A stretch of 64,000 nucleotides of DNA from Bacteroidota bacterium (GTDB lineage Bacteria; Bacteroidota; Bacteroidia; Chitinophagales; Chitinophagaceae): NCBI GenBank assembly GCA_018267955.1, contig JAFDXL010000001.1, positions 1-64,000 on the forward strand, written 5' to 3'. A model generated the notes under the pieces. The model was not told the origin of the DNA. It was given only the letters and a program-made list of their open reading frames with translations, and searched no databases. Numbering within the stretch: the stretch's first letter is position 1; each line of letters begins with the position of its first letter. Below, in pieces: positions 1-64,000 of the stretch. A program made the translations under genes and the position numbers.

Positions 1-1896
1 CCAGCTATCCTGCCTTCTTTCAGATAATAAATAACATCTTATCGTCGGCTTAGCCAGGGGCGGTGATGATAGGAAATGAATAATAGTATCTGTTGCTATA
101 AATAGCGTATCATTTTGCAGTGCCATTGTATAAATATGACCTTCTGTTTTTGCGGGCCATGGGTTCAGTGTATCTCCCAATATATTTATTGACGCTATGT
201 ATTGACGATCTTTACCACCTACTTTAGAAAAATTACCGCCTATGTATAAACTGTCATTATGCAATAGAATGCTATTTACACTGGCATTGGCCGTACAGGT
301 CCATGGCAGCAATTGCCCTAAGGTATCCAGTTTTACAAGTCCTTCTAATGAATTAGTGTCTACCTGGGTAAATCCCCCCGCCATGTATATATTGTTCTTA
401 TATTTTACCAGACTCAGAAATGGGCTATCCGCCTTCGGATCCCATTTCAAAGTTGCTCCTGTCTTTGCCGATATCGTAGCGTTATAATTTCGTAGAGAAG
501 CATTCACTTTGGTAAAATCGCCACTGATGTACAACTTGTTCCCATCAGGCACTATCCTTGTTACTTGTCCATTTATTTTCGGGTACCATGGTATCAATGT
601 GTCTGCATCCAGGTCTAATGCTGCTATATTCTTGCGCTCCTCGAAGCCGACACTTGTAAAATAGCCTCCTGCATACAATTTATTATTATAATGCAGCAGG
701 CTTCTCGGCTCTCCGTTGATATTTGATTGAAATGGAAATGGTGTGCCGTCCAGTCTGCTAAATGCAGCTAAATTCTTTCGTGCTACACTGGCTATAGTAT
801 CAAAACTACCTGCTAAATACAATGTGTCTCCAACAGGTAGTATATCATATATCTTGTCAAGGACAATTCTCCTGGTATCAATTGTTATCGGTAATAGGTT
901 GCCGGTACTGATGGAATAGGCTGCAAACCCTTTCCTGGATTGATTGTCAATTTGGAAGAATGCTCCTCCAAGATATAAGGTATCTCCTTTATTGGCCATG
1001 CCCAATACCACCGAATTGGGGTTGGGTGTCCAGTTCGTAGATACTCCTGTCGCCAGGTCTATCGCTGCTACGTCTCCATGAGTTTTACCGCCTACATAAT
1101 CAAAGCCTCCGCAGATGTATAACATACCTCCTATTTTCAGCATCTTCGATACATTACCATATGTGGGCGCTGTGCTATAATAAGCATCCGGTGCAAAACT
1201 TGTTGCGGATCCTGTGTTGATATCTATTGCGCCAATGTTATTACGGCCGGTGTTGCCTATCTTACTAAACGCTCCTCCCACATATAAACTGGTGCCATTC
1301 AGTACCATGCACTCTACCCTGCAGGGTAACGCCCTGCCTGTATTGGTAATATTGGGATCCCATGAGGTTAGCTGCCCCGTTGTGATGCTGATAGCAGCTA
1401 TTTTACTGCGGGGTATTCCATTTACTTTATTGAAATATCCACCTATGTAAATGACCCCGTTAGCTACTACAACGCTGTTTACTATGCTATCTGTATTTAT
1501 ATTCAGTGAGGTTACTATACCCGTTGTTGCATTGATAATAGCAACATTATTACGTTGGGAATCACCTGCATGGGAAAAATTGCCAAATACTACCAGGTTG
1601 CCTAAGCCGTCCGCCACGCCATTTGCAAAACCACCGACAACTCCCCCAACGGCAGGCAAATGGTCTTGTTCAAAACCTGTCTTCTTATTTATGTTTACAA
1701 AAGCACCGGTATAGCGCCCTACATTATTAAACGATCCACCAACATACAGATAATGATCCTGTACTACCATCTTATTTACAGGACCATCAAAATAGATCTC
1801 CCCAAGGTCTTTTTTTAATGCAGGGTCGCAAACAAATTGAGCCTGCATTTCTAGATAAAATAATAGAAGAGAAAAAGAAAGTAAATATTTTATCAT
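1..1896 (-). CDS. Secreted 12-repeat beta-propeller protein (delta-60/DUF5122-like), 3' end outside window
   Basis: The frame is open for 632 codons from the ATG at 1896 to the window edge, so the C-terminus is missing. Residues 1-20 form a signal peptide ending MQAQ. After it come about twelve repeats of 45-50 residues with the pattern LYxGGxFxxVxxxxRxxIAAIDxxTGxxxxWxP, as in delta-60/DUF5122 beta-propellers. The repeats are diverged, which suggests old duplication rather than recent copying. Family knowledge: such proteins are exported in Bacteroidota and often end in a T9SS sorting domain, which would lie beyond this window. Ligand and function are unknown. The protein is probably extracellular or bound to the outer membrane. 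The call is firm for fold class and export only. Confidence 0.8.
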   Translation of the reverse strand, partial: MIKYLLSFSLLLFYLEMQAQFVCDPALKKDLGEIYFDGPVNKMVVQDHYLYVGGSFNNVGRYTGAFVNINKKTGFEQDHLPAVGGVVGGFANGVADGLGNLVVFGNFSHAGDSQRNNVAIINATTGIVTSLNINTDSIVNSVVVANGVIYIGGYFNKVNGIPRSKIAAISITTGQLTSWDPNITNTGRALPCRVECMVLNGTSLYVGGAFSKIGNTGRNNIGAIDINTGSATSFAPDAYYSTAPTYGNVSKMLKIGGMLYICGGFDYVGGKTHGDVAAIDLATGVSTNWTPNPNSVVLGMANKGDTLYLGGAFFQIDNQSRKGFAAYSISTGNLLPITIDTRRIVLDKIYDILPVGDTLYLAGSFDTIASVARKNLAAFSRLDGTPFPFQSNINGEPRSLLHYNNKLYAGGYFTSVGFEERKNIAALDLDADTLIPWYPKINGQVTRIVPDGNKLYISGDFTKVNASLRNYNATISAKTGATLKWDPKADSPFLSLVKYKNNIYMAGGFTQVDTNSLEGLVKLDTLGQLLPWTCTANASVNSILLHNDSLYIGGNFSKVGGKDRQYIASINILGDTLNPWPAKTEGHIYTMALQNDTLFIATDTIIHFLSSPPLAKPTIRCYLLSERRQDSW

Positions 1897-2111
1897 ACGG
1901 CTCTAATAGACTAAGTAATTAAAACTAGCCTATACGAACATAAAGCTGAGCCCGATAAAGAACTTCTCCATTATATGGAGTAACAGGTATATGCATATAG
2001 GTGCTTTAAATTTATTAAAACTCACCTATTATGCCAAATTTAAATAAGCAATTAATGGATATTTAATCACTATCTATATAGGACAGAACTGTTTATTATA
2101 ATAATAATATA

Positions 2112-2498
2112 TTAGTTAAGTTTAAAGGGTGTTACCAATTTAAAAGTTGGAATATTTACGGTAAATCTCCTTTTATTATATAAGTTTTCCATTTCGTAGG
2201 TTCCATACATCTTTCCTATATCGCTTTTCAATTGCGCTGCAGAAATATACTGATAGGATTGACCCGGATCTATTATTGGTTGTTGCCCAACAACACCATC
2301 TCCGACAACTTCCCGGTTATCGCAGTTGCTGTCTTTTATGTACCAATGCCTGGAAATTAATTGTAAAGGGACTGCAGTTTGGTTTTCGATCGTAATTCTG
2401 TAGGCAAATAAATATTCAGAATGGGGTGGGCTGGATTGATTAGGCTGGTAAAAAGTTTCAACTGAAACACTTACCCCATCTGTAACTTCTGTAACCAT
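2112..2498 (-). CDS. apaG: ApaG domain protein
   Basis: This 128-residue protein has the usual ApaG length and sequence: an N-terminal strand segment with SVETFYQPNQSSP, then YRITIENQT, LISRHWYIKD and VVGQQPIIDPGQSYQYIS. ApaG is a small fibronectin-III-like fold protein linked in enterobacteria to cobalt/magnesium resistance, and the same domain occurs in F-box proteins. Its biochemical role is not settled. There is no signal peptide, so it should be cytoplasmic. It lies 40 bp downstream of recX on the same strand and may be co-transcribed with it. The gap to the next gene on the left is about 215 bp. Confidence 0.9.
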   Translation of the reverse strand: MVTEVTDGVSVSVETFYQPNQSSPPHSEYLFAYRITIENQTAVPLQLISRHWYIKDSNCDNREVVGDGVVGQQPIIDPGQSYQYISAAQLKSDIGKMYGTYEMENLYNKRRFTVNIPTFKLVTPFKLN

Positions 2499-2538
2499 GC
2501 TATAGGTTTATTGTAAATATAAACAAATATTAGATCGT

Positions 2539-2991
2539 TTAGTTTACCTCTTTATTAATAATATCGTTAATTATTTCAATTATAATATTGGGCTCGTATC
2601 CTTTCTGAATTAAATATTTATATATATTATTTTTTATTTCTTTGTTGTTTAATTTTTTTTCTTCTACCCTCTTTTGTGCTAGCCTTTTAGCGGTATCAAA
2701 ATATTCATTGGCATCTATTTCTGATAAGCCTTTTTTGATGCAATATTCTGATATCCTATTTTGCCTTAATTGCTGTATAATCTTAATCCGGCCCCATTTT
2801 TTTATTCTAAACTTTCCGCGGGCAATGGCCCGTGCATATCGCTCTTCATTCAAAAGATCATTACCTATCAGCTCAGAAATATAATTTTCTACATCTTCTT
2901 TAGAATAACCAAGCTCAAATAATTTGTTCCTAACTTCCTGGTGGCATCTCGGCTGATAATGGCAATACCTGATAATAGATTCCGGTAGCAT
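2539..2991 (-). CDS. recX: RecX family regulatory protein
   Basis: The 150-residue, Lys/Arg-rich, all-helical protein matches RecX. Three-helix repeats are visible, with the typical motifs SELIGNDLLNEERYARA and GRIKIIQQLRQNRIS. RecX binds RecA filaments and limits recombinase activity. In many bacteria it follows recA, but recA is not in this window. It starts 27 bp after the mnmG stop codon, so it is probably read from the mnmG promoter. The C-terminal part is rich in Asn, Ile and Lys and the gene is AT-rich compared with mnmG. The family assignment is good; regulation of the local RecA is inferred from family. Confidence 0.85.
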   Translation of the reverse strand: MLPESIIRYCHYQPRCHQEVRNKLFELGYSKEDVENYISELIGNDLLNEERYARAIARGKFRIKKWGRIKIIQQLRQNRISEYCIKKGLSEIDANEYFDTAKRLAQKRVEEKKLNNKEIKNNIYKYLIQKGYEPNIIIEIINDIINKEVN

Positions 2992-3018
2992 TTCGACGCT
3001 TAAAATAGTTTATTCGTT

Positions 3019-4887
3019 TTATCTCCCCATGTACACCATCAATATCTGTACATCGCTTGGGTTCACTCCACTAATACGACTGGCTTGTCCCAGTGTACCG
3101 GGTTTTATTTTCTTTAGTTTTTGCCTGGCTTCAGTAGATAAGGCAGATAGCTTATCGTAATTAAAACTTTCAGGAATTACTAAGTCTTCGAGTGTTGCCA
3201 TCTTCTTTACCAACTCCTTTTCCTTTTCAATATATACCTCATACTTTAGCTGTATTTCTACTTGTTCCAAAACCAATGGGTCAAACCCTGATAACGATTC
3301 GCCTAAGGCCGGTATAACATTCTTTAGATCATTTATTCCAATCCCTGGTCGTAATATCAATTTACTCGCCCTGGTTCTTTCATTTAGTGGTGAACTACCA
3401 ATAGAATTCAAATAGTCATTAGCTGTGGACGGTTCAATTGCAAAATCAGCAAGTAAATTCCTTACGACTTCAATATTTGTTTGCTTTTCCCTTAATAATT
3501 CCATTCTATCATCCTTGGCTAATCCAATATTATATCCCAGCTGCGTTAACCTCAGGTCTGCATTATCCTGCCTGAGCAGTGTTCTGAATTCAGCCCTGCT
3601 TGTAAACATACGATAAGGTTCATCTGTGCCTTTATTAATCAGATCATCAATAAGAACGCCTATGTATGCATCACTTCTTTGCAAAATGAATGGCTCCAGC
3701 TCGTGAACATTCCTGTGTGCATTTATGCCTGCAATTAATCCCTGGCACGCTGCTTCTTCATATCCGGTGGTTCCATTTATCTGCCCAGCAAAGAATAGAT
3801 TTCTGATAAGTTTAGTCTCCAGCGTAAATTTTAACTGTGTAGGTGGAAAATAATCATATTCTATAGCATATCCCGGTCTAAAGAACTTACAGTTTTCAAA
3901 GCCTGGCACCATTTGTAGTGCTTTGTATTGCACTTCCTCCGGCAAAGATGTGCTAAAGCCGTTTACATATATCTCTACAGTATTCCATCCTTCCGGTTCT
4001 ACAAACAATTGATGCCGTTCCCTTTCAGCAAATCTGCTGATTTTATCTTCAATACTAGGGCAATACCTCGGGCCGCTACCCTTTATTCTGCCTTGGTACA
4101 TAGGAGACTTCTCAAAGCCCGTCCTTAATATCTCGTGTACTTCCGGACTTGTATAAGTTACCCAGCAATTTCTTTGCTGTTTAGGCTTTATTCTTTCTAT
4201 AGGCAGATAGGAAAACCCTACAATTTCCTCATCTCCATCTTGTACTTCCATCTTACTATAGTCCAGGCTACGTCCATCTATACGCGGAGGTGTGCCTGTT
4301 TTAAGTCTGTCAGACTCAAATCCTAGCTCTACAAGCTGTTCTGTAATACCTGTGGCCTTGCTTTCACCTATACGCCCACCGCCAAATTGTTTCTCTCCTA
4401 TATGAATAACGCCATTCAGAAAGGTTCCATTGGTAAGCACTAAAGATTTAGCTCTAATCTCCTGGCCCATCCCTGTAACTACACCTTCCACTGTTCCACG
4501 TGAAACAATTAACCCTTTCACCATATCCTGCCAAAAGTCGATATTCGGCGTAGCTTCTAACATCTCCCTCCAGGTACCAGCAAATAACATTCTATCATTC
4601 TGGGTACGCGGACTCCACATCCCCGGACCTTTAGACTTGTTAAGCATTCTAAATTGGATCATGCTTTTATCACTCACCACTCCACTATATCCACCCAAGG
4701 CGTCGATCTCCCTAACTATTTGTCCTTTCGCTATACCACCCATAGCCGGGTTACAGCTCATCTGGGCAATGGTCTGCATATTCATAGTTATCAGCAGAAC
4801 CTTAGAACCCATATTGGCTGCAGCAGCTGCGGCTTCACAGCCGGCATGGCCTGCCCCAACAACAATTACATCGTACTCTTTAAACAT
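3019..4887 (-). CDS. mnmG: tRNA uridine-5-carboxymethylaminomethyl modification enzyme MnmG (GidA)
   Basis: This full-length MnmG of 622 residues begins with a Rossmann FAD motif, VVGAGHAGCEAA (residues 10-21). It has the conserved MSCNPAMGGIAKG segment, the GTPPRIDGRS motif and the C-terminal helical domain with ARISGVNP-type ending (here ASRISGVNPSD). With MnmE it adds the cmnm5 group to U34 of several tRNAs, using FAD, NADH, methylene-THF and glycine. It is cytoplasmic. A TAnnTTTG promoter lies about 8 bases upstream of the ATG. The coding sequence contains a full parS consensus at 4492-4507. Genes gidA/mnmG often sit near the replication origin. mnmE and rsmG are not in the window. Confidence 0.97.
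   Translation of the reverse strand: MFKEYDVIVVGAGHAGCEAAAAAANMGSKVLLITMNMQTIAQMSCNPAMGGIAKGQIVREIDALGGYSGVVSDKSMIQFRMLNKSKGPGMWSPRTQNDRMLFAGTWREMLEATPNIDFWQDMVKGLIVSRGTVEGVVTGMGQEIRAKSLVLTNGTFLNGVIHIGEKQFGGGRIGESKATGITEQLVELGFESDRLKTGTPPRIDGRSLDYSKMEVQDGDEEIVGFSYLPIERIKPKQQRNCWVTYTSPEVHEILRTGFEKSPMYQGRIKGSGPRYCPSIEDKISRFAERERHQLFVEPEGWNTVEIYVNGFSTSLPEEVQYKALQMVPGFENCKFFRPGYAIEYDYFPPTQLKFTLETKLIRNLFFAGQINGTTGYEEAACQGLIAGINAHRNVHELEPFILQRSDAYIGVLIDDLINKGTDEPYRMFTSRAEFRTLLRQDNADLRLTQLGYNIGLAKDDRMELLREKQTNIEVVRNLLADFAIEPSTANDYLNSIGSSPLNERTRASKLILRPGIGINDLKNVIPALGESLSGFDPLVLEQVEIQLKYEVYIEKEKELVKKMATLEDLVIPESFNYDKLSALSTEARQKLKKIKPGTLGQASRISGVNPSDVQILMVYMGR
4492..4507. promoter_or_regulatory. parS: parS (ParB-binding) site inside mnmG
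   Basis: The 16 bases TGTTCCACGTGAAACA match the widely used ParB/Spo0J consensus TGTTNCACGTGAAACA at every position. ParB nucleates on such sites to organise and segregate the origin region. The site lies within the mnmG reading frame, about 4 kb from the candidate origin at 8435-8955. Confidence 0.8.
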
Positions 4888-4894
4888 AAGATTG

Positions 4895-4926
4895 CAAAGG
4901 TAAGCACAATACAGTCAACTTATCAA
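4895..4926 (-). promoter_or_regulatory. Bacteroidota-type promoter of mnmG
   Basis: Read on the minus strand, TTGATA (4926-4921) is followed after 21 bases by TACCTTTG (4902-4895), matching the Bacteroidota sigma-A pattern TTG - about 20 - TAnnTTTG. Transcription would start only a few bases before the mnmG ATG. Confidence 0.6.
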
Positions 4927-4951
4927 TTGACTACAACATTCTAAAAACATA

Positions 4952-4967
4952 TGTTCCACGTGGAAAA
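4952..4967. promoter_or_regulatory. Second parS-like site upstream of mnmG
   Basis: TGTTCCACGTGGAAAA differs by one base from the perfect palindrome TGTTCCACGTGGAACA. It lies 445 bases from the consensus parS site in mnmG. Two close sites strengthen the case for a ParB-loading region, but this one is less certain because the outer part of the right arm is imperfect. Confidence 0.55.
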
Positions 4968-5379
4968 AAATAACAATTTTACAACAAAACATATAAATAT
5001 AAACATTTTAAAGCTCTTTCTGGCGGAATGGGGCAATAAAATTACCAGGTTTAGTAAACTTGTCAGCAATTTGTCTACTACTAATTCAAATTGTGTGCAA
5101 TGAGCTGCAAAATGGCTGCAATCAATTAATAACTATTATTCGAATCAAGGGCTAACTATATCTATATTCCCTTTGGCCAATGCGTATAAAACCTCAATAT
5201 TCTCTATAATAACTTTAGCACTGATATTAATAGTGGTATTTCTGTAGTATCAATTATACTTAGATTAGGAGGAATACTAGATTAAACGAACATGATCAGG
5301 TATAAATTTCAACTCTAAACCTATAGTAAAAGCCTAGCTTACATACATAACCATCATCTACGACGGTGGTTTTAATAAG

Positions 5380-5414
5380 AATAAAAAAAGCCGCCAGAAA
5401 ATCTGGCGGCTTTA
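5380..5414 (-). terminator. Intrinsic terminator of the T9SS PA-domain gene
   Basis: Stem GCCGCCAGA (5390-5398) pairs with TCTGGCGGC (5402-5410) around an AAA loop. On the minus strand the hairpin is followed by a run of seven T. It lies about 20 bases past the stop codon of the gene at 5431-7326. Confidence 0.9.
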
Positions 5415-5430
5415 AATGAACATGAAAATT

Positions 5431-7326
5431 CTATTTCCCGGTAACTACAAAAGTCCTGCTCATGTAATTATCGTCTGTCTTGAATATCATATAGTATGTA
5501 CCTCCTGCAAAAGAATTAGTAGGTACAGAAATTGTACCCTGATTCATATGCTCGATAGCAGAGCTATATACCGTACGACCCATTCCATCAATAACTGAAA
5601 CCTCTTCTATCTTTTTATTGTCCAGCAAGTTTACCTTAGCATTAATAACAGAAGACGCAGGTATCGGATACAAATTAATCTGAGCTGCTAATTTCTCAGT
5701 GTTCTGTACTTTCTCTGGGTACTGCCCTGTAAAAAATGCAACAGCAGGCACCGTTCCAACAATACCGGAATATGAAATAGAATCAATAAATTTAGAATTA
5801 TAGTTACTTGTTGCAAAAGGTATAGTCTGAACAGTATCGGTTATATTTGATACAAGTGTAGTGAAAGGTTGATTATACAATGCTGCCCAAAAGTCATCTC
5901 TCTTATTTGTGGCGAAATTCTGCGCGGCATTAGTACGATTATAATAATTAACATCGCCATCGCAGCCAAGATACCATCCGGCAGGAACTTTCACACCAAC
6001 CCAATACGTAGAATTATCTTCAAGAACAATAGTTGCTGCAATACCGTTAGAATCACCACAGCTTACTGTAATAGGTTGTGAATTAGAATCAAGAGACTGG
6101 AACGACCTTCCCGCAATGCTCTTAAGAGACAATTCTCTTGATTGCATAAAGCCATCCACAGTACCACCGTTACCACCATCAACCCATTTGAAAATATACG
6201 CAATAGCATCTCCTGCTAGCTGATGCTTAGTGGTATCATTGTCAAAGAATATCATTTTAACCTTATCAGCTTTATATCCACCTTTATTCACATAGAACAG
6301 AGGGCCCCAAACAAATTCGGGATTGTTCCTGTAACTATAATACTGATTTGCTAATGGATTTTGTCCATTAGGGTTAATTCTACCTTTACTAAAAACCTGT
6401 GGCGTCACGTTCATTGAAACTGTCATCGTGTTATCAGATGGATTTTGATCAGCATCATCAGAGCTAACCGTATATGCAACATCATAACGTCCTGTTTCAG
6501 TTGCGTTAAGAGCCTTAGCATTGGCACTGAACACTTGTATAATAGAGTCAACAGCGTTAAAATTAGCTACACTGGCAGAATCTTCATATAAGGTAGTAGC
6601 GGAACCGATTGTTGGCGTAAACGTCACTACTTGCTTCAACTTAACATTTGTAGTGTTAGCAGTACCGGTATTTGCAATAAAACCACCATGATAGAAAAGA
6701 TACTGGCTTGGACTGCCAGACGTCACCTGCGTTACAGGAACAGAATTGTCATGAGGTGCTGCTACTGAACCTGGAACTATTGCTAAATCATGTGCATAAC
6801 CAAAACCCCATTTAGTTAAAGAAATAGAAACCGAATGACTGGCGTCCAGCTCCGCCTTTATTAAATCACCATCTTCTTTTGATATCATTAATACAGGTAT
6901 AGTTACCGAGTTGCCTACTGAACCAGCCCCCATTCCTACTGGGCCTGTACCGGCAACGTTTTGCACTATGATTACACCTTTCGCGCCAACGTTTTGTGCA
7001 GCCAGAGCCTTAGCCCCAAATTCACAATTCCCTCTGTAAATCAACACCCAACTATTTCCGGTTACAGGATTCAAACTACCACAAGCAGTGATATCAGGGC
7101 TGGCCTCAACCAACGGAACATTCTGCCAGGTAGAATCCAGTGCACGTCCCCAACTTCCTGTAGTGCCGCTGGAAGAATATGTAAACCTTTTAACACCACC
7201 GGCAACATTGTTATTTACAATCAACCTCACTCCCATAATGGATTGATTACTCTGTGCATTTGCTCCTATATAGAAAAACAAGGCAAACACAGCAACAAAA
7301 ATTCTAAGTAGAAATACTCTTTTCAT
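5431..7326 (-). CDS. Secreted protein with PA domain and T9SS type A sorting domain
   Basis: The 631-residue protein starts with a signal peptide (residues 1-24, ending GANAQ). Residues about 70-175 resemble a protease-associated (PA) domain (WVLIYRGNCEFGAKALAAQ, GAKGVIIVQN, IPVLMISKEDGDLIK). The middle is a beta-rich region without a recognised enzyme motif. The last about 80 residues (INLYPIPASSVINAKVNL to SRTFVVTGK) form a T9SS type A sorting domain, which sends the protein through the type IX system to the outside or the cell surface. No protease catalytic domain is visible, so the PA domain probably acts in binding. Substrate is unknown. A strong terminator follows. Confidence 0.85.
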   Translation of the reverse strand: MKRVFLLRIFVAVFALFFYIGANAQSNQSIMGVRLIVNNNVAGGVKRFTYSSSGTTGSWGRALDSTWQNVPLVEASPDITACGSLNPVTGNSWVLIYRGNCEFGAKALAAQNVGAKGVIIVQNVAGTGPVGMGAGSVGNSVTIPVLMISKEDGDLIKAELDASHSVSISLTKWGFGYAHDLAIVPGSVAAPHDNSVPVTQVTSGSPSQYLFYHGGFIANTGTANTTNVKLKQVVTFTPTIGSATTLYEDSASVANFNAVDSIIQVFSANAKALNATETGRYDVAYTVSSDDADQNPSDNTMTVSMNVTPQVFSKGRINPNGQNPLANQYYSYRNNPEFVWGPLFYVNKGGYKADKVKMIFFDNDTTKHQLAGDAIAYIFKWVDGGNGGTVDGFMQSRELSLKSIAGRSFQSLDSNSQPITVSCGDSNGIAATIVLEDNSTYWVGVKVPAGWYLGCDGDVNYYNRTNAAQNFATNKRDDFWAALYNQPFTTLVSNITDTVQTIPFATSNYNSKFIDSISYSGIVGTVPAVAFFTGQYPEKVQNTEKLAAQINLYPIPASSVINAKVNLLDNKKIEEVSVIDGMGRTVYSSAIEHMNQGTISVPTNSFAGGTYYMIFKTDDNYMSRTFVVTGK

Positions 7327-7426
7327 AATACTGTCTAAGTTTTAGTAAAGCGGTGAACAAGTTATATCAAATTACTCATAAATCAAATTTCATGCTGGAT
7401 TTTTGGCAATACGGTGACTTGAAGGA

Positions 7427-8434
7427 TCATAACCCTAATTCCTTACTCATCTGTAACATCCTGTCTATTGGCTTCTTAGCGGCCATCCTCAAGTCCTCAT
7501 CCATAGTTATCTCAGGCAACTCGTATTTCAGGCAGAGATATAATTTCTCCAGCGTATTTAACTTCATATGCGGGCAATCATTACAAGCACAAGCATTGTC
7601 AGGCGGCGCAGCAATAAAAGTCTTTCCTGGTGATGCCTGCTGCATTTGATGCAATATCCCCGTTTCTGTAGCTACAATAAAAGTAGTAGCATCAGATGTC
7701 TGTGTATATTTTAATAACTGTGTCGTGGATCCTACGAAATCTGCGATCTTCAAAACGGCTTCCTCACATTCTGGGTGTGCAATAAGCTTCGCTTCAGGAT
7801 GGCGCATTTTTAATTTAGTGATCTTTTCCAGGGAGAATATTTCATGCACCATACAAGTACCATTCCAAAGCAGCATATCCCTTCCGCTCTCCTTATTGAT
7901 ATATCCACCTAGGTTCTTATCCGGAGCAAATATTATTTTCTGTTCTTTAGGCAGGCTGTCTACAATCAACTTGGCATTAGAAGAAGTGCATATAATATCG
8001 CTAAGTGCTTTAATGCCCGCTGAGCAGTTTATATACGAAATAACAATATGATCGGGGTGCTCATCTTTAAACTTTTTAAAAACCGATGGAGGGCAGCTGT
8101 CACTTAATGAACATCCTGCTTTCAGATCCGGCAGCAATACCTTTTTTTCAGGATTCAGGATTTTGGCAGTCTCTGCCATAAAATGCACACCGGCAAAAAC
8201 TATAATATCCGCATCTGTCTTTTCTGCTTCCTGTGCCAGGCCCAGGCTATCTCCTATATAATCAGCAATATCCTGTATGTCGGCTTCCTGGTAGTAGTGG
8301 GCAAGAATTACTGCATTCTTTTCTTTCTTAAGTCGTTCTATCTCAGCAAACAGATCAAGAGTGGGATCGATGTTTACATCCAGGAAACCTCTCTTCTCCA
8401 AATGTACAACGGCTTCATCGAAATTCACAGCCAT
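7427..8434 (-). CDS. nadA: Quinolinate synthase A
   Basis: The 335-residue protein has the full NadA signature: [24 protein letters not shown] near residues 41-63, then the [4Fe-4S]-ligand cysteines in AGCSLSDSC (residues 106-114), NGTCMVHE and NDCPHMK. It condenses iminoaspartate with dihydroxyacetone phosphate to quinolinate in de novo NAD synthesis, in the cytoplasm. nadB and nadC are not in the window. It is the last of six minus-strand genes on the left side and its start faces the candidate origin. No clear TAnnTTTG promoter was found directly upstream. Confidence 0.97.
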
Positions 8435-8753
8435 ATAATTTTAGTATAAAAAGATTTTTAAAAAAAAGATTATTACCAATTAGGGCTGTGAATATGGGGA
8501 TATTTATATAGCCCTGCTATTGCAAAGTAACAGATTTTTACTCATCCTCAGGTTATCAAATACTTATACACAGCTACACCGCTTATTAATAGAGGATACT
8601 CACAAAATTTATCATTTTGTGGATTACGTTAGTTGTTTAAAAATCGCTGTTCTGAATTTCTTAGATCGAAGTGTAAAATCCCCCGTCTGAAAATGATAAA
8701 TAAATTTTCGGACCGTTTTAAAGTTATTCACAGTGAGTAAATGGTGACTTTTA

Positions 8754-8839
8754 ACTAGCCAATCCACTAATATTAACATAGCAGTTTAATAACTATTAAA
8801 TAATAATAGGAAAATAATAACCATATTAAATTGGCTAGT
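8754..8839. repeat. 10-bp inverted repeat around an AT-rich core
   Basis: ACTAGCCAAT (8754-8763) is the exact reverse complement of ATTGGCTAGT (8830-8839). The 66 bases between them are almost all A and T. It may be an unwinding element of the candidate origin or a regulatory operator for ppiD. Confidence 0.7.
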
Positions 8840-8897
8840 ATATATTATGTAATCTTTCATATTTAAGATTTAATAAGCATTTTACTCGCTTTCACTC

Positions 8898-8927
8898 TTT
8901 GTTATCTCAATTTTTCCTATAAATTTG
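8898..8927 (+). promoter_or_regulatory. Promoter of the ppiD-like gene
   Basis: TTTG at 8898-8901 and TAAATTTG at 8920-8927, 18 bases apart, match the Bacteroidota promoter pattern. The start codon follows at 8956. Confidence 0.6.
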
Positions 8928-8955
8928 CCGTCCTTGTTATAAATGTATTTAGCAC

Positions 8956-11106
8956 ATGTCTGTAATTCAGAAAATAAGAACTAAGTATGCCAAGCTTGCC
9001 GGTGGCGTTATTGCCCTGTCGCTGATCGGTTTTATATTGATGGACGCCGCAAGTGGCCGCTTTGGTGATTTCCTTGGTCGTGATAATGCCGTTGCAAAAG
9101 TGAATGGTAATAAGATAGATATTAAGGACTATTCATTAAAAGTAAAAGACTACGAAATACTATATAATTATAGTACCAAAGGTCGCCCAATGGATGATGC
9201 TACACGTGCACAGCTCGATCAGCAGGCATTGACAGACCTGATAAATATGCAACTGGTAAATGATGAGTGCGAAAAGCTTGGCATCACCACTACTAAAGAA
9301 GAAGAAAAAGATCTGATATACGGATCTATTCCTGATGGCATGGTGCAGCAGTATCCAATGTTCCAGGATCAGAATACACACCAGTTCAATCCGCAATATG
9401 TAAAAGCTTTTGAACAACAGGCAGATCAAATTGATCCTACTGGCAAAATGAGGGAAGAATGGGAAACTTTGAAAAGGTATATTATTCAAAACAATAACCT
9501 CAGAAAATTCAACGCTCTTTTCGGCAAAGCTGTATTCGCTCCTAAATTTATGATGGACTATGCACAAAAACAGCGTGATGAATATGCAGGTGTAAAATTT
9601 GTGAAAGTTCCTTTCAATACCATAGATGATAAAACAGTACCGGTTAGTGATGAGGAAATGGTTGCTTACATGAAAAAGCACGAAAAAATGTACACTACTG
9701 ATGAAGAGACAAGAAACATTGAATACGTTTCTTTTGATCTGCTGCCTTCTTCAGAAGATACAGCTCGCTCTTTAGGTGCATTGGAACGTCTGAAACCGGA
9801 ATTCCAAAATACCCTGGATGTAGAAAGTATGGTGAACCGCAATTCTGACGAACAGTACAAAGGTGCTTTTGTTAATAAGAAAAGCATGATGTCTTTTTAT
9901 GCAGATTCTATATTATCGCTTCCTGCAGGTTCTGTATTCGGGCCATATTTTGAAAACGGAAGTTATAAGCTTACAAAAGTTATTGAAAAGAAACAGCTGC
10001 CTGATTCTGTAAAATGCAGACACATATTAATAAGGACAGAAGATCGTGGTCAGGAAGTAGCTGCTGACACGGTAGCAAAAGCAAAAATTGACAGCGTGGA
10101 AATGGCTATCAAAAATGGTGCTGACTTTAAAGAAATGGTGGCTAAGTACTCTGAAGATGAAGGCAGCAAAAACACAGCCGGAGAATACACATTTACTTTA
10201 CAGCAACGCGATGGCCTGTCAAAAGAATTTGCTGATTTTATCTTCGATGGCAAGAAAGGTGAAATAAAAGTGGTAAAGGTGAAAAACGATGCTTATTCCG
10301 GTTACCATCTTATAGAGATCCTGGATCAAACAGGTTTCGAAACCGCTGCCAAGCTCGCAACCATCAGCAAAGAGCTGGAGGCCGGAGATAATACACAATC
10401 TGCTATTTATGCAAAAGCTTCTGAATTTGCCGGTAAATACAATACCGGGAAAGCTTTTGATGATGCTACCAAAAAAGGATCTTACAATAAGCGTGTAGCC
10501 GAAAATATTAAAGTGAACGATTTCTCTATACCAGGCCTTGGCAATAGCCGCGAAATGATCAGGTGGGTATATGAGTCTAAAGAAGGAGATGTATCCCAGG
10601 TATTTTCTTTGAACCAACGTTATATCGTTGCTAAGGTTACAACTGTTCAGAAACCAGGACTGATGAAACTGGATGAGAACATCAAACCTCAGATCGAAAA
10701 TATAGTTAGGGGCGAGAAGAAAACAAAAATGATCGTTGACAAATACAAGTCAACAGGCACTATAGAAGCTTTGGGATCAGCATCTGCGCAACAAGTTAAT
10801 GATGCCGATTCTTTCAACTGGGCTAATAGCTATGTAAATCACATTGGTTATGTTCCCAAAATGGTAGGTTACATTTTCTCTAAAGATGCCAAGATCAATA
10901 CTCTTTGCCCTCCATTCCAGGGTCAGGATGGTGTTTACTACATCAGCATAAAATACAAATTTGAAAAACCGGCGCCGCAGGTAATACCGGAGCAAATGCA
11001 GGCGCAGCAAATGTCTATGGCAATGATGCTTCGCAACTCTTTGGGTTTATACACAGAAACATTGAAGAAGGCTGCAAAGATTACCTACAGCGTCAAAAAC
11101 CTATAA
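8956..11106 (+). CDS. PpiD-like membrane-anchored peptidyl-prolyl isomerase (SurA/PpiD family)
   Basis: The 716-residue protein has one N-terminal transmembrane segment (about residues 15-33, GGVIALSLIGFILMDAA) with a short cytoplasmic head. It is followed by a SurA/PpiD-type N-domain (VAKVNGNKIDIKDYSLKV), and a parvulin rotamase domain at about 350-450 (VKCRHILIRTEDR, ADFKEMVAKYSEDEGSKNTAGEYTF kept in family spacing). A long C-terminal helical part follows. Such proteins assist folding of exported proteins in the periplasm, near the translocon. A strong terminator follows, so it is probably a single-gene unit. It is the first gene right of the candidate origin. Confidence 0.88.
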   Translation: MSVIQKIRTKYAKLAGGVIALSLIGFILMDAASGRFGDFLGRDNAVAKVNGNKIDIKDYSLKVKDYEILYNYSTKGRPMDDATRAQLDQQALTDLINMQLVNDECEKLGITTTKEEEKDLIYGSIPDGMVQQYPMFQDQNTHQFNPQYVKAFEQQADQIDPTGKMREEWETLKRYIIQNNNLRKFNALFGKAVFAPKFMMDYAQKQRDEYAGVKFVKVPFNTIDDKTVPVSDEEMVAYMKKHEKMYTTDEETRNIEYVSFDLLPSSEDTARSLGALERLKPEFQNTLDVESMVNRNSDEQYKGAFVNKKSMMSFYADSILSLPAGSVFGPYFENGSYKLTKVIEKKQLPDSVKCRHILIRTEDRGQEVAADTVAKAKIDSVEMAIKNGADFKEMVAKYSEDEGSKNTAGEYTFTLQQRDGLSKEFADFIFDGKKGEIKVVKVKNDAYSGYHLIEILDQTGFETAAKLATISKELEAGDNTQSAIYAKASEFAGKYNTGKAFDDATKKGSYNKRVAENIKVNDFSIPGLGNSREMIRWVYESKEGDVSQVFSLNQRYIVAKVTTVQKPGLMKLDENIKPQIENIVRGEKKTKMIVDKYKSTGTIEALGSASAQQVNDADSFNWANSYVNHIGYVPKMVGYIFSKDAKINTLCPPFQGQDGVYYISIKYKFEKPAPQVIPEQMQAQQMSMAMMLRNSLGLYTETLKKAAKITYSVKNL

Positions 11107-11130
11107 TTAAAATTGAACTTTCTATAAGTT

Positions 11131-11163
11131 AAAACTGCCGGGTTATCGCCCGGCAGTTTTTTT
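11131..11163 (+). terminator. Intrinsic terminator after the ppiD-like gene
   Basis: AAAACTGCCGGG (11131-11142) pairs perfectly with CCCGGCAGTTTT (11149-11160) around TTATCG and runs into seven T. Confidence 0.93.
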
Positions 11164-11181
11164 CATTGCACATACTATAGC

Positions 11182-11189
11182 TAACTTTG
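11182..11189 (+). promoter_or_regulatory. -7 element of the DUF2480 gene promoter
   Basis: TAACTTTG matches TAnnTTTG and lies 8 bases upstream of the ATG at 11198, directly after the preceding terminator. The upstream element is weak. Confidence 0.45.
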
Positions 11190-11197
11190 CATGTATC

Positions 11198-11722
11198 ATG
11201 GAAGTAATAAGAAATAAAGTAGCGGAAAGTGGAATAATAACATTGGACCTTGCCAACTACCTGGCAAACCCGGCAGACATAGCCATGTTCGACCTGAAGC
11301 CATTTCTTTTTATGGAAATGATATTAAAGGAGAAAGATTATCGTGCTGCACTGGCAACGCACGACTGGCAACAGTATAAAGACAAAGATGTTGCAGTTTT
11401 TTGTTCTGTTGACGCGATAGTTCCTTTATGGTCTTATATGCTGGCAGCTACTTATTTGCAACCTGTAGCCAGGTCTGTATATTTTGGTTCAGCGGCAGAG
11501 TTATCAAAGTATGTAATGCTGCAGAATATCGGTGCTATCAATGCAGCAGATTATGAAGATAAGCGTGTGGTGGTAAAGGGTTGTGGCGATAAGCAAATAC
11601 CGGAGGCAGCTTACGTTGCGATCACGGAAAAACTAAGGCCCGTGGTAAAATCCTTGATGTACGGAGAGCCTTGTTCTACAGTGCCCATATTCAAAAAGTC
11701 GGCTACAAAACAAGAAGATTAA
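11198..11722 (+). CDS. DUF2480 family protein
   Basis: The 174-residue soluble protein matches the Bacteroidota DUF2480 family: GIITLDLANYL near the N-terminus, then DLKPFLFMEMILKEKDYRAAL, and a C-terminal VVVKGCGDKQIPEAAYVAITEKL segment. No catalytic role is established for the family. It has no signal peptide. It has its own promoter and sits between terminator and a convergent mntR-like gene, with which its last 20 bases overlap. The cysteine in VKGCGDK is conserved as far as I recall, which hints at a redox or metal role, but this is speculative. Confidence 0.8.
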   Translation: MEVIRNKVAESGIITLDLANYLANPADIAMFDLKPFLFMEMILKEKDYRAALATHDWQQYKDKDVAVFCSVDAIVPLWSYMLAATYLQPVARSVYFGSAAELSKYVMLQNIGAINAADYEDKRVVVKGCGDKQIPEAAYVAITEKLRPVVKSLMYGEPCSTVPIFKKSATKQED

Positions 11723-12365
11723 CAGCTATTTTTTCCGAAAGCTGTATTTGCTCGTCCTTTTCTGTTTTCACAATAATACTGCCATCAAATGGCATACGTT
11801 CCAGTACGGTAAGCCGGCAGCCAATTGTTAAATTATAACGTTGCAATTGTTGAAGAAAAGGACTGGTGGTGTCTTTTACTGCAACGATCTTACACTTATC
11901 ACCGCTTTTTATTTCACTTAGCAATTTTGCAGTAGATACAGGGATATCACCATTAGGTTTGGGTATCGGATCTCCATGGGGGTCATATTCCGGAAACCCG
12001 AGGAATTCATCCAATCGCTCTATAAGTTTCGCAGAGTGTATATGTTCCAACTGCTCCGCTACTTCGTGTACTTCGTCCCATGAAAAGTTAAGCCGCTGGT
12101 ATAGAAATGTTTCCCACAGGCGATGCTTCCGAAGAATAGAAAGTGCTGTTTTTGTTCCTGAAGAGGAAAGCTGCACTTTTTTATACTTTTCATAATGAAT
12201 CAGCGCCTTCTCCGATAGCTTGCGCAACATATCGGTTACAGTTGCCGGCCGGGTCTGCATTTTTTCTGCTATTTCGTTTACCGAAACTTCGCCCGTGCCA
12301 TTACTATGCTGAATGCTGTAGATGGCTTTTATATAATTCTCTTCTGTTAAACTTAGCAACTGCAT
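11703..12365 (-). CDS. DtxR/MntR family metal-dependent transcriptional regulator
   Basis: I start this gene at the ATG at 12365 (220 residues, MQLLSLTEENYIKAIY), the standard family N-terminus; an upstream TTG at 12383 is less likely. Residues 1-65 are a winged helix-turn-helix (VNEIAEKMQTRPATVTDMLRKL). A dimerisation domain follows with metal ligands in KHRLWETFL and in ExxEH (EQLEH). The C-terminal about 75 residues form a FeoA/SH3-like domain. Such proteins repress metal-uptake genes with Mn2+ or Fe2+. No transporter gene is adjacent, so the targets are unknown. Its 3' end overlaps the convergent DUF2480 gene by 20 bases. Confidence 0.87.
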   Translation of the reverse strand: MQLLSLTEENYIKAIYSIQHSNGTGEVSVNEIAEKMQTRPATVTDMLRKLSEKALIHYEKYKKVQLSSSGTKTALSILRKHRLWETFLYQRLNFSWDEVHEVAEQLEHIHSAKLIERLDEFLGFPEYDPHGDPIPKPNGDIPVSTAKLLSEIKSGDKCKIVAVKDTTSPFLQQLQRYNLTIGCRLTVLERMPFDGSIIVKTEKDEQIQLSEKIAVNLLVL

Positions 12366-12440
12366 CAGCCCGAAAATTAGCAAACATATCCCTAATATCA
12401 GTCTTTTTTATTAGCTTAGTAAGCCTTGGTTAATGTGATA

Positions 12441-13172
12441 ATGATGCCCATGCAAAGAATAAGCAATTTAGTAAAAGCATTTTTTTATTGTCTTCCGGTT
12501 TTGCTTTCCTTATACAGCCCAAATGCTTTTTCCCAGGAAGCGCGCATTAAGGATTATGATAAACCGCGCGATCTGAAAGTAATTGCCGAATACGATGATG
12601 GCAGGGGAAATACCATACGCGAGGTGCAGTACAAGCAGGGCAGTATGCGGGTTACGGAAACAATATTTATGCCCAAGGTCGTTACCGGCATTGGTGTGCG
12701 CGTGCCATTGAATCCCGATACGGTTAATAAAGACTCTATCTGGATAATGATAGATAAGGGTAAATACGTACTGCAGGTTTATTACAAGAAAAAACTTATC
12801 CGTGGCTTCCGTGCAGTTTTTGGTCCTAACCCAAAGCTGAATAAATGTATGGAAGGTGACCGATGTACCCCGGAAGGCTGGTTTAAGATAGTGGATAAGC
12901 GGGCTAATAGTAAATACAATAAATTCATGCTGCTTAATTATCCCAACGAGAAAAATTATACAGAATTCAATAAACTCAAAGAGCAGGGCAAGATCCCTAA
13001 AAATGCACGTATAGGCGGAGACGTGGGCATACATGGTATATGGCCCAGGGGAGATGATATGATAGAAATGGGCGTCGGCTGGACTGACGGCTGCATTGCG
13101 TTAAGAAATGTAGATGTAGACGAGCTATTCAAATGGGTGCACGTTGGCACTAAGGTATATATCAGGAAATAG
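12441..13172 (+). CDS. L,D-transpeptidase (YkuD domain), exported
   Basis: The start is uncertain between ATGs at 12441, 12444 and 12450; 12450 gives the neatest signal peptide (hydrophobic, ending NAFSQ). The YkuD catalytic domain covers roughly the C-terminal 150 residues, with VGIHGIWPRGDD followed by GWTDGCIALRN; the nucleophile cysteine is near residue 218 and the histidine lies in HGIW. Such enzymes make 3-3 peptidoglycan cross-links or attach proteins. The TDGC version of the usual SHGC motif is an accepted variant. The product should act in the periplasm. Its last 11 bases overlap the convergent deacetylase-like gene. Confidence 0.9.
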   Translation: MMPMQRISNLVKAFFYCLPVLLSLYSPNAFSQEARIKDYDKPRDLKVIAEYDDGRGNTIREVQYKQGSMRVTETIFMPKVVTGIGVRVPLNPDTVNKDSIWIMIDKGKYVLQVYYKKKLIRGFRAVFGPNPKLNKCMEGDRCTPEGWFKIVDKRANSKYNKFMLLNYPNEKNYTEFNKLKEQGKIPKNARIGGDVGIHGIWPRGDDMIEMGVGWTDGCIALRNVDVDELFKWVHVGTKVYIRK

Positions 13173-14490
13173 CCTCTGCCATATCCGCGAGGAAGCGCTC
13201 ATATTGCACTGCCCATCCGCTCCATTCCTTATCTGTCCCCAGCGAAAAATTATGGAATACAGTTATTAGCAGGCTGCCGGCATCTTTCAATCGTTCCGCC
13301 ATCTGTCTCAATGTATCAAATGCGAAACTTGCATGAAGGCTATTCTCATAATGCGCGGTGGAATCCATAAAGCAAAACGGGTAAACACGTAATCCTGTTA
13401 ACTTTTCGTTTTCCAGGTCATACCATAAAAAGGAGCGTCCTGTTCCGGCACGAAAACCCAGTTTGGTGCCATAACCCATACTATAGTCTGTATTGATGCC
13501 ATAAGCAAGCAGGTTTCGGTAGGTTGCCGGCAATACCATTTTTACATAGTGTTGCCTGGAAATATGGATAGATTTTCCACTGATATCCTGTAGTACATGC
13601 TTTTCGTTACGGAAACGTTCTGCACTGTTACCTGTTTCATACGATGGATGCATACCGATATCACCTTCTTCAGCCAGGCTTTTTATCAGATCCTGCATCG
13701 CGGGATGCATTGGATGAATATTTTTATCGAACTGTCCCGTGCTTAAAGCAGCCAGTATAAAATAGATGGGTTTGTAATGATGTAGTGTATGCAGGTTCTT
13801 CAGAAAAGAGAAGCTATCAAAAGGATCAGTATGAACTCCCGATAACACCTGCAACCGTTCTGCAGCTATTGCGGGTTGCAAACTCAGCAGGTTTTTTACC
13901 AGCCCACCGGCATTTCTTAATCCGCCTTTATGTTTATAAGACCATGCTATATCAATATCATAAGTTGGCAGGTAAGAGAATTTGAATAGGGCAACCTGCA
14001 GGTGAAATTTTTTTTCAAGAAGATGTCTGAAAGCAAATAACCATTCATCAACCAATGGTCTTTCCAGCCATTTGTTTTTATACAGGATACTTTCTGTAGC
14101 CGGGTAACGGCCATGCTTATCGGGGGTGTAATGATAATATTCTTCGTAACGGGATACCAGGAAGAAAACCGCTGAAAAAATATCGAAAGGAATCGTGTAT
14201 TCATTCTGTTCAGCATCAGCAGCGTACAATGTTGGTATATTTTCCCAGCTGCCGGGTGCAATATCCTGTGTGCGAATACCGGATTCTTCTATCAGGCCCG
14301 ATGAAGGAATATTGATACCGCCGGGTATTACTACTCCATACCCTATAGCAATTGCTTCCCTATCATCATCGGTGGCCGGATCTGATTTTATGGTATAATT
14401 TATCTGGAGGCACTCCGTAAATATCCAGTCCAGCACATAAAGCAGGCGCTCCGTTTTTGCGGATGTAAATATTGTAAGGGAGTTGTGCAT
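13162..14490 (-). CDS. Polysaccharide deacetylase-like protein (Bacteroidota type)
   Basis: I start at the ATG at 14490 (442 residues); a GTG two codons earlier is possible. The N-terminal half (about 1-160) is a conserved Bacteroidota domain of unknown function ending in DIFSAVFFLVSRYEEY. The C-terminal half has NodB-like deacetylase features: FSYLPTYDIDIAW, GDIGMHPSYET and SRQHYVKMVLP, consistent with an Asp/His metal site. There is no signal peptide, so action may be cytoplasmic on a precursor. It begins 11 bases after the lutB stop and the two are probably one operon. Substrate is unknown. Confidence 0.75.
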   Translation of the reverse strand: MHNSLTIFTSAKTERLLYVLDWIFTECLQINYTIKSDPATDDDREAIAIGYGVVIPGGINIPSSGLIEESGIRTQDIAPGSWENIPTLYAADAEQNEYTIPFDIFSAVFFLVSRYEEYYHYTPDKHGRYPATESILYKNKWLERPLVDEWLFAFRHLLEKKFHLQVALFKFSYLPTYDIDIAWSYKHKGGLRNAGGLVKNLLSLQPAIAAERLQVLSGVHTDPFDSFSFLKNLHTLHHYKPIYFILAALSTGQFDKNIHPMHPAMQDLIKSLAEEGDIGMHPSYETGNSAERFRNEKHVLQDISGKSIHISRQHYVKMVLPATYRNLLAYGINTDYSMGYGTKLGFRAGTGRSFLWYDLENEKLTGLRVYPFCFMDSTAHYENSLHASFAFDTLRQMAERLKDAGSLLITVFHNFSLGTDKEWSGWAVQYERFLADMAEAIS

Positions 14491-14501
14491 AAGCACTGCA
14501 A

Positions 14502-15878
14502 TTATCGCTTATCGCGTTCTTTCCACATCTGGTTAAATGTCTTCGGCGCAAAATCCAGTTCACCGCGTCCATCTACCCAGCTGTTTTTAAATAGCTTATT
14601 TACCAGTTTGTTTTTGATACCGGCACCGGCACTATTCATCAGGCCTCTGTTCAGCATTCCCATCTTCCATATTTTCCAGCCGGTGTTCTCAGCAAAACTG
14701 TTCAGGTGTTCTTTTACTGCAATATGCCTGTTCTCCAGCAGCATCTCGTGGATGTTTATTTTTACAGGACATACTTCTGTACAGTTGCCGCACAGGCTCG
14801 ATGCATAGCTCAGGTGTTTAAACTCTGCCATGCCCTTCAGGTGCGGAGATATTACAGATCCGATGGGGCCGCTATAGGTAGTACCATAAGCATGGCCGCC
14901 AATATTTTTATAAACAGGACAGGCATTCAGGCAAGATCCGCAACGGATGCAATACATGCTCTCGCGTACTTCTGATCTTATCAGGTTGGTACGGCCATTA
15001 TCCAGTAATATCACATACATTTCTTCCGGGCCATCCGTTTCACCGGCTTGTTTTCCGCCTGTGAAAATGGTATTGTAAACAGTAACGTTTTGCCCGGTGC
15101 CATAGGTTGCCAGCAACGGCCAGAAAAGCGCCAGGTCGTTTAGCGACGGCAATACTTTTTCTATGCCTACTATAGCGATATGCGTTTTAGGAAAGGCAGT
15201 GCTCAAACGACCATTGCCTTCATTTTCACTTACGCATACAGCACCTATATCGGCGATCAAAAAATTGCCGCCGGTGATGCCAACTTCAGAGGTAGTATAT
15301 TTTGCCCTCAGGTTTTTGCGGGCTATTTGTGTCAGTTCATTAGGGCTCAGGTTAGGTTCTGTTCCCAGTTTTTCGTGAAACACACGGGCAACATCTTCTT
15401 TGCTTTTGTGCATCGCCGGTGTCACAATATGATAAGGCGCTTCACCATCCAGTTGCTGAATGTATTCACCAAGGTCGGTTTCTACAGAATCAATATTGTG
15501 TTTGGCAAGAAAGTCATTCAGGTGAATCTCTTCGGTCACCATAGATTTAGACTTCACTACCTGTTTGGTATTCTTGGCCTGGCATATCTGTAAAACGGCT
15601 TCCAGGGCTTCTTCTGCATTCTCTGCCCAGATCACTTTGCCGCCACGTGCTATAAAGTTTTTTTCAAACTGTTCCAGGTGCTGGTCCAGCTTTTCTATTG
15701 CACGCCATTTTACATTCTTCGCCTTTTTGCGGGCAAGGTCCAGGTCTGCAAATTGCATTTTACCTTTAACAACAGTATCTGCATACTTCTGTATGTTAAA
15801 GCTCAGTTTGCGCTTGTGCTCAAGGTCTCCTGCCTTGACCTTGCTCTTGGCAATGAATTCGGTAAGATTATCGGCCAT
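14502..15878 (-). CDS. LutB/LldF-type iron-sulfur lactate utilization protein
   Basis: The 458-residue protein has an N-terminal LUD domain (about residues 60-290, with MVTEEIHLNDFL and TGGNFLIADIGAVCVSENEGNGRL) and a ferredoxin-like part with two cysteine clusters, CIRCGSCLNACPVY and CGNCTEVCPV, each able to bind a [4Fe-4S] centre. A C-terminal helical segment (KIWKMGMLNRGLMNS) completes the LutB type. LutABC oxidises L-lactate; lutA and lutC are not next to this gene, so electron donor and acceptor are unknown. It is followed 11 bases later by the deacetylase-like gene, an unusual pairing. Confidence 0.88.
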   Translation of the reverse strand: MADNLTEFIAKSKVKAGDLEHKRKLSFNIQKYADTVVKGKMQFADLDLARKKAKNVKWRAIEKLDQHLEQFEKNFIARGGKVIWAENAEEALEAVLQICQAKNTKQVVKSKSMVTEEIHLNDFLAKHNIDSVETDLGEYIQQLDGEAPYHIVTPAMHKSKEDVARVFHEKLGTEPNLSPNELTQIARKNLRAKYTTSEVGITGGNFLIADIGAVCVSENEGNGRLSTAFPKTHIAIVGIEKVLPSLNDLALFWPLLATYGTGQNVTVYNTIFTGGKQAGETDGPEEMYVILLDNGRTNLIRSEVRESMYCIRCGSCLNACPVYKNIGGHAYGTTYSGPIGSVISPHLKGMAEFKHLSYASSLCGNCTEVCPVKINIHEMLLENRHIAVKEHLNSFAENTGWKIWKMGMLNRGLMNSAGAGIKNKLVNKLFKNSWVDGRGELDFAPKTFNQMWKERDKR

Positions 15879-15917
15879 AACGGATACACAAACCTAAGAA
15901 AAAACAGGTAAAGCCCC

Positions 15918-16781
15918 TTATTTATTGTTGGCCGCTAATTCTGCCTGGCGATTTAGCAAAAAGGTACAGGCTGCTTTTATAATGCCGGCCTCGTCCCTTT
16001 CCGCGGTGTAGATATTAAAAGGATCTTTTAAAGGTGCCGGCCATACAAATAGTTTAGAGCTATATATCTGGAACTGCACCTCGGCATATGGCTTTCCATC
16101 GGGGTAGTTCAGGTAGTAATAATAATCTTCTTTTGAGGTGCCCGGCAACGTACTGGCCATATTCTGAGATAGTTCATACGTGGCTAAGAGGCTATCTTTA
16201 TAGTATATATTATGGCCATGCAAGGTTACAAGGTAACGATCATTATCTTCAAGATGATAGGGTGAATTATTGTAATACCGAATACTGCCCAATGATAATA
16301 TTCTATCGTCAATCAGGGTCTTGTTCTTCTTCCAGTTTGCAGCCAGGCGTTGCCATGCTTCTTCATCAGCTCTCCCGTTTTTCAATACTTTATATTTTAC
16401 CATATCCCTTGCCAGGCAGTCCATCGTCAGCGGATGGTATTGTACATTTAACGCCTCTTCCTCGTCGCCAAACTGGATGCTATAATAATATTTTACGAAG
16501 CTGTTATACGGAGATGCCACAACTTTAGCAGTGGCAAATACAAATTGCTCGCCATCGGGCGTGCTGAAAAAATAGTCTTTGAACTTACCCGGTATAGATT
16601 CGGGATTACTTTCGTAAGTGCCTGCGTAACCCTTGTTTATCAGGTTGGGCTTCTTTTCTCCAACTGCTTCATAGGTCGCAAAGATGTTGTTGTCAGATAG
16701 CACTTTGCCATTTTCCATCACTACCTGCGCCAGTAGATGAAATGGCAGCAAAAAGTAAACAAGAATAAGGCACCGTAGCAT
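15918..16781 (-). CDS. Exported protein of unknown function
   Basis: The 287-residue protein has a signal peptide (MLRCLILVYFLLPFHLLAQ). The mature part is rich in Tyr and Lys and has a predicted mixed alpha/beta pattern with no catalytic motif I recognise. Its position between a PagL-like outer membrane protein gene and lutB, all on the minus strand, does not define a role. The gaps on both sides are short (39 and 46 bp), so it may be in one transcript with either neighbour. Location is likely periplasmic. Confidence 0.65.
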   Translation of the reverse strand: MLRCLILVYFLLPFHLLAQVVMENGKVLSDNNIFATYEAVGEKKPNLINKGYAGTYESNPESIPGKFKDYFFSTPDGEQFVFATAKVVASPYNSFVKYYYSIQFGDEEEALNVQYHPLTMDCLARDMVKYKVLKNGRADEEAWQRLAANWKKNKTLIDDRILSLGSIRYYNNSPYHLEDNDRYLVTLHGHNIYYKDSLLATYELSQNMASTLPGTSKEDYYYYLNYPDGKPYAEVQFQIYSSKLFVWPAPLKDPFNIYTAERDEAGIIKAACTFLLNRQAELAANNK

Positions 16782-16827
16782 AGATATAAAGTTATTATAA
16801 TGCTACGTTTTTAATTGTCATATTTTT

Positions 16828-17949
16828 TTAAAAGGCAATACCTAACCCTGCTTCTACGAGCTCGGCCTGTGTAGAGTGGGTCTTGAGGTACACATAAGGG
16901 AAGAATTCTTTGATCACGCCCTTTTCGCGTTGTACGATATATACGTTGCCCCCCAGCTTTTCATAGATAATGTAGTCAGACAGCGCATTCTTTTTCAGAT
17001 AATACCCCAGCTGGAACATAATACCTACCCTGCCGATGAGAAATTCATTTCCTATAAATACGGCGCTCTTCCATGAATGTTCTTTTTCATGCCCGGGGAA
17101 AATCTCATTATTCAGCAAAAACCGGTACACATTGTTGTAAAAAGAATAATCTACACCTATGAACATTTTGTTTTTACCTGCATAGCGTCTGCTTGCCAGC
17201 AAGCTGCCAAGATATACAGGATACATGGGCCCGTTGGGAGTGCTTTGTTCCACCGCAGCCATACCAAATTTACCTTCTATATATATCTTGTTCTTCAGTT
17301 TAGGCAGCTCTGTATGTATTCTTTCGGGCTGGGAAGTTACCGGGAAATAGCGCACACCAATGTGGGCGCCATATTTGTTAATACCCAGGTTAGGCTGGCG
17401 AAATGCTGCATTAGACATGTGCGCGAAATCCATGCCCATCTGCAGGTCTACATGTTTATTCAGGTGGTAGCGTATATCTGTAGCAAAATAAGAGCAGTTG
17501 TTCATATGGCTGCCAATCGCAGTATTCAGCGTGTCAAAATCAGGATAAAGCCCGTATCGTTTAGAAAGATAGCCAACACCAAAACCCGCCGTCAGGGTCC
17601 ATTCTACCTTTTTACCTCCTATGAGCGGTATTTGTAAGTTGGGAAAAATGCAAACGGCATGTCCATATACATGGTTGCGGTCATAATCTGTGTACATAAT
17701 GGCCCAGCCTATGAGCGGGTAATGCCTTCTTTGCTGCCAGTCCTTGCGGCCGTTGGTTTGCTGCACAAAATTGAGGATACCTGAGTTGATAGTATATGGA
17801 AACCCGGCCCTCATTTTAGAGGTATGTACCACACCACTACCAACAGAATAATTCGCTTCTACGCCAAAACCTGCCAGGCTATTCTTGTCCTGGGCTATTG
17901 CATTAGATAATAACAGTATTATGGAGGCAAGTAAAAAACAATGCTTCAT
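16828..17949 (-). CDS. Outer membrane PagL-like (lipid A 3-O-deacylase family) protein
   Basis: I use the ATG at 17949 (373 residues), which gives a clean signal peptide (MKHCFLLASIILLLSNAIAQ); the TTG at 17973 would spoil it. The first domain resembles PagL acyl hydrolases, with the HMSNAAFRQPNLG segment matching the His-Ser-bearing family motif (HxSN) and beta-strand alternation such as YGAHIGVRYFPV. At 373 residues it is about twice the length of PagL, and a second beta-rich part (IYIEGKFGMAA onward) suggests an enlarged or doubled barrel. If active, it would trim an acyl chain from lipid A in the outer membrane. Confidence 0.7.
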   Translation of the reverse strand: MKHCFLLASIILLLSNAIAQDKNSLAGFGVEANYSVGSGVVHTSKMRAGFPYTINSGILNFVQQTNGRKDWQQRRHYPLIGWAIMYTDYDRNHVYGHAVCIFPNLQIPLIGGKKVEWTLTAGFGVGYLSKRYGLYPDFDTLNTAIGSHMNNCSYFATDIRYHLNKHVDLQMGMDFAHMSNAAFRQPNLGINKYGAHIGVRYFPVTSQPERIHTELPKLKNKIYIEGKFGMAAVEQSTPNGPMYPVYLGSLLASRRYAGKNKMFIGVDYSFYNNVYRFLLNNEIFPGHEKEHSWKSAVFIGNEFLIGRVGIMFQLGYYLKKNALSDYIIYEKLGGNVYIVQREKGVIKEFFPYVYLKTHSTQAELVEAGLGIAF

Positions 17950-18062
17950 ACGGGAGCATCCCAATTTATGCAAATAAATAGTTTATCTGGCAATTTACCA
18001 TATCCGATATAGTTAAAAGCACAGCCAAACATGTACCTTTGGTACGTTTATTACATAGGAGG

Positions 18063-18650
18063 ATGCGCCGTATTGCCAGCATATTATTTCGCTCGTTTCT
18101 GCAAGGCTTATTGATACTAAGCCCTATTGCGGTCACTGCCTATGTTATATACATCGTTTTCGACAGTGTAGATAGCCTGGTGCAGCCATGGGTACCACGT
18201 GGTGTAGGCTTTTTTCTAATTGTAGCATTGGTAACTTTTATCGGCTACATGGGCACCCGCTTCTTCCTGGGTAAGATGTTGTTCGATGCCTTCGATCACC
18301 TGCTCCAGCACATTCCCGGTATCAAATACATCTACTCTTCTATCAAAGATGTTATGGGCTCTTTTGTGGGCGATAAGAAACGGTTTAACAAACCTGTATG
18401 GGTCTGCATCAATCACAATCCCGAAATTTGGCGCATCGGGTTTATGACACAAAAAGATCTCGCATACCTGGGTATGGCCAATAAGGTTGCAGTATATATG
18501 CCGCATTCTTATGCCGTATCAGGATATGTAATATTAGCAGAAGCAAAAAATCTGAAACCTGTTACCAAGATGTCTGCCGCAGATGCAATGAAGTTTGCTG
18601 TTAGTGGTGGCATTACCGGTGCGGAAGAGGAAAGGCATGAGAGAAAATAA
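18063..18650 (+). CDS. DUF502 family membrane protein
   Basis: I prefer the ATG at 18063 (195 residues) over a TTG at 18039. Two transmembrane helices (about residues 8-32 and 46-66) are followed by the DUF502 motif HIPGIKYIYSSIKDVMGSF and a soluble C-terminal region. DUF502 proteins are widespread inner membrane proteins without a proven role. The 3' end overlaps serC by 14 bases, so the two are probably translationally linked. Confidence 0.85.
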   Translation: MRRIASILFRSFLQGLLILSPIAVTAYVIYIVFDSVDSLVQPWVPRGVGFFLIVALVTFIGYMGTRFFLGKMLFDAFDHLLQHIPGIKYIYSSIKDVMGSFVGDKKRFNKPVWVCINHNPEIWRIGFMTQKDLAYLGMANKVAVYMPHSYAVSGYVILAEAKNLKPVTKMSAADAMKFAVSGGITGAEEERHERK

Positions 18651-19722
18651 TCTAAAAATAAATTTCAACCCCGGTCCTGCAGCGCTTCCATATGTAGTGT
18701 TACAGGAAGCTTCAGAAGCCATACTCAACTACAACAACACAGGTTTATCTATCCTCAGCATACCTCATCGCGGCAAATTGTTTACTGATATACTGGAAGA
18801 AAGTAAGCAATTAGTAAAAGAGCTTTGTGGTATCGGTGATGATTATGAGGTGCTCTGGATGCAGGGCGGCGGCAGGATGCAGTTTTGCATGGTGCCCATG
18901 AATTTTTTGTCGCAGGGGCAGATAGCTGCTTATGTAGATAGTGGTTATTGGTCCGCAGACGCCATAGCACATGCCAATTATTATGGAGATGTAAAGGTGT
19001 TATCTTCTTCGCAGCAAGATAATTATAGGCACTTGCCTGCATGGCCGTCCGGGATACCTGCGGGAACAGCCTATCTGCATTTCACTACCAACAATACTAT
19101 ATACGGCACGCAGTGGAAGGATATTCCTTCATGTACTGTTCCGCTAATTGCAGATATGAGCAGCGATATATTCAGTATGCGCCGCAAGTACACCAATTGC
19201 GATCTTTTTTATGCAGTCGCGCAAAAGAATATCGGTCCCGCCGGGGCAACATTGGTTGTAGTTAAAAAAGATCTGCTTCATAAAGTGAATCCCGGCTTGC
19301 CGCCAATGCTCAGTTATGCAGGCCATGCAAAGGCCGGATCTGTGCTGAATACACCACCTGTATTTGCTATCTATACTTCCCTGCTTACGCTCAGGTGGAC
19401 AAAAGAAAAAGGAATAGATAATATTGAGTCTGAAAACAAGACCAAAGCATCACTACTTTACGAAGAGATCGAACGGAATGATCTTTTTGTTTGCAACGTG
19501 CACGAAGCAGACAGGAGTACCATGAACGTTTGTTTTGGCGCGGCGAACAAAACACTGGAAAAAAAGTTTATAGATTACTGTGAACAGCGGAACATAACCG
19601 GCATTGAAGGGCATAGGTCCGTTGGCGCATTCAGGGTATCATTATACAATGCCATTACGGTAGCAGATGTGCTGCATCTGGTTGCCGTAATGCAGGAATT
19701 TGAAAATTTAAACAAATCATAA
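18637..19722 (+). CDS. serC: Phosphoserine aminotransferase
   Basis: The start at 18637 gives MRENNLKINFNPGPAALP, the classic SerC opening (361 residues, family size). The PLP lysine lies in AQKNIGPAGATLVV, and the HFTTNNTIYGTQW and PLIADMSSDIFS segments bind cofactor and substrate. It converts 3-phosphohydroxypyruvate and glutamate to phosphoserine in serine synthesis; it also acts in pyridoxine synthesis. It overlaps the DUF502 gene by 14 bases and the DUF1015 gene follows after 7 bases. serA and serB are not present here. Confidence 0.95.
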   Translation: MRENNLKINFNPGPAALPYVVLQEASEAILNYNNTGLSILSIPHRGKLFTDILEESKQLVKELCGIGDDYEVLWMQGGGRMQFCMVPMNFLSQGQIAAYVDSGYWSADAIAHANYYGDVKVLSSSQQDNYRHLPAWPSGIPAGTAYLHFTTNNTIYGTQWKDIPSCTVPLIADMSSDIFSMRRKYTNCDLFYAVAQKNIGPAGATLVVVKKDLLHKVNPGLPPMLSYAGHAKAGSVLNTPPVFAIYTSLLTLRWTKEKGIDNIESENKTKASLLYEEIERNDLFVCNVHEADRSTMNVCFGAANKTLEKKFIDYCEQRNITGIEGHRSVGAFRVSLYNAITVADVLHLVAVMQEFENLNKS

Positions 19723-19729
19723 ATAGTAA

Positions 19730-20971
19730 ATGGCAAAGATCACACCATTCAAAGGATTAAGGCCCAAAAAAGAAATTGCCCCTGAACTTGCAACGCTTCC
19801 ATACGATGTAGTAAATGTTGAAGAAGCGCGTGCTTACAAAAGCAATCCCTATCATTTCTATCATGTTACCCGTGCAGAAATAGATCTGCCTTCGAACGTA
19901 GATGTGCATAGTCAGCAGGTATATGACAAGGCTAAAGAAAATCTTGACTGGCTGGTGGATAACGGCTATATGTTCCAGGATGATGAGCCCTGCTACTATA
20001 TCTATCGCCTTGTGATGGAGGGACGCGCGCAAACCGGTATTATCTGCGGTTCTTCACTCGATGATTATTTTAACGGTATCATCAAAAAGCACGAATTCAC
20101 ACGGCCAGAAAAAGAACTCGACCGTATTAACCATATCAAAACGACGCGCGCCCAAACAGGGGTAGTGTTCCTTGCCTGCAACGACAATGAAGACATGGAT
20201 TCCATTATTGAAGAATGGAAATCTACACACGAGCCTGAATATGATTTCACAGCAGAGGATGGCGTGCAGCATACTTTATGGGTAGTGGATGATTATGCAA
20301 AAGTTGCTACGCTGACAAGGATATTCCAGGAAGAAATTCCGGCTACCTACATAGCAGATGGCCACCACCGTGCGGCATCAGCAGCTAAGGTTGCTATCGA
20401 AATGAGGGAATCAGGTTTATCGATCACAGGCGATGAATCCTTTAACTACTTTGTAACCTGCATTTTCCCGGAAAGCCAGTTGAAGATATTGGATTACAAC
20501 AGGGTAGTAAAAGACCTGAACGGTATGAGCAGCGGCGAATTCCTGGATGCGCTGAAAGGTGAATTTGAAGTTTCCATGCCAATGGATACGCAATTCAAAC
20601 CTTCCAAACCACATGATTTTGGTATGTATCTGGATGGAAAATGGTATCGCCTGGAAGTAAAGCCCGGTACTTATACCAACGATCCCATTGGCATATTGGA
20701 TGTTAGCATCCTGCAGAACAATGTGCTGTCCAAATTGTTAAACATCAACGATCCGCGCACAGATAAACGCGTAGATTTTGTGGGGGGCATTCGCGGACTT
20801 GGAGAATTGGAGAAACGCGTAAATAGTGGTGACATGGCAGCTGCATTTGCCTGCTACCCGGTAAGTATTAAGCAGTTATTTGATATTGCAGATAGCGGAA
20901 ATGTAATGCCGCCAAAAAGTACCTGGTTCGAACCTAAGCTAAGGGACGGACTGGTAGTATATATGATATAA
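19730..20971 (+). CDS. DUF1015 family protein
   Basis: The 413-residue cytoplasmic protein begins with the typical MAKITPFKGLRPKKEIAPELATLPYD-like opening of DUF1015 and contains the conserved ATYIADGHHRAASAAK motif near residue 207, which resembles a metal or phosphate-binding loop. Family members are often next to serine-pathway genes in Bacteroidota, as here: it follows serC by 7 bases. A role near phosphoserine metabolism is therefore plausible but unproven. No transmembrane segment or signal peptide is seen. Confidence 0.88.
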   Translation: MAKITPFKGLRPKKEIAPELATLPYDVVNVEEARAYKSNPYHFYHVTRAEIDLPSNVDVHSQQVYDKAKENLDWLVDNGYMFQDDEPCYYIYRLVMEGRAQTGIICGSSLDDYFNGIIKKHEFTRPEKELDRINHIKTTRAQTGVVFLACNDNEDMDSIIEEWKSTHEPEYDFTAEDGVQHTLWVVDDYAKVATLTRIFQEEIPATYIADGHHRAASAAKVAIEMRESGLSITGDESFNYFVTCIFPESQLKILDYNRVVKDLNGMSSGEFLDALKGEFEVSMPMDTQFKPSKPHDFGMYLDGKWYRLEVKPGTYTNDPIGILDVSILQNNVLSKLLNINDPRTDKRVDFVGGIRGLGELEKRVNSGDMAAAFACYPVSIKQLFDIADSGNVMPPKSTWFEPKLRDGLVVYMI

Positions 20972-20994
20972 CAGTAGAATTATAAAAACTCAAG

Positions 20995-21987
20995 ATGATG
21001 CAATACAGGATAATGGGTAAAACAGGCCTGCAGTTAAGCGTACTTTCCTATGGTTCATGGGTTACGTTCGCCAAGCAGATAGATGACAGTGTCTCTGACA
21101 GGCTGATGAGCATCGCGTATGATAACGGTGTCAACTTCTTTGATAACGCTGAAGTCTATTCCCGCGGTGAGTCAGAAAAGATGATGGGCCGCGTGCTGAA
21201 AACTAAAGACTGGGAACGCAGTTCTTACACAGTATCCAGCAAAGTGTTTTTTGGCTGGAGGGGAGAAAATAATAGGCCTAACCAAACAGGCCTTAGCCGT
21301 AAGCACATCATAGAAGCCTGCCACGAAGCACTGCAGCGCCTACAGGTCGATTACCTGGATATTTTCTTCTGTCACCGTCCTGATAAAAAAGTACCCATAG
21401 AGGAAGTGGTATGGTCTATGAACATACTCATACAACAGGGAAAGATCCTATATTGGGGTACCAGTGAGTGGAGTGCTGCAGAGATCATGGAAGCACACAT
21501 GATAGCGAAAGAATTAAGGTTAATTGGTCCGGCGGTAGAGCAGCCTGAGTATAACCTGTTCCACCGCGATAAGATGGAGGTAGAATACTATACCATTTTC
21601 AAAAACATAGGTATGGGTACTACTATCTGGAGCCCGCTGGCATCAGGCTTGCTTACCGGTAAATACAATGATGGTATTCCTGAAGGCTCAAGGTTGGCAT
21701 TGGAAGGTTTCGAATGGCTGAAGGACAGAACTTTGAGTGAGGAAAAGATAGGCCGTGTGCGTGAGCTTGGAAAGCTTGCTGCAGACCTGGGCACCTCTAC
21801 AGCAACCTTATCACTTGCCTGGTGCATTCACAATCCTAATGTTACCACGGCGATACTGGGTGCTACGAAAGAAGAGCAACTGAAACAAAACCTGCAGGCT
21901 TTAGAAGTATTACCAAAGCTTACCGATGAGGTGGTAAATAAAATAGAGGGCATCATGGATACAAAGCCCCAGATGCCTCAATATTGA
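20995..21987 (+). CDS. Aldo/keto reductase (voltage-gated K+ channel beta subunit type)
   Basis: The 330-residue protein is a complete aldo/keto reductase. MQYRIMGKTGLQLSVLSYGSW opens it, DNAEVYSRGESEKMMGRVLK carries the catalytic Asp/Tyr, SKVFFGWRGE the Lys, and FFCHRPDKKVPIEEVVW the His region. The C-terminal TTAILGATKEEQLKQNL segment binds NADP(H). The sequence is nearest to the Kv-beta/YghZ group. Substrate is unknown. It lies 23 bases after the DUF1015 gene on the same strand and ends near a weak terminator. Confidence 0.9.
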   Translation: MMQYRIMGKTGLQLSVLSYGSWVTFAKQIDDSVSDRLMSIAYDNGVNFFDNAEVYSRGESEKMMGRVLKTKDWERSSYTVSSKVFFGWRGENNRPNQTGLSRKHIIEACHEALQRLQVDYLDIFFCHRPDKKVPIEEVVWSMNILIQQGKILYWGTSEWSAAEIMEAHMIAKELRLIGPAVEQPEYNLFHRDKMEVEYYTIFKNIGMGTTIWSPLASGLLTGKYNDGIPEGSRLALEGFEWLKDRTLSEEKIGRVRELGKLAADLGTSTATLSLAWCIHNPNVTTAILGATKEEQLKQNLQALEVLPKLTDEVVNKIEGIMDTKPQMPQY

Positions 21988-22009
21988 TTTCAATGTTTTC
22001 ATTCATAAA

Positions 22010-22402
22010 TTAGCTGCTCTTTTTACGGGCAGCTTTTTTTCTTGCTGTTTTCTTTGCCGGGCTTTTCCTGGCAGTTGATTTTTTAGCAGCAGTTTTTTTA
22101 CCGGCTGTCTTTTTAGCAGCAGTCTTCTTAGCCGCGGTTTTTTTGGATGCAGTCTTCTTACTTGCCGTTTTTTTAGCTGCAGTTTTCTTTGAAGCTGTCT
22201 TTTTAGCAGCAGTTTTCCTGCTAGCCTTTTTAGGTACTTTGTCGCCCTCCTGGCGTGCTTCAGATATACCTATCGCAATAGCCTGTTTCCTGCTTTTAAC
22301 AGGTCTGTCGCTATTACCCGATTTCAATTCGCCATGCTTGTACTCGTGCATGACCTTGCCAACCTTGTCTTGTGCCTTTTTAGAATATTTTCTTTCTGCC
22401 AT
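22010..22402 (-). CDS. DUF6496 protein with histone H1-like Lys/Ala tail
   Basis: Residues 1-58 form a DUF6496-type head (KAQDKVGKVMHEYKHGELKSG and SRKQAIAIGISEARQ). Residues about 60-130 are a basic low-complexity tail of KKTAA, KKTAS and KKTAR repeats, as in histone H1 tails and Hc1-like bacterial proteins. The tail probably binds DNA or RNA by charge. The repeats are near-identical at the DNA level too, so copy number could vary by slippage. The gene is monocistronic and convergent with the aldo/keto reductase gene. Confidence 0.85.
   Translation of the reverse strand: MAERKYSKKAQDKVGKVMHEYKHGELKSGNSDRPVKSRKQAIAIGISEARQEGDKVPKKASRKTAAKKTASKKTAAKKTASKKTASKKTAAKKTAAKKTAGKKTAAKKSTARKSPAKKTARKKAARKKSS
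22012..22040 (+). terminator. Possible terminator after the aldo/keto reductase gene
   Basis: AGCTGC (22012-22017) pairs with GCAGCT (22029-22034), followed by seven T. It lies inside the last codons of the convergent DUF6496 gene. The 11-base loop makes it only moderately strong. Confidence 0.5.
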
Positions 22403-22513
22403 AGTTGTAAATATTTAATGGTGCAGTTATATATTAAAAAATCACGCCATCAATTAGCAGATATTATAGCTGTTGGCACAGACTTGGAATAACCAATTCT
22501 AAAACCGCACATT

Positions 22514-23443
22514 ATGGCTAATATTTTTGTCAGGTATTTCGGCTTGTTCAAAGAAACTCTTAAAGAATTTTCCAACGATAACGTTGTAAAACTTAGTGCT
22601 TCATTGGCCTACAATACCATTTTCGCTATCGGCCCTTTTCTATTGGTGATCATTTCGCTCACAGGTTTATTTTTTGAGCAGAAGGCAGTTACAGGCAGGA
22701 TGTTCTACCAGATACAAACACTTATAGGCAAGCAGGGCGCAGAGCAGATACTGAGCATCATACAAAATATGCAACAGCAAAATGCAGCTGCCCGCTTCGG
22801 TATAATAGGTATTGTAGTGCTGGTAATAGGTGCCACATCTATGTTTGCAGATATACAGGATTCTATCAATTATATCTGGTCTATAAAAGCCAAGCCTAAA
22901 AAAGGATGGCTTAAGTATCTGAAGAATCGATTGCTCTCATTTTCCTTGATAGTCGGCCTGGGATTTTTGTTTATCGTAACATTACTGATCAATACCATTT
23001 CCGATGCGCTTACAGATCGGTTGCAGCACCTGTTTGCGGACGAAGCGGTTATTTTCTTTAAGGTATTTAATGTGGCCCTGCTGTTTGTAATCATTTCTCT
23101 GCTCTTTGCTGTTATCTATAAAGTACTGCCAGATGCACGCATTCGCTGGAAGGATGCTATGAAGGGCGCCTGGTTTACCGGTGTGCTTTTCCTGATCGGC
23201 AAATTTCTGATCGGCTTTTATCTGGGAAACTCTAGAATAGGCAATACATACGGTGCTGCAGCCTCCGTTATTATTATTCTTTCATGGGTGTATTATACTT
23301 CCATCATTCTATACTTCGGCGCTGAGTTTACCAAAGTATATGCTTTAAAGATGGGTGCCGGTATAGAACCCTATGACACTGCTGTTTTTATCCTAAAACG
23401 CGAGGCAAAAGAAATGCCGGAAGTGAAGAAAGTAACAGGCTAA
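22514..23443 (+). CDS. YihY/virulence factor BrkB family membrane protein
   Basis: The 309-residue protein has the YihY pattern of six transmembrane helices. Typical segments are VVKLSASLAYNTIFAIGPFLLVIISL near the N-terminus, the DIQDSINYIWSIKAKPKKGWL loop, and NTYGAAASVIIILSWVYYTSIILYFGAEFTKVYA near the end (about 240-280, given here in part). Family members are inner membrane proteins of unsettled transport function, once misnamed RNase BN. It is convergent with the flippase gene and overlaps it by 4 bases. Confidence 0.92.
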   Translation: MANIFVRYFGLFKETLKEFSNDNVVKLSASLAYNTIFAIGPFLLVIISLTGLFFEQKAVTGRMFYQIQTLIGKQGAEQILSIIQNMQQQNAAARFGIIGIVVLVIGATSMFADIQDSINYIWSIKAKPKKGWLKYLKNRLLSFSLIVGLGFLFIVTLLINTISDALTDRLQHLFADEAVIFFKVFNVALLFVIISLLFAVIYKVLPDARIRWKDAMKGAWFTGVLFLIGKFLIGFYLGNSRIGNTYGAAASVIIILSWVYYTSIILYFGAEFTKVYALKMGAGIEPYDTAVFILKREAKEMPEVKKVTG

Positions 23444-24876
23444 TTTTTCTGCATCAGCATCTTTACCCCACTTAAAGAAAGGAAGCGGAATGCAAATACA
23501 CCTGCCAGGCTCAAACCGGCAAAAAGCAAAGCCTGCAACATCCATCCTGTGGGCAACTGGCGCAGCATATAACCACCTGCACCCAGTATTACAAGGAATA
23601 GGATATGAGCGCTTATCCATTTTAAATTAGTGGGCAATTGTATTTCCCTGCCACAGAAAATAATATAGCAGATGGCTAATATAGTTTGCGTGATAAAGGC
23701 TGTTATCGCCGCTCCCATCGCAAAGTAATGAGGTATCATGTACATATTCAGTCCCAGGCTAATGATCACTCCTGCAACAGATATTTTTATCATTACCGGG
23801 ATGTTCCCATTTGCCGTAAGCAGGGTAGAATAAGTGTACATAATGCAATAGGCAGGGAAGGCGGCCATCACCCATGCAAATATCCTTCCGTCATACGCTC
23901 CGGCTCCTTTATATAATAGCTGCATTACATCCTGTCCCCAGAAGGCAGCAATGCCAAACAGCGTAAAAGCAAATGGGAGTAACAGGTTTACACTCAGTTT
24001 CAATATAGGCTGTACGCTTTGTTTTGTGGCCATCATCTTGCCAAACATGGGGAGCAATACCCCAGCAAACATCACCCCAAACATAGTACTGACATCCAGC
24101 AGTCGATAGGCGGATGCATAGATGCCGGCTTCATCCTTACTGCCCAGGCGTTCTATAAGCATCCTGTCAGATGTAGTATGTATACCCATCAAAAAAACCA
24201 TCAGGGCAAAAGGCAGGCTTTTCTTTATTGTAGCCATCACCTCGCCCGTATTAAATGACAAACCCGGTAGCGATTTGGTAAGCTTATATATAAAAAAGAA
24301 TCCGGCTATTGCTGCCACTGTATAGCAGCCCACCTGCGCCATCACAAACCACTCGATTTTGAAATTGGCGGCAGTTGCCGGGGAATAAAGCAGGTATCCG
24401 CATACAACGATCATCAGCAGGCGGTCACTAACCGATAAAATACCATCCAGCTTAAATTTTTGCAGCGCGGCGACATTACTGCGCAGGTATTGTACCAATG
24501 AATTCAGCAGCGCTATAAAAGATATGGCAAACAGCAATAATATTTCACCTGCGCTGTAATGACTAATGACACCGGTTGCCATTACTACTACCAGGAATAT
24601 AGCAGTGAGAAACAGCTTTGTGGTAAGCATCGCCGGGTAATAAGCTTTCAGCTTGCCGGGATTTTGGGATATGATATTGGTATTATAATTCGTCAGCCCC
24701 AGGTCCAGCAGTATCTGGAACATGCTGCAAATGCTCAGCAGCGCCTGGTAGGTACCGTATGACTCATGCCCCACCCTGTTTTGCACCGTCCTGTCTATCA
24801 TAAAAACCCATATCGGCTTCACCAGCAGGTTCAGGGCAATGATGAACAAAAGGTTTTTGACAAAAAATCGGCGCAT
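23440..24876 (-). CDS. Polysaccharide flippase (Wzx/MATE-like) family protein
   Basis: The 478-residue protein has about twelve to fourteen hydrophobic helices over its whole length. The N-terminus FVKNLLFIIALNLLVKPIWV followed by YGTYQALLSICSMFQILLDLGLTNYN matches Wzx-type oligosaccharide translocases, which move lipid-linked sugars across the inner membrane. Its gene starts 54 bases from, and faces away from, a GT4 glycosyltransferase gene, fitting a glycan-assembly role for both. Specificity cannot be told from sequence. Confidence 0.85.
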   Translation of the reverse strand: MRRFFVKNLLFIIALNLLVKPIWVFMIDRTVQNRVGHESYGTYQALLSICSMFQILLDLGLTNYNTNIISQNPGKLKAYYPAMLTTKLFLTAIFLVVVMATGVISHYSAGEILLLFAISFIALLNSLVQYLRSNVAALQKFKLDGILSVSDRLLMIVVCGYLLYSPATAANFKIEWFVMAQVGCYTVAAIAGFFFIYKLTKSLPGLSFNTGEVMATIKKSLPFALMVFLMGIHTTSDRMLIERLGSKDEAGIYASAYRLLDVSTMFGVMFAGVLLPMFGKMMATKQSVQPILKLSVNLLLPFAFTLFGIAAFWGQDVMQLLYKGAGAYDGRIFAWVMAAFPAYCIMYTYSTLLTANGNIPVMIKISVAGVIISLGLNMYMIPHYFAMGAAITAFITQTILAICYIIFCGREIQLPTNLKWISAHILFLVILGAGGYMLRQLPTGWMLQALLFAGLSLAGVFAFRFLSLSGVKMLMQKN

Positions 24877-24913
24877 TCAGCTAAATTAATAACGCTATTG
24901 AGGGGTAAAATTA

Positions 24914-24921
24914 TATTTTTG
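24914..24921 (+). promoter_or_regulatory. -7 element upstream of the GT4 gene
   Basis: TATTTTTG fits TAnnTTTG and ends 9 bases before the ATG at 24931. No well-spaced upstream TTG was found. Confidence 0.35.
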
Positions 24922-24930
24922 TCGCCAGCA

Positions 24931-26064
24931 ATGCGCATAGCGGTCAATACTAGGCTTTTATTAAAGGGAAAACTCGAAGGCATAGGCTGGTTTACACACC
25001 AGACACTGGAGCGAATGGTACGCAACCATCCCGAGCATGAATTTATTTTCTTTTTCGATCGCCCTTATGATCCTTCTTTTGTCTTTGCCTCTAATGTTAC
25101 GCCTGTAGTAGTATCTCCGCCCGCCCGGCACCCGGTTTTATTCTATTTGTGGTTCGAGTGGCGCATACCAGCCATGCTGCGGAAGTATAAAGCAGATGTG
25201 TTCCTGTCGCCCGATGGCTACATGTCGCTGAGCACCAAAGTGCCTACCTGCCTGGTAATACACGACCTGGCATTTGAGCATTACCCGGAGCATTTTGTGA
25301 CAAGCCATAAAATGTACTGGAGGCATTATTCACCCCGGTTTGCAAAAAAAGCTACCCGTATTGCAACGGTATCGTCTTATTCAAAAGAGGATATCAGCAA
25401 GCAATACCATATACCCGAAGACAAGATAGATGTGGTGTACAATGGTGCGCATAATGAATATAAACCATTGAGCTGGCAAGACCGCGAAGCGGTGAAAAAG
25501 CAATATGCCAACGGTTGTGAATATTTTGTATTCGCCGGGGCTTTGCATCCCAGGAAAAATATCGTGAACCTGCTAAAGGCGTTCATAGCTTTCAAACGCC
25601 GCCAGCGCAGTAATATGAAGCTGGTAATAGTAGGACGTTATGCCTGGAAGTATGATGAGGTGGTGAAAATGCGCGAGGAGATGCCTTTTAAAGAGGATGT
25701 GAACTGGGTAGGCTATATGAATGTCGACGAATTGAGCCGCGTAATGGGTGGCGCTTACGCCCTGGTATATCCATCTCTTTTTGAAGGTTTTGGTATCCCT
25801 ATTCTCGAAGCCCTGGAGTGTAATGTTCCGGCTATCGTAAGTAATACCTCCTCTATGCCGGAAGTTGCTGGCGATGCTGGTTTGTTGGTCGATCCTACAG
25901 ACGTGGAGGATATTGCCAATAAGATGGAGCAGATCTATAAAGATGAAATGCTCCGCAGTAAGCTAATTGCCAATGCACAGCAGCAGGTGAAAAAATTCAG
26001 TTGGGACCAGTCTGCCGAACGTCTCTGGAACTGCCTGATGCAATGTGTGAAAAGTAATCTATGA
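24931..26064 (+). CDS. Glycosyltransferase family 4 protein
   Basis: I start at the ATG at 24931 (MRIAVNTRLLLKGKLEGIGW, 377 residues). The longer open frame to 24766 only runs into the divergent flippase gene. The GT-B fold is visible: an N-terminal acceptor domain, then AGALHPRKNIVNLLKAF and LVIVGRYAWKYDE. The donor-binding motif FEGFGIPILEALECNVPAIVS (about 290-310, shown in part) carries the conserved Glu residues. It probably adds a sugar from a nucleotide donor during surface glycan synthesis. It shares ATGA with the next gene. A 38-nt near-copy of its end lies at 26575-26612. Confidence 0.9.
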   Translation: MRIAVNTRLLLKGKLEGIGWFTHQTLERMVRNHPEHEFIFFFDRPYDPSFVFASNVTPVVVSPPARHPVLFYLWFEWRIPAMLRKYKADVFLSPDGYMSLSTKVPTCLVIHDLAFEHYPEHFVTSHKMYWRHYSPRFAKKATRIATVSSYSKEDISKQYHIPEDKIDVVYNGAHNEYKPLSWQDREAVKKQYANGCEYFVFAGALHPRKNIVNLLKAFIAFKRRQRSNMKLVIVGRYAWKYDEVVKMREEMPFKEDVNWVGYMNVDELSRVMGGAYALVYPSLFEGFGIPILEALECNVPAIVSNTSSMPEVAGDAGLLVDPTDVEDIANKMEQIYKDEMLRSKLIANAQQQVKKFSWDQSAERLWNCLMQCVKSNL

Positions 26065-26555
26065 AAAAGCTTTTAAGAGCTCTGGCAACTGTATTTTTAT
26101 TGTTTGGCTCTTCAGCAATTGCACAGATTAAAAAGCAAAAATTTTCTGTTATACAGGCTGCTTCTGATAAAGGTGAATTGCTTTCTGTAGGCAGTATTGA
26201 TGTTTCCTACAAGAACTTCAAGGATAAAGCAAATTATCCGTGGGGTCTTACAATATCAATTGCACTAGATGAAAAAAATTTATTCGCCACCAAACTACCA
26301 AATAAAGAAGAAAGTAAAATAGCCACGAAGCTTGAAGATAGCCTTACTACAAAACTTAAAAAGATGGCCACACTTCAATATGTAGGTCACATTTACTACG
26401 ACGGTTTTCTTGATGTCTATATTTATCTAAAAGATCCCAAAGCAGTAAATAACTATCTATCAAAGACAATCAAGTCCCAAAACTTTATTCGTGAATTTAG
26501 GTACGTTATTGAGCAAGATCCTAATTGGAGTAAAGTCTCTAAGTACATGAACTAA
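26061..26555 (+). CDS. Exported small protein, possibly DUF695-like
   Basis: The 164-residue protein has a signal peptide (ending SSAIAQ). The mature part has PWGLTISIALDEKNLFATKLP, then a long charged helix, YVGHIYYDGFLDVYIYLKDP and a closing EQDPNWSKVSKYM. This pattern recalls DUF695 proteins, whose function is unknown. It overlaps the GT4 stop codon by the ATGA type, suggesting coupled translation. The gene is clearly richer in A and T than its neighbours and is bracketed on both sides by GT4 3'-end sequence, which points to insertion or recombination. Confidence 0.6.
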   Translation: MKKLLRALATVFLLFGSSAIAQIKKQKFSVIQAASDKGELLSVGSIDVSYKNFKDKANYPWGLTISIALDEKNLFATKLPNKEESKIATKLEDSLTTKLKKMATLQYVGHIYYDGFLDVYIYLKDPKAVNNYLSKTIKSQNFIREFRYVIEQDPNWSKVSKYMN

Positions 26556-26574
26556 ATTTTAGCAATTATTAGTT

Positions 26575-26612
26575 AGTCAGCCGAACGCCTGTGGAATTGC
26601 CTGATGTAATGT
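26575..26612 (+). pseudogene. Remnant of a GT4 gene 3' end
   Basis: The 38 bases match 26009-26046 in the GT4 gene at 33 positions. In frame both encode SAERLWNCLM; four of the five differences are synonymous and the fifth turns the CAA after the Met into a TAA stop. It therefore looks like the true end of a paralogous GT4 gene whose body was lost. Confidence 0.7.
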
Positions 26613-26628
26613 ATTCCCCGTAAATAGA

Positions 26629-27831
26629 TCAGATCTCTTTTTCCAGTAACTCTTTTTTATTGTCTTTATAGAAGAGTAATCCCAGCATCATCAGCAGACT
26701 GGTTACCACCACCACAAAGAACAGAATGCCCGCATTGAAATTACCCAGGCTCTTGGACGCCGGTATACTATAGAGCAATAAGATAGTGATCAATCCCCTT
26801 GGCATCAGGAATAGTTCCGGGAATAAATTTGACTTCAAAATAAACCGCAGGTACAGAAAGCGGACTGCAAATAATATCAATACGATGAGGCTTCCTGTTT
26901 GCCATACCTCTTCCCTTATCAATACCCGGAGATCTATCGTGTATCCAAAGAGTATAAAGAAGAATGTCCTCAGCAAAAAAGATGTTTCTGCCGTAATGGA
27001 TTTCAGGAAAGACAGTATACCATCGATATTCTCGTTGTGCAGAAATGTTTTCAATCGTCCCCTTAGTATCAGCTCATTATTGTTGAATACCAGTCCAAAT
27101 ACCAATACGATTAACAAAGAAGGGAGATGTATTTGTTCGCCTAAGGAATAGATCAGTGCAAGTATAGCAAACACCAGGAAGAAGCGGATATTGGTTTTAC
27201 TTTGAGTGAGTGTATAGATCAGCAAAAGCGAAGCGATGATAGATATAATAATTGCAAGCCCAACATTACCGAAAAATACACCAACTGCCTTCAGGCTTAG
27301 CACATCATCCATTAGCAGGTAGTTAAATAATAATATACCCAGTATATCAGAAAAAGAAGATTCATAAATAACGAATTCCCTTTTTTCTTCAGGCAATCGT
27401 TCTGCGCTTGGTATTGCTACAGAACTGCTGATGATGCTGAGCGGTACAGCATAGATGAATGCATTCTCTAATGGAACTCCCAACTGTTGCATAATCAGCA
27501 AGCCAATGCCTAACGCAGAAACAAGAAAAATAAAAAGGGCCGAAGAAAAGGAATTGCGTATCAATTTGATCTTGCCACGATTGATCTTTAGATCCAGCGC
27601 CGCTTCCAGCACGATCATGATAAGCCCGATAGCACCTAATATTTTTACGAGCTTATTTACTACTGCTTCATAATGCCATTGGATAGGCGCCAGCTCTTTT
27701 AAAGCGATACCAGATGCTATCAATAGCAACACCGATGGTATATTGGTTTTCCTGCTGATGAGACTGAAAATATAACTCAGTATCACAACAGTACTCAGGA
27801 TGATGATAATGGTGTAACTGCCTAAAGTCAT
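26629..27831 (-). CDS. Cation:proton antiporter (CPA family)
   Basis: The 400-residue protein has about twelve transmembrane helices and the Na+/H+ exchanger fold. Visible family segments are RKTNIPSVLLLIASGIAL, LIMIVLEAALDLKI, and SSFSDILGILLFNYLL near residues 150-170, which holds the acidic residue expected in the transport site. There is no C-terminal RCK/TrkA domain. It likely exchanges Na+ or K+ for protons at the inner membrane. No operon partner is evident. Confidence 0.88.
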   Translation of the reverse strand: MTLGSYTIIIILSTVVILSYIFSLISRKTNIPSVLLLIASGIALKELAPIQWHYEAVVNKLVKILGAIGLIMIVLEAALDLKINRGKIKLIRNSFSSALFIFLVSALGIGLLIMQQLGVPLENAFIYAVPLSIISSSVAIPSAERLPEEKREFVIYESSFSDILGILLFNYLLMDDVLSLKAVGVFFGNVGLAIIISIIASLLLIYTLTQSKTNIRFFLVFAILALIYSLGEQIHLPSLLIVLVFGLVFNNNELILRGRLKTFLHNENIDGILSFLKSITAETSFLLRTFFFILFGYTIDLRVLIREEVWQTGSLIVLILFAVRFLYLRFILKSNLFPELFLMPRGLITILLLYSIPASKSLGNFNAGILFFVVVVTSLLMMLGLLFYKDNKKELLEKEI

Positions 27832-27890
27832 TCAGACGAAGATAGGAAACTATACTTTTACAGGTTTTATAAAAGCGTTAATTAATTGAA

Positions 27891-28688
27891 TTAGAACGAA
27901 CCATGCTTTGGACCCTGGAAATCTTTCTTCTCTTTATCATAGCGCAGCTGCCCTACCCGCAGCTTTTCAAATACCAGTTGCTGCATCGTTGTTTCATAAG
28001 TAATGTATTCTTTCTGCGCCCTTCTTTCTATCATGGAATATGCATTGATAATAAGCCTGCCTTCTTTATCTATGCCTATCAAAGAAATATTTGCTCCGGA
28101 TTTCAAAGCTTTGTATTGCAACAAGTAGCGCTTGTTTACAATTTCATATTTACCATCAACAAGCACCTGGAATTTCTTTTTATCTGCTTCTTTTAAAAAC
28201 AGCTTCATGATGTCTTCTGTAAACACAGCGATAATATCGTCTGTTTTACTTTCACTTAATGTGTTTGTAGAGCGATGAATACTGCTATCTACCAGCGAGC
28301 AGGAATCTTTATAGGTAACGGTTCTTATAGTGATGGCACGCCAGTAGCCATACAGGTCCCGGTTATGTCGCACAAGGGTATTGCTATCCAATGTTATATG
28401 GGGCAAAGCGGTTGGCCTGTACACAACAATAATTTCTTTACCACCGGAAAAAGGTGCTGCTTTTTGTACAGCCGCTACATCTGCAGGCAGATGCTTTCGC
28501 TGTACGTTCGTTTCCCGCAGCCATTCCATAAAACTGGTATCAGGTGCTGTAGTACAGTAATCTTCAGGAAGAGATACGATATGCCTGGGCTCAGCCGTAA
28601 ACTTAGCTAAGTCTTTTTGCGTTTGTGCATAGCTGTTAAAAGAAAATAACAGCACTGCGTTTAGCAATATGGTTGTGCGTACACTCAC
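27891..28688 (-). CDS. Exported protein of unknown function
   Basis: The 265-residue protein has a GTG start at 28688 and a signal peptide (VLLFSFNSYAQ). The rest is soluble with basic stretches and several Tyr-rich strands. It contains a possible bacterial surface-type beta domain, with FQVLVDGKYEIVNKRYLLQYKALKSG, but no motif I can name. It lies 60 bases from the antiporter gene and 44 bases from mreD, on the same strand as both, so it may be the tail of the mre transcript. Confidence 0.6.
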   Translation of the reverse strand: MSVRTTILLNAVLLFSFNSYAQTQKDLAKFTAEPRHIVSLPEDYCTTAPDTSFMEWLRETNVQRKHLPADVAAVQKAAPFSGGKEIIVVYRPTALPHITLDSNTLVRHNRDLYGYWRAITIRTVTYKDSCSLVDSSIHRSTNTLSESKTDDIIAVFTEDIMKLFLKEADKKKFQVLVDGKYEIVNKRYLLQYKALKSGANISLIGIDKEGRLIINAYSMIERRAQKEYITYETTMQQLVFEKLRVGQLRYDKEKKDFQGPKHGSF

Positions 28689-28732
28689 ACAACTAAGCTA
28701 CATCATTATTGAGCCGATTACAATTTTATTAT

Positions 28733-29278
28733 TTATGAACGGGCGTTCACCTGCCTGGTAAACAGCAGCAGGTATGCTACGATAAAGAGCATAGAGGTGA
28801 GCGTAGATGCGATGATCTTCAGCAGCAGGTAACCTATGTTTACAAAGCTCCACAGCTCTATGGAAAAATATACGGTGTGGTGTAGCAATATCAGGAACGA
28901 ACTATAAACCAGGAAGGGCATCCAGCCCATGTTCTTCACCCCGGGGCTTTGATTAGGATACTCAGATAAATTCTTTGGCATCAACGCGTTCAGCACATTG
29001 GTGCGCAAGTACGCAACCAGTACGGTGGCACAGGCGTGTATGCCTGCTGTGTTGGCAAAAGAGTCCATCGTTAGTCCTGTAAGGAAGCCAATGATCAGCA
29101 ACCCCCATACAGGCACTTCAAAAGGTAGCAGCAACAGGAACAATGGGTATACATAAGGTATGAATACCGGGAAGCCTGCAGGCTGACTCCACCACCGCAG
29201 TGTTATCTTGTTAAGGATAAGCACCTGCAGCGCCATAATGATGCAAAAACGTAAAAAGTTCTTTACAAATGTGCTCAT
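28733..29278 (-). CDS. mreD: Rod shape-determining protein MreD
   Basis: The 181-residue membrane protein has about five or six helices and sits directly after mreC, sharing the ATGA overlap at 29275-29278. Segments MALQVLILNKITLRWW, FVIPYVYPLFLLLLPF-like stretches and GFLTGLTMDSFANTAGIHA match the Bacteroidota MreD type. It is part of the elongasome that guides side-wall peptidoglycan synthesis. Operon position and topology make the call firm even though MreD is poorly conserved. Confidence 0.9.
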   Translation of the reverse strand: MSTFVKNFLRFCIIMALQVLILNKITLRWWSQPAGFPVFIPYVYPLFLLLLPFEVPVWGLLIIGFLTGLTMDSFANTAGIHACATVLVAYLRTNVLNALMPKNLSEYPNQSPGVKNMGWMPFLVYSSFLILLHHTVYFSIELWSFVNIGYLLLKIIASTLTSMLFIVAYLLLFTRQVNARS

Positions 29279-30129
29279 TTCTTAGCTTTTACAGAGTCCT
29301 CAAGTTGCTGGCGTTCACCAAGCATTTTATTTTCAACCACGTACACATACTGCAGGTTGCGGAAGTTGGTACTCGGTCGCAGACGCAGCAGCAATAAGCT
29401 GTTCTTTTTGATCAGGGCTATCTCATACACCGTACCTATCAGCACATCCTGCGGAAAGAAAGAGTAGCTGGTAGTATATATAGAATCACCTTTCTTCACC
29501 TTCACCTGCTGCGGTATATCTTTCATCAGCAATACATCGGGGCGGTTGCCTTCCCATTCTACATATCCTGTGGTGCCATCTTTTATTTTAGCGCTCACTT
29601 TTTGTTTTACGCTCAGCACAGAAAGCACGCTGGCAAAGTGTGCAGATACATGTTCTACCTTACCAACCACACCCGTGCCTGATATCACCGCCATACCTTT
29701 GCCAATGCCATCTGCACTGCCTCGGTTAATGGTTACATAGTTGTTGGCTGCGCTTACAGAATTGTTCACCACTTTAGCAGTTCTGTACAGGTAGTCTGCG
29801 TATTTTATTACATGGGTAGAATCTTTCTGCTGAACGATCTGGTGTACGGCGCTATCCTTTAGCGTATCATACATATTGTATTTGGCAAGGCGCTGACGCA
29901 GGAACGCGTTCTCGTTGATAAGGCTGTCATTCATACGGCGCAGGCCAAAATAATATACTACATCATTCTGCTTCTGGTACATCAGGCCCACCACGGTATT
30001 GGCGCTGCTCATGATGTCATTGCCCTGCATGTTGTTGGTGCGCGCTATCAGCACAATACATACTATCTCCAGTCCCAGGAAAAGGATCAGATTAAAAAAC
30101 CTGCGGATGAATAGAATAAAATTGCGCAC
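29275..30129 (-). CDS. mreC: Rod shape-determining protein MreC
   Basis: The 284-residue protein starts with GTG at 30129. It has one N-terminal transmembrane helix (about 8-28), a short coiled-coil (RRMNDSLINENAFLRQRLAK) and the MreC beta-domain, with YVTINRGSADGIGKGMAVISGTGVVGKV near the middle (quoted in part) and LLLLRLRPSTNFRNLQYVYVV at the end. It links MreB to periplasmic wall enzymes. It lies between mreB and mreD in the standard order and overlaps mreD by 4 bases. Confidence 0.95.
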   Translation of the reverse strand: MRNFILFIRRFFNLILFLGLEIVCIVLIARTNNMQGNDIMSSANTVVGLMYQKQNDVVYYFGLRRMNDSLINENAFLRQRLAKYNMYDTLKDSAVHQIVQQKDSTHVIKYADYLYRTAKVVNNSVSAANNYVTINRGSADGIGKGMAVISGTGVVGKVEHVSAHFASVLSVLSVKQKVSAKIKDGTTGYVEWEGNRPDVLLMKDIPQQVKVKKGDSIYTTSYSFFPQDVLIGTVYEIALIKKNSLLLLRLRPSTNFRNLQYVYVVENKMLGERQQLEDSVKAKK

Positions 30130-30135
30130 GCTATG

Positions 30136-30214
30136 GGAATTAGGAATTTATAATTAGCAACCCGGATACACAAACCATCTTGTTACTAATTCCGAATTCC
30201 AAATTATAAATTCC
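30136..30214. repeat. Inverted-repeat element between mreC and mreB
   Basis: GGAATTTATAATT (30143-30155) is the exact reverse complement of AATTATAAATTCC (30202-30214); GGAATTAG and CTAATTCC form a second pair nearby. It resembles the short AATTC/TTAG intergenic repeats seen at many Bacteroidota loci, and a related run occurs near 36297. It could form a hairpin in the mre mRNA. Confidence 0.65.
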
Positions 30215-30224
30215 GTAAACAAAA

Positions 30225-31247
30225 CTATTTCATTAAGAAAGGCATCTTAGCAATGTTCTTCAGCGCCATACCGGTACCACGTACTACTGCACGCAACGGA
30301 TCGTCTGCTACATGTACCGGTAATTTGATCTTATGAGAGATACGCTTATCAAGGCCGCGCAGCAATGCACCACCACCTGTCAGGTACAGACCGCGGCGAT
30401 AGATATCCGCAGCCAGTTCCGGAGGTGTGCTTTCCAGCGCCTTTAATATTGCTTCTTCTATTTTGAAGATAGATTTATCCAGAGCTTCTGCTACTTCCTG
30501 GTAAGATACCATGATCTGTTTAGGAATACCTGTTACCAGGTCGCGTCCGTTTACAGCGATATCATCTGGTGGAGTATCCAGTTCTTTCAGCGCAGAACCT
30601 ACTTGTATTTTTATTTGTTCAGCAGTACGCTCACCTATCATTAAACTATGATAGCGACGCATAGCTTCCATAATATCAGCTGTGAATTCATCACCTGCAA
30701 TACGTATAGATTGGTCGCATACAATACCCGCTAGTGCTATTACAGAGATACCTGTAGTACCACCGCCTATATCAATGATCATGTTACCGGTAGGCTCTTC
30801 TACATCTATGCCTATACCCAGTGCAGCGGCCATCGGTTCATGTATCATATATACTTCCTTAGCGCCCGCCTGTTCTGCAGAGTCGCGTACCGCACGTTTC
30901 TCTACTTCGGTGATGCTCGATGGTATGCATATTACCATCTTCCAGCTTGGGGGAAACAATGGTTTCTTAGGGTACACCATTTTGATCATTTCCCTGAGCA
31001 TACCTTCAGCCGCGTTGAAGTCTGCAATTACACCGTCTTTTAACGGTCGGATTGTCTTCAGGTTTTCATGGGTTTTTTCGTGCATCATCATCGCTTTTTT
31101 ACCTACCGCAACGATCTTACTCGTCATGCGGTCGGTAGCAACGATAGATGGCTCGTCCACCACTACCTGGTCGTTATGTATAATTAGGGTATTCGCTGTA
31201 CCCAGGTCAATTGCAATTTCTTGAGTTAAAAAACTAAACAATCCCAT
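30225..31247 (-). CDS. mreB: Rod shape-determining protein MreB
   Basis: The 340-residue actin-like ATPase shows the phosphate loops IDLGTANTLI (near residue 14) and MIIDIGGGTTGISVIAL (about 155), the adenosine motif LTGGGALLRGLDKRI and the TxxSITE-like loop IPSSITEVEKRAVRDSAEQ. It polymerises at the inner membrane and positions cell-wall synthesis, giving rod shape. It is the first gene of mreBCD; the promoter should lie in 31248-31521. The presence of mreBCD suggests a rod-shaped cell. Confidence 0.97.
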   Translation of the reverse strand: MGLFSFLTQEIAIDLGTANTLIIHNDQVVVDEPSIVATDRMTSKIVAVGKKAMMMHEKTHENLKTIRPLKDGVIADFNAAEGMLREMIKMVYPKKPLFPPSWKMVICIPSSITEVEKRAVRDSAEQAGAKEVYMIHEPMAAALGIGIDVEEPTGNMIIDIGGGTTGISVIALAGIVCDQSIRIAGDEFTADIMEAMRRYHSLMIGERTAEQIKIQVGSALKELDTPPDDIAVNGRDLVTGIPKQIMVSYQEVAEALDKSIFKIEEAILKALESTPPELAADIYRRGLYLTGGGALLRGLDKRISHKIKLPVHVADDPLRAVVRGTGMALKNIAKMPFLMK

Positions 31248-31468
31248 ATATGCTCCTTCGGCTGCTTTTTGTATAAAATGATGGCAAAGTTGCGGAAAAT
31301 TACCCCGTTTTTAAGCAAAAACGTAAAAATTTCAGCGATTTGGTAAAGATAATTGAATTGTAACTCAAAGTTCAAATTGCCTAAATATTATCTATTGTAT
31401 AATATATCGACGGTAATTTTTTCTTTAAGAATTTTCTAAATGTGTTACAGTTTAGCACGGAATTTGTT

Positions 31469-31491
31469 TCGGCATTAGTTGCCGATTTTTT
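31469..31491 (+). terminator. Terminator-like hairpin 30 bases before an LVIVD gene
   Basis: TCGGCA (31469-31474) and TGCCGA (31480-31485) pair around TTAGT and run into six T. No gene on the plus strand ends upstream of it, so it may close a small RNA transcribed in 31248-31468 or act as a leader attenuator. Confidence 0.6.
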
Positions 31492-31521
31492 CACATAAGT
31501 CACAATTTTAAAAACCTCGAT

Positions 31522-32082
31522 ATGAAACTACCGAACCTTTATTTGGGCGCCTTGTTTTTAGGTGTCGTTTTCTTTTCGTCCTGTGATCCCTGGCGAACCC
31601 GAAGCCATGTAGATCCTAAACCTAACCCACCCGCCGAAGTAGATGGATGGGCGCCTGTATATAATAAAGACTCTTCTGCTGCCATCATCAGGTCATCAGA
31701 TCCACGTACTATCGATAAAGGTGGTAAGATATATATGAAGGGCGATACACTTTACCAGGTAGAAGTGGGCAAAGGTATTCATGTAATAGATATATCACAA
31801 CCCGCCAACCCGCAAAAGCTGGCCTTTATTAATGTATTAGGTGCGCAGGAGATGGCTATTAAGGACAACGTGATGTACACCAACAACCTGAACGACCTCG
31901 TAGTGCTCGACATAAGCAATGTAAAAGATATCAAACTGCTCGATCGCATCAGCAGTGTATTCCATATGGTAGATCAGAACTATCCTCCCGGTACAGGCTA
32001 CTATGAATGTGTTGACAGATCGAAAGGAACTGTTGTAGGATGGGAACAAAAAACACTGAACTATCCGCAGTGCAGCAGATAA
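31522..32082 (+). CDS. LVIVD-repeat lipoprotein (1)
   Basis: The 186-residue protein has a lipoprotein signal peptide with cysteine in FFSSC (near residue 20). LVIVD-type repeats follow: GIHVIDISQPANPQKLAFI and NDLVVLDISNVKDIKLL, which build a beta-propeller. Only two to three repeats are present, so the protein is short for the family and may need the downstream neighbour to complete a ring. It is probably anchored in the outer membrane. Function is unknown. The next gene, 24 bases on, encodes a similar lipoprotein. Confidence 0.75.
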   Translation: MKLPNLYLGALFLGVVFFSSCDPWRTRSHVDPKPNPPAEVDGWAPVYNKDSSAAIIRSSDPRTIDKGGKIYMKGDTLYQVEVGKGIHVIDISQPANPQKLAFINVLGAQEMAIKDNVMYTNNLNDLVVLDISNVKDIKLLDRISSVFHMVDQNYPPGTGYYECVDRSKGTVVGWEQKTLNYPQCSR

Positions 32083-32106
32083 TTAAAACCGCAAAAAACC
32101 AAACTA

Positions 32107-32859
32107 ATGAAAAAGCTATTCTACATAATAATATCAGCAGCTATACTGATCGCATCCTGCGATAAGGCAGACACCTCCTCCGGCAATAAAACCACATCAA
32201 CCAGCAGCACTGGCCAGGGCGGTTCGCTCGCACGTTTCACTACTGCAATGGATTATCTCTACGTGGTAGATGATAGCAAGCTCTATACTTATAGTATGGC
32301 CAATACTGCGCATCCGCAATTAAAAGGTACCGTAGATGTAGGCTTCAGTATAGAAACCATCTACAGTTACAAAGACAAATTATTCATCGGCTCCAGTACT
32401 GCCATGTATGTGTATTCATTAACAGATCCTGCACATCCTGATAAGCTGGGGCAGGCGCAACACGTACGTGCATGCGATCCTGTGGTGGCCAACGATTCAC
32501 TCGCCTACGTAACCGTACGCAGCGGCAGCCGTTGTGGCGGCACCAACAATGCCCTGATGGTATACGATGTAAAATACATCATGCAGCCCCTGCTGCGGAC
32601 TACCGTGAATATGGAAAGCCCCTGGGGATTGGGTATGAAAGATAACAGGCTCTATGTATGTAATGGTGCCAACGGGCTCAATGTGTACGACATCAGCAAT
32701 CCCATACAACCCAAACTACTGAAGCAGCTGGCAGGCAATACATTCTATGATGTCATCATCATCGGCAACCTGATGGTGGCCATGATAGAAGGTGGTACTG
32801 CGCTGTACGAACTAAACGCGAACGACGATATCAGCCTCGCGGCAAAGATTACCAACTAA
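32107..32859 (+). CDS. LVIVD-repeat lipoprotein (2)
   Basis: The 250-residue protein starts with a lipoprotein signal peptide (ILIASC), then a Ser/Thr-rich linker and about four repeats of the LVIVD kind, such as LYTYSMANTAHPQLKGTV, MYVYSLTDPAHPDKLGQA and LNVYDISNPIQPKLLKQL. It is a likely beta-propeller surface lipoprotein of unknown function. It is in one operon with the preceding lipoprotein gene and ends just before a terminator. Confidence 0.78.
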   Translation: MKKLFYIIISAAILIASCDKADTSSGNKTTSTSSTGQGGSLARFTTAMDYLYVVDDSKLYTYSMANTAHPQLKGTVDVGFSIETIYSYKDKLFIGSSTAMYVYSLTDPAHPDKLGQAQHVRACDPVVANDSLAYVTVRSGSRCGGTNNALMVYDVKYIMQPLLRTTVNMESPWGLGMKDNRLYVCNGANGLNVYDISNPIQPKLLKQLAGNTFYDVIIIGNLMVAMIEGGTALYELNANDDISLAAKITN

Positions 32860-32884
32860 AGAATTTTTCATGATAGGTTAAGAA

Positions 32885-32912
32885 ACGCCCGGTAACTATT
32901 GCCGGGTGTTTT
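32885..32912 (+). terminator. Terminator after the LVIVD operon
   Basis: ACGCCCGG (32885-32892) pairs with CCGGGTGT (32902-32909), with one G-T pair, and is followed by a short T run. Confidence 0.75.
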
Positions 32913-33040
32913 GCATTTATTATTCAATTTCTATAGTCTCATAACTCTGTCTGTCATCGCGCCAGCTATGTTGCCATTTAGATGGATTTATTTTCAAACA
33001 GTGCCAGATATGAAAAAATCTTATTTAGTGCTTTGCTATG

Positions 33041-33070
33041 TTGAGCGTAACGGTTTTTTCCCTACTTTTG
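33041..33070 (+). promoter_or_regulatory. Promoter of carB-N
   Basis: TTG (33041-33043) and TACTTTTG (33063-33070), 19 bases apart, match the Bacteroidota pattern. The transcript would have a leader of about 120 bases. Confidence 0.6.
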
Positions 33071-33074
33071 CACC

Positions 33075-33096
33075 TCGGGCGCAAAGCCCGATTTTT
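33075..33096 (+). promoter_or_regulatory. Terminator-like hairpin at the start of the carB-N leader
   Basis: TCGGGC (33075-33080) and GCCCGA (33086-33091) pair around GCAAA and are followed by TTTTT. It sits immediately downstream of the promoter and about 100 bases before the carB-N ATG, where it could act as an attenuator. Confidence 0.45.
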
Positions 33097-33198
33097 GTAT
33101 CTAATAAATTCAAAAATCAAAATTTAAAAGCCAAAAGCTTTTGTTTTGCGTCCCGCCGGTTGTTTTGAATTTTGACTTTTTACTTTTGATTTTTAAAA

Positions 33199-34842
33199 AT
33201 GCCACTAGACACTTCCATTAAAAGCGTACTGATCATAGGTTCCGGACCAATTATTATCGGCCAGGCCTGCGAGTTTGACTATTCCGGTTCCCAGGCTGCC
33301 CGCAGCCTTCGGGAAGAAGGGATCAAGGTGATCCTTATCAATTCCAACCCCGCAACTATTATGACAGACCCGATGATGGCAGATAAGGTGTACCTGCTAC
33401 CACTGACGGTAGAAAGCATTGAAAAAATACTGCAGGAAAACGAGATAGACGCGGTGCTGCCAACTATGGGCGGACAAACGGCCCTGAACCTTGCAAAAGA
33501 AGCAGATGAGCTGGGTATCTGGAAACAATACAATGTTCGCCTGATAGGTGTAGATATCAAGGCCATTGATAAAGCAGAAGACCGCGAGCTTTTCCGCAAA
33601 TGGATGATTGAGATAGGCGTACCGGTAGCTTCTGCAAAGACCGCTAACTCCTTGCTGGAAGGTAAAGAGTTCGCACAGGAAATAGGATTGCCTATCGTTA
33701 TCCGCCCGTCCTTCACCCTCGGTGGTACCGGTGGTGGTTTCGTGATGCATAAAGAAGAACTGGATGTAGCGCTGGAACGTGGCCTTACCGCTTCGCCGAT
33801 ACACGAAGTACTGGTAGAGCGTGCTATGCTGGGCTGGAAGGAATTTGAGCTGGAACTGCTGCGCGATAACAGGGATAATGTGGTGATCATCTGTACGGTA
33901 GAGAACTTCGACCCGATGGGCATCCACACAGGGGACAGCATCACCGTGGCGCCGGCAATGACGCTGAGCGATACAGCTTTCCAACTGATGCGTAACACAG
34001 CCATCAAAATGATGCGCGACCTCGGCAACTTCGCAGGTGGTTGTAACGTGCAGTTTGCACTGAACCCAGAAACCGAAGAGATCATCGCAATCGAGATCAA
34101 TCCTCGTGTAAGCCGCTCTTCTGCGCTGGCATCTAAAGCTACAGGTTACCCGATAGCCAAGATCGCTGCCAAGCTGGCCATAGGTTATTCGCTCGACGAG
34201 CTGAAAAACCAGATCACACAAACTACATCGGCATACTTTGAGCCTGCGCTGGACTATGTAATAGTAAAAATGCCTCGCTGGAACTTCGATAAATTCAAAG
34301 GTGCTGATGATACCCTTGGGCTACAGATGAAATCTGTAGGAGAGGTAATGTCTATCGGCCGCACGTTCCCCGAAGCATTGCAGAAAGCCTGCCAAAGCCT
34401 GGAAAATAATGCTACCGGCCTTTCTTTCCTGAGCACAGCCCGCCTGCGCCCCGAAGAATTGCTGGAGACCTTGAAGAAGCCAAAATGGGACAGGATCTTC
34501 CGCATCAAGGAAGCCATAGCTGCCGGTATATCTATTAAAACGCTCAGGGAACTGACACAGATCGACCGTTGGTTCCTGTACCAGATACAGGATATCGTAA
34601 ACCTGGAAAAACAAATCCAGGAGATCAAGCACCTGGAAAAGATGCCCGTAGAGCTGATGCGTGAAGCCAAAATAATGGGCTTCAGCGATGAGCAGATAGC
34701 AGAACTGGTAAAAGACTGTACGCCGGAAGAAGTGTACGAATTCCGTAAAAAAGCCGGTATCACCCGTGTATATAAAATGGTAGATACCTGCAGCGCAGAA
34801 TTCGAAGCTAAGACACCATATTTCTATAGTACCTTCCTTTAA
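33199..34842 (+). CDS. carB: Carbamoyl-phosphate synthase large subunit, N-terminal half (split CarB)
   Basis: The 547-residue protein equals the first half of bacterial CarB: pre-ATP-grasp domain ([18 protein letters not shown]), ATP-grasp domain with [12 protein letters not shown] (Arg near 169) and [20 protein letters not shown] (near 298), and the oligomerisation domain ending [18 protein letters not shown], where an intact CarB would continue. A normal stop follows. This half makes carboxyphosphate and carbamate from bicarbonate, ammonia and ATP. The second half is encoded at 41137-42336. carA is not in the window. The stop overlaps the next ATG by one base (TAATG). Confidence 0.95.
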
Positions 34843-35954
34843 TGGAAAATATTAAGAAGCAACCAACATTCTGGAGCAATGTCAAAGCATTGTTTTTCGG
34901 TTTGTTGGTTGCTTTGTTTTTGATAGAGCTGATACTGCGCATCTTCCACCCTTTCCCGTTCCGGGTAAAACATGGTAAGATCATACTTCCCGCCAATCAG
35001 CATATCGTACATAAAAATCCGCACAGCAATAAGCTGGAACCTGTTATCTATTACTCCCGCAATTCTTTAGGTCTGCGCGGCGAAGAGATGCCTAAGGACC
35101 CGGCAAAATGGATCAAGATCATTACCATCGGCGGCAGCACTACTGAATGTTCTTACAATAGCGATAGCCTCACCTGGCCCGAGTTATTAAAGACAGATCT
35201 GCGAAAAGAGGTGGCGCCGAATATCTGGCTCGATAATGCTGGCCTTGATGGTACCTCTACATTTGGACATATTGTTTTATTACAGGATCATATTGTAGCT
35301 CTGCATCCCGATTATGTAATATTCCTTACGGGTGTAAACGATATGGAAGAGAAAGCAATGGGCGGCTTCGATACTTACCATACCAATGAACTGGACAAGC
35401 GTAGCTTCAAAGATTATATGCGTTCGCTCATCCGTAAAACAGAAATAGGCTCGCTGTTAGAAAATATTTATCGTTATCGTATCGCCTACGAAAAAGGGTT
35501 GGTACATCGCGAAGTGAACTATGCGAAGGAGCCAAAGTTATCCATCGATAGCATTATGGTAGCAAAGCAAATCACTACGCAGCAACCATATCTGCTATCT
35601 TATCAAAAACGCATTCTCACACTTGATTCTATTTGTCGGGCAAATCATATCAAAGCTATCTTCCTTACACAACCTTCTCTGTTTGCATCTTTCAAAGATC
35701 CTGCAACAGGCCTCGATTTTACAGATATACAGGTAAGCCCCGGCCGCAATGCCTCACTGCAAGGAAAGATATTGGATGAGTACAACAATGTTTTGTTACA
35801 ACTGAAAGAAAGCCACCACCTAAACGTCGTAAACCTCGCCGCCGCCATGCCGCATGATAGCCGTTACTACTACGACTATACACACTACACATCCATCGGC
35901 ACACCTGCAGTAGCAAGAATTGTAGCAGACAGTGTAAGGCAGTATTTTAAATAA
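34842..35954 (+). CDS. Membrane-anchored SGNH/GDSL hydrolase family protein
   Basis: The 370-residue protein has one N-terminal transmembrane helix (about 14-32) and an extracytoplasmic SGNH domain. IGGSTTE carries the nucleophile Ser (near 99), LDGTS the Gly, TGVND the Asn (near 165) and YDYTHYTSIG the Asp/His pair (near 344-347). Such enzymes remove or move acyl groups on glycans or lipids. It is read from carB-N by a one-base TAATG overlap. Relatives are commonly found beside carbamoyltransferase, DUF5989 and SxtJ genes, which here lie 2.8 kb downstream. Confidence 0.88.
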   Translation: MENIKKQPTFWSNVKALFFGLLVALFLIELILRIFHPFPFRVKHGKIILPANQHIVHKNPHSNKLEPVIYYSRNSLGLRGEEMPKDPAKWIKIITIGGSTTECSYNSDSLTWPELLKTDLRKEVAPNIWLDNAGLDGTSTFGHIVLLQDHIVALHPDYVIFLTGVNDMEEKAMGGFDTYHTNELDKRSFKDYMRSLIRKTEIGSLLENIYRYRIAYEKGLVHREVNYAKEPKLSIDSIMVAKQITTQQPYLLSYQKRILTLDSICRANHIKAIFLTQPSLFASFKDPATGLDFTDIQVSPGRNASLQGKILDEYNNVLLQLKESHHLNVVNLAAAMPHDSRYYYDYTHYTSIGTPAVARIVADSVRQYFK

Positions 35955-36334
35955 CGGCTTATTCTCTTTTACGTCGTCATTTCGAGTGCAGCGAGAAATC
36001 TCCTGAATAGAATTCGTTAGATGCCATTATAGTCGATGCATCTACCAATGCTCTCCTCCTGTTTTTAGGCCGGGGTGGTTACCCCTCGCGCTGAACTCCA
36101 TAACTACCCAAACCTTTTCTCCTCCTGTTTATAGGAGGAGTACCCGAGCGCAGCGAGGGGGAGGTGGTTATAATTAACAATGAGAGAAATAATCCCGGGG
36201 TGCTCCACTCGGGCCGAGCCCCACAAAACCACAAACCCTCACCCCTCCTGTTTTAGAAAGGGTGGCCGACAGGCCGGGGTGGTTACACTCGCGCAGATTT
36301 AGTATTTAGAAATTAGAGCTTAGCATTTCCCACT
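35955..36334. repeat. Intergenic mosaic of Bacteroidota-type short repeats
   Basis: The 380-bp gap holds no gene. At 35974-36009 is a CGTCATTTCGA...GAAATCT element. Three diverged copies of CTCCTGTTTTTAGG...GGGGTGGTTAC follow at about 36052-36081, 36119-36170 and 36241-36286; GGCCGGGGTGGTTAC is identical in the first and third. The middle copy contains a self-complementary CTCCTCC...GGAGGAG part. A TTTAGTATTTAGAAATTAGA run ends the gap. Such repeats are likely mobile or hairpin-forming elements. Confidence 0.7.
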
Positions 36335-37381
36335 CTACTCTTCTTCATCAAAATAGATTTTGTAAAAATGCTTGCCCGATACAGGATCATAACCTTTTTC
36401 AATCAGGTCTTTATCGCCATGTATGTAGATGTGAAAATTCCTGTCGAGCTTTAGTACACTCTTAAATACACGTGCTTGTTTTTTCACTGCCTGTGCAGAT
36501 ATATCAAATCTGTCCGGCAGGTCTATATCATGGTCTTCCCGATAAGCATCTTCAAACTTGCGGAAGGAGCGTATCATACTTTCATCACCCATCACCGTTT
36601 CTTCAAACTGCTTTTTGTCGAACGAAGTATTGGCACGGAAATACTCAACCGATTTGTTGAGCATATCTATTTGCTCCGTTTTTTCTATCTCAAATTCCTG
36701 CGGCACCTGCTTGGCAATAAATTGCTTGGCAATCGTCAGGAATTCATTCGTCTGGTAATATTCATTTGCCTGCGGAGCTATGTTCAGGAAGGTTTCGCGC
36801 CAGTACACTGCCTCTTCGCCTTTGCCATTAGTATCATAGATCAGCACATCAAATCCCTTTTCACCGTTCGTCGACAATACCAAGCAGGCTTTATCTACTT
36901 TGCTAATGTCTACACCTTGTCTCAGTGTCAATTCAAATTCTTTGTCCTCGATGTTCAGATCCAGGAAGTCAGTTTTGCTTTCCGCTTTATAAATACCTAT
37001 AGCATCTACATAAGCGCTGTTTACCACGCAGTTTTCAAACAGGCATATATATACATCGCCCGCTTTTATCTTCGGGTGTGTAGCGCTCTCGTACAGGTGT
37101 TTGGTGATGTTCACCGCATTCTTATGCAGTTCATCCGGTTCGGCAAGTGTTTCCAGGCAATAGTTATAGACCTCGTTATAGTCCAGCGAAGCGCCGTGTG
37201 TAAAAGCATACAGGTTGGTCTCGAGTTTGAACCTTCCCAGGAAGGCGTTCGCAAGTATCTTCTTTTCACGATCCTCTAGTTCCATAGGCTTCTTACTATG
37301 GATCAGTTCGTCCCCTACACTTTTATTGCCAACAAAATGTACCGATACGCTTTTGAGTGCTGCGCTGCTTAAGTCGATCAT
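36335..37381 (-). CDS. Nucleoid-associated protein (NA37/YejK-like)
   Basis: I use the ATG at 37381 (348 residues, MIDLSSAALKSVSVHFVGNK); the longer frame adds a poor leader. The sequence matches the 37-kDa nucleoid-associated family: FLGRFKLETNLYAFTHG, DVYICLFENCVVNS, DAIGIYKAESKTDFL and ISKVDKACLVLS. Such proteins bind the chromosome; their exact role is unclear, and relatives occur in some anti-phage systems. It is cytoplasmic. The gene lies on the minus strand between the two halves of the split carB locus and interrupts it. Confidence 0.82.
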   Translation of the reverse strand: MIDLSSAALKSVSVHFVGNKSVGDELIHSKKPMELEDREKKILANAFLGRFKLETNLYAFTHGASLDYNEVYNYCLETLAEPDELHKNAVNITKHLYESATHPKIKAGDVYICLFENCVVNSAYVDAIGIYKAESKTDFLDLNIEDKEFELTLRQGVDISKVDKACLVLSTNGEKGFDVLIYDTNGKGEEAVYWRETFLNIAPQANEYYQTNEFLTIAKQFIAKQVPQEFEIEKTEQIDMLNKSVEYFRANTSFDKKQFEETVMGDESMIRSFRKFEDAYREDHDIDLPDRFDISAQAVKKQARVFKSVLKLDRNFHIYIHGDKDLIEKGYDPVSGKHFYKIYFDEEE

Positions 37382-37429
37382 TGCCGCAAATATACAATGG
37401 CAGAATAAACACCGATGAAACAACGTGAT

Positions 37430-37903
37430 TTAATTACTATCTCTTGCAGGATACTGTACCAGTGCAGGAATGTCTATTCGAGTTTTACTAAATGTTATAT
37501 GTTTTCTTAATAAATGCTTTCGATCTCTGTGAACGGATACGAGAATAGAGGCACGTTTTTTTAGAATTTGTTTAGGTATGAATTGAGAATCTCTTTTGAT
37601 AAGCGTTTTAACGACGATTTCAGTTTCCCAAGAATATCTATATACACTTCTCACTGATAGATAGGAGCTTAAAAAAATTTTTTTTCTTTTAATTACAAAC
37701 GTGCCCAAACCTATCCATTCCTGACCATCATCTGATTGAGAGTATTGTTTAAAAATACCTGATTGGGAGGTTTTAGAATTTTTGTAAAAACAATACTGAT
37801 TTGACACCCACGGAGATTCTGTCTGACAATAGCACGTGGTATCTTGGCTGTATGAAACAGTGCAAACCAACATAGCAAATAGTAAGCAAACCCTAGGAAG
37901 CAT
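37430..37903 (-). CDS. Small exported protein of unknown function
   Basis: The 157-residue protein has a signal peptide (ending VSYSQ) and a Cys-containing start of the mature part (DTTCYCQTESPWVSNQYCFY). The remainder is very basic, with KKRASILVSVHRDRKHLLRKH. No family is recognised. The DNA is more AT-rich than the flanking genes, with long T runs, which may mean recent acquisition. It lies upstream of the nucleoid-associated protein gene on the same strand. Confidence 0.5.
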   Translation of the reverse strand: MLPRVCLLFAMLVCTVSYSQDTTCYCQTESPWVSNQYCFYKNSKTSQSGIFKQYSQSDDGQEWIGLGTFVIKRKKIFLSSYLSVRSVYRYSWETEIVVKTLIKRDSQFIPKQILKKRASILVSVHRDRKHLLRKHITFSKTRIDIPALVQYPARDSN

Positions 37904-37984
37904 ATCTGATTATATTATACTCTAAGTTCTAGAATCAACCTATTGAAATGATATATTTACTGGAACGGACTTCGCGAAGTAATA

Positions 37985-38500
37985 TTACAGGTTGATCCTG
38001 ATACCACCCAAAATAGAAAATAAAGCGTTATTCCCAAATGCATCGTTACGAATAAAGGTCAATCCTGGTTCTATGTTCAGGCTAATGCCCTTACTTATAC
38101 GGCCGGTATATCCTATATGTGCTCCGTACGACATCCCTTCTCCAAGAAAATAACTCAGTTCCGCCCCGGGATAGAAATAGGACTTACCTGTGCCAAACGG
38201 GAAATTGATATTTAACCCTGGCCCCAGCATTGCCTCTTTATCATTAATATAGGTAAGCATAGGCGCTATCTGTACATGATCTGCCACCCGTGCGGTATAC
38301 TGTAATTTTACAGATAGATCGGTATTGGCAATAATGAAATAGGGACCTAGGGTGATGCCCATTTCATTTGCTGCATAGGTTGCCGGTTCTTCCTTCAGGT
38401 CGTAATCGCTATAGGATGGGCGGGCTTTGGTGTGTTTTTGTGCATGAGTAACGGATGTGGCAAAAATTATAGCGAAGAGTGTTGAGATCAGGAGTTTCAT
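37985..38500 (-). CDS. Outer membrane beta-barrel protein of unknown function
   Basis: I start at the ATG at 38500 (171 residues), giving a signal peptide MKLLISTLFAIIFATSVTHA. The mature part has an alternating amphipathic strand pattern with aromatic belts (MGITLGPYFIIANTDLSVKLQYTA, shown in part as LGPYFIIANTDLSVKL) and ends in GGIRINL, a typical barrel-closing strand. About eight strands fit, as in small OmpA/OmpW-like barrels. Ligand unknown. Its start is 228 bases from the carbamoyltransferase ATG and faces away from it. Confidence 0.68.
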   Translation of the reverse strand: MKLLISTLFAIIFATSVTHAQKHTKARPSYSDYDLKEEPATYAANEMGITLGPYFIIANTDLSVKLQYTARVADHVQIAPMLTYINDKEAMLGPGLNINFPFGTGKSYFYPGAELSYFLGEGMSYGAHIGYTGRISKGISLNIEPGLTFIRNDAFGNNALFSILGGIRINL

Positions 38501-38710
38501 ATGATTGCTAAAATACCGAAATCGGCTGAAAACCGCTCCCATAGCCGTTAAATATAATATTTCACCAGTTCAGAAATTGATGGTAATTTGCATGTATAAC
38601 ACTTGTTTAAACAAAGAAAAAAAGAACAAAACGCCAAAAAGACTAGCAAAAACTAGCATTTTCTAACAAAATCTAATATCCGCAGATTCTGCTTTTTGGC
38701 ATCCGGTCTA

Positions 38711-38718
38711 TATTTTTG
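38711..38718 (+). promoter_or_regulatory. -7 element of the carbamoyltransferase operon
   Basis: TATTTTTG fits TAnnTTTG and ends 9 bases before the ATG at 38728, so the message would be almost leaderless. The upstream TTTTTGG run is closer than usual. Confidence 0.4.
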
Positions 38719-38727
38719 AATCCGTCA

Positions 38728-40584
38728 ATGAATATCCTCGGTATTTCCTGTTATTATCACGATGCTGCCGCCGCTGTAATAGTGGACGGTGTGATTGTAG
38801 CTGCGGCACAGGAAGAACGGTTCACGCGCATCAAGCACGACGAACGCTTCCCGGTGCATGCCGTTCGCTATTGCCTGGATGAGGCAGGGCTGGATATCAA
38901 CGATATAGACTTTGTAGCATTCTATGACAAGCCTCTTTTAAAGTTTGAACGCCTGCTGGAAACCTACTATGCGTTTTCTCCGAAAGGATGGATGTCGTTT
39001 ATGCGTTCCATGCCGGTATGGATCAAAGAGAAGGTATTCCTGAAAGACAATGTGCGCAAGGGTTTGAAGGAAGTCGATGAGCAGTGTAACGGCAAGCAAA
39101 AGCTGTTGTTCCCCGAGCACCATCTTTCACATGCCGCCAGTGCGTTCTACCCTTCGCCCTATAATGATGCAGCCATCCTTACCATTGATGGCGTGGGTGA
39201 ATGGTGTACCACTTCCATATGCAAGGGTTCTGGCAAGGACATTACCGTATTGAAGGAATTGCACTTCCCGCACTCGGTAGGTTTGTTATATTCTGCATTT
39301 ACCTACTTTCTTGGTTTCAAGGTCAATTCCGGTGAGTATAAGCTCATGGGGCTTGCTCCTTATGGCAACGATGGCGAAGCAGTGGAACGATATAAGAAGA
39401 TAATACTAGATCATATTTGTACGGTGTACGAAGATGGTTCTATTTTCCTCCACCAGGATTACTTCACTTACGCTACTGCACTGCGCATGGTAGATGATGC
39501 CAAATGGCAGAAGCTATTCGGTTTTCCTCGTAAAACAGAAGATGAACCATTACAGCAGCATCACTGCGATTTGGGCCTTGCCATTCAGCAGGTAACAGAA
39601 GACATAGTTATGAAGCTGGCGGCTACGGCAAAAAATCTCACCGGTAGCGATAATCTCTGCATGGCAGGCGGTGTAGCGCTCAACTGCGTAGCTAACGGCA
39701 AGCTGGGAGAAGCCGGAATATTCAAGAACATATACATACAACCCGCAGCGGGCGATGCCGGCGGTGCGGTCGGTGCGGCTTTAGCTGCTTATCATATTCA
39801 GCAGGAGCAACCGCGTACTACTATTGGTACCGATGCCATGCGTGCGGCATACCTCGGTATTGAATACACAGATAAGGAGATCGTAAAAGTGCTGAACAGG
39901 TACGATGCACCTGCAGATCATATAGAAGACGAAATACTGCTGGCAGATACGATAGCTGCAGAGATCGCGTCCGGCAAGGTGGTTGGATGGTTCCAGGGAA
40001 GGATGGAGTTTGGGCCGCGTGCCTTAGGGCACCGCAGCATCTTGGCTGACCCTCGCAACCCCGAAATGCAGAAGAAGCTGAATATCAAGATCAAGTTCCG
40101 CGAAGGTTTCCGTCCTTTTGCCCCGCTGATGTTGCAGGAAGAGGCAGAGCGTTTATTTGGTTTGCAACAGCCGTCGCCCTACATGCTGTTCGTGCATCCC
40201 ATAAAGGAGCAATACCGCAAAGCATTACCTGCCAATTATCAAAGTCTCTCCTTAATGGAAAAGCTCTATGTGCAGCGCAGCGAACTACCTGCCATTACGC
40301 ATATAGACTTCTCTGCCCGCATACAAACGGTGGCAGAAGATGCCAACCCACAGGTGTATCATTTGCTGCATGCTTTTAAAAAGCTTACAGGTTACGGGGT
40401 GTTGATCAATACTTCGTTCAATGTTCGAGGTGAGCCTATTGTTTGCAGTCCCGATGATGCCTACCGTTGTTTTATGCAAACGGATATGGATATGCTGGTA
40501 ATGGGCAATTTTGTGCTATATAAAGAAGCGCAACCTAACGCCGGTGATAAAGAAAAGTGGCAACGCCGGTTTGCAGGCGATTGA
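38728..40584 (+). CDS. Carbamoyltransferase (NodU/CmcH/TobZ family)
   Basis: I start at the ATG at 38728 (618 residues, MNILGISCYYHDAAAAVIVDG). The N-terminal Kae1-like domain holds FPEHHLSHAASAFYPSPY and ILTIDGVGEW for metal and ATP binding, and DNLCMAGGVALNCVANGK. The C-terminal YrdC-like domain holds VVGWFQGRMEFGPRALGHRS. The family moves a carbamoyl group from carbamoyl phosphate, through carbamoyl-AMP, to a hydroxyl of a sugar or natural product. DUF5989, SxtJ and carB-C genes follow directly, so its substrate supply seems encoded in the same operon. Confidence 0.95.
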   Translation: MNILGISCYYHDAAAAVIVDGVIVAAAQEERFTRIKHDERFPVHAVRYCLDEAGLDINDIDFVAFYDKPLLKFERLLETYYAFSPKGWMSFMRSMPVWIKEKVFLKDNVRKGLKEVDEQCNGKQKLLFPEHHLSHAASAFYPSPYNDAAILTIDGVGEWCTTSICKGSGKDITVLKELHFPHSVGLLYSAFTYFLGFKVNSGEYKLMGLAPYGNDGEAVERYKKIILDHICTVYEDGSIFLHQDYFTYATALRMVDDAKWQKLFGFPRKTEDEPLQQHHCDLGLAIQQVTEDIVMKLAATAKNLTGSDNLCMAGGVALNCVANGKLGEAGIFKNIYIQPAAGDAGGAVGAALAAYHIQQEQPRTTIGTDAMRAAYLGIEYTDKEIVKVLNRYDAPADHIEDEILLADTIAAEIASGKVVGWFQGRMEFGPRALGHRSILADPRNPEMQKKLNIKIKFREGFRPFAPLMLQEEAERLFGLQQPSPYMLFVHPIKEQYRKALPANYQSLSLMEKLYVQRSELPAITHIDFSARIQTVAEDANPQVYHLLHAFKKLTGYGVLINTSFNVRGEPIVCSPDDAYRCFMQTDMDMLVMGNFVLYKEAQPNAGDKEKWQRRFAGD

Positions 40585-40609
40585 TTTATTAACCCTATTT
40601 TTGAAGTGT

Positions 40610-40756
40610 ATGGAATTTTTAAAGGACTTATGGCTGTTTCTCAAAGAGCGTAAAAAATGGTGGCTTACACCCATTATAATAGCTCTGCTGTTGATAGCCG
40701 TGCTGATTATTGCTGCAAATACCGGTCTCGCGCCATTTATATATACTTTGTTCTAA
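40610..40756 (+). CDS. DUF5989 small membrane protein
   Basis: The 48-residue protein, MEFLKDLWLFLKERKKWWL then a single transmembrane helix (about 20-38) and GLAPFIYTLF, is a typical DUF5989 member. It starts 25 bases after the carbamoyltransferase stop and shares TAATG with the sxtJ-like gene. DUF5989 and SxtJ proteins accompany carbamoyltransferases in many surface-glycan and natural-product clusters, where they are thought to help place the enzyme at the membrane; the role is unproven. A longer frame start at 40511 lies inside the previous gene and is rejected. Confidence 0.85.
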   Translation: MEFLKDLWLFLKERKKWWLTPIIIALLLIAVLIIAANTGLAPFIYTLF

Positions 40757-41118
40757 TGAAAGATCTTGTAAAAAAGAAGGAGTCGATTCTTGCCATCGTA
40801 TTGGTGGGCCTGCTGCTCTACTTTATTACAAAGAAACTGCCGATACTGTATGTGGCTTTTACAATAGGCATCCTGGGGCTGGCTTCTTCGGCTTTTGCAG
40901 GTTTTATGCACAAATGGTGGGGCATGCTCACAGGGGTTATAGGAAAAATTAATAATATAGTATTTCTAACCCTAATTTATTGGGTGGTTTTAACCCCTGT
41001 TGCCTTCCTGATGCGGCTCTCGGGCAAATCCGGGGTGACCCTAAAAAAGCCGGTTGGCAGTAATTTTAAAATTCGCGACCATCTTTTTACAAAAAACGAC
41101 CTCAATAATCCTTGGTAG
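40756..41118 (+). CDS. SxtJ family membrane protein
   Basis: The true start is the ATG at 40756 (120 residues, MKDLVKKKESILAIVLVGLL). Three transmembrane helices are predicted (about 11-30, 33-50, 70-90), then a cytoplasmic tail GVTLKKPVGSNFKIRDHLF. SxtJ proteins are named from saxitoxin clusters and pair with DUF5989 and carbamoyltransferase proteins. The one-base overlap with the DUF5989 gene and 18-base gap to carB-C suggest one operon. Confidence 0.85.
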   Translation: MKDLVKKKESILAIVLVGLLLYFITKKLPILYVAFTIGILGLASSAFAGFMHKWWGMLTGVIGKINNIVFLTLIYWVVLTPVAFLMRLSGKSGVTLKKPVGSNFKIRDHLFTKNDLNNPW

Positions 41119-41136
41119 TCATTAACTTTGCTGCTC

Positions 41137-42336
41137 ATGAGTTCGTCGTCTTCCATTCTGTTCAACGAATCAATCCCTGGTAATAAGAAGAAAATAATTG
41201 TATTGGGTTCAGGACCCAATAGAATCGGGCAGGGTATTGAGTTCGATTATTGCTGCACACACGGCCTGATGGCCATTAAGGAGTGCGGTTATGAGGCCAT
41301 TATGGTCAATTGTAATCCTGAAACGGTATCGACCGATTTCGATATAGCCGACAAGCTATATTTCGAACCGGTGTACTGGGAACATCTCTGGGAAATCATA
41401 GAGCATGAGCAACCTTATGGTGTAATCGTTCAGCTGGGTGGTCAAACAGCCCTGAAACTGGCTAAAAAGCTCCACGAAAAAGGCATCCGCATCATCGGTA
41501 CTTCCTTTGATGATATGGATATTGCCGAAGATCGCGGCCGCTTCAGTGATATGCTGAAAGACCTGGGCATTCCTTATCCTAAATACGGTACGGCATACAC
41601 TACTGATGAAGCTATCGAAGTAGCTAAGGAAGTAGGTTACCCGGTACTGGTACGCCCTTCTTATGTACTGGGCGGTCAGAGGATGCGTATCGTTATTAAT
41701 GACGAAGAATTGGAAAAAGGTGTGATCAGCTTGCTGAAGCACCTGCCTAATAACAAGATACTGATCGACCACTTCCTGGATCGTTGCCAGGAGGCGGAAG
41801 TGGATGCTATCTGCGATGGCGAAGAGGTGCATATCATGGGTATCATGGAGCACATAGAGCCGGCAGGTATTCACAGCGGCGATAGCCACGCTTTGCTCCC
41901 TTGCTTCAACTTGGGGCCGCTGGTGATAGAAGAAATGGCCGATATCGCCCGCAAAATAGCACTGAAACTGAATGTTCGTGGGTTGATCAACATCCAGTAT
42001 GCCATCAAAGATGGCAAGGTATATGTGATAGAAGCCAATCCGCGTGCCAGCCGCACTACGCCTTTCATCGCTAAGGCTTACGGCATCCCTTACCTCAATG
42101 TTGCTACCAAAGTGATGCTGGGTGAGAAGAAGCTGAAAGACTTCAAACTGGAGAAGAAACTGGAAGGGTATGCTGTGAAAGAACCGGTGTTCAGCTTCAA
42201 TAAATTCCCTAACGTAAACAAAGAGTTAGGCCCTGAAATGAAGAGTACAGGTGAGGCCATCCGCTTTATCAAAGACCTGCGTGACCCTTGGTTCAGGCAG
42301 CTTTATAAAGAACGAAGCATGCACCTGAGTAAATAA
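41137..42336 (+). CDS. carB: Carbamoyl-phosphate synthase large subunit, C-terminal half (split CarB), no MGS domain
   Basis: The ATG at 41137 gives 399 residues. Pre-ATP-grasp motif IIVLGSGPNRIGQGIEFDYC corresponds to about residue 560 of an intact CarB. The ATP-grasp domain has RPSYVLGGQRMRIV and VIEANPRASRTTPFIAK. It phosphorylates carbamate to carbamoyl phosphate. The protein ends at LYKERSMHLSK, where the roughly 130-residue MGS regulatory domain of enterobacterial CarB would begin. It is the last gene of the carbamoyltransferase operon and must pair with the N-half at 33199-34842. An IS1595-type element starts 25 bases after its stop. Confidence 0.95.
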   Translation: MSSSSSILFNESIPGNKKKIIVLGSGPNRIGQGIEFDYCCTHGLMAIKECGYEAIMVNCNPETVSTDFDIADKLYFEPVYWEHLWEIIEHEQPYGVIVQLGGQTALKLAKKLHEKGIRIIGTSFDDMDIAEDRGRFSDMLKDLGIPYPKYGTAYTTDEAIEVAKEVGYPVLVRPSYVLGGQRMRIVINDEELEKGVISLLKHLPNNKILIDHFLDRCQEAEVDAICDGEEVHIMGIMEHIEPAGIHSGDSHALLPCFNLGPLVIEEMADIARKIALKLNVRGLINIQYAIKDGKVYVIEANPRASRTTPFIAKAYGIPYLNVATKVMLGEKKLKDFKLEKKLEGYAVKEPVFSFNKFPNVNKELGPEMKSTGEAIRFIKDLRDPWFRQLYKERSMHLSK

Positions 42337-42352
42337 TCTAAATAAAGAAGCC

Positions 42353-42360
42353 CCGCAAGG
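42353..42360. repeat. Target-site duplication, left copy
   Basis: CCGCAAGG, identical to 45515-45522. Eight bases is the usual duplication length for IS1595-family elements. Confidence 0.92.
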
Positions 42361-42438
42361 GGGTAACTATATACATTTTTACACTAAGTAAAAATAATAT
42401 TTAAAAGGCGCATTTATAAATGCGCCTTTTATGTTGAT

Positions 42439-43173
42439 TTACTTTGCTGTAAAAGTAAAGCTTTGATTATTTGTAAATGGTAATGTTACTCCATAATTCC
42501 ATATTGTACCATCTGCTGATTCTAATCTAATATTTGAGTTACTAAATGCTTTATAATAGCCAATATTATATACAGTCCCATTATTAGGAATAATTACATT
42601 ATCAAAAGATTGATTTGCTAATCCATAGTTCACATATATCTTAGTTATTTGTTTGGCGCTTACATTGGCAATTTTTAAGAAAAACATTGTGTTATCTACA
42701 TTTATGTTAACAGTAGACGTTCCTGATGCTGGGAAAAAACCACTTAAATCCCAGCTAACTTTTAATCCAACTTGAATATTATTGCTTGTTTTGCCGCTTG
42801 TAGTAGCAGTCCCAACTATTTTAGTATTTGCTATATCGGTAAATGAAGCACTGCTTCCAAAAGGAATAGTTTTATTATTCCCATTGACGGTAATAGCTAT
42901 ATCGGTAAATGAAGCATTCTTATAAAGAACAATTGAGTTAGTTTGTTGTTGCCCATTATTACCATTATTGCTTCCATTATTTATTTCACAAAAGGTTCCA
43001 GAGAAACCTGAGGGACATTTACAGGCACCATTTAAACAAGCACCTCCATTTTGACAAGTAATCCGGGAACAATTATCTTCTTTATTACAGGAATTGAATA
43101 AAACAGAAGAAAAAGTAATAGCTATTATTAAGCCAGTAAAAAAAGCCTTTTTGAAATTGATTTTGTTATTCAT
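42439..43173 (-). CDS. Lipoprotein with EGF-like domain carried by the IS element
   Basis: The 244-residue protein has a lipoprotein signal (SSVLFNSC). Six cysteines at about residues 34-62 (CSRITCQNGGACLNGACKC then SGFSGTFC) make an EGF-like domain. An Asn/Gly-rich linker (NNGSNNGNNG) and a beta-rich C-terminal region follow, with two related segments, KNASFTDIAITVNG and GSSASFTDIANTKI. EGF-like domains are unusual in bacteria, and here one is transposon cargo. It is probably exposed on the cell surface and could bind protein or glycan. Function unknown. Confidence 0.75.
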   Translation of the reverse strand: MNNKINFKKAFFTGLIIAITFSSVLFNSCNKEDNCSRITCQNGGACLNGACKCPSGFSGTFCEINNGSNNGNNGQQQTNSIVLYKNASFTDIAITVNGNNKTIPFGSSASFTDIANTKIVGTATTSGKTSNNIQVGLKVSWDLSGFFPASGTSTVNINVDNTMFFLKIANVSAKQITKIYVNYGLANQSFDNVIIPNNGTVYNIGYYKAFSNSNIRLESADGTIWNYGVTLPFTNNQSFTFTAK

Positions 43174-43190
43174 TGTGGTATTTTGAAGTG
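43174..43190. repeat. Direct-repeat copy next to the IS hairpin
   Basis: TGTGGTATTTTGAAGTG (43174-43190) recurs with one change at 43323-43339 and, inverted, at 43225-43242. It directly abuts the start codon of the EGF lipoprotein gene. Confidence 0.75.
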
Positions 43191-43223
43191 ATTAAAAAAG
43201 AATGACGCAACCGAAAATCTTTT

Positions 43224-43341
43224 GCCACTTCAGGGATACCACTCCCTTCCCGATACAAAAGCACGGCTGCGCCACTGTGGGCGCATTAGTACAAAACTTG
43301 TATCGGAATAGCTGCGTATTGATGTGGTATTTCGAAGTGGC
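43224..43341. ncRNA. Large noncoding hairpin (possible structured RNA or recombination site)
   Basis: GCCACTTC and ATACCAC (43224-43242) pair with GTGGTAT and GAAGTGGC (43324-43341). CCGATACAA (43250-43258) pairs with TTGTATCGG (43298-43306). A separate hairpin TGCGCC-ACTGTG-GGCGCA (43268-43285) sits at the tip. The stretch is more GC-rich than the rest of the element and non-coding, and lies between the EGF and P63C genes. Transcription is not shown; it may equally be a DNA site. Confidence 0.55.
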
Positions 43342-43468
43342 AGCTTTGATGTAATACGTTATCTTATATTATTTCATAGGCGTAATTTTAGTTTTTAAGT
43401 GAGTATATTTTTAAAAAAATGGTCTTCCATTTATATACAAGGACAAACTTATAAAATTGGGTTTACTA

Positions 43469-44503
43469 TTATTCTTCTTTCTTATCTTTTGGATTATAGT
43501 CCAATGCCTTACTCAACTTAATATTAAAATCAGATAAATTTTCAAGCTTTTGAGCAGGCTCTTTTGTATGTCCTTTTTCATCGAACTGGAATGGTATTTC
43601 AATTTGTCCCATTTGCCTTTGTTTTAATTTGGCAAATTGAGCCCACATATGTTCCATTGTATCGGATAATTGAAAAAGAGTAATAATTTGCTGGATTTGT
43701 GCCGTAAGATGCGGGTTGCCAGTATCGGGAGTTAAACTTTGGAAAAATCTTGCCGTATAATTTCCTGCTTCACTTTTTGGCGTTACGGTTTTAAGTTCTT
43801 TTAAAACGCCTTGGGGGAGCTGTTCATATACTAGTTTATTAGTCCATGTACCTATAACACCAGGGCGCTTTTTTATCCCATTTACTGTAAAATCCCATCC
43901 ATTAAGTCTGAATAATTCTTTGTAAAAAATATCAGGGAATTTCTTTTGCCAAGGCAGCAATTCCTCAGATATATAAGCTTTGAGAATTTTTTGTAATTCA
44001 TCCCTTTCTCTATTATATTGATATCCTGTCGCTTCATCAATTAAAGCAATTATACCAACTGTAGCAAATCCCCTTACTAGCAATTCACATCTTTCAGCTA
44101 TTGCCTTTTGATTTGTTGTTAATACATTTTGCTTGGCGGCATCAAGGAATACATAACATACACTTGGCAAAATATCTGCATTATATCCATATAATTTTTG
44201 ACCGCCATTTGTTTCAAAAACTATAGTTTGCGAAGACGCTAATAACGAATTGGAAATGAATGGTTTAAGATTCTTTGCGCTTAAAAAAAGTGGAGTTGTG
44301 AAGACCTGATTATCCCCCTCCGTTGATAATTCTTCCTTATATTTAGGTTTGCCGGTGCGCCCTAATGCACGCAACAAACCTTCTCTACTTAAAACCCTTT
44401 CTCCAGTTTCTAAATTATAGCACTTAAATTTAAAGCCATCAATATTTATTTCACCAGAATGGGTTGCTTTCGGCAATTCAGTCTTCTTGTGCTTTGAGTT
44501 CAT
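43469..44503 (-). CDS. P63C domain-containing protein (IS passenger)
   Basis: The 344-residue protein matches the P63C domain: GERVLSREGLLRALGRTGK, YGYNADILPSVCYVFLDAAK, and RERDELQKILKAYISEELLPW and FYKELFRLNGWDF further on. P63C proteins are found in phages and mobile elements; their function is unknown, though a DNA or recombination role is often assumed. The start overlaps the transposase stop by ATGA, so both are likely made from one message. The C-terminal third is rich in Gln and Lys. No catalytic residues can be assigned. Confidence 0.82.
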   Translation of the reverse strand: MNSKHKKTELPKATHSGEINIDGFKFKCYNLETGERVLSREGLLRALGRTGKPKYKEELSTEGDNQVFTTPLFLSAKNLKPFISNSLLASSQTIVFETNGGQKLYGYNADILPSVCYVFLDAAKQNVLTTNQKAIAERCELLVRGFATVGIIALIDEATGYQYNRERDELQKILKAYISEELLPWQKKFPDIFYKELFRLNGWDFTVNGIKKRPGVIGTWTNKLVYEQLPQGVLKELKTVTPKSEAGNYTARFFQSLTPDTGNPHLTAQIQQIITLFQLSDTMEHMWAQFAKLKQRQMGQIEIPFQFDEKGHTKEPAQKLENLSDFNIKLSKALDYNPKDKKEE

Positions 44504-45429
44504 TTTATAAGTGTTTTATAAGTTAAACGATTTGTGCAATGTGAAAGTAACATATTAAAACGGCTGCATTCTGAATGTGTACGGCTATTATATCTGAAAG
44601 AAAGCTCATTAGCATATTTCTGCATATGCTTTGGACTAATATAATGATAGGTTCCTATCACCATTCTATCAAACATGGAGAAAACGCCTTCGATGCTATT
44701 AGTATGAATGGTATCACGTACATATTCTTTCTTGCCGTGATCTACTGTTTCATGTGCTGCAAAAAACTTATGTGCATAATTGTAGGCATTAGACAGGTCG
44801 GTTATCAAAACAGAATCGGAGCTAACGTTTTCCCTTACTGATTGCAAAATGCCGCCCTTATCAACCAATTGCAGCTTTACTTTTCCACCCCTCACTAAAT
44901 AACCCATAACCATGTGCTTGTTATCGTTTGCGCCTTTAGCACCAATTGCTTTGCGTTTTTTATGGGTCATGTTTTTCATTTTGCCACCCACATAGGTTTC
45001 GTCTACCTCAACGATTTGACCGCCACCACCCAACTTGCCATCTTCATTCTCTGTATCTGTAATGCCAAAGCAGTTACGGATACGTTGCGCCATAAACCAA
45101 GCGGTTTTTTGCGTTACGTTTAAATCCTTAGCAAGCTGTAAAGAAGATATGCCTTTCTTATGTCCAGTTAGCAAATAGATAGCTACAAACCATGTTTGCA
45201 GTTCTATCTTGGTATTATCAAACAGTGTGGCGGTGCGAACATTGAAGTATTTACCAGTATTTTTGCACTTGTATTTATTCCCTGCGCACTTGTAAACTTT
45301 AGAAGTAGCATAAAAAGGAGAAACAACTACACCATTCCAGCGTAGTTGTTCCAAATGATCTATACAAACTTGTTCGTTAGGGAAAGCCTTAACTAATTCT
45401 ATGATGGAGTTAAAATCTAAATTTATCAT
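44500..45429 (-). CDS. IS1595 family transposase (ISXO2-like)
   Basis: I start at the ATG at 45429 (309 residues). The N-terminal zinc-ribbon-like part has YKCAGNKYKCKNTGKYFNVRT, followed by a helix-turn-helix (SSLQLAKDLNVTQKTAWFMAQRIRN, shown in part as LAKDLNVTQKTAWFMAQRI). The ISXO2-like catalytic domain has VEVDETYVGGKMKN with the first Asp, LITDLSNAY with the second and TIHTNSIEGVFSMFDRM with the Asn/Glu part. It mobilises the element by cut and paste or copy in. No frameshift or stop is present, so it looks functional. Confidence 0.95.
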   Translation of the reverse strand: MINLDFNSIIELVKAFPNEQVCIDHLEQLRWNGVVVSPFYATSKVYKCAGNKYKCKNTGKYFNVRTATLFDNTKIELQTWFVAIYLLTGHKKGISSLQLAKDLNVTQKTAWFMAQRIRNCFGITDTENEDGKLGGGGQIVEVDETYVGGKMKNMTHKKRKAIGAKGANDNKHMVMGYLVRGGKVKLQLVDKGGILQSVRENVSSDSVLITDLSNAYNYAHKFFAAHETVDHGKKEYVRDTIHTNSIEGVFSMFDRMVIGTYHYISPKHMQKYANELSFRYNSRTHSECSRFNMLLSHCTNRLTYKTLIK

Positions 45430-45514
45430 TCCTATCAATGTTTGATAAAACAAAGATAAGTAGATAATTACACCATCCCAAATTTATTTAGTGTAAAATT
45501 GTATATAGTTACCC

Positions 45515-45522
45515 CCGCAAGG
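45515..45522. repeat. Target-site duplication, right copy
   Basis: CCGCAAGG, the same as at 42353-42360, directly follows the right terminal repeat. Confidence 0.92.
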
Positions 45523-45537
45523 GGCTTTTTAAATCGT

Positions 45538-45978
45538 ATGAACTGGAAGATCAAAGCATTTAACGAGCTGAATAATTATGAGTTGTACGCAATACTGAAG
45601 TTGCGTGCGAAGGTATTTGTGGTAGAGCAGAACTGTGTTTTCCAGGATATGGATGACAAAGACCAGAAGGGCATGCACCTGATGGGCTTTCAGAACGATG
45701 AACTGGCAGCATATTGTCGCCTGCTTCCCGCAGGTGTATCATATAAAGAAGCGTCCATTGGCCGCGTGGTTACCGATCCTGAATATCGGGGTAAGGGCGT
45801 TGGCAAGGACCTGATGCAAACTGCTATTGACAAACTGAATGATGAATATGGCAATCAACCGATACGCATCGGCGCACAATGTTATTTGGAGCGTTTTTAC
45901 AGTAGTTTTGGTTTTAATGCGAATAGTGAGGTATATATAGAAGACGGAATACCACACGTTGAGATGTTACGTTTGTAA
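45538..45978 (+). CDS. GNAT family N-acetyltransferase (ElaA-like)
   Basis: The ATG at 45538 gives 146 residues (MNWKIKAFNELNNYELYAIL). The acetyl-CoA motif is VVTDPEYRGKGVGKDLMQ near residue 76-93. VFVVEQNCVFQDMDDKDQ and GAQCYLERFYSSFGF match ElaA-type members. It probably acetylates a small amine. A longer start at 45499 would fall inside the IS element and is rejected. The gene lies 15 bases past the right duplication and its own promoter is not obvious, so the IS may have changed its expression. Confidence 0.88.
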   Translation: MNWKIKAFNELNNYELYAILKLRAKVFVVEQNCVFQDMDDKDQKGMHLMGFQNDELAAYCRLLPAGVSYKEASIGRVVTDPEYRGKGVGKDLMQTAIDKLNDEYGNQPIRIGAQCYLERFYSSFGFNANSEVYIEDGIPHVEMLRL

Positions 45979-45993
45979 ATATATCTGTAATTG

Positions 45994-46026
45994 TTTGATT
46001 ACCAGTTTTTAACGCCTATACCTTTG
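45994..46026 (+). promoter_or_regulatory. Promoter of the TonB-dependent receptor gene
   Basis: TTTG (45994-45997) and TACCTTTG (46019-46026), 21 bases apart, match the Bacteroidota pattern and lie 19 bases before the ATG. Confidence 0.65.
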
Positions 46027-46045
46027 CGGCGCTAAAAAACTACTC

Positions 46046-47908
46046 ATGCACAAACAATGGTTTTTAGGAACTGCTTTTTTACTCTTGCAGTTACCCGCAT
46101 CCGCAAAGGACAATCAACTGGATTCTGTCATCATCAGGCAGAACAGGATACAGGAACCTTACGGACGCCAAAACAGGAACATCCAGTTACTGGATGCCAA
46201 ACAGATAGCTACGCTGCCGGTTAAATCCGTTAACGAACTGCTATCTTATATTGCAGGTGTAGATCTGCGTCAGCGTGGCCCCAGCGGCACACAGGCAGAT
46301 ATCAGCATCGATGGCAGTTCTTTCGATGAAGTGCTGGTGATGGTAAATGGCGTAAAGATGAGTGACCCACAAACAGGGCACCACATGATGAACTTGCCAA
46401 TACCACTTTCTTCCATCGACCATATCGAGGTGTTACGTGGCCCTGCTGCCATGATCTATGGAGTGAACGCACTGGCAGGTGCGGTAAATATCGTAACACG
46501 TACCCCGGTGCAAAACGAAGTATCTGCCCAGGTATATGCCGGTAGCAGTTTCAAATCAGACTCTTCCAACGGTGATAGCTATTACGGTTGGGGTGCACAA
46601 GCTTCCGCATCCCTGGCGGGTAAGAACCAGGGGCATATCCTCTCTGTGGCTCATGATGAAGGCACAGGTTACAGGTACAATACCGCTTACAGCAATTATC
46701 GACTTTTCTACCAGGACCACTTCGATTTTGGCAAACGCAGCAAATTGGAAGCTACCGGTGGTTACATCCATAACGACTTTGGCGCAAATGGTTACTATAG
46801 CGCTCCCGGCGATGTTAACTCAAAAGAAACAGTAGAAACAGCATTGGGAAGTATTGCCTACACTTATACGCCTAATGATAAGGTGATGATCCGCCCCCGT
46901 GTAAGCTATCGTTATAATAGCGATGATTACATATATGTGAAGCAGAATCCCGAGCTGTATCATAACCAGCATGAAACTTACGTGATGACTGCAGAGGTAC
47001 AAAGCACTGTAAAGATAGGCAAGGGTATACTGGGCGCAGGTGTGGAGTATCGCAATGACCGCATCAACAGTAAGAGCCTTGGCCAAAGAGACAGGAATAA
47101 TATTGGTATCTCTGCAGAATACAAATACTACTTCTCTGACAAACTGAATGCCGGAGCCGGTGTGTATGGCAACTACAACGACAACTATGACTGGCAACTA
47201 TTCCCTGGTGTAGATGCCGGTTATCGCTTCGCGAAAAACTGGAAGGTATATGCCAATGCTACCATGGGCGAACGCCTGCCTACTTATACCGATCTTTATT
47301 ACAAAGGACCGGCTAACATAGGTAATGCCAATCTGAATCCTGAATACTCGCAGTATGCAGAAGGAGGCCTGCGATACCAGACGACTTATATATGGTTACA
47401 GGGTGCCTACTTCTACAAGCATATCACCAACTTTATAGATTGGGTACGTGCTAACCCGTTAGATCCATGGCAGCCGATGAACTTCCAGGCTATCAATACT
47501 CCCGGTGTAACCGTTACCGCTAATTATTCCCTGAGCGATCAATTGGATATGCGGAAAGGCAATAGCATTGTGCTGAATGCCAACTATACATACCTCGACC
47601 CGATGATACAAACACCAACTACCGAATATTCTAAATATTCAATAGAAGCATTGAAACACCAGGCAACTTTGAGTGTACGTACTTTGTGGTGGAACAAACT
47701 GCAGGTAAATGCGAATGTTCGTTACCTGTACCGCATCAGCGCCAATGACTATACGCTGCTGGATGCAAGAGTTTGTTACCAGTTCAAACATTGGAATATC
47801 TATGCTGATGTGAATAACATACTCGATACACAATACAAAGAGATAGGCTCTGTGCCAATGCCGGGCAGGTGGTACACACTTGGCGTAAGGCTGAATACTC
47901 CGTTTTAA
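46046..47908 (+). CDS. TonB-dependent outer membrane receptor (BtuB-like)
   Basis: The 620-residue protein has a signal peptide (LLLQLPASA), a plug domain with SVNELLSYIAGVDLRQRG and IEVLRGPAAMIYGVNALAGAVNIVT, and a 22-strand beta-barrel ending LDTQYKEIGSVPMPGRWY. The size and plug are of the BtuB/CirA type rather than SusC. There is no carboxypeptidase-like N-terminal domain. The ligand is not clear from sequence. The next three genes encode metal-related proteins (MbnP, YHS), so copper or another metal complex is a fair guess. No cobalamin riboswitch fits in the 67-bp upstream gap. Confidence 0.92.
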   Translation: MHKQWFLGTAFLLLQLPASAKDNQLDSVIIRQNRIQEPYGRQNRNIQLLDAKQIATLPVKSVNELLSYIAGVDLRQRGPSGTQADISIDGSSFDEVLVMVNGVKMSDPQTGHHMMNLPIPLSSIDHIEVLRGPAAMIYGVNALAGAVNIVTRTPVQNEVSAQVYAGSSFKSDSSNGDSYYGWGAQASASLAGKNQGHILSVAHDEGTGYRYNTAYSNYRLFYQDHFDFGKRSKLEATGGYIHNDFGANGYYSAPGDVNSKETVETALGSIAYTYTPNDKVMIRPRVSYRYNSDDYIYVKQNPELYHNQHETYVMTAEVQSTVKIGKGILGAGVEYRNDRINSKSLGQRDRNNIGISAEYKYYFSDKLNAGAGVYGNYNDNYDWQLFPGVDAGYRFAKNWKVYANATMGERLPTYTDLYYKGPANIGNANLNPEYSQYAEGGLRYQTTYIWLQGAYFYKHITNFIDWVRANPLDPWQPMNFQAINTPGVTVTANYSLSDQLDMRKGNSIVLNANYTYLDPMIQTPTTEYSKYSIEALKHQATLSVRTLWWNKLQVNANVRYLYRISANDYTLLDARVCYQFKHWNIYADVNNILDTQYKEIGSVPMPGRWYTLGVRLNTPF

Positions 47909-47928
47909 TTGCAAGTTGAACTTTTAAG

Positions 47929-47957
47929 AAAATACCGGCGCATCGCCGGTATTTTTG
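47929..47957 (+). terminator. Terminator after the TonB receptor gene
   Basis: AAAATACCGGCG (47929-47940) pairs perfectly with CGCCGGTATTTT (47944-47955) around CAT, then T. Confidence 0.92.
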
Positions 47958-47993
47958 CTTATACACAGAATGGATTGCATAACTTAGTGTTGG

Positions 47994-48377
47994 ATGCGTA
48001 TTGTAGTAAGCATACTACTCTTTATAGCGCTGAGTTTTCATTTGGTAGTACAACTCAGTATAGTTACCTGGTACGAGGTGAACAAGGACTATATTGCCAA
48101 AAACCTTTGTGTCAACAGGAATAAACCGGAACTGAAATGCTGTGGTAAATGCTATCTGAAAAAGCAACTTAATAAAGCGGAACAGCCAGGCGACGATAAG
48201 CAGGCACCACCGAAAAGCAGTAAATTATCTATAGAGGCTTTTGTGATACCGGTTGCAGTTCATATCCAAACCCACCGCACAAAAGATATATCAGTTTACA
48301 ATCCCCGCTGCCAGAAAATGTATAACAGGATGTATCATGGCAGTATATTCCATCCGCCATCTGTATTGTTATCATAA
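47994..48377 (+). CDS. Small Cys-rich membrane protein of a metal locus
   Basis: The 127-residue protein has one N-terminal hydrophobic helix (about 4-25) and a soluble part with four cysteines: NKDYIAKNLCVNRN then LKCCGKCYLKKQL. The CCGKC cluster and several C-terminal His residues could bind metal. Similar proteins occur in Bacteroidota beside MbnP genes. It is the first gene of the group MbnP - YHS and follows the receptor terminator. Function unknown; a metal-handling role is inferred from context. Confidence 0.7.
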   Translation: MRIVVSILLFIALSFHLVVQLSIVTWYEVNKDYIAKNLCVNRNKPELKCCGKCYLKKQLNKAEQPGDDKQAPPKSSKLSIEAFVIPVAVHIQTHRTKDISVYNPRCQKMYNRMYHGSIFHPPSVLLS

Positions 48378-48463
48378 CCATCATCGTGCACATTCATAGT
48401 CATTTAAATAATGGCTAATGCTATGTGCCATTACCTATTTAAAACAATACAAAATCTTTACAA

Positions 48464-49252
48464 ATGAAATCAATAAAATACCTGGCAATTGCCGGCATTA
48501 CCTTATTGGGTGCAAGTTGCCACGATAAGAACAATAACAACAACAACAATACAGTTACACCTGCAGCAGATAGTAGTAATGTGTACCTGCACCTGCATAC
48601 AAACCTTGACAGTAATGAAGCCGACTATGGAGCTGTATATACTACCGCAGAGGGCCGAAAGGTTTCTATAGATAAGGCACAATTATACCTCTCCAATATC
48701 GAATTGGTGAAGTCAGATGGCAGCCTGCTCACTATCCCCGGAAAAGTCATCCTGAAAGTAGTAGAGACAGAGATATACTTTGTAACTAAGGTTCCGGTTG
48801 GTAATTATAAATCTATCAATTTCCATGTAGGGTTAGATGCCGCTACTAATAAAGTAACACCAACCTCTGCAAATGCGGAGCTCAATCATTCGGATATGTG
48901 GTTTGGTTCTGCTGCGCAGCCCGGTGGTTATATATTCCTGAACTTCCAGGGTAAGATTGATACGACAACCAAAGCAAACGGAACAGTTGCCCAGATGCAG
49001 CCATTCATGTACATGATAGGTACAGATGCAAGATACACAGAGGTGAAAATGCCAGATCATCCAACGGTGTATAATGTTACCAAGGGTACTGATCAATATA
49101 TTCATATCACTGTTGACTATTATAAATTGTTCAGCGGCATACAACTGAATAACAGCGGTAACCTGATGATCATGTCCACCACGGATAATGCGGGAAGTCT
49201 TGCCTCTAAAGTTGCAGGTAATATCCCATCCATGTTTGATTACGAAGAATAA
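48464..49252 (+). CDS. MbnP family lipoprotein
   Basis: The 262-residue protein has a lipoprotein signal (LLGASC), an Asn-run linker and an MbnP domain: NVYLHLHTNLDSNEADYGAVY, AQLYLSNIELVKSDGS and INFHVGLDAATNK, followed by NHSDMWFGSAAQPGGYIFLNFQG (quoted in parts of at most 20). MbnP proteins bind copper or are tied to methanobactin and copper traffic. The conserved His and Trp lie in NHSDMWFG. It is a likely outer membrane or periplasmic metal binder. Confidence 0.85.
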   Translation: MKSIKYLAIAGITLLGASCHDKNNNNNNNTVTPAADSSNVYLHLHTNLDSNEADYGAVYTTAEGRKVSIDKAQLYLSNIELVKSDGSLLTIPGKVILKVVETEIYFVTKVPVGNYKSINFHVGLDAATNKVTPTSANAELNHSDMWFGSAAQPGGYIFLNFQGKIDTTTKANGTVAQMQPFMYMIGTDARYTEVKMPDHPTVYNVTKGTDQYIHITVDYYKLFSGIQLNNSGNLMIMSTTDNAGSLASKVAGNIPSMFDYEE

Positions 49253-49264
49253 AGAATAGTAACT

Positions 49265-49549
49265 ATGATTAGAAATACTTTATATGTTGCGGCATTGATC
49301 TTTGTTTCTGCCTGCAATTCCAATACAGAAACGGCTACTGTAACATTCGGTAATAAGGATACGTCCACCATTGCTAAAACTGATGATAAGCCGGCAGGTG
49401 TGAAAATAGACCCGGTTTGTGAGATGCCTCAGGATACTTCCTGGACGGAATACACTGTTTACAAAGGAGATACTGTCAGGTTTTGCTCCGATGTTTGTAA
49501 GGGTGTCTTTCTAAAAAGCCCGGCTAAGTACGAAGCTAAATTGAACTAG
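49265..49549 (+). CDS. YHS-domain lipoprotein
   Basis: The 94-residue protein has a lipoprotein signal (IFVSAC), a Thr-rich linker and a YHS-type domain: KIDPVCEMPQD, then DTVRFCSDVCKGVFLKSPAKY. The cysteines in DPVC and FCSDVC are the usual metal ligands. YHS domains bind copper or silver in resistance proteins. It follows the MbnP gene by 12 bases and precedes a terminator, so the group of three is closed. Confidence 0.82.
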   Translation: MIRNTLYVAALIFVSACNSNTETATVTFGNKDTSTIAKTDDKPAGVKIDPVCEMPQDTSWTEYTVYKGDTVRFCSDVCKGVFLKSPAKYEAKLN

Positions 49550-49551
49550 AT

Positions 49552-49582
49552 AAAGAGGGGGCTGTTATGCCCCCTCTTTATA
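49552..49582 (+). terminator. Terminator of the MbnP/YHS group
   Basis: AAAGAGGGGGC (49552-49562) pairs perfectly with GCCCCCTCTTT (49569-49579) around TGTTAT. Confidence 0.88.
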
Positions 49583-49618
49583 TTATATAGGTATAGATAC
49601 GGCCTAAGCTTTTTCCTA

Positions 49619-49626
49619 TAACTTTG
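49619..49626 (+). promoter_or_regulatory. -7 element of the thioesterase gene
   Basis: TAACTTTG matches TAnnTTTG, 19 bases before the ATG at 49646. Confidence 0.4.
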
Positions 49627-49645
49627 TCGCCGTTTAAATATCTGT

Positions 49646-50164
49646 ATGATCAAAGAGAAACATCCGAAGGATAGTTATGTGATGATGTCGGAGCTGGTGC
49701 TGCCGAATGATACAAATACACTGGGCAACCTGATGGGTGGCCGCCTGATGCATTGGATGGATATTGCAGCAGCTATTGCAGCGCAAAAGCATTGTAACTG
49801 CCCGGTAGTAACTGCATCGGTGGATAATGTGTCTTTTAACAATCCCATAAAACTGGGCAACCTGTTGACGATAGAGGCCAAACTGACCCGCGCGTTTAAT
49901 ACTTCTATGGAAGTGTACCTGCGTGTCTGGGGTGAAGACCTTGCAGCACAATACAAGTATTTATCGAACGAGGCCTATTTCACCTTTGTTGCATTAGACC
50001 CTAACAGCCGTCCGCGCAAAGTACCAGACCTGGTACCTGAAACGGAAGGAGAGAGGAAGATCTTTGATAGCGCACTGAGCCGCAGGCAGTTGAGATTGAT
50101 ACTGGGTGGAAGGATGAAAGCGGAAGATGCCGGGGAACTGAGGGCATTATTTATTAAAAACTAA
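49646..50164 (+). CDS. Acyl-CoA thioesterase (hotdog fold, YciA/BFIT type)
   Basis: The 172-residue protein is a single hotdog domain. MSELVLPNDTNTLGNLMGGRLMHWMD carries the Asn-Asp pair of the active site (quoted in parts: LPNDTNTLGNLMGGRLMHWM), and VTASVDNVSFNNPIKLGNLL the second conserved region. It hydrolyses acyl-CoA, with unknown chain preference, and should be a cytoplasmic oligomer. The M16-like gene follows after 16 bases and is probably co-transcribed. Confidence 0.92.
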   Translation: MIKEKHPKDSYVMMSELVLPNDTNTLGNLMGGRLMHWMDIAAAIAAQKHCNCPVVTASVDNVSFNNPIKLGNLLTIEAKLTRAFNTSMEVYLRVWGEDLAAQYKYLSNEAYFTFVALDPNSRPRKVPDLVPETEGERKIFDSALSRRQLRLILGGRMKAEDAGELRALFIKN

Positions 50165-50180
50165 GAAGAATTAAAAAGAC

Positions 50181-51464
50181 ATGAGTTTAGACAGGAAGAC
50201 AGCACCCGCCATACATTCTGCAATAGAGTTTGACTATATACTACCGGGCATTAACGAACAAGCATTGAGCAATGGGCTACCTCTTTATTGGCTGAACGCG
50301 GGAGTACAGGACGTGGTGGAAATAGACTGGGTGTTTCCGGCAGGATTATGGTATGAACAAAAGCAGGCTGTATCGCAGGCGGTTGCGGGATTGATGAAGA
50401 ATGGAACGTCTAAGCGCTCTTCGCAGGAGATACATGAAGCCCTGGAGTTTTATGGAGCTACTCTTAAAGTTTCTCCCAATAACGATTTCAGCACCGTAAC
50501 ACTTTATACGCTTACTAAACACCTGGCAGCATTGCTGCCTATTGTATATGAAGTATTAACAGACGCCATTTTTCCGCAGGAAGAGATAGAGATACATAAG
50601 CAGAACGCTATACAACGCCTGATGGTGAACCTGCGCCAGTGCGATTTTGTAGCAAATCAGAAGATCGACGCCGTTCTGTTTGGTGATGCGCATCCTTATG
50701 GAAGATATACGCAGAAAGAAACGATAGCTGCATTTACCCGCGAAGACCTGCTTAGCTTTTATAAACAGTATTACGACCTGGGAAATGTGAAGATATTCAT
50801 GGCAGGGAAGATATCTGCGGATGATGTAAAAATACTGGATGGCGTATTTGGACAGGTGGCGGCAGCTACCACAGCATTACCTGAAAGGGTATTCGCCGTA
50901 GAAACTGCAGCGGACAAGAAAATGAACCTTATAAACGATCCTGATGGTGTGCAGGGTGCTATACGTATAGGCTGTTTATTCCCCAATCGTCAGCACCCGG
51001 ACTTTGCACCTATGGTAGTGCTGAATACACTCTTCGGCGGATATTTCGGGTCGAGACTGATGAGCAATATCAGGGAAGAGAAAGGATATACTTATGGTAT
51101 CTACAGTTCGCTGGCGCCCTTTGTAAATGGCGGTTCCTTTACCATACATACAGAAGTGGGCAGGGATGTAATAGAGCCCGCAATCAAGGAAATATACCAC
51201 GAAATGAATGTATTACAGCAAGAACGGGTAGATGAGGAAGAATTACTACTGGTGAAGAACTACCTGCTTGGTAACCTGCTGGGCGACCTGGACGGGCCGT
51301 TCTCCATCATACAGCGCTGGCGCAGCCTGATCATGAATGGCATGAACGAAGAGCATTTTAATCGTAACATCAGGATATATAAGAGTATTACAGCTGAAGA
51401 ACTACAGGTACTTGCGCAGCGATATTTTAACATTGGTGATTATCACGAAGTAGTGGTTGTGTAA
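50181..51464 (+). CDS. M16 peptidase-like protein without the zinc site
   Basis: The 427-residue protein has the two M16 domains, with GYFGSRLMSNIREEKGYTYG in the second half (near 290-310) matching the Arg/Tyr motif of mitochondrial and bacterial M16B proteins. The first domain should contain HxxEH, but the matching stretch reads VAGLMKNGTSKRSSQ with no such motif. It is therefore probably the non-catalytic partner of a heterodimer. Active and inactive copies are often adjacent in Bacteroidota; no active partner is seen here. There is no signal peptide. Confidence 0.85.
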   Translation: MSLDRKTAPAIHSAIEFDYILPGINEQALSNGLPLYWLNAGVQDVVEIDWVFPAGLWYEQKQAVSQAVAGLMKNGTSKRSSQEIHEALEFYGATLKVSPNNDFSTVTLYTLTKHLAALLPIVYEVLTDAIFPQEEIEIHKQNAIQRLMVNLRQCDFVANQKIDAVLFGDAHPYGRYTQKETIAAFTREDLLSFYKQYYDLGNVKIFMAGKISADDVKILDGVFGQVAAATTALPERVFAVETAADKKMNLINDPDGVQGAIRIGCLFPNRQHPDFAPMVVLNTLFGGYFGSRLMSNIREEKGYTYGIYSSLAPFVNGGSFTIHTEVGRDVIEPAIKEIYHEMNVLQQERVDEEELLLVKNYLLGNLLGDLDGPFSIIQRWRSLIMNGMNEEHFNRNIRIYKSITAEELQVLAQRYFNIGDYHEVVVV

Positions 51465-51564
51465 GGTGCGCGACAATTTTGATTGTTAAGAATGTGGAAA
51501 TTTGCTTCGCCAGGTAAACCAATTGCACTATTGCATCGTTTATATAATACCGGGGAAGACAATT

Positions 51565-52095
51565 ATGAAGTATTTGAATATTATAATGACCATTGGCATA
51601 CTGTTGTTCAGCTGCAGTTGTGCCAATTCACAAAATGATAAACCTATGAGTGACGAACATAAAAACAACCCGTACTACTCGCGTACGGATACCAACAAGC
51701 TACATGTGAGCAATGAAGAGTGGAAGAAGATCCTTCCTAAAGATGTTTATTCTATTGGCAGAGAGGCCAATACAGAATGGGCATTTACCGGTAAATATTA
51801 CAAGACAGATACGAAGGGTATGTATTACTGCGCGGTATGCGGCAACCCTTTGTTCCGTTCAGATGCAAAATTTGCCAGCAGCTGCGGATGGCCCAGCTTC
51901 TATGAGACCATCAAACCTAACAGTGTGACTTACAAGCCTGATAATACGCATGGGATGCAACGTATAGAAGTTACTTGCGGCCGCTGCGACTCTCACCTGG
52001 GGCATATATTTGACGACGGGCCGCCGCCGACACATAAAAGGTTCTGTATGAACTCGGCAGTGCTGGAATTTGAACCGGACGAAACCACTAAATAA
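51565..52095 (+). CDS. msrB: Peptide-methionine (R)-S-oxide reductase, exported lipoprotein
   Basis: I start at the ATG at 51565 (176 residues), giving a lipoprotein signal (GILLFSCSC). The MsrB domain shows zinc ligands in CAVCGNPLF and CGRCDSHLGH, the substrate loop ASSCGWPSFYE, and the catalytic Cys in RFCMNSAVLEF. It reduces oxidised methionine in exported proteins. A start at 51502 would extend upstream without a signal sequence. A good terminator follows at 52118. Confidence 0.93.
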   Translation: MKYLNIIMTIGILLFSCSCANSQNDKPMSDEHKNNPYYSRTDTNKLHVSNEEWKKILPKDVYSIGREANTEWAFTGKYYKTDTKGMYYCAVCGNPLFRSDAKFASSCGWPSFYETIKPNSVTYKPDNTHGMQRIEVTCGRCDSHLGHIFDDGPPPTHKRFCMNSAVLEFEPDETTK

Positions 52096-52117
52096 GATTG
52101 ATTGATATAGATAGCAG

Positions 52118-52148
52118 GCCGTTCTTCTGAAAAGAGGAGCGGCTTTTT
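52118..52148 (+). terminator. Terminator after msrB
   Basis: GCCGTTCTTCT (52118-52128) pairs with AGAGGAGCGGC (52133-52143), with two G-T pairs, around GAAA, then five T. Confidence 0.85.
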
Positions 52149-52179
52149 GTATTTTAGCAGAGATAATTATTGCGCTACG

Positions 52180-52842
52180 ATGACCAAGAAAGAACGGTAT
52201 GCTTATGTATTAGACTGGTTTCAAAAGAACATGCCGGAGGCAGAAACCGAATTGCATTATGAAAACCCATACCAACTATTGGTAGCCGTAATATTATCTG
52301 CGCAATGCACCGATAAACGTGTAAACATAGTAACACCCAATCTCTTTAAAAAATTCCCTACCGCCGAAACATTAGCTAAGGCAGAGTTTGAAGATGTCGA
52401 ACCCATTATACGAAGCATTTCCTTTGCTAACAATAAAACAAGGCATTTGCTGGGTATGGCGAAAATGCTGACAGAGCAATATCACGGAGAAGTGCCCGAT
52501 ACGGTGGACGAATTAGTGAAATTACCCGGAGTGGGCAGAAAAACCGCTAATGTGATCACCTCTGTAATTTATGAGCAGCCCAATATGGCAGTAGATACAC
52601 ACGTGTTCCGGGTATCGGCAAGAATAGGGTTAACAACAAATGCAAAGAATGTATTGCAGGCTGAAAAGCAACTGGTAGCTAATATACCCGAAGAGCTGAT
52701 ACATATAGCTCATCATTGGCTGATACTACATGGCCGCTATATATGCGTAGCCCGCAGGCCAAAATGCGAACGCTGCGGGCTGACGAAAGTTTGCAAATAT
52801 TATAATAGCGATATGAAGTATATCGTTGAAAAGGCAGATTAG
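52180..52842 (+). CDS. nth: Endonuclease III
   Basis: The ATG at 52180 gives 220 residues (MTKKERYAYVLDWFQKNMPE). The helix-hairpin-helix is LPGVGRKTANVITSVIY, with the catalytic Lys, and the Asp is in AVDTHVFRVSARIGL. The [4Fe-4S] cysteines are in CVARRPKCERCGLTKVC. It removes oxidised pyrimidines and nicks abasic sites in base excision repair. It is convergent with the thioredoxin-like gene and overlaps it by 4 bases. Confidence 0.96.
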   Translation: MTKKERYAYVLDWFQKNMPEAETELHYENPYQLLVAVILSAQCTDKRVNIVTPNLFKKFPTAETLAKAEFEDVEPIIRSISFANNKTRHLLGMAKMLTEQYHGEVPDTVDELVKLPGVGRKTANVITSVIYEQPNMAVDTHVFRVSARIGLTTNAKNVLQAEKQLVANIPEELIHIAHHWLILHGRYICVARRPKCERCGLTKVCKYYNSDMKYIVEKAD

Positions 52843-53435
52843 TTAGCATGTGGCGGTATCACCGGCATAGGTGAAGGAACCTCGTGCCATTCATTTTTGA
52901 AGTTTTTACTGTAATCTTCCCACTTCACGGTTTTATATGTATCCTCCCCGATGAACTTTAAGAATTGCTCCACTTCCTCTACCGGGTGATAACCACCAAC
53001 AGGGGTAGGGCTTTGAAAATTCTCTGTCATGAGGATAGTAGTAGGATAGGCCATCTGGCCATTCATCAATTGTACTGCCAGTTCGTTAGCTTTATATTCT
53101 GGCTTAAACCCCCATTTCTTACCGAGAAACTCTATGCTATCCTGCCGCTCTGCATTGAACTTTATAGCGTAGAATTTTTTATTCATGTAATCAATCACAT
53201 CCGGGTTAGTAAACACTTTCTTATCCAGCACCTTACACCATCCGCACCAGTCTGTGTACACATCTATCCATACCTTACGTGGTTCCTGTTTCATGCGTTT
53301 TTCAGCCTCAGCAAAACTGATCCACTCGATCTCCTTATTTTCTTTAGCCTTAGGCGCGGGAGCTTTCTTTTTATCTTCTGCTTTCACAGCCGTTAAACTT
53401 AACACCGCGATAAATGTTAACAATGCACGTTTCAT
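52839..53435 (-). CDS. Exported thioredoxin-like protein (CGWC)
   Basis: The 198-residue protein has a signal peptide (LSLTAVKA) and a Lys/Ala/Pro linker, then a thioredoxin fold with YTDWCGWCKVLDKKVF (near residue 62-77) and the cis-proline in MAYPTTILM. It resembles DUF255/thioredoxin_7-type periplasmic reductases of Bacteroidota. It probably reduces or isomerises disulfides outside the cytoplasm. It is convergent with nth. Confidence 0.88.
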   Translation of the reverse strand: MKRALLTFIAVLSLTAVKAEDKKKAPAPKAKENKEIEWISFAEAEKRMKQEPRKVWIDVYTDWCGWCKVLDKKVFTNPDVIDYMNKKFYAIKFNAERQDSIEFLGKKWGFKPEYKANELAVQLMNGQMAYPTTILMTENFQSPTPVGGYHPVEEVEQFLKFIGEDTYKTVKWEDYSKNFKNEWHEVPSPMPVIPPHAN

Positions 53436-53526
53436 CAGGATTAGCCGTATTTTAATAAAGCTAATTTACGACTAATTCCATGTAGCTTTGTTAATATCTT
53501 GTGATAATTATATATATTAATACAAT

Positions 53527-54090
53527 ATGAAAATTGCCGTTGCCATTACAGGCGCAAGCGGGTCTATATACGCCAAAGTGCTCTTGCAGAAATTACAGCA
53601 ACTGGATCAGCAACTTACAGAAGTAGGACTGGTATGGAGTGATAATGCAAGAACCGTCTGGGAACATGAGATTGGGGATAAAACTTATGAACAGTTTGCC
53701 TTCAGGGTGTGGGAGAAGAACGATTTTATGGCGCCCATTGCATCCGGAAGTGCAGGCTATGATGCCCTGGTCATTTGTCCATGTAGTATGGGAACACTCG
53801 GCAGGATAGCGGGCGGCATTAGCAACGACCTGGTAACACGTGCAGCAGATGTAATGCTGAAAGAGCGCAGAAAATTAGTGTGTGTGGTGAGGGAGACACC
53901 GTACAACCTCATACACCTGCGCAATATGACGGCCGTTACAGAGGCTGGTGGTATTATATGCCCCGCAACACCATCTTTTTACAGCCGCCCAAAGGATATG
54001 GAAGAAATGGCTGCTACAGTGGTGGATAGGGTGCTGCAACTGGCAGGACTGGATATTAAAACCTATAGATGGGGAACAGATAAAAGCTAA
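53527..54090 (+). CDS. ubiX: Flavin prenyltransferase UbiX
   Basis: The 187-residue flavoprotein has VAITGASGSIYAKVLL near the N-terminus, VICPCSMGTLGRIAGGISNDLVTRAADVML in the middle (quoted in parts: PCSMGTLGRIAGGISNDL) and LVCVVRETPYNLIHLRNM. UbiX prenylates FMN to make the cofactor of UbiD decarboxylases. No ubiD gene is in the window. mazG follows after 6 bases and a sensor kinase directly after that, so the three are likely one operon. Confidence 0.95.
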   Translation: MKIAVAITGASGSIYAKVLLQKLQQLDQQLTEVGLVWSDNARTVWEHEIGDKTYEQFAFRVWEKNDFMAPIASGSAGYDALVICPCSMGTLGRIAGGISNDLVTRAADVMLKERRKLVCVVRETPYNLIHLRNMTAVTEAGGIICPATPSFYSRPKDMEEMAATVVDRVLQLAGLDIKTYRWGTDKS

Positions 54091-54096
54091 GCAAAA

Positions 54097-54867
54097 ATGA
54101 ACTACGCAGGATCGCTGGAAAGGCTGAGGACAATAATGGATGAATTAAGAGAATATTGTCCCTGGGATAAAAAGCAAACTTTGCAAACCCTGAGGCCGCA
54201 GACCATTGAAGAAACTTATGAGCTGGCAGATGCTATCACCGATAATGACTGGAAGGGTGTAAAGGAAGAATTAGGTGACCTGTTGCTGCATATTATTTTC
54301 TACAGCAAGATAGGTGCAGAGCAAAACCAGTTTACACTGGAAGATGTAATAGAAGGCGTATGTAATAAACTGGTGCACCGGCATCCGCATATATATAGCA
54401 GCACAACGGTGAATGATGAAGAAGAGGTGAAGCAAAACTGGGAGAAGCTGAAACTGAAAGAAGGAAAGAAATCTATATTAAGCGGTGTACCTAATTCATT
54501 GCCCGCCATTATTAAGGCTTTGCGTTTGCAGGATAAGACAAAACAAGTAGGGTTTGAATGGAACCATATAGAGCAAGTGCAGGATAAAGTGAATGAAGAG
54601 ATAGCAGAACTATATGAGGCAGTGCAGGAAGGCAAGCAGGAAAAGATAGAAGAAGAAATGGGCGACGTATTGTTTGCCCTTGTGAACTATGCACGCTTTG
54701 CAAAAGTAGATCCTGAAATGGCGTTGGATAAGACCAATAAAAAATTCATACGCAGGTTTCAACATATAGAAGAGATGGCATCGGCACAAGGAAAGATATT
54801 ACATGATATGAGCCTTGAAGAAATGGATGCACTCTGGAATAAAGCTAAAGAACAGGAAAGGCAATAA
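54097..54867 (+). CDS. mazG: Nucleoside triphosphate pyrophosphohydrolase MazG
   Basis: The 256-residue protein has the doubled MazG domain. The first half shows CPWDKKQTLQTLRPQTIEETYE and KEELGDLLLHIIFYSKI, the second NEEIAELYEAVQEGKQEKIEEEMGDVLFALVNYAR (quoted in parts: KIEEEMGDVLFALVNYAR). The Glu-rich EExxE and ExxD motifs bind Mg2+. It hydrolyses aberrant NTPs and may lower ppGpp. The stop is followed immediately by the GTG of the kinase gene, with no spacer. Confidence 0.95.
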   Translation: MNYAGSLERLRTIMDELREYCPWDKKQTLQTLRPQTIEETYELADAITDNDWKGVKEELGDLLLHIIFYSKIGAEQNQFTLEDVIEGVCNKLVHRHPHIYSSTTVNDEEEVKQNWEKLKLKEGKKSILSGVPNSLPAIIKALRLQDKTKQVGFEWNHIEQVQDKVNEEIAELYEAVQEGKQEKIEEEMGDVLFALVNYARFAKVDPEMALDKTNKKFIRRFQHIEEMASAQGKILHDMSLEEMDALWNKAKEQERQ

Positions 54868-57800
54868 GTGTTCAGGCGATATCCATATAGCGGTTGGTTG
54901 CTGCTCAGCATTATGTTCTGGGGGATGGCCGTCTATTGGTTTACCCGCCAAAGCCATGATATAAGTCCCGCATCTATGGCAAGGGCCGTGAGCAACAACC
55001 TTGTTGATAAGGAAAATAAGATGCAACGGGTAATAGATGATAACGAACTGATTAAAGGAATATTTTCTGAGCACCTGGATAGCCGTGATGTAAAGGAACT
55101 TACTGAATTGCCCTTTGGCCTGTATGCTTATAAAGATAGCAGCCTCGTTTTTTGGAATAATAATAAAACCCTTGCGGCGTGTGCAGATAGCGAAGCAGAA
55201 AAACTGGTATTCAACGAAAGAGGTGTTTTTGTGCAAAAATGCTACCGGCCAAAATACCTTTCAAAAGGGGAAGTAATTACGGTGCTCTTTCCTATAGTTA
55301 TCCAATATCCGTTTGAGAACAAATACCTGGAATCGCGTTTTGAAGCGGGTAACCACATACCCATGGAAACCAGGATATCGGCTAACCCGGTGAAGGGTGG
55401 ATATGCGGTAACAGACATTAGCGGGAAGCATATTTTTTATCTCAAGTTCAATACTACAGGCCTACCAGGCTGGATGCCTGATACGCTGATGATATGCCTG
55501 TTGCTGGCCGCACTGCTCACCACTATAGCATGGCTGCAATTGCTCAGTGTGAATATATCGCGGAAGCGATCGCCGATACTTGGATTTCTGCTGACACTGG
55601 TATTAGTGATAGGCACACGTGTACTCACTTACAAGTTTGGCCTGCCGTTTCACCTGCGATCGATGCCGATATTTGATCCCCGGTTATATGCCACCAGTGC
55701 ATTACATCCTTCACTCGGCGATCTTCTTTTAAACTCCCTTTGCTTTTTATGGATAGTAGCCTATATGCTGGCCAATACATCTGTGATAAGCGTAGAACCA
55801 GCTAAGCTAAGTAAGCATTTAAAGATCGTTGTAAGCCTGCTGTGCGCAGCTACTATTCTTATCTGCGCTTTCTGGTTTATCAATATCATCAGCAGCCTGG
55901 TGCTCGACTCTGCCATATCTTTTGATGTAAGCCATTTCTACTCCATCAGCAAGTATACTCTCTTTGGGCTGCTCACCATTGGTATTATTACTCTTGGCTG
56001 TTGCCTGTTTATTTACCTGCTGAATATACAGTTATCTACCCTGGTAACTAATAAATGGGCCAAGTACCTGTTGCTGACTGTTCTTGGTATCATTATGACA
56101 TTGCTAAGCGATAAGACAAGGACGGGGAGCATGTCTTACCTGATGTTTGTATGGTTCCTGTTATTTATCATATTGCTTGATGTTAAGAAGCTTACTTACA
56201 GCCGGGATGTGCTGGCACCACACATGATCTTCTGGGCTTTTTTCGTGTGTGCTTTTTGTACGGGCGTACTTTTCTATTTTAATGATGTAAAAGAAAAACG
56301 TACCCGCGAACGCTTTGCCGAAGATATGACGCAGCCGCGCCGCGATTACGCATCTGAATACGATTTTGATATAAAGAACATTTCTAAGAATGTAGAGAAC
56401 GACCGCGTTATACAGGCATTTATTAAGACACCTAACAGGGAACTGCGGCGCGAACTGAATGAAAGATTTGGTGTATTGTATCTGAATGGACAGCTGAATA
56501 AATACCAGACCAATATTTATGTATTTGACGCCGCAGGCAGGAGCCTTTATAATAATGATACCGCCAGCTACAATAGCCTTTGGAAAATAGTAAGGCAATC
56601 GATACCCACAGCTGACAGCAACCTATACTTTCGTGGCGATGCGCAGGATGGGCACTATTATATTTCCTCTGTACCTGTATATGATTACAACCATACAAAA
56701 AAGGTAGGTTATGTATTCCTGGACCTGGCCATCAAGCAGGCAACGGGCGAATCATTGTATCCGGAATTGCTGCAGCCCAATAAAACAATGGGCAATGAAA
56801 ATGAAGCAGGCTATTCTTATGGCATATATGTAAACCGCAAACTACTGACCCAAACGAATGATTATGCCTTTCCTTTACTTATAAGCGGAAAAGAAACTAC
56901 TCCCTATGCCTATTACGATAAGGAGGGATACTCTGAACTATGGTACACAGATGCATCAGACAAAAGTAAAACGGTAGTTGTAGTTCATAGAACCAATACT
57001 GTACTGGAGCTGATAACATTATTCTCCTACCTTTTTGGCATACAAGTGATCACCGCATTACTGATTGTTATCTACCGGTCGGCATTGTCTTATTTAGTGA
57101 TGCCGAAAGCATCGGGTAAGTTTATCAGCTTTACACTACGCAGGAGAATTCACTTTTCAATGCTGGGCATCGTGCTGGTATCATTTCTTATCATTGGCCT
57201 GGTAACGATCATCTACTTCCAGGTGCAGTATGACCAGGGTAACAGAAAAAAATTGTTGGGTATTATACAGAATGTAGAAAGAACCGTGGTGCAGCACCTG
57301 GCCCAACAAAATGGACTGGCTGATATTGAAGCATTCAATAATGCTACAAGTACGCCAGGGTTCAAATACTTTATAGTTGATCTTTCTAACAACCAGAAAA
57401 TAGATATCAATATCTATAAAGCCAGCGGCCTGCTGGATGTAACATCGCAGGATAACATCTACGACCGCGCCCTGCTTGCGCGCATCATGCGGGCAGACGC
57501 GTACTATCAGCTATCGCAAAACAACACATCATTACTAACACAAAATGAGCGGATAGGAAAGTTGTCTTACCTGTCTTGTTATGTACCGATAAGAGATGAG
57601 AGCGGCAATGCGCTTGGATACATCAACATCCCGTATTTTTCTTCGCAGAAGGAACTGAGTTACCAGATATCAAACATATTGGTAGCGCTTATCAATCTGT
57701 ACGCGTTCATTTTCCTGCTATCGGGCCTGCTTACCGTGTTCATTACAAGGTGGATCACCAGGAGCTTTAACGTAGTGATAGAACGTTTTGAAAAGCTGAA

Positions 57801-58629
57801 CCTAAGTAAGAATGAATTGGTAGACTGGCCATACGATGATGAAATAGGATTACTGATAAAGGAGTATAATAAAATGGTGAAGAATGTGGAAGAGAATGCA
57901 ATACTCATGGCGCAGAGTGAACGGGAAGGTGCATGGCGCGAAATGGCCCAGCAGGTGGCCCATGAGATAAAGAACCCGCTGACACCTATGAAGCTGAACA
58001 TTCAATACCTGCAGCAAGCGCTTAAAAATAAGTATAGCAATGTACAGGAACTGACGGAGAAGGTTGCAGATTCGCTGATTGAGCAGATAGATAACCTTTC
58101 TTACATAGCATCTGAGTTCTCTAACTTTGCCAAGATGCCGGAAGCAAGGCCGGAAGTAATAGAACTAAATGACCTTGCGGAACGGGTGGTAGAATTATAC
58201 CTGAATGAACAGCAGGTAAAAGTTAGTGCAATGCCGTATGCGGAGCCGGTGTATGTATATGCAGACTACAGCCAGTTATTACGTGTATGTACCAACCTTA
58301 TCATTAATGCCATCCAGGCTATGCCGGAAGGACGGACAGGTGTAGTAAATGTAGTTGTTGACCGAAAGGACCAGCAAGCTATCATAGCAATAAAAGATAA
58401 TGGTGCCGGTATCAGCGAAGATAAAATTGATAAGATTTTTCAACCTTATTTTACTACCAAGTCATCAGGCACCGGCCTTGGCCTTGCGATGACCAAAAAG
58501 ATCATTGAATTCTGGAAAGGGACTATCTGGTTTGAAACAGAAGTGGGAAAAGGAACAACTTTCTTTATCAGTCTGCCATCCATTAAGAAAGATGACGCTA
58601 CCAAACCTGTACCTCGCGTTCCAGCGTGA
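54868..58629 (+). CDS. Large multi-TM sensor histidine kinase (NtrY-like)
   Basis: The 1253-residue protein starts with GTG, next to the mazG stop. It has an N-terminal helix, a periplasmic part, about eight helices in 210-470, a second extracytoplasmic region (about 480-725), two further helices, a sensor part, a last helix near 970 and a HAMP domain. The kinase core has VAHEIKNPLTPMKLNIQYLQ with His at about 1032, and NLIINAIQAMPEG, DNGAGISEDKID and SGTGLGLAM for ATP binding. It is far longer than NtrY. No response regulator is adjacent. The stimulus is unknown. Its end overlaps murB by 32 bases. Confidence 0.9.
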   Translation: MFRRYPYSGWLLLSIMFWGMAVYWFTRQSHDISPASMARAVSNNLVDKENKMQRVIDDNELIKGIFSEHLDSRDVKELTELPFGLYAYKDSSLVFWNNNKTLAACADSEAEKLVFNERGVFVQKCYRPKYLSKGEVITVLFPIVIQYPFENKYLESRFEAGNHIPMETRISANPVKGGYAVTDISGKHIFYLKFNTTGLPGWMPDTLMICLLLAALLTTIAWLQLLSVNISRKRSPILGFLLTLVLVIGTRVLTYKFGLPFHLRSMPIFDPRLYATSALHPSLGDLLLNSLCFLWIVAYMLANTSVISVEPAKLSKHLKIVVSLLCAATILICAFWFINIISSLVLDSAISFDVSHFYSISKYTLFGLLTIGIITLGCCLFIYLLNIQLSTLVTNKWAKYLLLTVLGIIMTLLSDKTRTGSMSYLMFVWFLLFIILLDVKKLTYSRDVLAPHMIFWAFFVCAFCTGVLFYFNDVKEKRTRERFAEDMTQPRRDYASEYDFDIKNISKNVENDRVIQAFIKTPNRELRRELNERFGVLYLNGQLNKYQTNIYVFDAAGRSLYNNDTASYNSLWKIVRQSIPTADSNLYFRGDAQDGHYYISSVPVYDYNHTKKVGYVFLDLAIKQATGESLYPELLQPNKTMGNENEAGYSYGIYVNRKLLTQTNDYAFPLLISGKETTPYAYYDKEGYSELWYTDASDKSKTVVVVHRTNTVLELITLFSYLFGIQVITALLIVIYRSALSYLVMPKASGKFISFTLRRRIHFSMLGIVLVSFLIIGLVTIIYFQVQYDQGNRKKLLGIIQNVERTVVQHLAQQNGLADIEAFNNATSTPGFKYFIVDLSNNQKIDINIYKASGLLDVTSQDNIYDRALLARIMRADAYYQLSQNNTSLLTQNERIGKLSYLSCYVPIRDESGNALGYINIPYFSSQKELSYQISNILVALINLYAFIFLLSGLLTVFITRWITRSFNVVIERFEKLNLSKNELVDWPYDDEIGLLIKEYNKMVKNVEENAILMAQSEREGAWREMAQQVAHEIKNPLTPMKLNIQYLQQALKNKYSNVQELTEKVADSLIEQIDNLSYIASEFSNFAKMPEARPEVIELNDLAERVVELYLNEQQVKVSAMPYAEPVYVYADYSQLLRVCTNLIINAIQAMPEGRTGVVNVVVDRKDQQAIIAIKDNGAGISEDKIDKIFQPYFTTKSSGTGLGLAMTKKIIEFWKGTIWFETEVGKGTTFFISLPSIKKDDATKPVPRVPA

Positions 58630-59608
58630 TGCCGAACTTATCCTTTACCGTCTTGACAATATTTTCAGATAAATTCCAGACAGCATTGCCATCTGCATGG
58701 CCATAGTTGACCAATACAAGAGCCTGCTTATCATGTACACCGGTTTCGCCGGCACGAAAGCCTTTCCAGCCACATTGTTCAATTAACCATCCGGCTGGTA
58801 CCTTCACAGTGTCATTATCTACCGGGTAGCTTGGTATTTGCGGATGAAAATCCTTGAGATGTTCGTATTGCTGTTTGGCTATTGTAGGATTCTTAAAAAA
58901 GCTGCCTGCATTACCTATCTTTTTAGGATCGGGTAATTTGCTGGTACGTATTGCTATTACAGCGTCTGCAATGGCTTTAATAGATAGCTCCGTTACTTTC
59001 ATTTTAGCCAGCTCCTGCTCAATAGCACCGTAGCTTGTGTTGAACTTAGGCGTTTTGTTCAGCTTAAAGGTCACCGAGGTAATAAATACTTTATCCTTTA
59101 ACTGGTGCTTGAAAATGCTGTCGCGGTAACCGAATGCACATTCATTACTGTGATATGGAAAGAATTGTTTGGCTTCCCAATGCCATGCGGAAATGGTATC
59201 AATCACTTCCTTTACCTCTACCCCATAGGCACCAATGTTTTGAATAGGCGCTGCACCTACCGTACCGGGTATCAAGGCAAGGTTCTCTACACCCGCCCAG
59301 CCATTGGCAATAGCATATATCACAAACTCATGCCAGATCTCACCGGAACCCACTTTTATCCAAACATGGTGTTCATCTTCATTGATCTTGAAGATGCCCT
59401 TTATCTTATTATGTATGGTTAATCCCTTTACTGGTTTGGTAAGCAGTATATTGCTGCCACCGCCCAATACGTGCTTCTCTGCAGGCAGATCTTCTTCTGT
59501 AGTGAGCGGAAGAAAAGTTTCGTCCGTTACCTCTGTAAAATATTCGGCAGGCATGTCTATGCCGAAAGTATTATATGGTTGGAGCGATATGTTTTGCTGT
59601 AGCTGCAT
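58598..59608 (-). CDS. murB: UDP-N-acetylenolpyruvoylglucosamine reductase MurB
   Basis: I use the ATG at 59608 (336 residues, MQLQQNISLQPYNTFGI). FAD-binding segments are HVLGGGSNILLT and ENLALIPGTVGAAPIQNIGAYG. The catalytic Ser lies in GNAGSFFKNP, near residue 230. The chain length fits type I MurB. It reduces UDP-GlcNAc-enolpyruvate to UDP-MurNAc in cell-wall precursor synthesis. The stop lies inside the 3' end of the kinase gene on the opposite strand. The epimerase gene upstream is on the same strand. Confidence 0.96.
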   Translation of the reverse strand: MQLQQNISLQPYNTFGIDMPAEYFTEVTDETFLPLTTEEDLPAEKHVLGGGSNILLTKPVKGLTIHNKIKGIFKINEDEHHVWIKVGSGEIWHEFVIYAIANGWAGVENLALIPGTVGAAPIQNIGAYGVEVKEVIDTISAWHWEAKQFFPYHSNECAFGYRDSIFKHQLKDKVFITSVTFKLNKTPKFNTSYGAIEQELAKMKVTELSIKAIADAVIAIRTSKLPDPKKIGNAGSFFKNPTIAKQQYEHLKDFHPQIPSYPVDNDTVKVPAGWLIEQCGWKGFRAGETGVHDKQALVLVNYGHADGNAVWNLSENIVKTVKDKFGITLEREVQVW

Positions 59609-59623
59609 GTGGCGCAAAAGTAG

Positions 59624-60655
59624 TTATTGCTTTTCGAACTTTTTCCCACGGAAACGAATACCCAGGCCCGGAGCTCCGCTGACTTTTATAATGCCGTTCT
59701 CGTATTGCAGTCCCTCGGCTACATCTTCTTTTAACAATAACGGCCCGTCTGCGTCCGTTTCATCGATCAACGGTAATAAGTGCGCTATCGCGGCGCTGCC
59801 TATGGTGCTTTCGTTCATCGAACCCACCATTACCTTTAAATTCAGTTTGCGGGCTTGCTCTATCATACGCAGTGCGGGTGTAATGCCCCCGCATTTTGTA
59901 AGCTTGATGTTGATACCATGAAAGGCATCTACGCATTTGGCAACATCTTCCTCTTCCACACAGCTTTCATCTGCAAACAGGGGGATGTTACTGATGGCTT
60001 TTAATTCCTTCATTGAATCCCATTCTGTTTTATTTAGTGGCTGTTCGATCATGGTGACGTTTAACGCATGCAATTCAGGTATTAAGGCTTTAGCGTCGTC
60101 AAAACTGAAAGCTTCGTTGGCATCTACGCGAAAAGGAGCATCTGTATGTTGGCGTAATGTGCGAATAAGGTCTATATCTTCCGGGCTGCGCATTTTTATC
60201 TTGTACAGCGGCCACGGATGTGTTTTTAGCTTTTCCACCATTTTATCTGCAGTGTCCAGCCCGAGCGTATAATCACATAGCGGTGCTTTCCATTGAAGGC
60301 CCAGCAACTGGTATAACGGTACCCTGCGCAATTGGGCAAAGAGATCCCAGCCGGCAATATCCAATGCGGCGATCAGGAAATTCTGACCCGGCAATAAATG
60401 ATGCAGGAAATGCCAGAAGCGCTGCGGATCTATCAGGGCGTATCGCTCTATTACGCCACGCTTCTCCTCCAATGCTGCTATCATGCTATCCACAGTAACA
60501 TGGTAATAGCTGATTGCCGGGGCCTCGCCAAAACCGGCAAGCCTGCCCATACCTAAACCAACCACTAAGGTAGGCTGGTGTGTTTTGGTACCTTTGGCTA
60601 TCGTAAACGGGTATTCAAAAGCCAGATCGAAAGAGAAATGACGCAATTGCAACAT
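59624..60655 (-). CDS. Dipeptide epimerase, enolase superfamily
   Basis: The 343-residue protein has an MR/MLE N-terminal cap and a TIM barrel with YKIKMRS (the KxK pair), RVDANEAFSF, MIEQPL and FADESC carrying the metal ligands, and INIKLTKCGG the second Lys. It is closest to L-Ala-D/L-Glu epimerases that recycle murein peptides. Adjacent to murB (15 bases away), a wall-linked role is plausible. Exact dipeptide specificity cannot be read from sequence. Confidence 0.87.
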   Translation of the reverse strand: MLQLRHFSFDLAFEYPFTIAKGTKTHQPTLVVGLGMGRLAGFGEAPAISYYHVTVDSMIAALEEKRGVIERYALIDPQRFWHFLHHLLPGQNFLIAALDIAGWDLFAQLRRVPLYQLLGLQWKAPLCDYTLGLDTADKMVEKLKTHPWPLYKIKMRSPEDIDLIRTLRQHTDAPFRVDANEAFSFDDAKALIPELHALNVTMIEQPLNKTEWDSMKELKAISNIPLFADESCVEEEDVAKCVDAFHGINIKLTKCGGITPALRMIEQARKLNLKVMVGSMNESTIGSAAIAHLLPLIDETDADGPLLLKEDVAEGLQYENGIIKVSGAPGLGIRFRGKKFEKQ

Positions 60656-60672
60656 TCGATAAAATTGCGATT

Positions 60673-60680
60673 AATTTTGC
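60673..60680 (+). promoter_or_regulatory. -7 element of the GT39 gene
   Basis: TAATTTTG fits TAnnTTTG and ends 18 bases before the ATG at 60699; a TTG at 60647-60649 is 23 bases upstream. Confidence 0.4.
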
Positions 60681-60698
60681 ACACGGAAAATTCCTTAC

Positions 60699-62339
60699 AT
60701 GCCAAAGATTCCTAACTGGGTTTTCATCCTGCTTGCCCTGCTGCACTTTTCTGCTGCGCGCATAGATATGATGGATATAGATGCCACACAATATGCCGAG
60801 ATAAGCAGGGAAATGATGCAAAGCGGTGACTACCTGCACCTGTACGACCGGGGCATCGACTACCTGGATAAGCCACCTATGCTGTTTTGGGTAAGCTCCC
60901 TGAGTATGAGGGTGTTTGGTGTAAACGATTTTGGATATAAGTTTCCATCCATATTATTTGCTATATGGGCGATGTATGCCGTTTATAGATTGGGCAGGTT
61001 GCTGTATGATGATGCAACAGGGCGGATGGCAGCTTTGATATTAGGATGTTGCCAGGGTATGTTCCTGATGACCAACGATGTGCGGACAGATACCATATTA
61101 ATGAGCTGCGTGATAACGGCGATATGGATGATCAAAGAATGCGAAGTAAAGCGGCGATGGCAATATGTGTTAGGAGGTACTGCAGCTATAGCCGCCGGTA
61201 TGATGGCAAAAGGGCCCATTGCCTTGATGGTGCCTATGTTTTGTTTTGGTAGCGACTGGGTACTGAAGCGGGATTGGAAAAAGATATTCAGCCCCTACCA
61301 TATTATAGATGTGATACTGATAGGCATCTTCCTGGTACCGATGAGCATAGGATTGTATCAGCAGTTTGATATGCACCCCGAAAAGACTGTTAACGGTATT
61401 ACAAATGTATCGGGCTTGCGCTTCTTCTACTGGTCGCAGAGCTTTGGCAGGATAACCGGTGAGAGCCCATGGAACAATCATGCACCCTTCGAATTCCTTT
61501 TTGTTGGTATGTTCTGGGCATTCCTGCCATGGATGTTTCTGTTCGTGCCTGCATTGGTGATCAATATTGTGCAGGTAATCAAACAAAAATTCAAACTATA
61601 CCCAAACCAGGAATTCCTCACCACCGGGGGCTTTATCCTTGCATACCTGGCATTGGGCTCTTCTAAATATCAATTACCGCACTACATATTCGTTGTATTC
61701 CCACTCGCTGCACTGATGGTGGCAAAGCTTATTGCAGATATGCTGAATGGTAAATATGCCGGATTGTTTAAGGTGATGAAACCATTCCAGCTAGTAGTAT
61801 CCTTTCTCATCATGATCGCAGCGTTAATGACGATCGTATATGTATTCCCCGGTAGTTTGTTCCTGACCGGGTTATGGATTGCAGCCCTGGTGATTTTGGT
61901 GTTTATTGTAACGAATAAAAAGATCAGTTATAAATTCTTCTGGGCAAGCGCTGCGTCCATCATGCTGGCCAATGTTTTTATTACACATCATTTTTACTAC
62001 AACCTGCTGAAGTATCAATTAGGCACGGCGGTGGGTAAATACATCAAACAACACAATGTACCTTCAAATGGACTGCTAGTGTACAAACTGGATCATCCAT
62101 TGAACGCCATGCATTTTTATGCAGACAGGCTGGTGGCAGAAGATACGCTTGGACTGGTGCCGGGAAAGATTGTGCTGACATCGCCGGAAGGATTAACTGC
62201 ACTAAATGAGCAACAAACACATTATGAAATGTTGCAGCAGGGAGATTATTTTAAAGTAAGCGAATTAACGCCGGAATTCCTGAACCCGGCAACCAGGGAT
62301 AAAGCAGTGATGAAATATTACTTATTAAAATTGCAATAG
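60699..62339 (+). CDS. ArnT-like glycosyltransferase family 39 protein
   Basis: The 546-residue integral membrane protein has about twelve helices. The first periplasmic loop contains DIDATQYAEISREMMQSGDY and LDKPPMLFWVSSLSMRVFG, the family's acidic active-site region, and later GMMAKGPIALMVP. Such enzymes use polyprenyl-phosphate sugars as donors and glycosylate lipid A or proteins in the periplasm. The sugar and acceptor are unknown. A perfect terminator follows. Confidence 0.9.
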   Translation: MPKIPNWVFILLALLHFSAARIDMMDIDATQYAEISREMMQSGDYLHLYDRGIDYLDKPPMLFWVSSLSMRVFGVNDFGYKFPSILFAIWAMYAVYRLGRLLYDDATGRMAALILGCCQGMFLMTNDVRTDTILMSCVITAIWMIKECEVKRRWQYVLGGTAAIAAGMMAKGPIALMVPMFCFGSDWVLKRDWKKIFSPYHIIDVILIGIFLVPMSIGLYQQFDMHPEKTVNGITNVSGLRFFYWSQSFGRITGESPWNNHAPFEFLFVGMFWAFLPWMFLFVPALVINIVQVIKQKFKLYPNQEFLTTGGFILAYLALGSSKYQLPHYIFVVFPLAALMVAKLIADMLNGKYAGLFKVMKPFQLVVSFLIMIAALMTIVYVFPGSLFLTGLWIAALVILVFIVTNKKISYKFFWASAASIMLANVFITHHFYYNLLKYQLGTAVGKYIKQHNVPSNGLLVYKLDHPLNAMHFYADRLVAEDTLGLVPGKIVLTSPEGLTALNEQQTHYEMLQQGDYFKVSELTPEFLNPATRDKAVMKYYLLKLQ

Positions 62340-62340
62340 A

Positions 62341-62370
62341 AAAGGGCCGGTACAATACCGGCCCTTTTTA
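62341..62370 (+). terminator. Terminator after the GT39 gene
   Basis: AAAGGGCCGGTA (62341-62352) pairs with TACCGGCCCTTT (62356-62367) around CAA, then T. It can serve both strands because the convergent gene ends 11 bases away. Confidence 0.92.
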
Positions 62371-62380
62371 CATTATGCTG

Positions 62381-63076
62381 TTATTTAAACTGCCTGAAGA
62401 AATAAGTAGTGCCTTCACTTTCCATGATCAGGTCGTTATCCTGGCATTTGATCACCTTAAACTGGCGATTGTCTTTGCCTTCGCAATACAGTGTTTGATT
62501 GCTATAGCTTTTTATCACCCAGGAAGGTGCATTATCGGCATCGCGACGGGAATATACATTACCCCAGATACCATCTTTTTCTGATGGAAATATTTCTATT
62601 GATTTTACCTGCCTGCTGTAGTCAATAGATTCCTTCTTTTTGTCGCTGGTACCTTTGTAAACAGACCATTGTCCTGCCATTTGCTGGATGCTGTTTACCG
62701 GAGCATTCATTTCCTGGTGCACAGGTGCATAATCAGACTTAGGCTCTGTATAAGGCGCAAATTCATAAATGCCGGCATCGTCGCGCAATACCAGTTTATT
62801 TGGTTTGCGTTCCGTTATAAGAAATTGGCGGGCGCCCATATCCAGCGAGTTATTCTCTATTTTATAAGTGCCGCGATAGATAAATCCGCCGGCTTTTTGC
62901 CATACATACTCGTTACCGGTCAGGAATTTGATCATGATGGTATCTGTATAGGCAATCGTTTCTTTTGCAGATTTTTTGCGGGATACTTCTTTCCAATTGC
63001 CCGAAAGGCTGTTTTTATCGCCACAAAAACCCAGTACCGGGGTGATAAACAGTGAGAGGAATAATATTTTTTTCAT
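62381..63076 (-). CDS. Exported lipocalin-like protein of unknown function
   Basis: The 231-residue protein has a signal peptide (SLFITPVLGFC); a lipoprotein is possible but the lipobox is weak. LSGNWKEVSRKKSAKETIAY followed by FIYRGTYKIENNSLDMG looks like the start of a lipocalin-like beta-barrel, and MAGQWSVYKGTSDKKKESID repeats the pattern later, so two small domains may be present. No ligand can be assigned. It is convergent with the GT39 gene. Confidence 0.6.
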   Translation of the reverse strand: MKKILFLSLFITPVLGFCGDKNSLSGNWKEVSRKKSAKETIAYTDTIMIKFLTGNEYVWQKAGGFIYRGTYKIENNSLDMGARQFLITERKPNKLVLRDDAGIYEFAPYTEPKSDYAPVHQEMNAPVNSIQQMAGQWSVYKGTSDKKKESIDYSRQVKSIEIFPSEKDGIWGNVYSRRDADNAPSWVIKSYSNQTLYCEGKDNRQFKVIKCQDNDLIMESEGTTYFFRQFK

Positions 63077-63143
63077 AAACTTTGTCTTAGCGTTACAAGG
63101 TCAAAAATATTCAAAATAATGTAACGGGTTAACATTAATCATC

Positions 63144-63935
63144 ATGCCATCAAGTACACTTAATATCAGTATCATTCAGCCCGATATTATTTGGGAAGAT
63201 AAAAAAGCCAACCTCGAGCAATATGAAGCCATGATTGCAGGGATAGAAGAAAAAAGGGAGATCGTGGTATTGCCTGAAATGTTCTCTACCGGTTTCAGCA
63301 TGAGCCCCGAAACTTTGGCAGAACCAATGGATGGCACTACGGTGCAGTGGATGAAGGATATAGCCAGGAAATACAAGTGCATTCTCACCGGTAGCGTGAT
63401 AATAGAAGAGGATGGCAACTACTACAACCGCCTGTTATGGGTGCAGCCGGATGGACAGGTAGGTAAATACGATAAAAGGCACCTTTTTGGTTACGCAGAT
63501 GAGGACCAACACTATACCCCCGGCAATAAGCGATTGATAACCAGTGTGAAAGGATTCAGGATTTGCCCGATGGTGTGTTATGACCTTCGGTTCCCGGTAT
63601 GGGCGCGCAATCTTAACAAGGAATACGATGTACTGATATATGTAGCTAACTGGCCAGAAAAAAGGAGCATTGCCTGGCGGACCTTATTGCGCGCAAGGGC
63701 TATAGAAAACATGAGCTATGCAGTGGGTGTTAACCGCGTAGGTATAGATGGCAAAGGGCATCAATATATAGGGGAAAGCAGTGTTTTTGGCCCGCTTGGC
63801 GAAGAAATATGGCAACAAAAAGATCAGCCTGCTGTTCATACAGTGACATTGCAAAAGGACGTGATAGAAGAGGTAAGGGGGCATCTGCCTTTCCTGGAAG
63901 ATGCAGACAGGTTTATCATTGTAGACGAGGAATAG
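63144..63935 (+). CDS. Nitrilase-superfamily amidase (YafV/omega-amidase type)
   Basis: The 263-residue protein has the Glu-Lys-Cys triad: VVLPEMFSTGFSM (Glu near 45), GKYDKRHLFGYADED (Lys near 113) and MVCYDLRFPVWARN (Cys near 147). The sequence is nearest to YafV/omega-amidases, which hydrolyse 2-oxoglutaramate or 2-oxosuccinamate. It is cytoplasmic and has no partner gene nearby. The window ends 65 bases after it. Confidence 0.93.
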   Translation: MPSSTLNISIIQPDIIWEDKKANLEQYEAMIAGIEEKREIVVLPEMFSTGFSMSPETLAEPMDGTTVQWMKDIARKYKCILTGSVIIEEDGNYYNRLLWVQPDGQVGKYDKRHLFGYADEDQHYTPGNKRLITSVKGFRICPMVCYDLRFPVWARNLNKEYDVLIYVANWPEKRSIAWRTLLRARAIENMSYAVGVNRVGIDGKGHQYIGESSVFGPLGEEIWQQKDQPAVHTVTLQKDVIEEVRGHLPFLEDADRFIIVDEE

Positions 63936-63964
63936 GGCTATAAAACGAAGTCCTCATATTTCGC

Positions 63965-63972
63965 TACTTTTG
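63965..63972 (+). promoter_or_regulatory. Possible -7 element at the window edge
   Basis: TACTTTTG matches TAnnTTTG and may drive a gene beyond 64000. No clear -33 element was found. Confidence 0.3.
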
Positions 63973-64000
63973 CCCCCTCATTCACATCATAAAAAAGTAG

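Follow-up and report, generated by a model that had tools for sequence, protein, structure and literature searches.

Carbamoyl phosphate is a labile intermediate common to the synthesis of pyrimidines and arginine, and O-carbamoylation pathways must secure a share of it. The part of one published account available to us describes it as labile and, in some organisms, as channelled to other transcarbamylases (PMC6022934). O-carbamoyltransferases (CTs) of the CmcH/NodU type include TobZ, GdmN, NovN and, with its companions SxtJ and SxtK, SxtI; the accessible part of the paper on saxitoxin clusters lists sxtI, sxtJ and sxtK side by side, with sxtK at 165 nt (PMC2679770), and this length, close to that of a DUF5989 gene, suggests that SxtK may be a DUF5989 protein. 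On the supply side, the allosteric domain of E. coli CarB, the large subunit of carbamoyl-phosphate synthase, is given as residues 937-1073 in the portion at hand of PMC6245113, and in Aquifex aeolicus the synthetase is split, CPS.A and CPS.B being separate chains that combine with GLN in the assembled enzyme.

The locus described here lies in the window, by which we mean the whole 64,000-nt stretch analysed (genome G000). Its CT is full-length and two-domain, like TobZ, GdmN, NovN and SxtI, and, as SxtI does in SxtJ and SxtK, it has small membrane partners, DUF5989 and SxtJ. The saxitoxin cluster differs in that the accessible part of its paper names no carA or carB (PMC2679770), whereas the cassette of the window lies inside carB. 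Likewise, the part of the Aquifex account available mentions no CT cassette, whereas here one lies within the split, and split and fused carB alternate within one family and even within one genus. The two chains are encoded here by separate intact genes, with no fused copy found in this genome, and may assemble as those of Aquifex do. Both halves align along their length with E. coli CarB (1bxr) and keep E299/N301/R303 and E841/N843/R845, but CarB is here two genes and lacks the allosteric domain. A first reading of the window from its letters (the sequence-only reading) had named no described system with carB halves in such a module, and we too found no published account of a carB-nested carbamoylation cassette in the literature searched.

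Gene order at the locus

Gene calls and family profiles place carB-N first, then a gene for an SGNH hydrolase, and then a second block, CT-DUF5989-SxtJ-carB-C, at 38728-42336. carB-N (33199..34842, plus strand; 547 aa) matches CPSase D1, D2 and D3 in Pfam/NCBIfam; it comprises the carboxyphosphate ATP-grasp unit and the oligomerisation domain and ends in YFYSTFL-stop. The SGNH/GDSL hydrolase (34842..35954, plus strand) has one N-terminal TM-like segment, and its ATG shares a single base, 34842, with the stop of carB-N, the overlap that had been reported. From its end to the start of CT are 2.8 kb, in which three genes lie on the minus strand (36335..38542): an NA37 nucleoid-associated protein by family profile (36335-37423) and two unknowns (37430-37903 and 37985-38542). 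This trio varies among relatives and lies outside the recurrent cassette. A direct repeat sought at both insert junctions was absent; a pair of 16-nt repeats lies about 65-85 nt inside each insert end and looks like chance.

CT (38728..40584, plus strand) covers the profiles PF02543 and PF16861 almost end to end and matches the structures of GdmN (7vyj, E 3e-90) and TobZ (3ver, E 4e-76). After 25 nt comes DUF5989 (40610..40756, plus strand; PF19451; 48 aa, one TM-like segment), which overlaps by one base the SxtJ-family gene (40756..41118, plus strand; 120 aa with three TM-like segments; PF19588 scores 29.0 bits, the cut-off being 24.4), and after a further 18 nt carB-C (41137..42336, plus strand, ATG at 41137; 399 aa), the carbamoyl-phosphate ATP-grasp half by Pfam/NCBIfam. 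CT, DUF5989 and SxtJ are thus adjacent on one strand, and the order, ends and one-base or short gaps claimed at first sight for 38728..42336 are borne out by gaps of 25, -1 and 18 nt. A sequence scan gave zero TM-like segments in CT, carB-N and carB-C.

Promoter-like boxes of the form TAnnTTTG stand, all on the plus strand, 10 nt before carB-N (33181..33188), 9 nt before CT (38711..38718), 6 nt before DUF5989 (40596..40603) and 6 nt before carB-C (41123..41130, TAACTTTG). The last is kept in all 10 split members of the window's genus, even where the gene upstream differs (a reading made partly by eye), and is also carried by G056 and G112. carB-C thus has a conserved promoter-like box of its own and may well be served by a separate promoter, which the sequence-only reading had named as counting against its proposal.

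Completeness of the split CarB

Aligned to E. coli CarB, carB-N covers residues 1-547 (E 1.2e-246) and carB-C residues 558-919 (E 2.1e-189), and the two proteins together hold both ATP-grasp units and the oligomerisation domain. What is missing from carB-C is the allosteric MGS-like domain: the alignment stops at E. coli residue 919 and there is no Pfam MGS match. That domain is dispensable for catalysis, and from frame length (about 940-1010 aa) it is also missing from the fused relatives. A search of the G000 genome found no second carB, split or fused, and a single carA above the cut-off of its family, on a different contig from the carB halves; the halves are therefore not extras beside a full carB in this genome. 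Since the pair is the only carB found, it must supply pyrimidines and arginine too, and the dedicated supply proposed by the sequence-only reading is not supported, either by this result or by the case of G013, given below, where the halves are split and no cassette was found.

Both halves are under strong purifying selection. Among 7 genus members dN/dS was 0.013-0.068 for carB-N (one pair saturated) and 0.003-0.036 for carB-C (several pairs saturated), values that resemble those of the fused genes, and no internal stop occurs in any carB half seen across the genus. An artefact or pseudogene is excluded by this selection (in 7 of 10 split members) and by the absence of stops. In one member, G012, the C half is in two contig pieces and the N half was not found.

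Arrangement in relatives

In the genus (g1), 7 of the 10 split members have SxtJ no more than about 60 nt before carB-C, and in 2 others the distance is about 1 kb; SGNH directly follows carB-N in 6 of the 9 in which the N half was seen. All 9 of these N halves end in STFL-stop, which points to a single fission in the genus. Other members have carB intact. In G005, G014 and G001 the fused gene is preceded by mreC-mreB-LVa-LVb; downstream of it are GNAT-TonB-thioesterase-M16 in G005 and TonB-thioesterase-M16 in G014, and the contig of G001 stops within carB. A fourth fused member, G003, has carB after mreC-mreB, with the other flank genes not seen there. The outer flanks of the intact-carB relatives G005, G014 and G001 recur in the window, G010 and G011, where the cassette separates the two parts of carB; the cassette therefore lies inside carB, in the linker between the two ATP-grasp halves. 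The association of carB halves with the module that had been claimed thus stands, with its nesting reversed: the halves are not built into the module, the module sits inside carB.

In G002, G004, G007, G008, G009 and G013 the carB halves are 73-108 kb apart. G013 (91% complete) has a split carB, and no CT of the cassette type, SxtJ or SGNH was found in it; NA37 directly follows its carB-N, which looks like the remnant of an insert.

The nested order, carB-N, then CT-DUF5989-SxtJ with SGNH, then carB-C, recurs in g99, in G056 (g43) and in L231, and the supposition that relatives conserve the arrangement is upheld there as well as in the 7 of 10 genus members with the close arrangement. In g99 it is seen with both halves in 4 of 5 genomes, carB-C lying 1.7-3.5 kb past SxtJ in 3 of the 4; the fifth, G188, has the cassette beside carB-N only. 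G056 and L231 (MAG record JAFEAB010000042.1) carry tight six-gene arrays, with gaps of 3, -4, 52, 0 and 17 nt in the former and 2, -8, 3, 1 and 4 nt in the latter. An HHxxH motif is invariant across the 7 nested CTs aligned. Moreover, carA or carB stands beside a CT cassette in L201, L208, L234 and G331, which come from Balneolales, from Verrucomicrobia and, in one case, from a distant genome of the phylum; in G331 the fused carB ends 12 nt upstream of CT. G317 adds to its split pair another carB, which is fused (a 940-aa frame with 70% identity to carB-N); among the cassette carriers seen it alone has such a copy.

Census of carB and cassette

A Pfam search found SxtJ in at least 30 of the 294 genomes of the family, a lower bound because it overlooked G007 and G012, which bear SxtJ by direct comparison. 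carB is split in 8 of the 30, and in 8 of these 8, representing three lineages only, the cassette adjoins a carB half. It is fused in 19, on another contig or more than 1 Mb from the cassette (in the 17 whose loci were fetched, carB is absent near the cassette), and 3 gave no carB hit, so that 19 of 27 with a hit keep the cassette away from a fused carB. The 31 other split genomes of the family with halves fetched have zero cassette genes beside either half. Across the family split carB is frequent, and in most cases no cassette goes with it: judged by eye from a frame under 500 aa, 68 of the 150 best-scoring among 277 genomes with a match were split, three matches at contig ends included.

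Among the best 80 of at least 560 confirmed CT matches, DUF5989 was present at 70 loci and SxtJ at 70. With L163, of the window's own genus, removed, carA or carB occurred at E <= 1e-20 in 6 of the 79 loci, again among the best of at least 560 matches: close to the cassette in L201, L208, L231 and L234, which represent three lineages, and about 4.5 and 7.7 kb from it in L172 and L222 (a 22% carB-like match in L239 was left out of the count). Applied to eighteen control genes, this threshold yielded 7 matches in total, 4 of them MsrB in Balneolaceae records. Across the phylum, 134 genomes besides G000 were CT-positive; 68 were examined (the 67 best and G192), together with 12 SxtJ-positive genomes of the family, and of these 80 CT- or SxtJ-positive genomes 66 gave a carB hit and only G056 and G331 showed carB-cassette linkage, which is therefore rare in the wider sample.

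Phylogeny of the nested cassettes

The carB tree (85 rows) takes at least 10 changes between fused and split, 7 of them forced by starred branches. The cassette label takes 5 changes, all so forced, with the carriers separated; G188 was labelled a carrier despite having carB-C elsewhere. G012 was omitted from the carB trees, G037 from all trees, and G059 and G204 from the 43-row CT tree, while G015 and G129, whose C half has a stop at the match edge, were omitted from the first carB tree and read with X in the second. The SGNH tree unites g1, g99 and G056 in a single clade (98/94) and places L231 with the free-standing SGNH of G200 (100/99). The CT trees differ in detail, and the last three given here used chosen subsets of rows. 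One version puts L231 beside G032 (support 88). With 44 rows g99 goes with the bulk (99/94), apart from g1 and L231, and a single g1+g99 clade is not rejected (AU p 0.178); with 43 rows a branch supported at 66 has all nested CTs on the same side; and with 26 rows L231 goes with g1 (100/99, long branch), a g1+g99+G056 clade is not rejected (p 0.239) and L231+G200 is (p 0.004). The nested cassettes, in short, look mosaic. At carB columns 480-540 mean identity relative to the rest of the protein was -12.1 for carriers, -14.2 for split and -16.3 for fused genes; carriers are slightly more alike there, as transfer of the cassette through carB homology arms might leave them, but cassette-free split genomes share half of the excess.

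Discussion

The gene order, the matching outer flanks, the purifying selection and the recurrence in three further lineages are there in the sequences. The reading of function that we prefer, at about even confidence, is that an O-carbamoylation cassette is nested in a two-subunit CarB and is probably kept there for joint expression of supply and use. The two CarB chains would be separate subunits that work with the one CarA, in the manner of Aquifex, and would supply carbamoyl phosphate to pyrimidines, arginine and the cassette. CT would convert carbamoyl phosphate and ATP to carbamoyl-adenylate and then carbamoylate a hydroxyl group on a glycan, a lipid or a small molecule, with help from DUF5989 and SxtJ, both small membrane proteins; the SGNH enzyme may edit the product. 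The layout would most likely recur by linking expression of the supply and use of a labile intermediate, a coupling that would be tight in the arrays of G056 and L231 and looser in the window's genus, with its separate box before carB-C. We counted for this reading the tight arrays, the flanks, the shared STFL-stop ends, the NA37 gene after carB-N in G013, the recurrence in g99, G056 and L231, the cassette beside a carB half in all 8 SxtJ-positive split genomes and the carA or carB near CT elsewhere, and against it the carB-C box, the distance of carB-C from SxtJ in three g99 genomes, the halves that lie far apart, the split without a cassette in G013, the cassette-free split genomes, the 19 genomes with the cassette away from a fused carB, the missing flank genes of G003 and the rarity of the linkage.

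A neutral history is a serious rival, though the less favoured account: the CarB linker tolerates fission, a cassette landed or spread there, and the neighbours were never removed. Fission is frequent anyway, to judge from the changes on the carB tree, cassette-free lineages are the majority of the split ones, and carB-C has its own promoter-like box. Moreover, the single clade of g1, g99 and G056 SGNH and the grouping of the L231 CT with g1 mean that the cassettes may share a source, which makes common origin possible rather than repeated selection. A neutral history does not account so readily for carA or carB near CT in the unrelated L201, L208, L234 and G331, where fission is irrelevant, nor for the tight packing of the genes in G056 and L231.

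One ancient insertion is a further alternative, which concerns history alone and could go with any of the functional readings: the family ancestor would have had the cassette in carB and most lineages would since have lost it, carB being re-fused in some and left as dispersed halves in others. We think this unlikely. It would account for the high frequency of split carB, and the division of the SGNH tree, g1 against G056 and g99, matches the two halves of the carB tree; yet it requires many exact in-frame re-fusions of carB, and the 5 forced cassette changes and the grouping of the L231 SGNH with that of G200 speak against it.

Adjacency of the genes and the lability of carbamoyl phosphate, with its channelling to other transcarbamylases in some organisms according to the part of the account available (PMC6022934), might suggest a physical supply line, in which split CarB is bound to the CT/SxtJ/DUF5989 complex at the membrane, passes carbamoyl phosphate to it and serves carbamoylation first. 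In G317, with its extra fused carB, the split pair could be specialised. Such a line is nonetheless improbable, given that G000 yielded no other carB, that neither CT nor the carB halves have a TM-like segment, and that the split halves resemble the fused genes in dN/dS. We give as little credence to the combined proposal that the nested unit has been repeatedly selected and passed between relatives into the same linker, its CarB halves docking with CT and the membrane partners to hand over carbamate or carbamoyl phosphate before it decays.

Whether joint expression or history keeps the cassette in place, carbamoylation genes inside or beside the genes for carbamoyl phosphate are a concrete place to test the coupling of supply and use. 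The locus also shows that the gene of a core enzyme can be interrupted where two domains meet, can house a cassette in the break and can still be maintained by selection in two parts. Within this one family, fused, split and cassette-bearing CarB form a natural series that can be compared side by side.

Results

In the window, carB is carried as two genes, carB-N (33199-34842) and carB-C (ATG at 41137, end at 42336), with an O-carbamoyltransferase of the CmcH/NodU/TobZ type (CT, 38728-40584), DUF5989 (40610-40756) and SxtJ (40756-41118) directly upstream of the latter. The stop codon of carB-N overlaps by one base with the start codon (ATG) of an SGNH/GDSL hydrolase gene (34842-35954), and the three genes between SGNH and CT are on the minus strand. 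These coordinates bear out the gene order and the carB-N/SGNH overlap described in the sequence-only reading. In alignments with E. coli CarB, carB-N covers residues 1-547 and carB-C residues 558-919, which places the break in the linker joining the two synthetase units. The window's CarB lacks the allosteric domain (E. coli residues 937-1073; PMC6245113), as do, judged by frame lengths, the fused relatives. No second carB was found in this genome, and its one carA is on a different contig from the halves. The CT matches the structures of GdmN, NovN and TobZ; simple hydropathy gives one TM-like segment in DUF5989, three in SxtJ and one in SGNH, and none in CT, carB-N or carB-C. A second CT, unlinked to the cassette (G000:C6:109212-110933, 41% identity), is also present; its counterparts (40-43%) occur in 10/10 split-carB members of the genus and in G006, and in 0/4 fused members.

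Of 15 genomes searched in the window's genus (g1), 14 have carB, split in 10 and fused in four (G001, G003, G005 and G014). The fused carB of G005 is preceded by mreC-mreB-LVa-LVb and followed by GNAT-TonB-thioesterase-M16, and these same flanks are found in the window, G010 and G011 with the cassette separating the carB halves; the cassette is therefore inside carB. The same four genes precede carB in G014, where TonB-thioesterase-M16 lies downstream, and in G001, whose contig terminates within carB; G003 has mreC-mreB upstream, the remaining flank genes not being found there. CT, SxtJ and the window-type SGNH were not found in the four fused members, G001 being 84% complete. On the other side of carB-C in the window, an IS1595 transposase and two further genes, presumably for an EGF-like and a P63C-like protein, intervene before GNAT (42439-45453); since GNAT directly follows carB-C in G010 (L035), this segment appears to have been inserted next to carB recently.

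Among split members of the genus, all nine carB-N halves seen terminate in STFL-stop, and SGNH directly follows six of the nine. SxtJ is no more than about 60 nt from carB-C in 7/10; in G008 and G002 the distance is about 1 kb. The halves are 73-108 kb apart in six genomes; in G008, CT remained near carB-N and DUF5989-SxtJ near carB-C. In split G013, SxtJ was not found, and carB-N is directly followed by NA37, a nucleoid-associated protein gene belonging to the insert in the window, which points to cassette loss. In seven split members, dN/dS ranges over 0.013-0.068 in carB-N and 0.003-0.036 in carB-C (some pairs being saturated at synonymous sites), similar to that of fused carB genes. G006, listed as 100% complete, yielded neither a carB-C match at E <= 1e-60 nor SxtJ, and possibly has lost carbamoyl-phosphate synthase.

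Fission of carB is frequent in the family, probably Chitinophagaceae as judged from named relatives in the CT trees, with halves adjoining in some genomes and distant in others, and both states can occur within one genus (in g98, G239 is split and G283 fused). A carB-C match at E <= 1e-100 was obtained in 277 of 294 family genomes; among the best 150 rows of these, 68 (tallied by eye, three at contig ends) have frames < 500 aa, scored as split. An 85-row carB tree requires 10 fused/split changes. For a cassette between the halves it requires five, all forced by starred branches: g1, g99, G056 and L231, plus the loss in G013. Among split genomes other than those of g1, g99 and G056, the carB halves of 31 were fetched, and no cassette gene was matched beside either half.

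The nested order carB-N, SGNH, CT, DUF5989, SxtJ, carB-C recurs in 4/5 genomes of genus g99 and in G056 of genus g43 (gaps 3, -4, 52, 0 and 17 nt). Within g99, G112 has a second SGNH between CT and DUF5989, SxtJ is < 100 nt from carB-C in G112 and 1.7-3.5 kb in the other three, and carB-C of G188 is located elsewhere. The MAG L231 (Bacteroidetes bacterium isolate SZAS CTRL-17) reads carB-N, CT, SGNH, DUF5989, SxtJ, carB-C (gaps 2, -8, 3, 1 and 4 nt). In g99, L231 and G056, ComEC flanks the locus at its carB-C end (8.6 kb off in G056); it is also near fused carB in several family members, so these loci probably occupy one ancestral site, and g1 carB sits at the mreB site instead. In addition to its split carB with cassette, G317 (C3:176571-178199; L086) carries a second, fused carB, whose 940-aa frame is 70% identical to carB-N.

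SxtJ was matched in 30 of 294 family genomes, a lower bound. Eight of the 30, from three genera, have split carB, and in 8/8 the cassette adjoins a half. In 19 the carB is fused and lies on another contig or > 1 Mb from the cassette, and the cassette stretches fetched for 17 of them contain no carB; three have no carB match. G192 is split and CT-positive, on different contigs. At E <= 1e-20, carA or carB matched in six of 79 named CT loci (the 80 best minus L163, which is of the window's genus), and 18 control genes gave seven matches in total, four being MsrB in Balneolaceae records. Besides L231, three loci are close: in L201 (Balneolales) carA-carB runs divergently to SxtJ-DUF5989-CT; in L234 (Verrucomicrobia) CT, DUF5989, carA and the start of carB share one strand; and in L208 (also Verrucomicrobia) CT is followed on its own strand by a carA-like gene, of which about the first 120 residues are present. 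L172 and L222 are more distant, at 4.5 and 7.7 kb. In 23 family loci carB matched in two and control genes in none, a count that is not independent, because both carB-bearing loci were fetched for their carB. In G331 (L248:5746-11694), of a distant family in the same phylum, a fused carB with a frame of 1153 aa lies 12 nt upstream of CT, which SxtJ-like and DUF5989 genes follow; of 66 genomes with a carB match in a larger sample, none besides G331 and G056 showed CT-carB linkage.

TAnnTTTG, the -7 promoter element of Bacteroidota, is found 55 times over both strands of the window, hence about a 2% chance per 60-nt stretch, and in 0.5% of random 18-nt segments; it lies <= 60 nt upstream of 14/43 window genes picked for clear ATG starts. 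These consensus matches, as putative promoters, include a box 6 nt upstream of carB-C and others upstream of CT, DUF5989 and carB-N. The carB-C box is kept in 10/10 split genus members, even with a different upstream gene, and in G056 and G112, and is missing from L231.

Discussion

The trees suggest that the nested cassettes may have come from a common source and yet occupy carB of four different lineages. In the SGNH tree, a single clade (98/94) unites g1, g99 and G056, and L231 joins the free-standing SGNH of G200 (100/99). In the CT tree, L231 groups with g1 (100/99, on a long branch) and G056 with g99 (96/95); topology tests do not reject g1, g99 and G056 as one CT clade (p 0.239) and reject L231 with G200 (p 0.004). 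Another CT tree places every nested CT on one side of a branch (support 66), and two further trees do not. The history may be a single ancient insertion followed by many losses, a lateral spread of cassettes to the linker, or separate insertions. The titles and abstract openings listed from the open-licence literature on split or fissioned carB, DUF5989/SxtJ, O-carbamoylation with carAB, Aquifex carbamoyl-phosphate synthase (CPS), SGNH with carbamoyltransferase, and carbamoyltransferase neighbourhoods contained no description of a cassette within carB.

As to function, the sequence-only reading had proposed a dedicated supply line to O-carbamoylation, against which stand the single carB, G013 and the separate box before carB-C. 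A special role for split CarB is favoured by the additional fused gene of G317. According to PMC6022934, such CTs consume carbamoyl phosphate and ATP by a carbamoyl-adenylate route, and Aquifex has a split CPS; in PMC2679770, SxtI is said to work with SxtJ and SxtK. From these precedents we propose that CarB acts here as two subunits and provides carbamoyl phosphate for all of the cell's needs, and that its proximity to the cassette would couple supply and use through expression.
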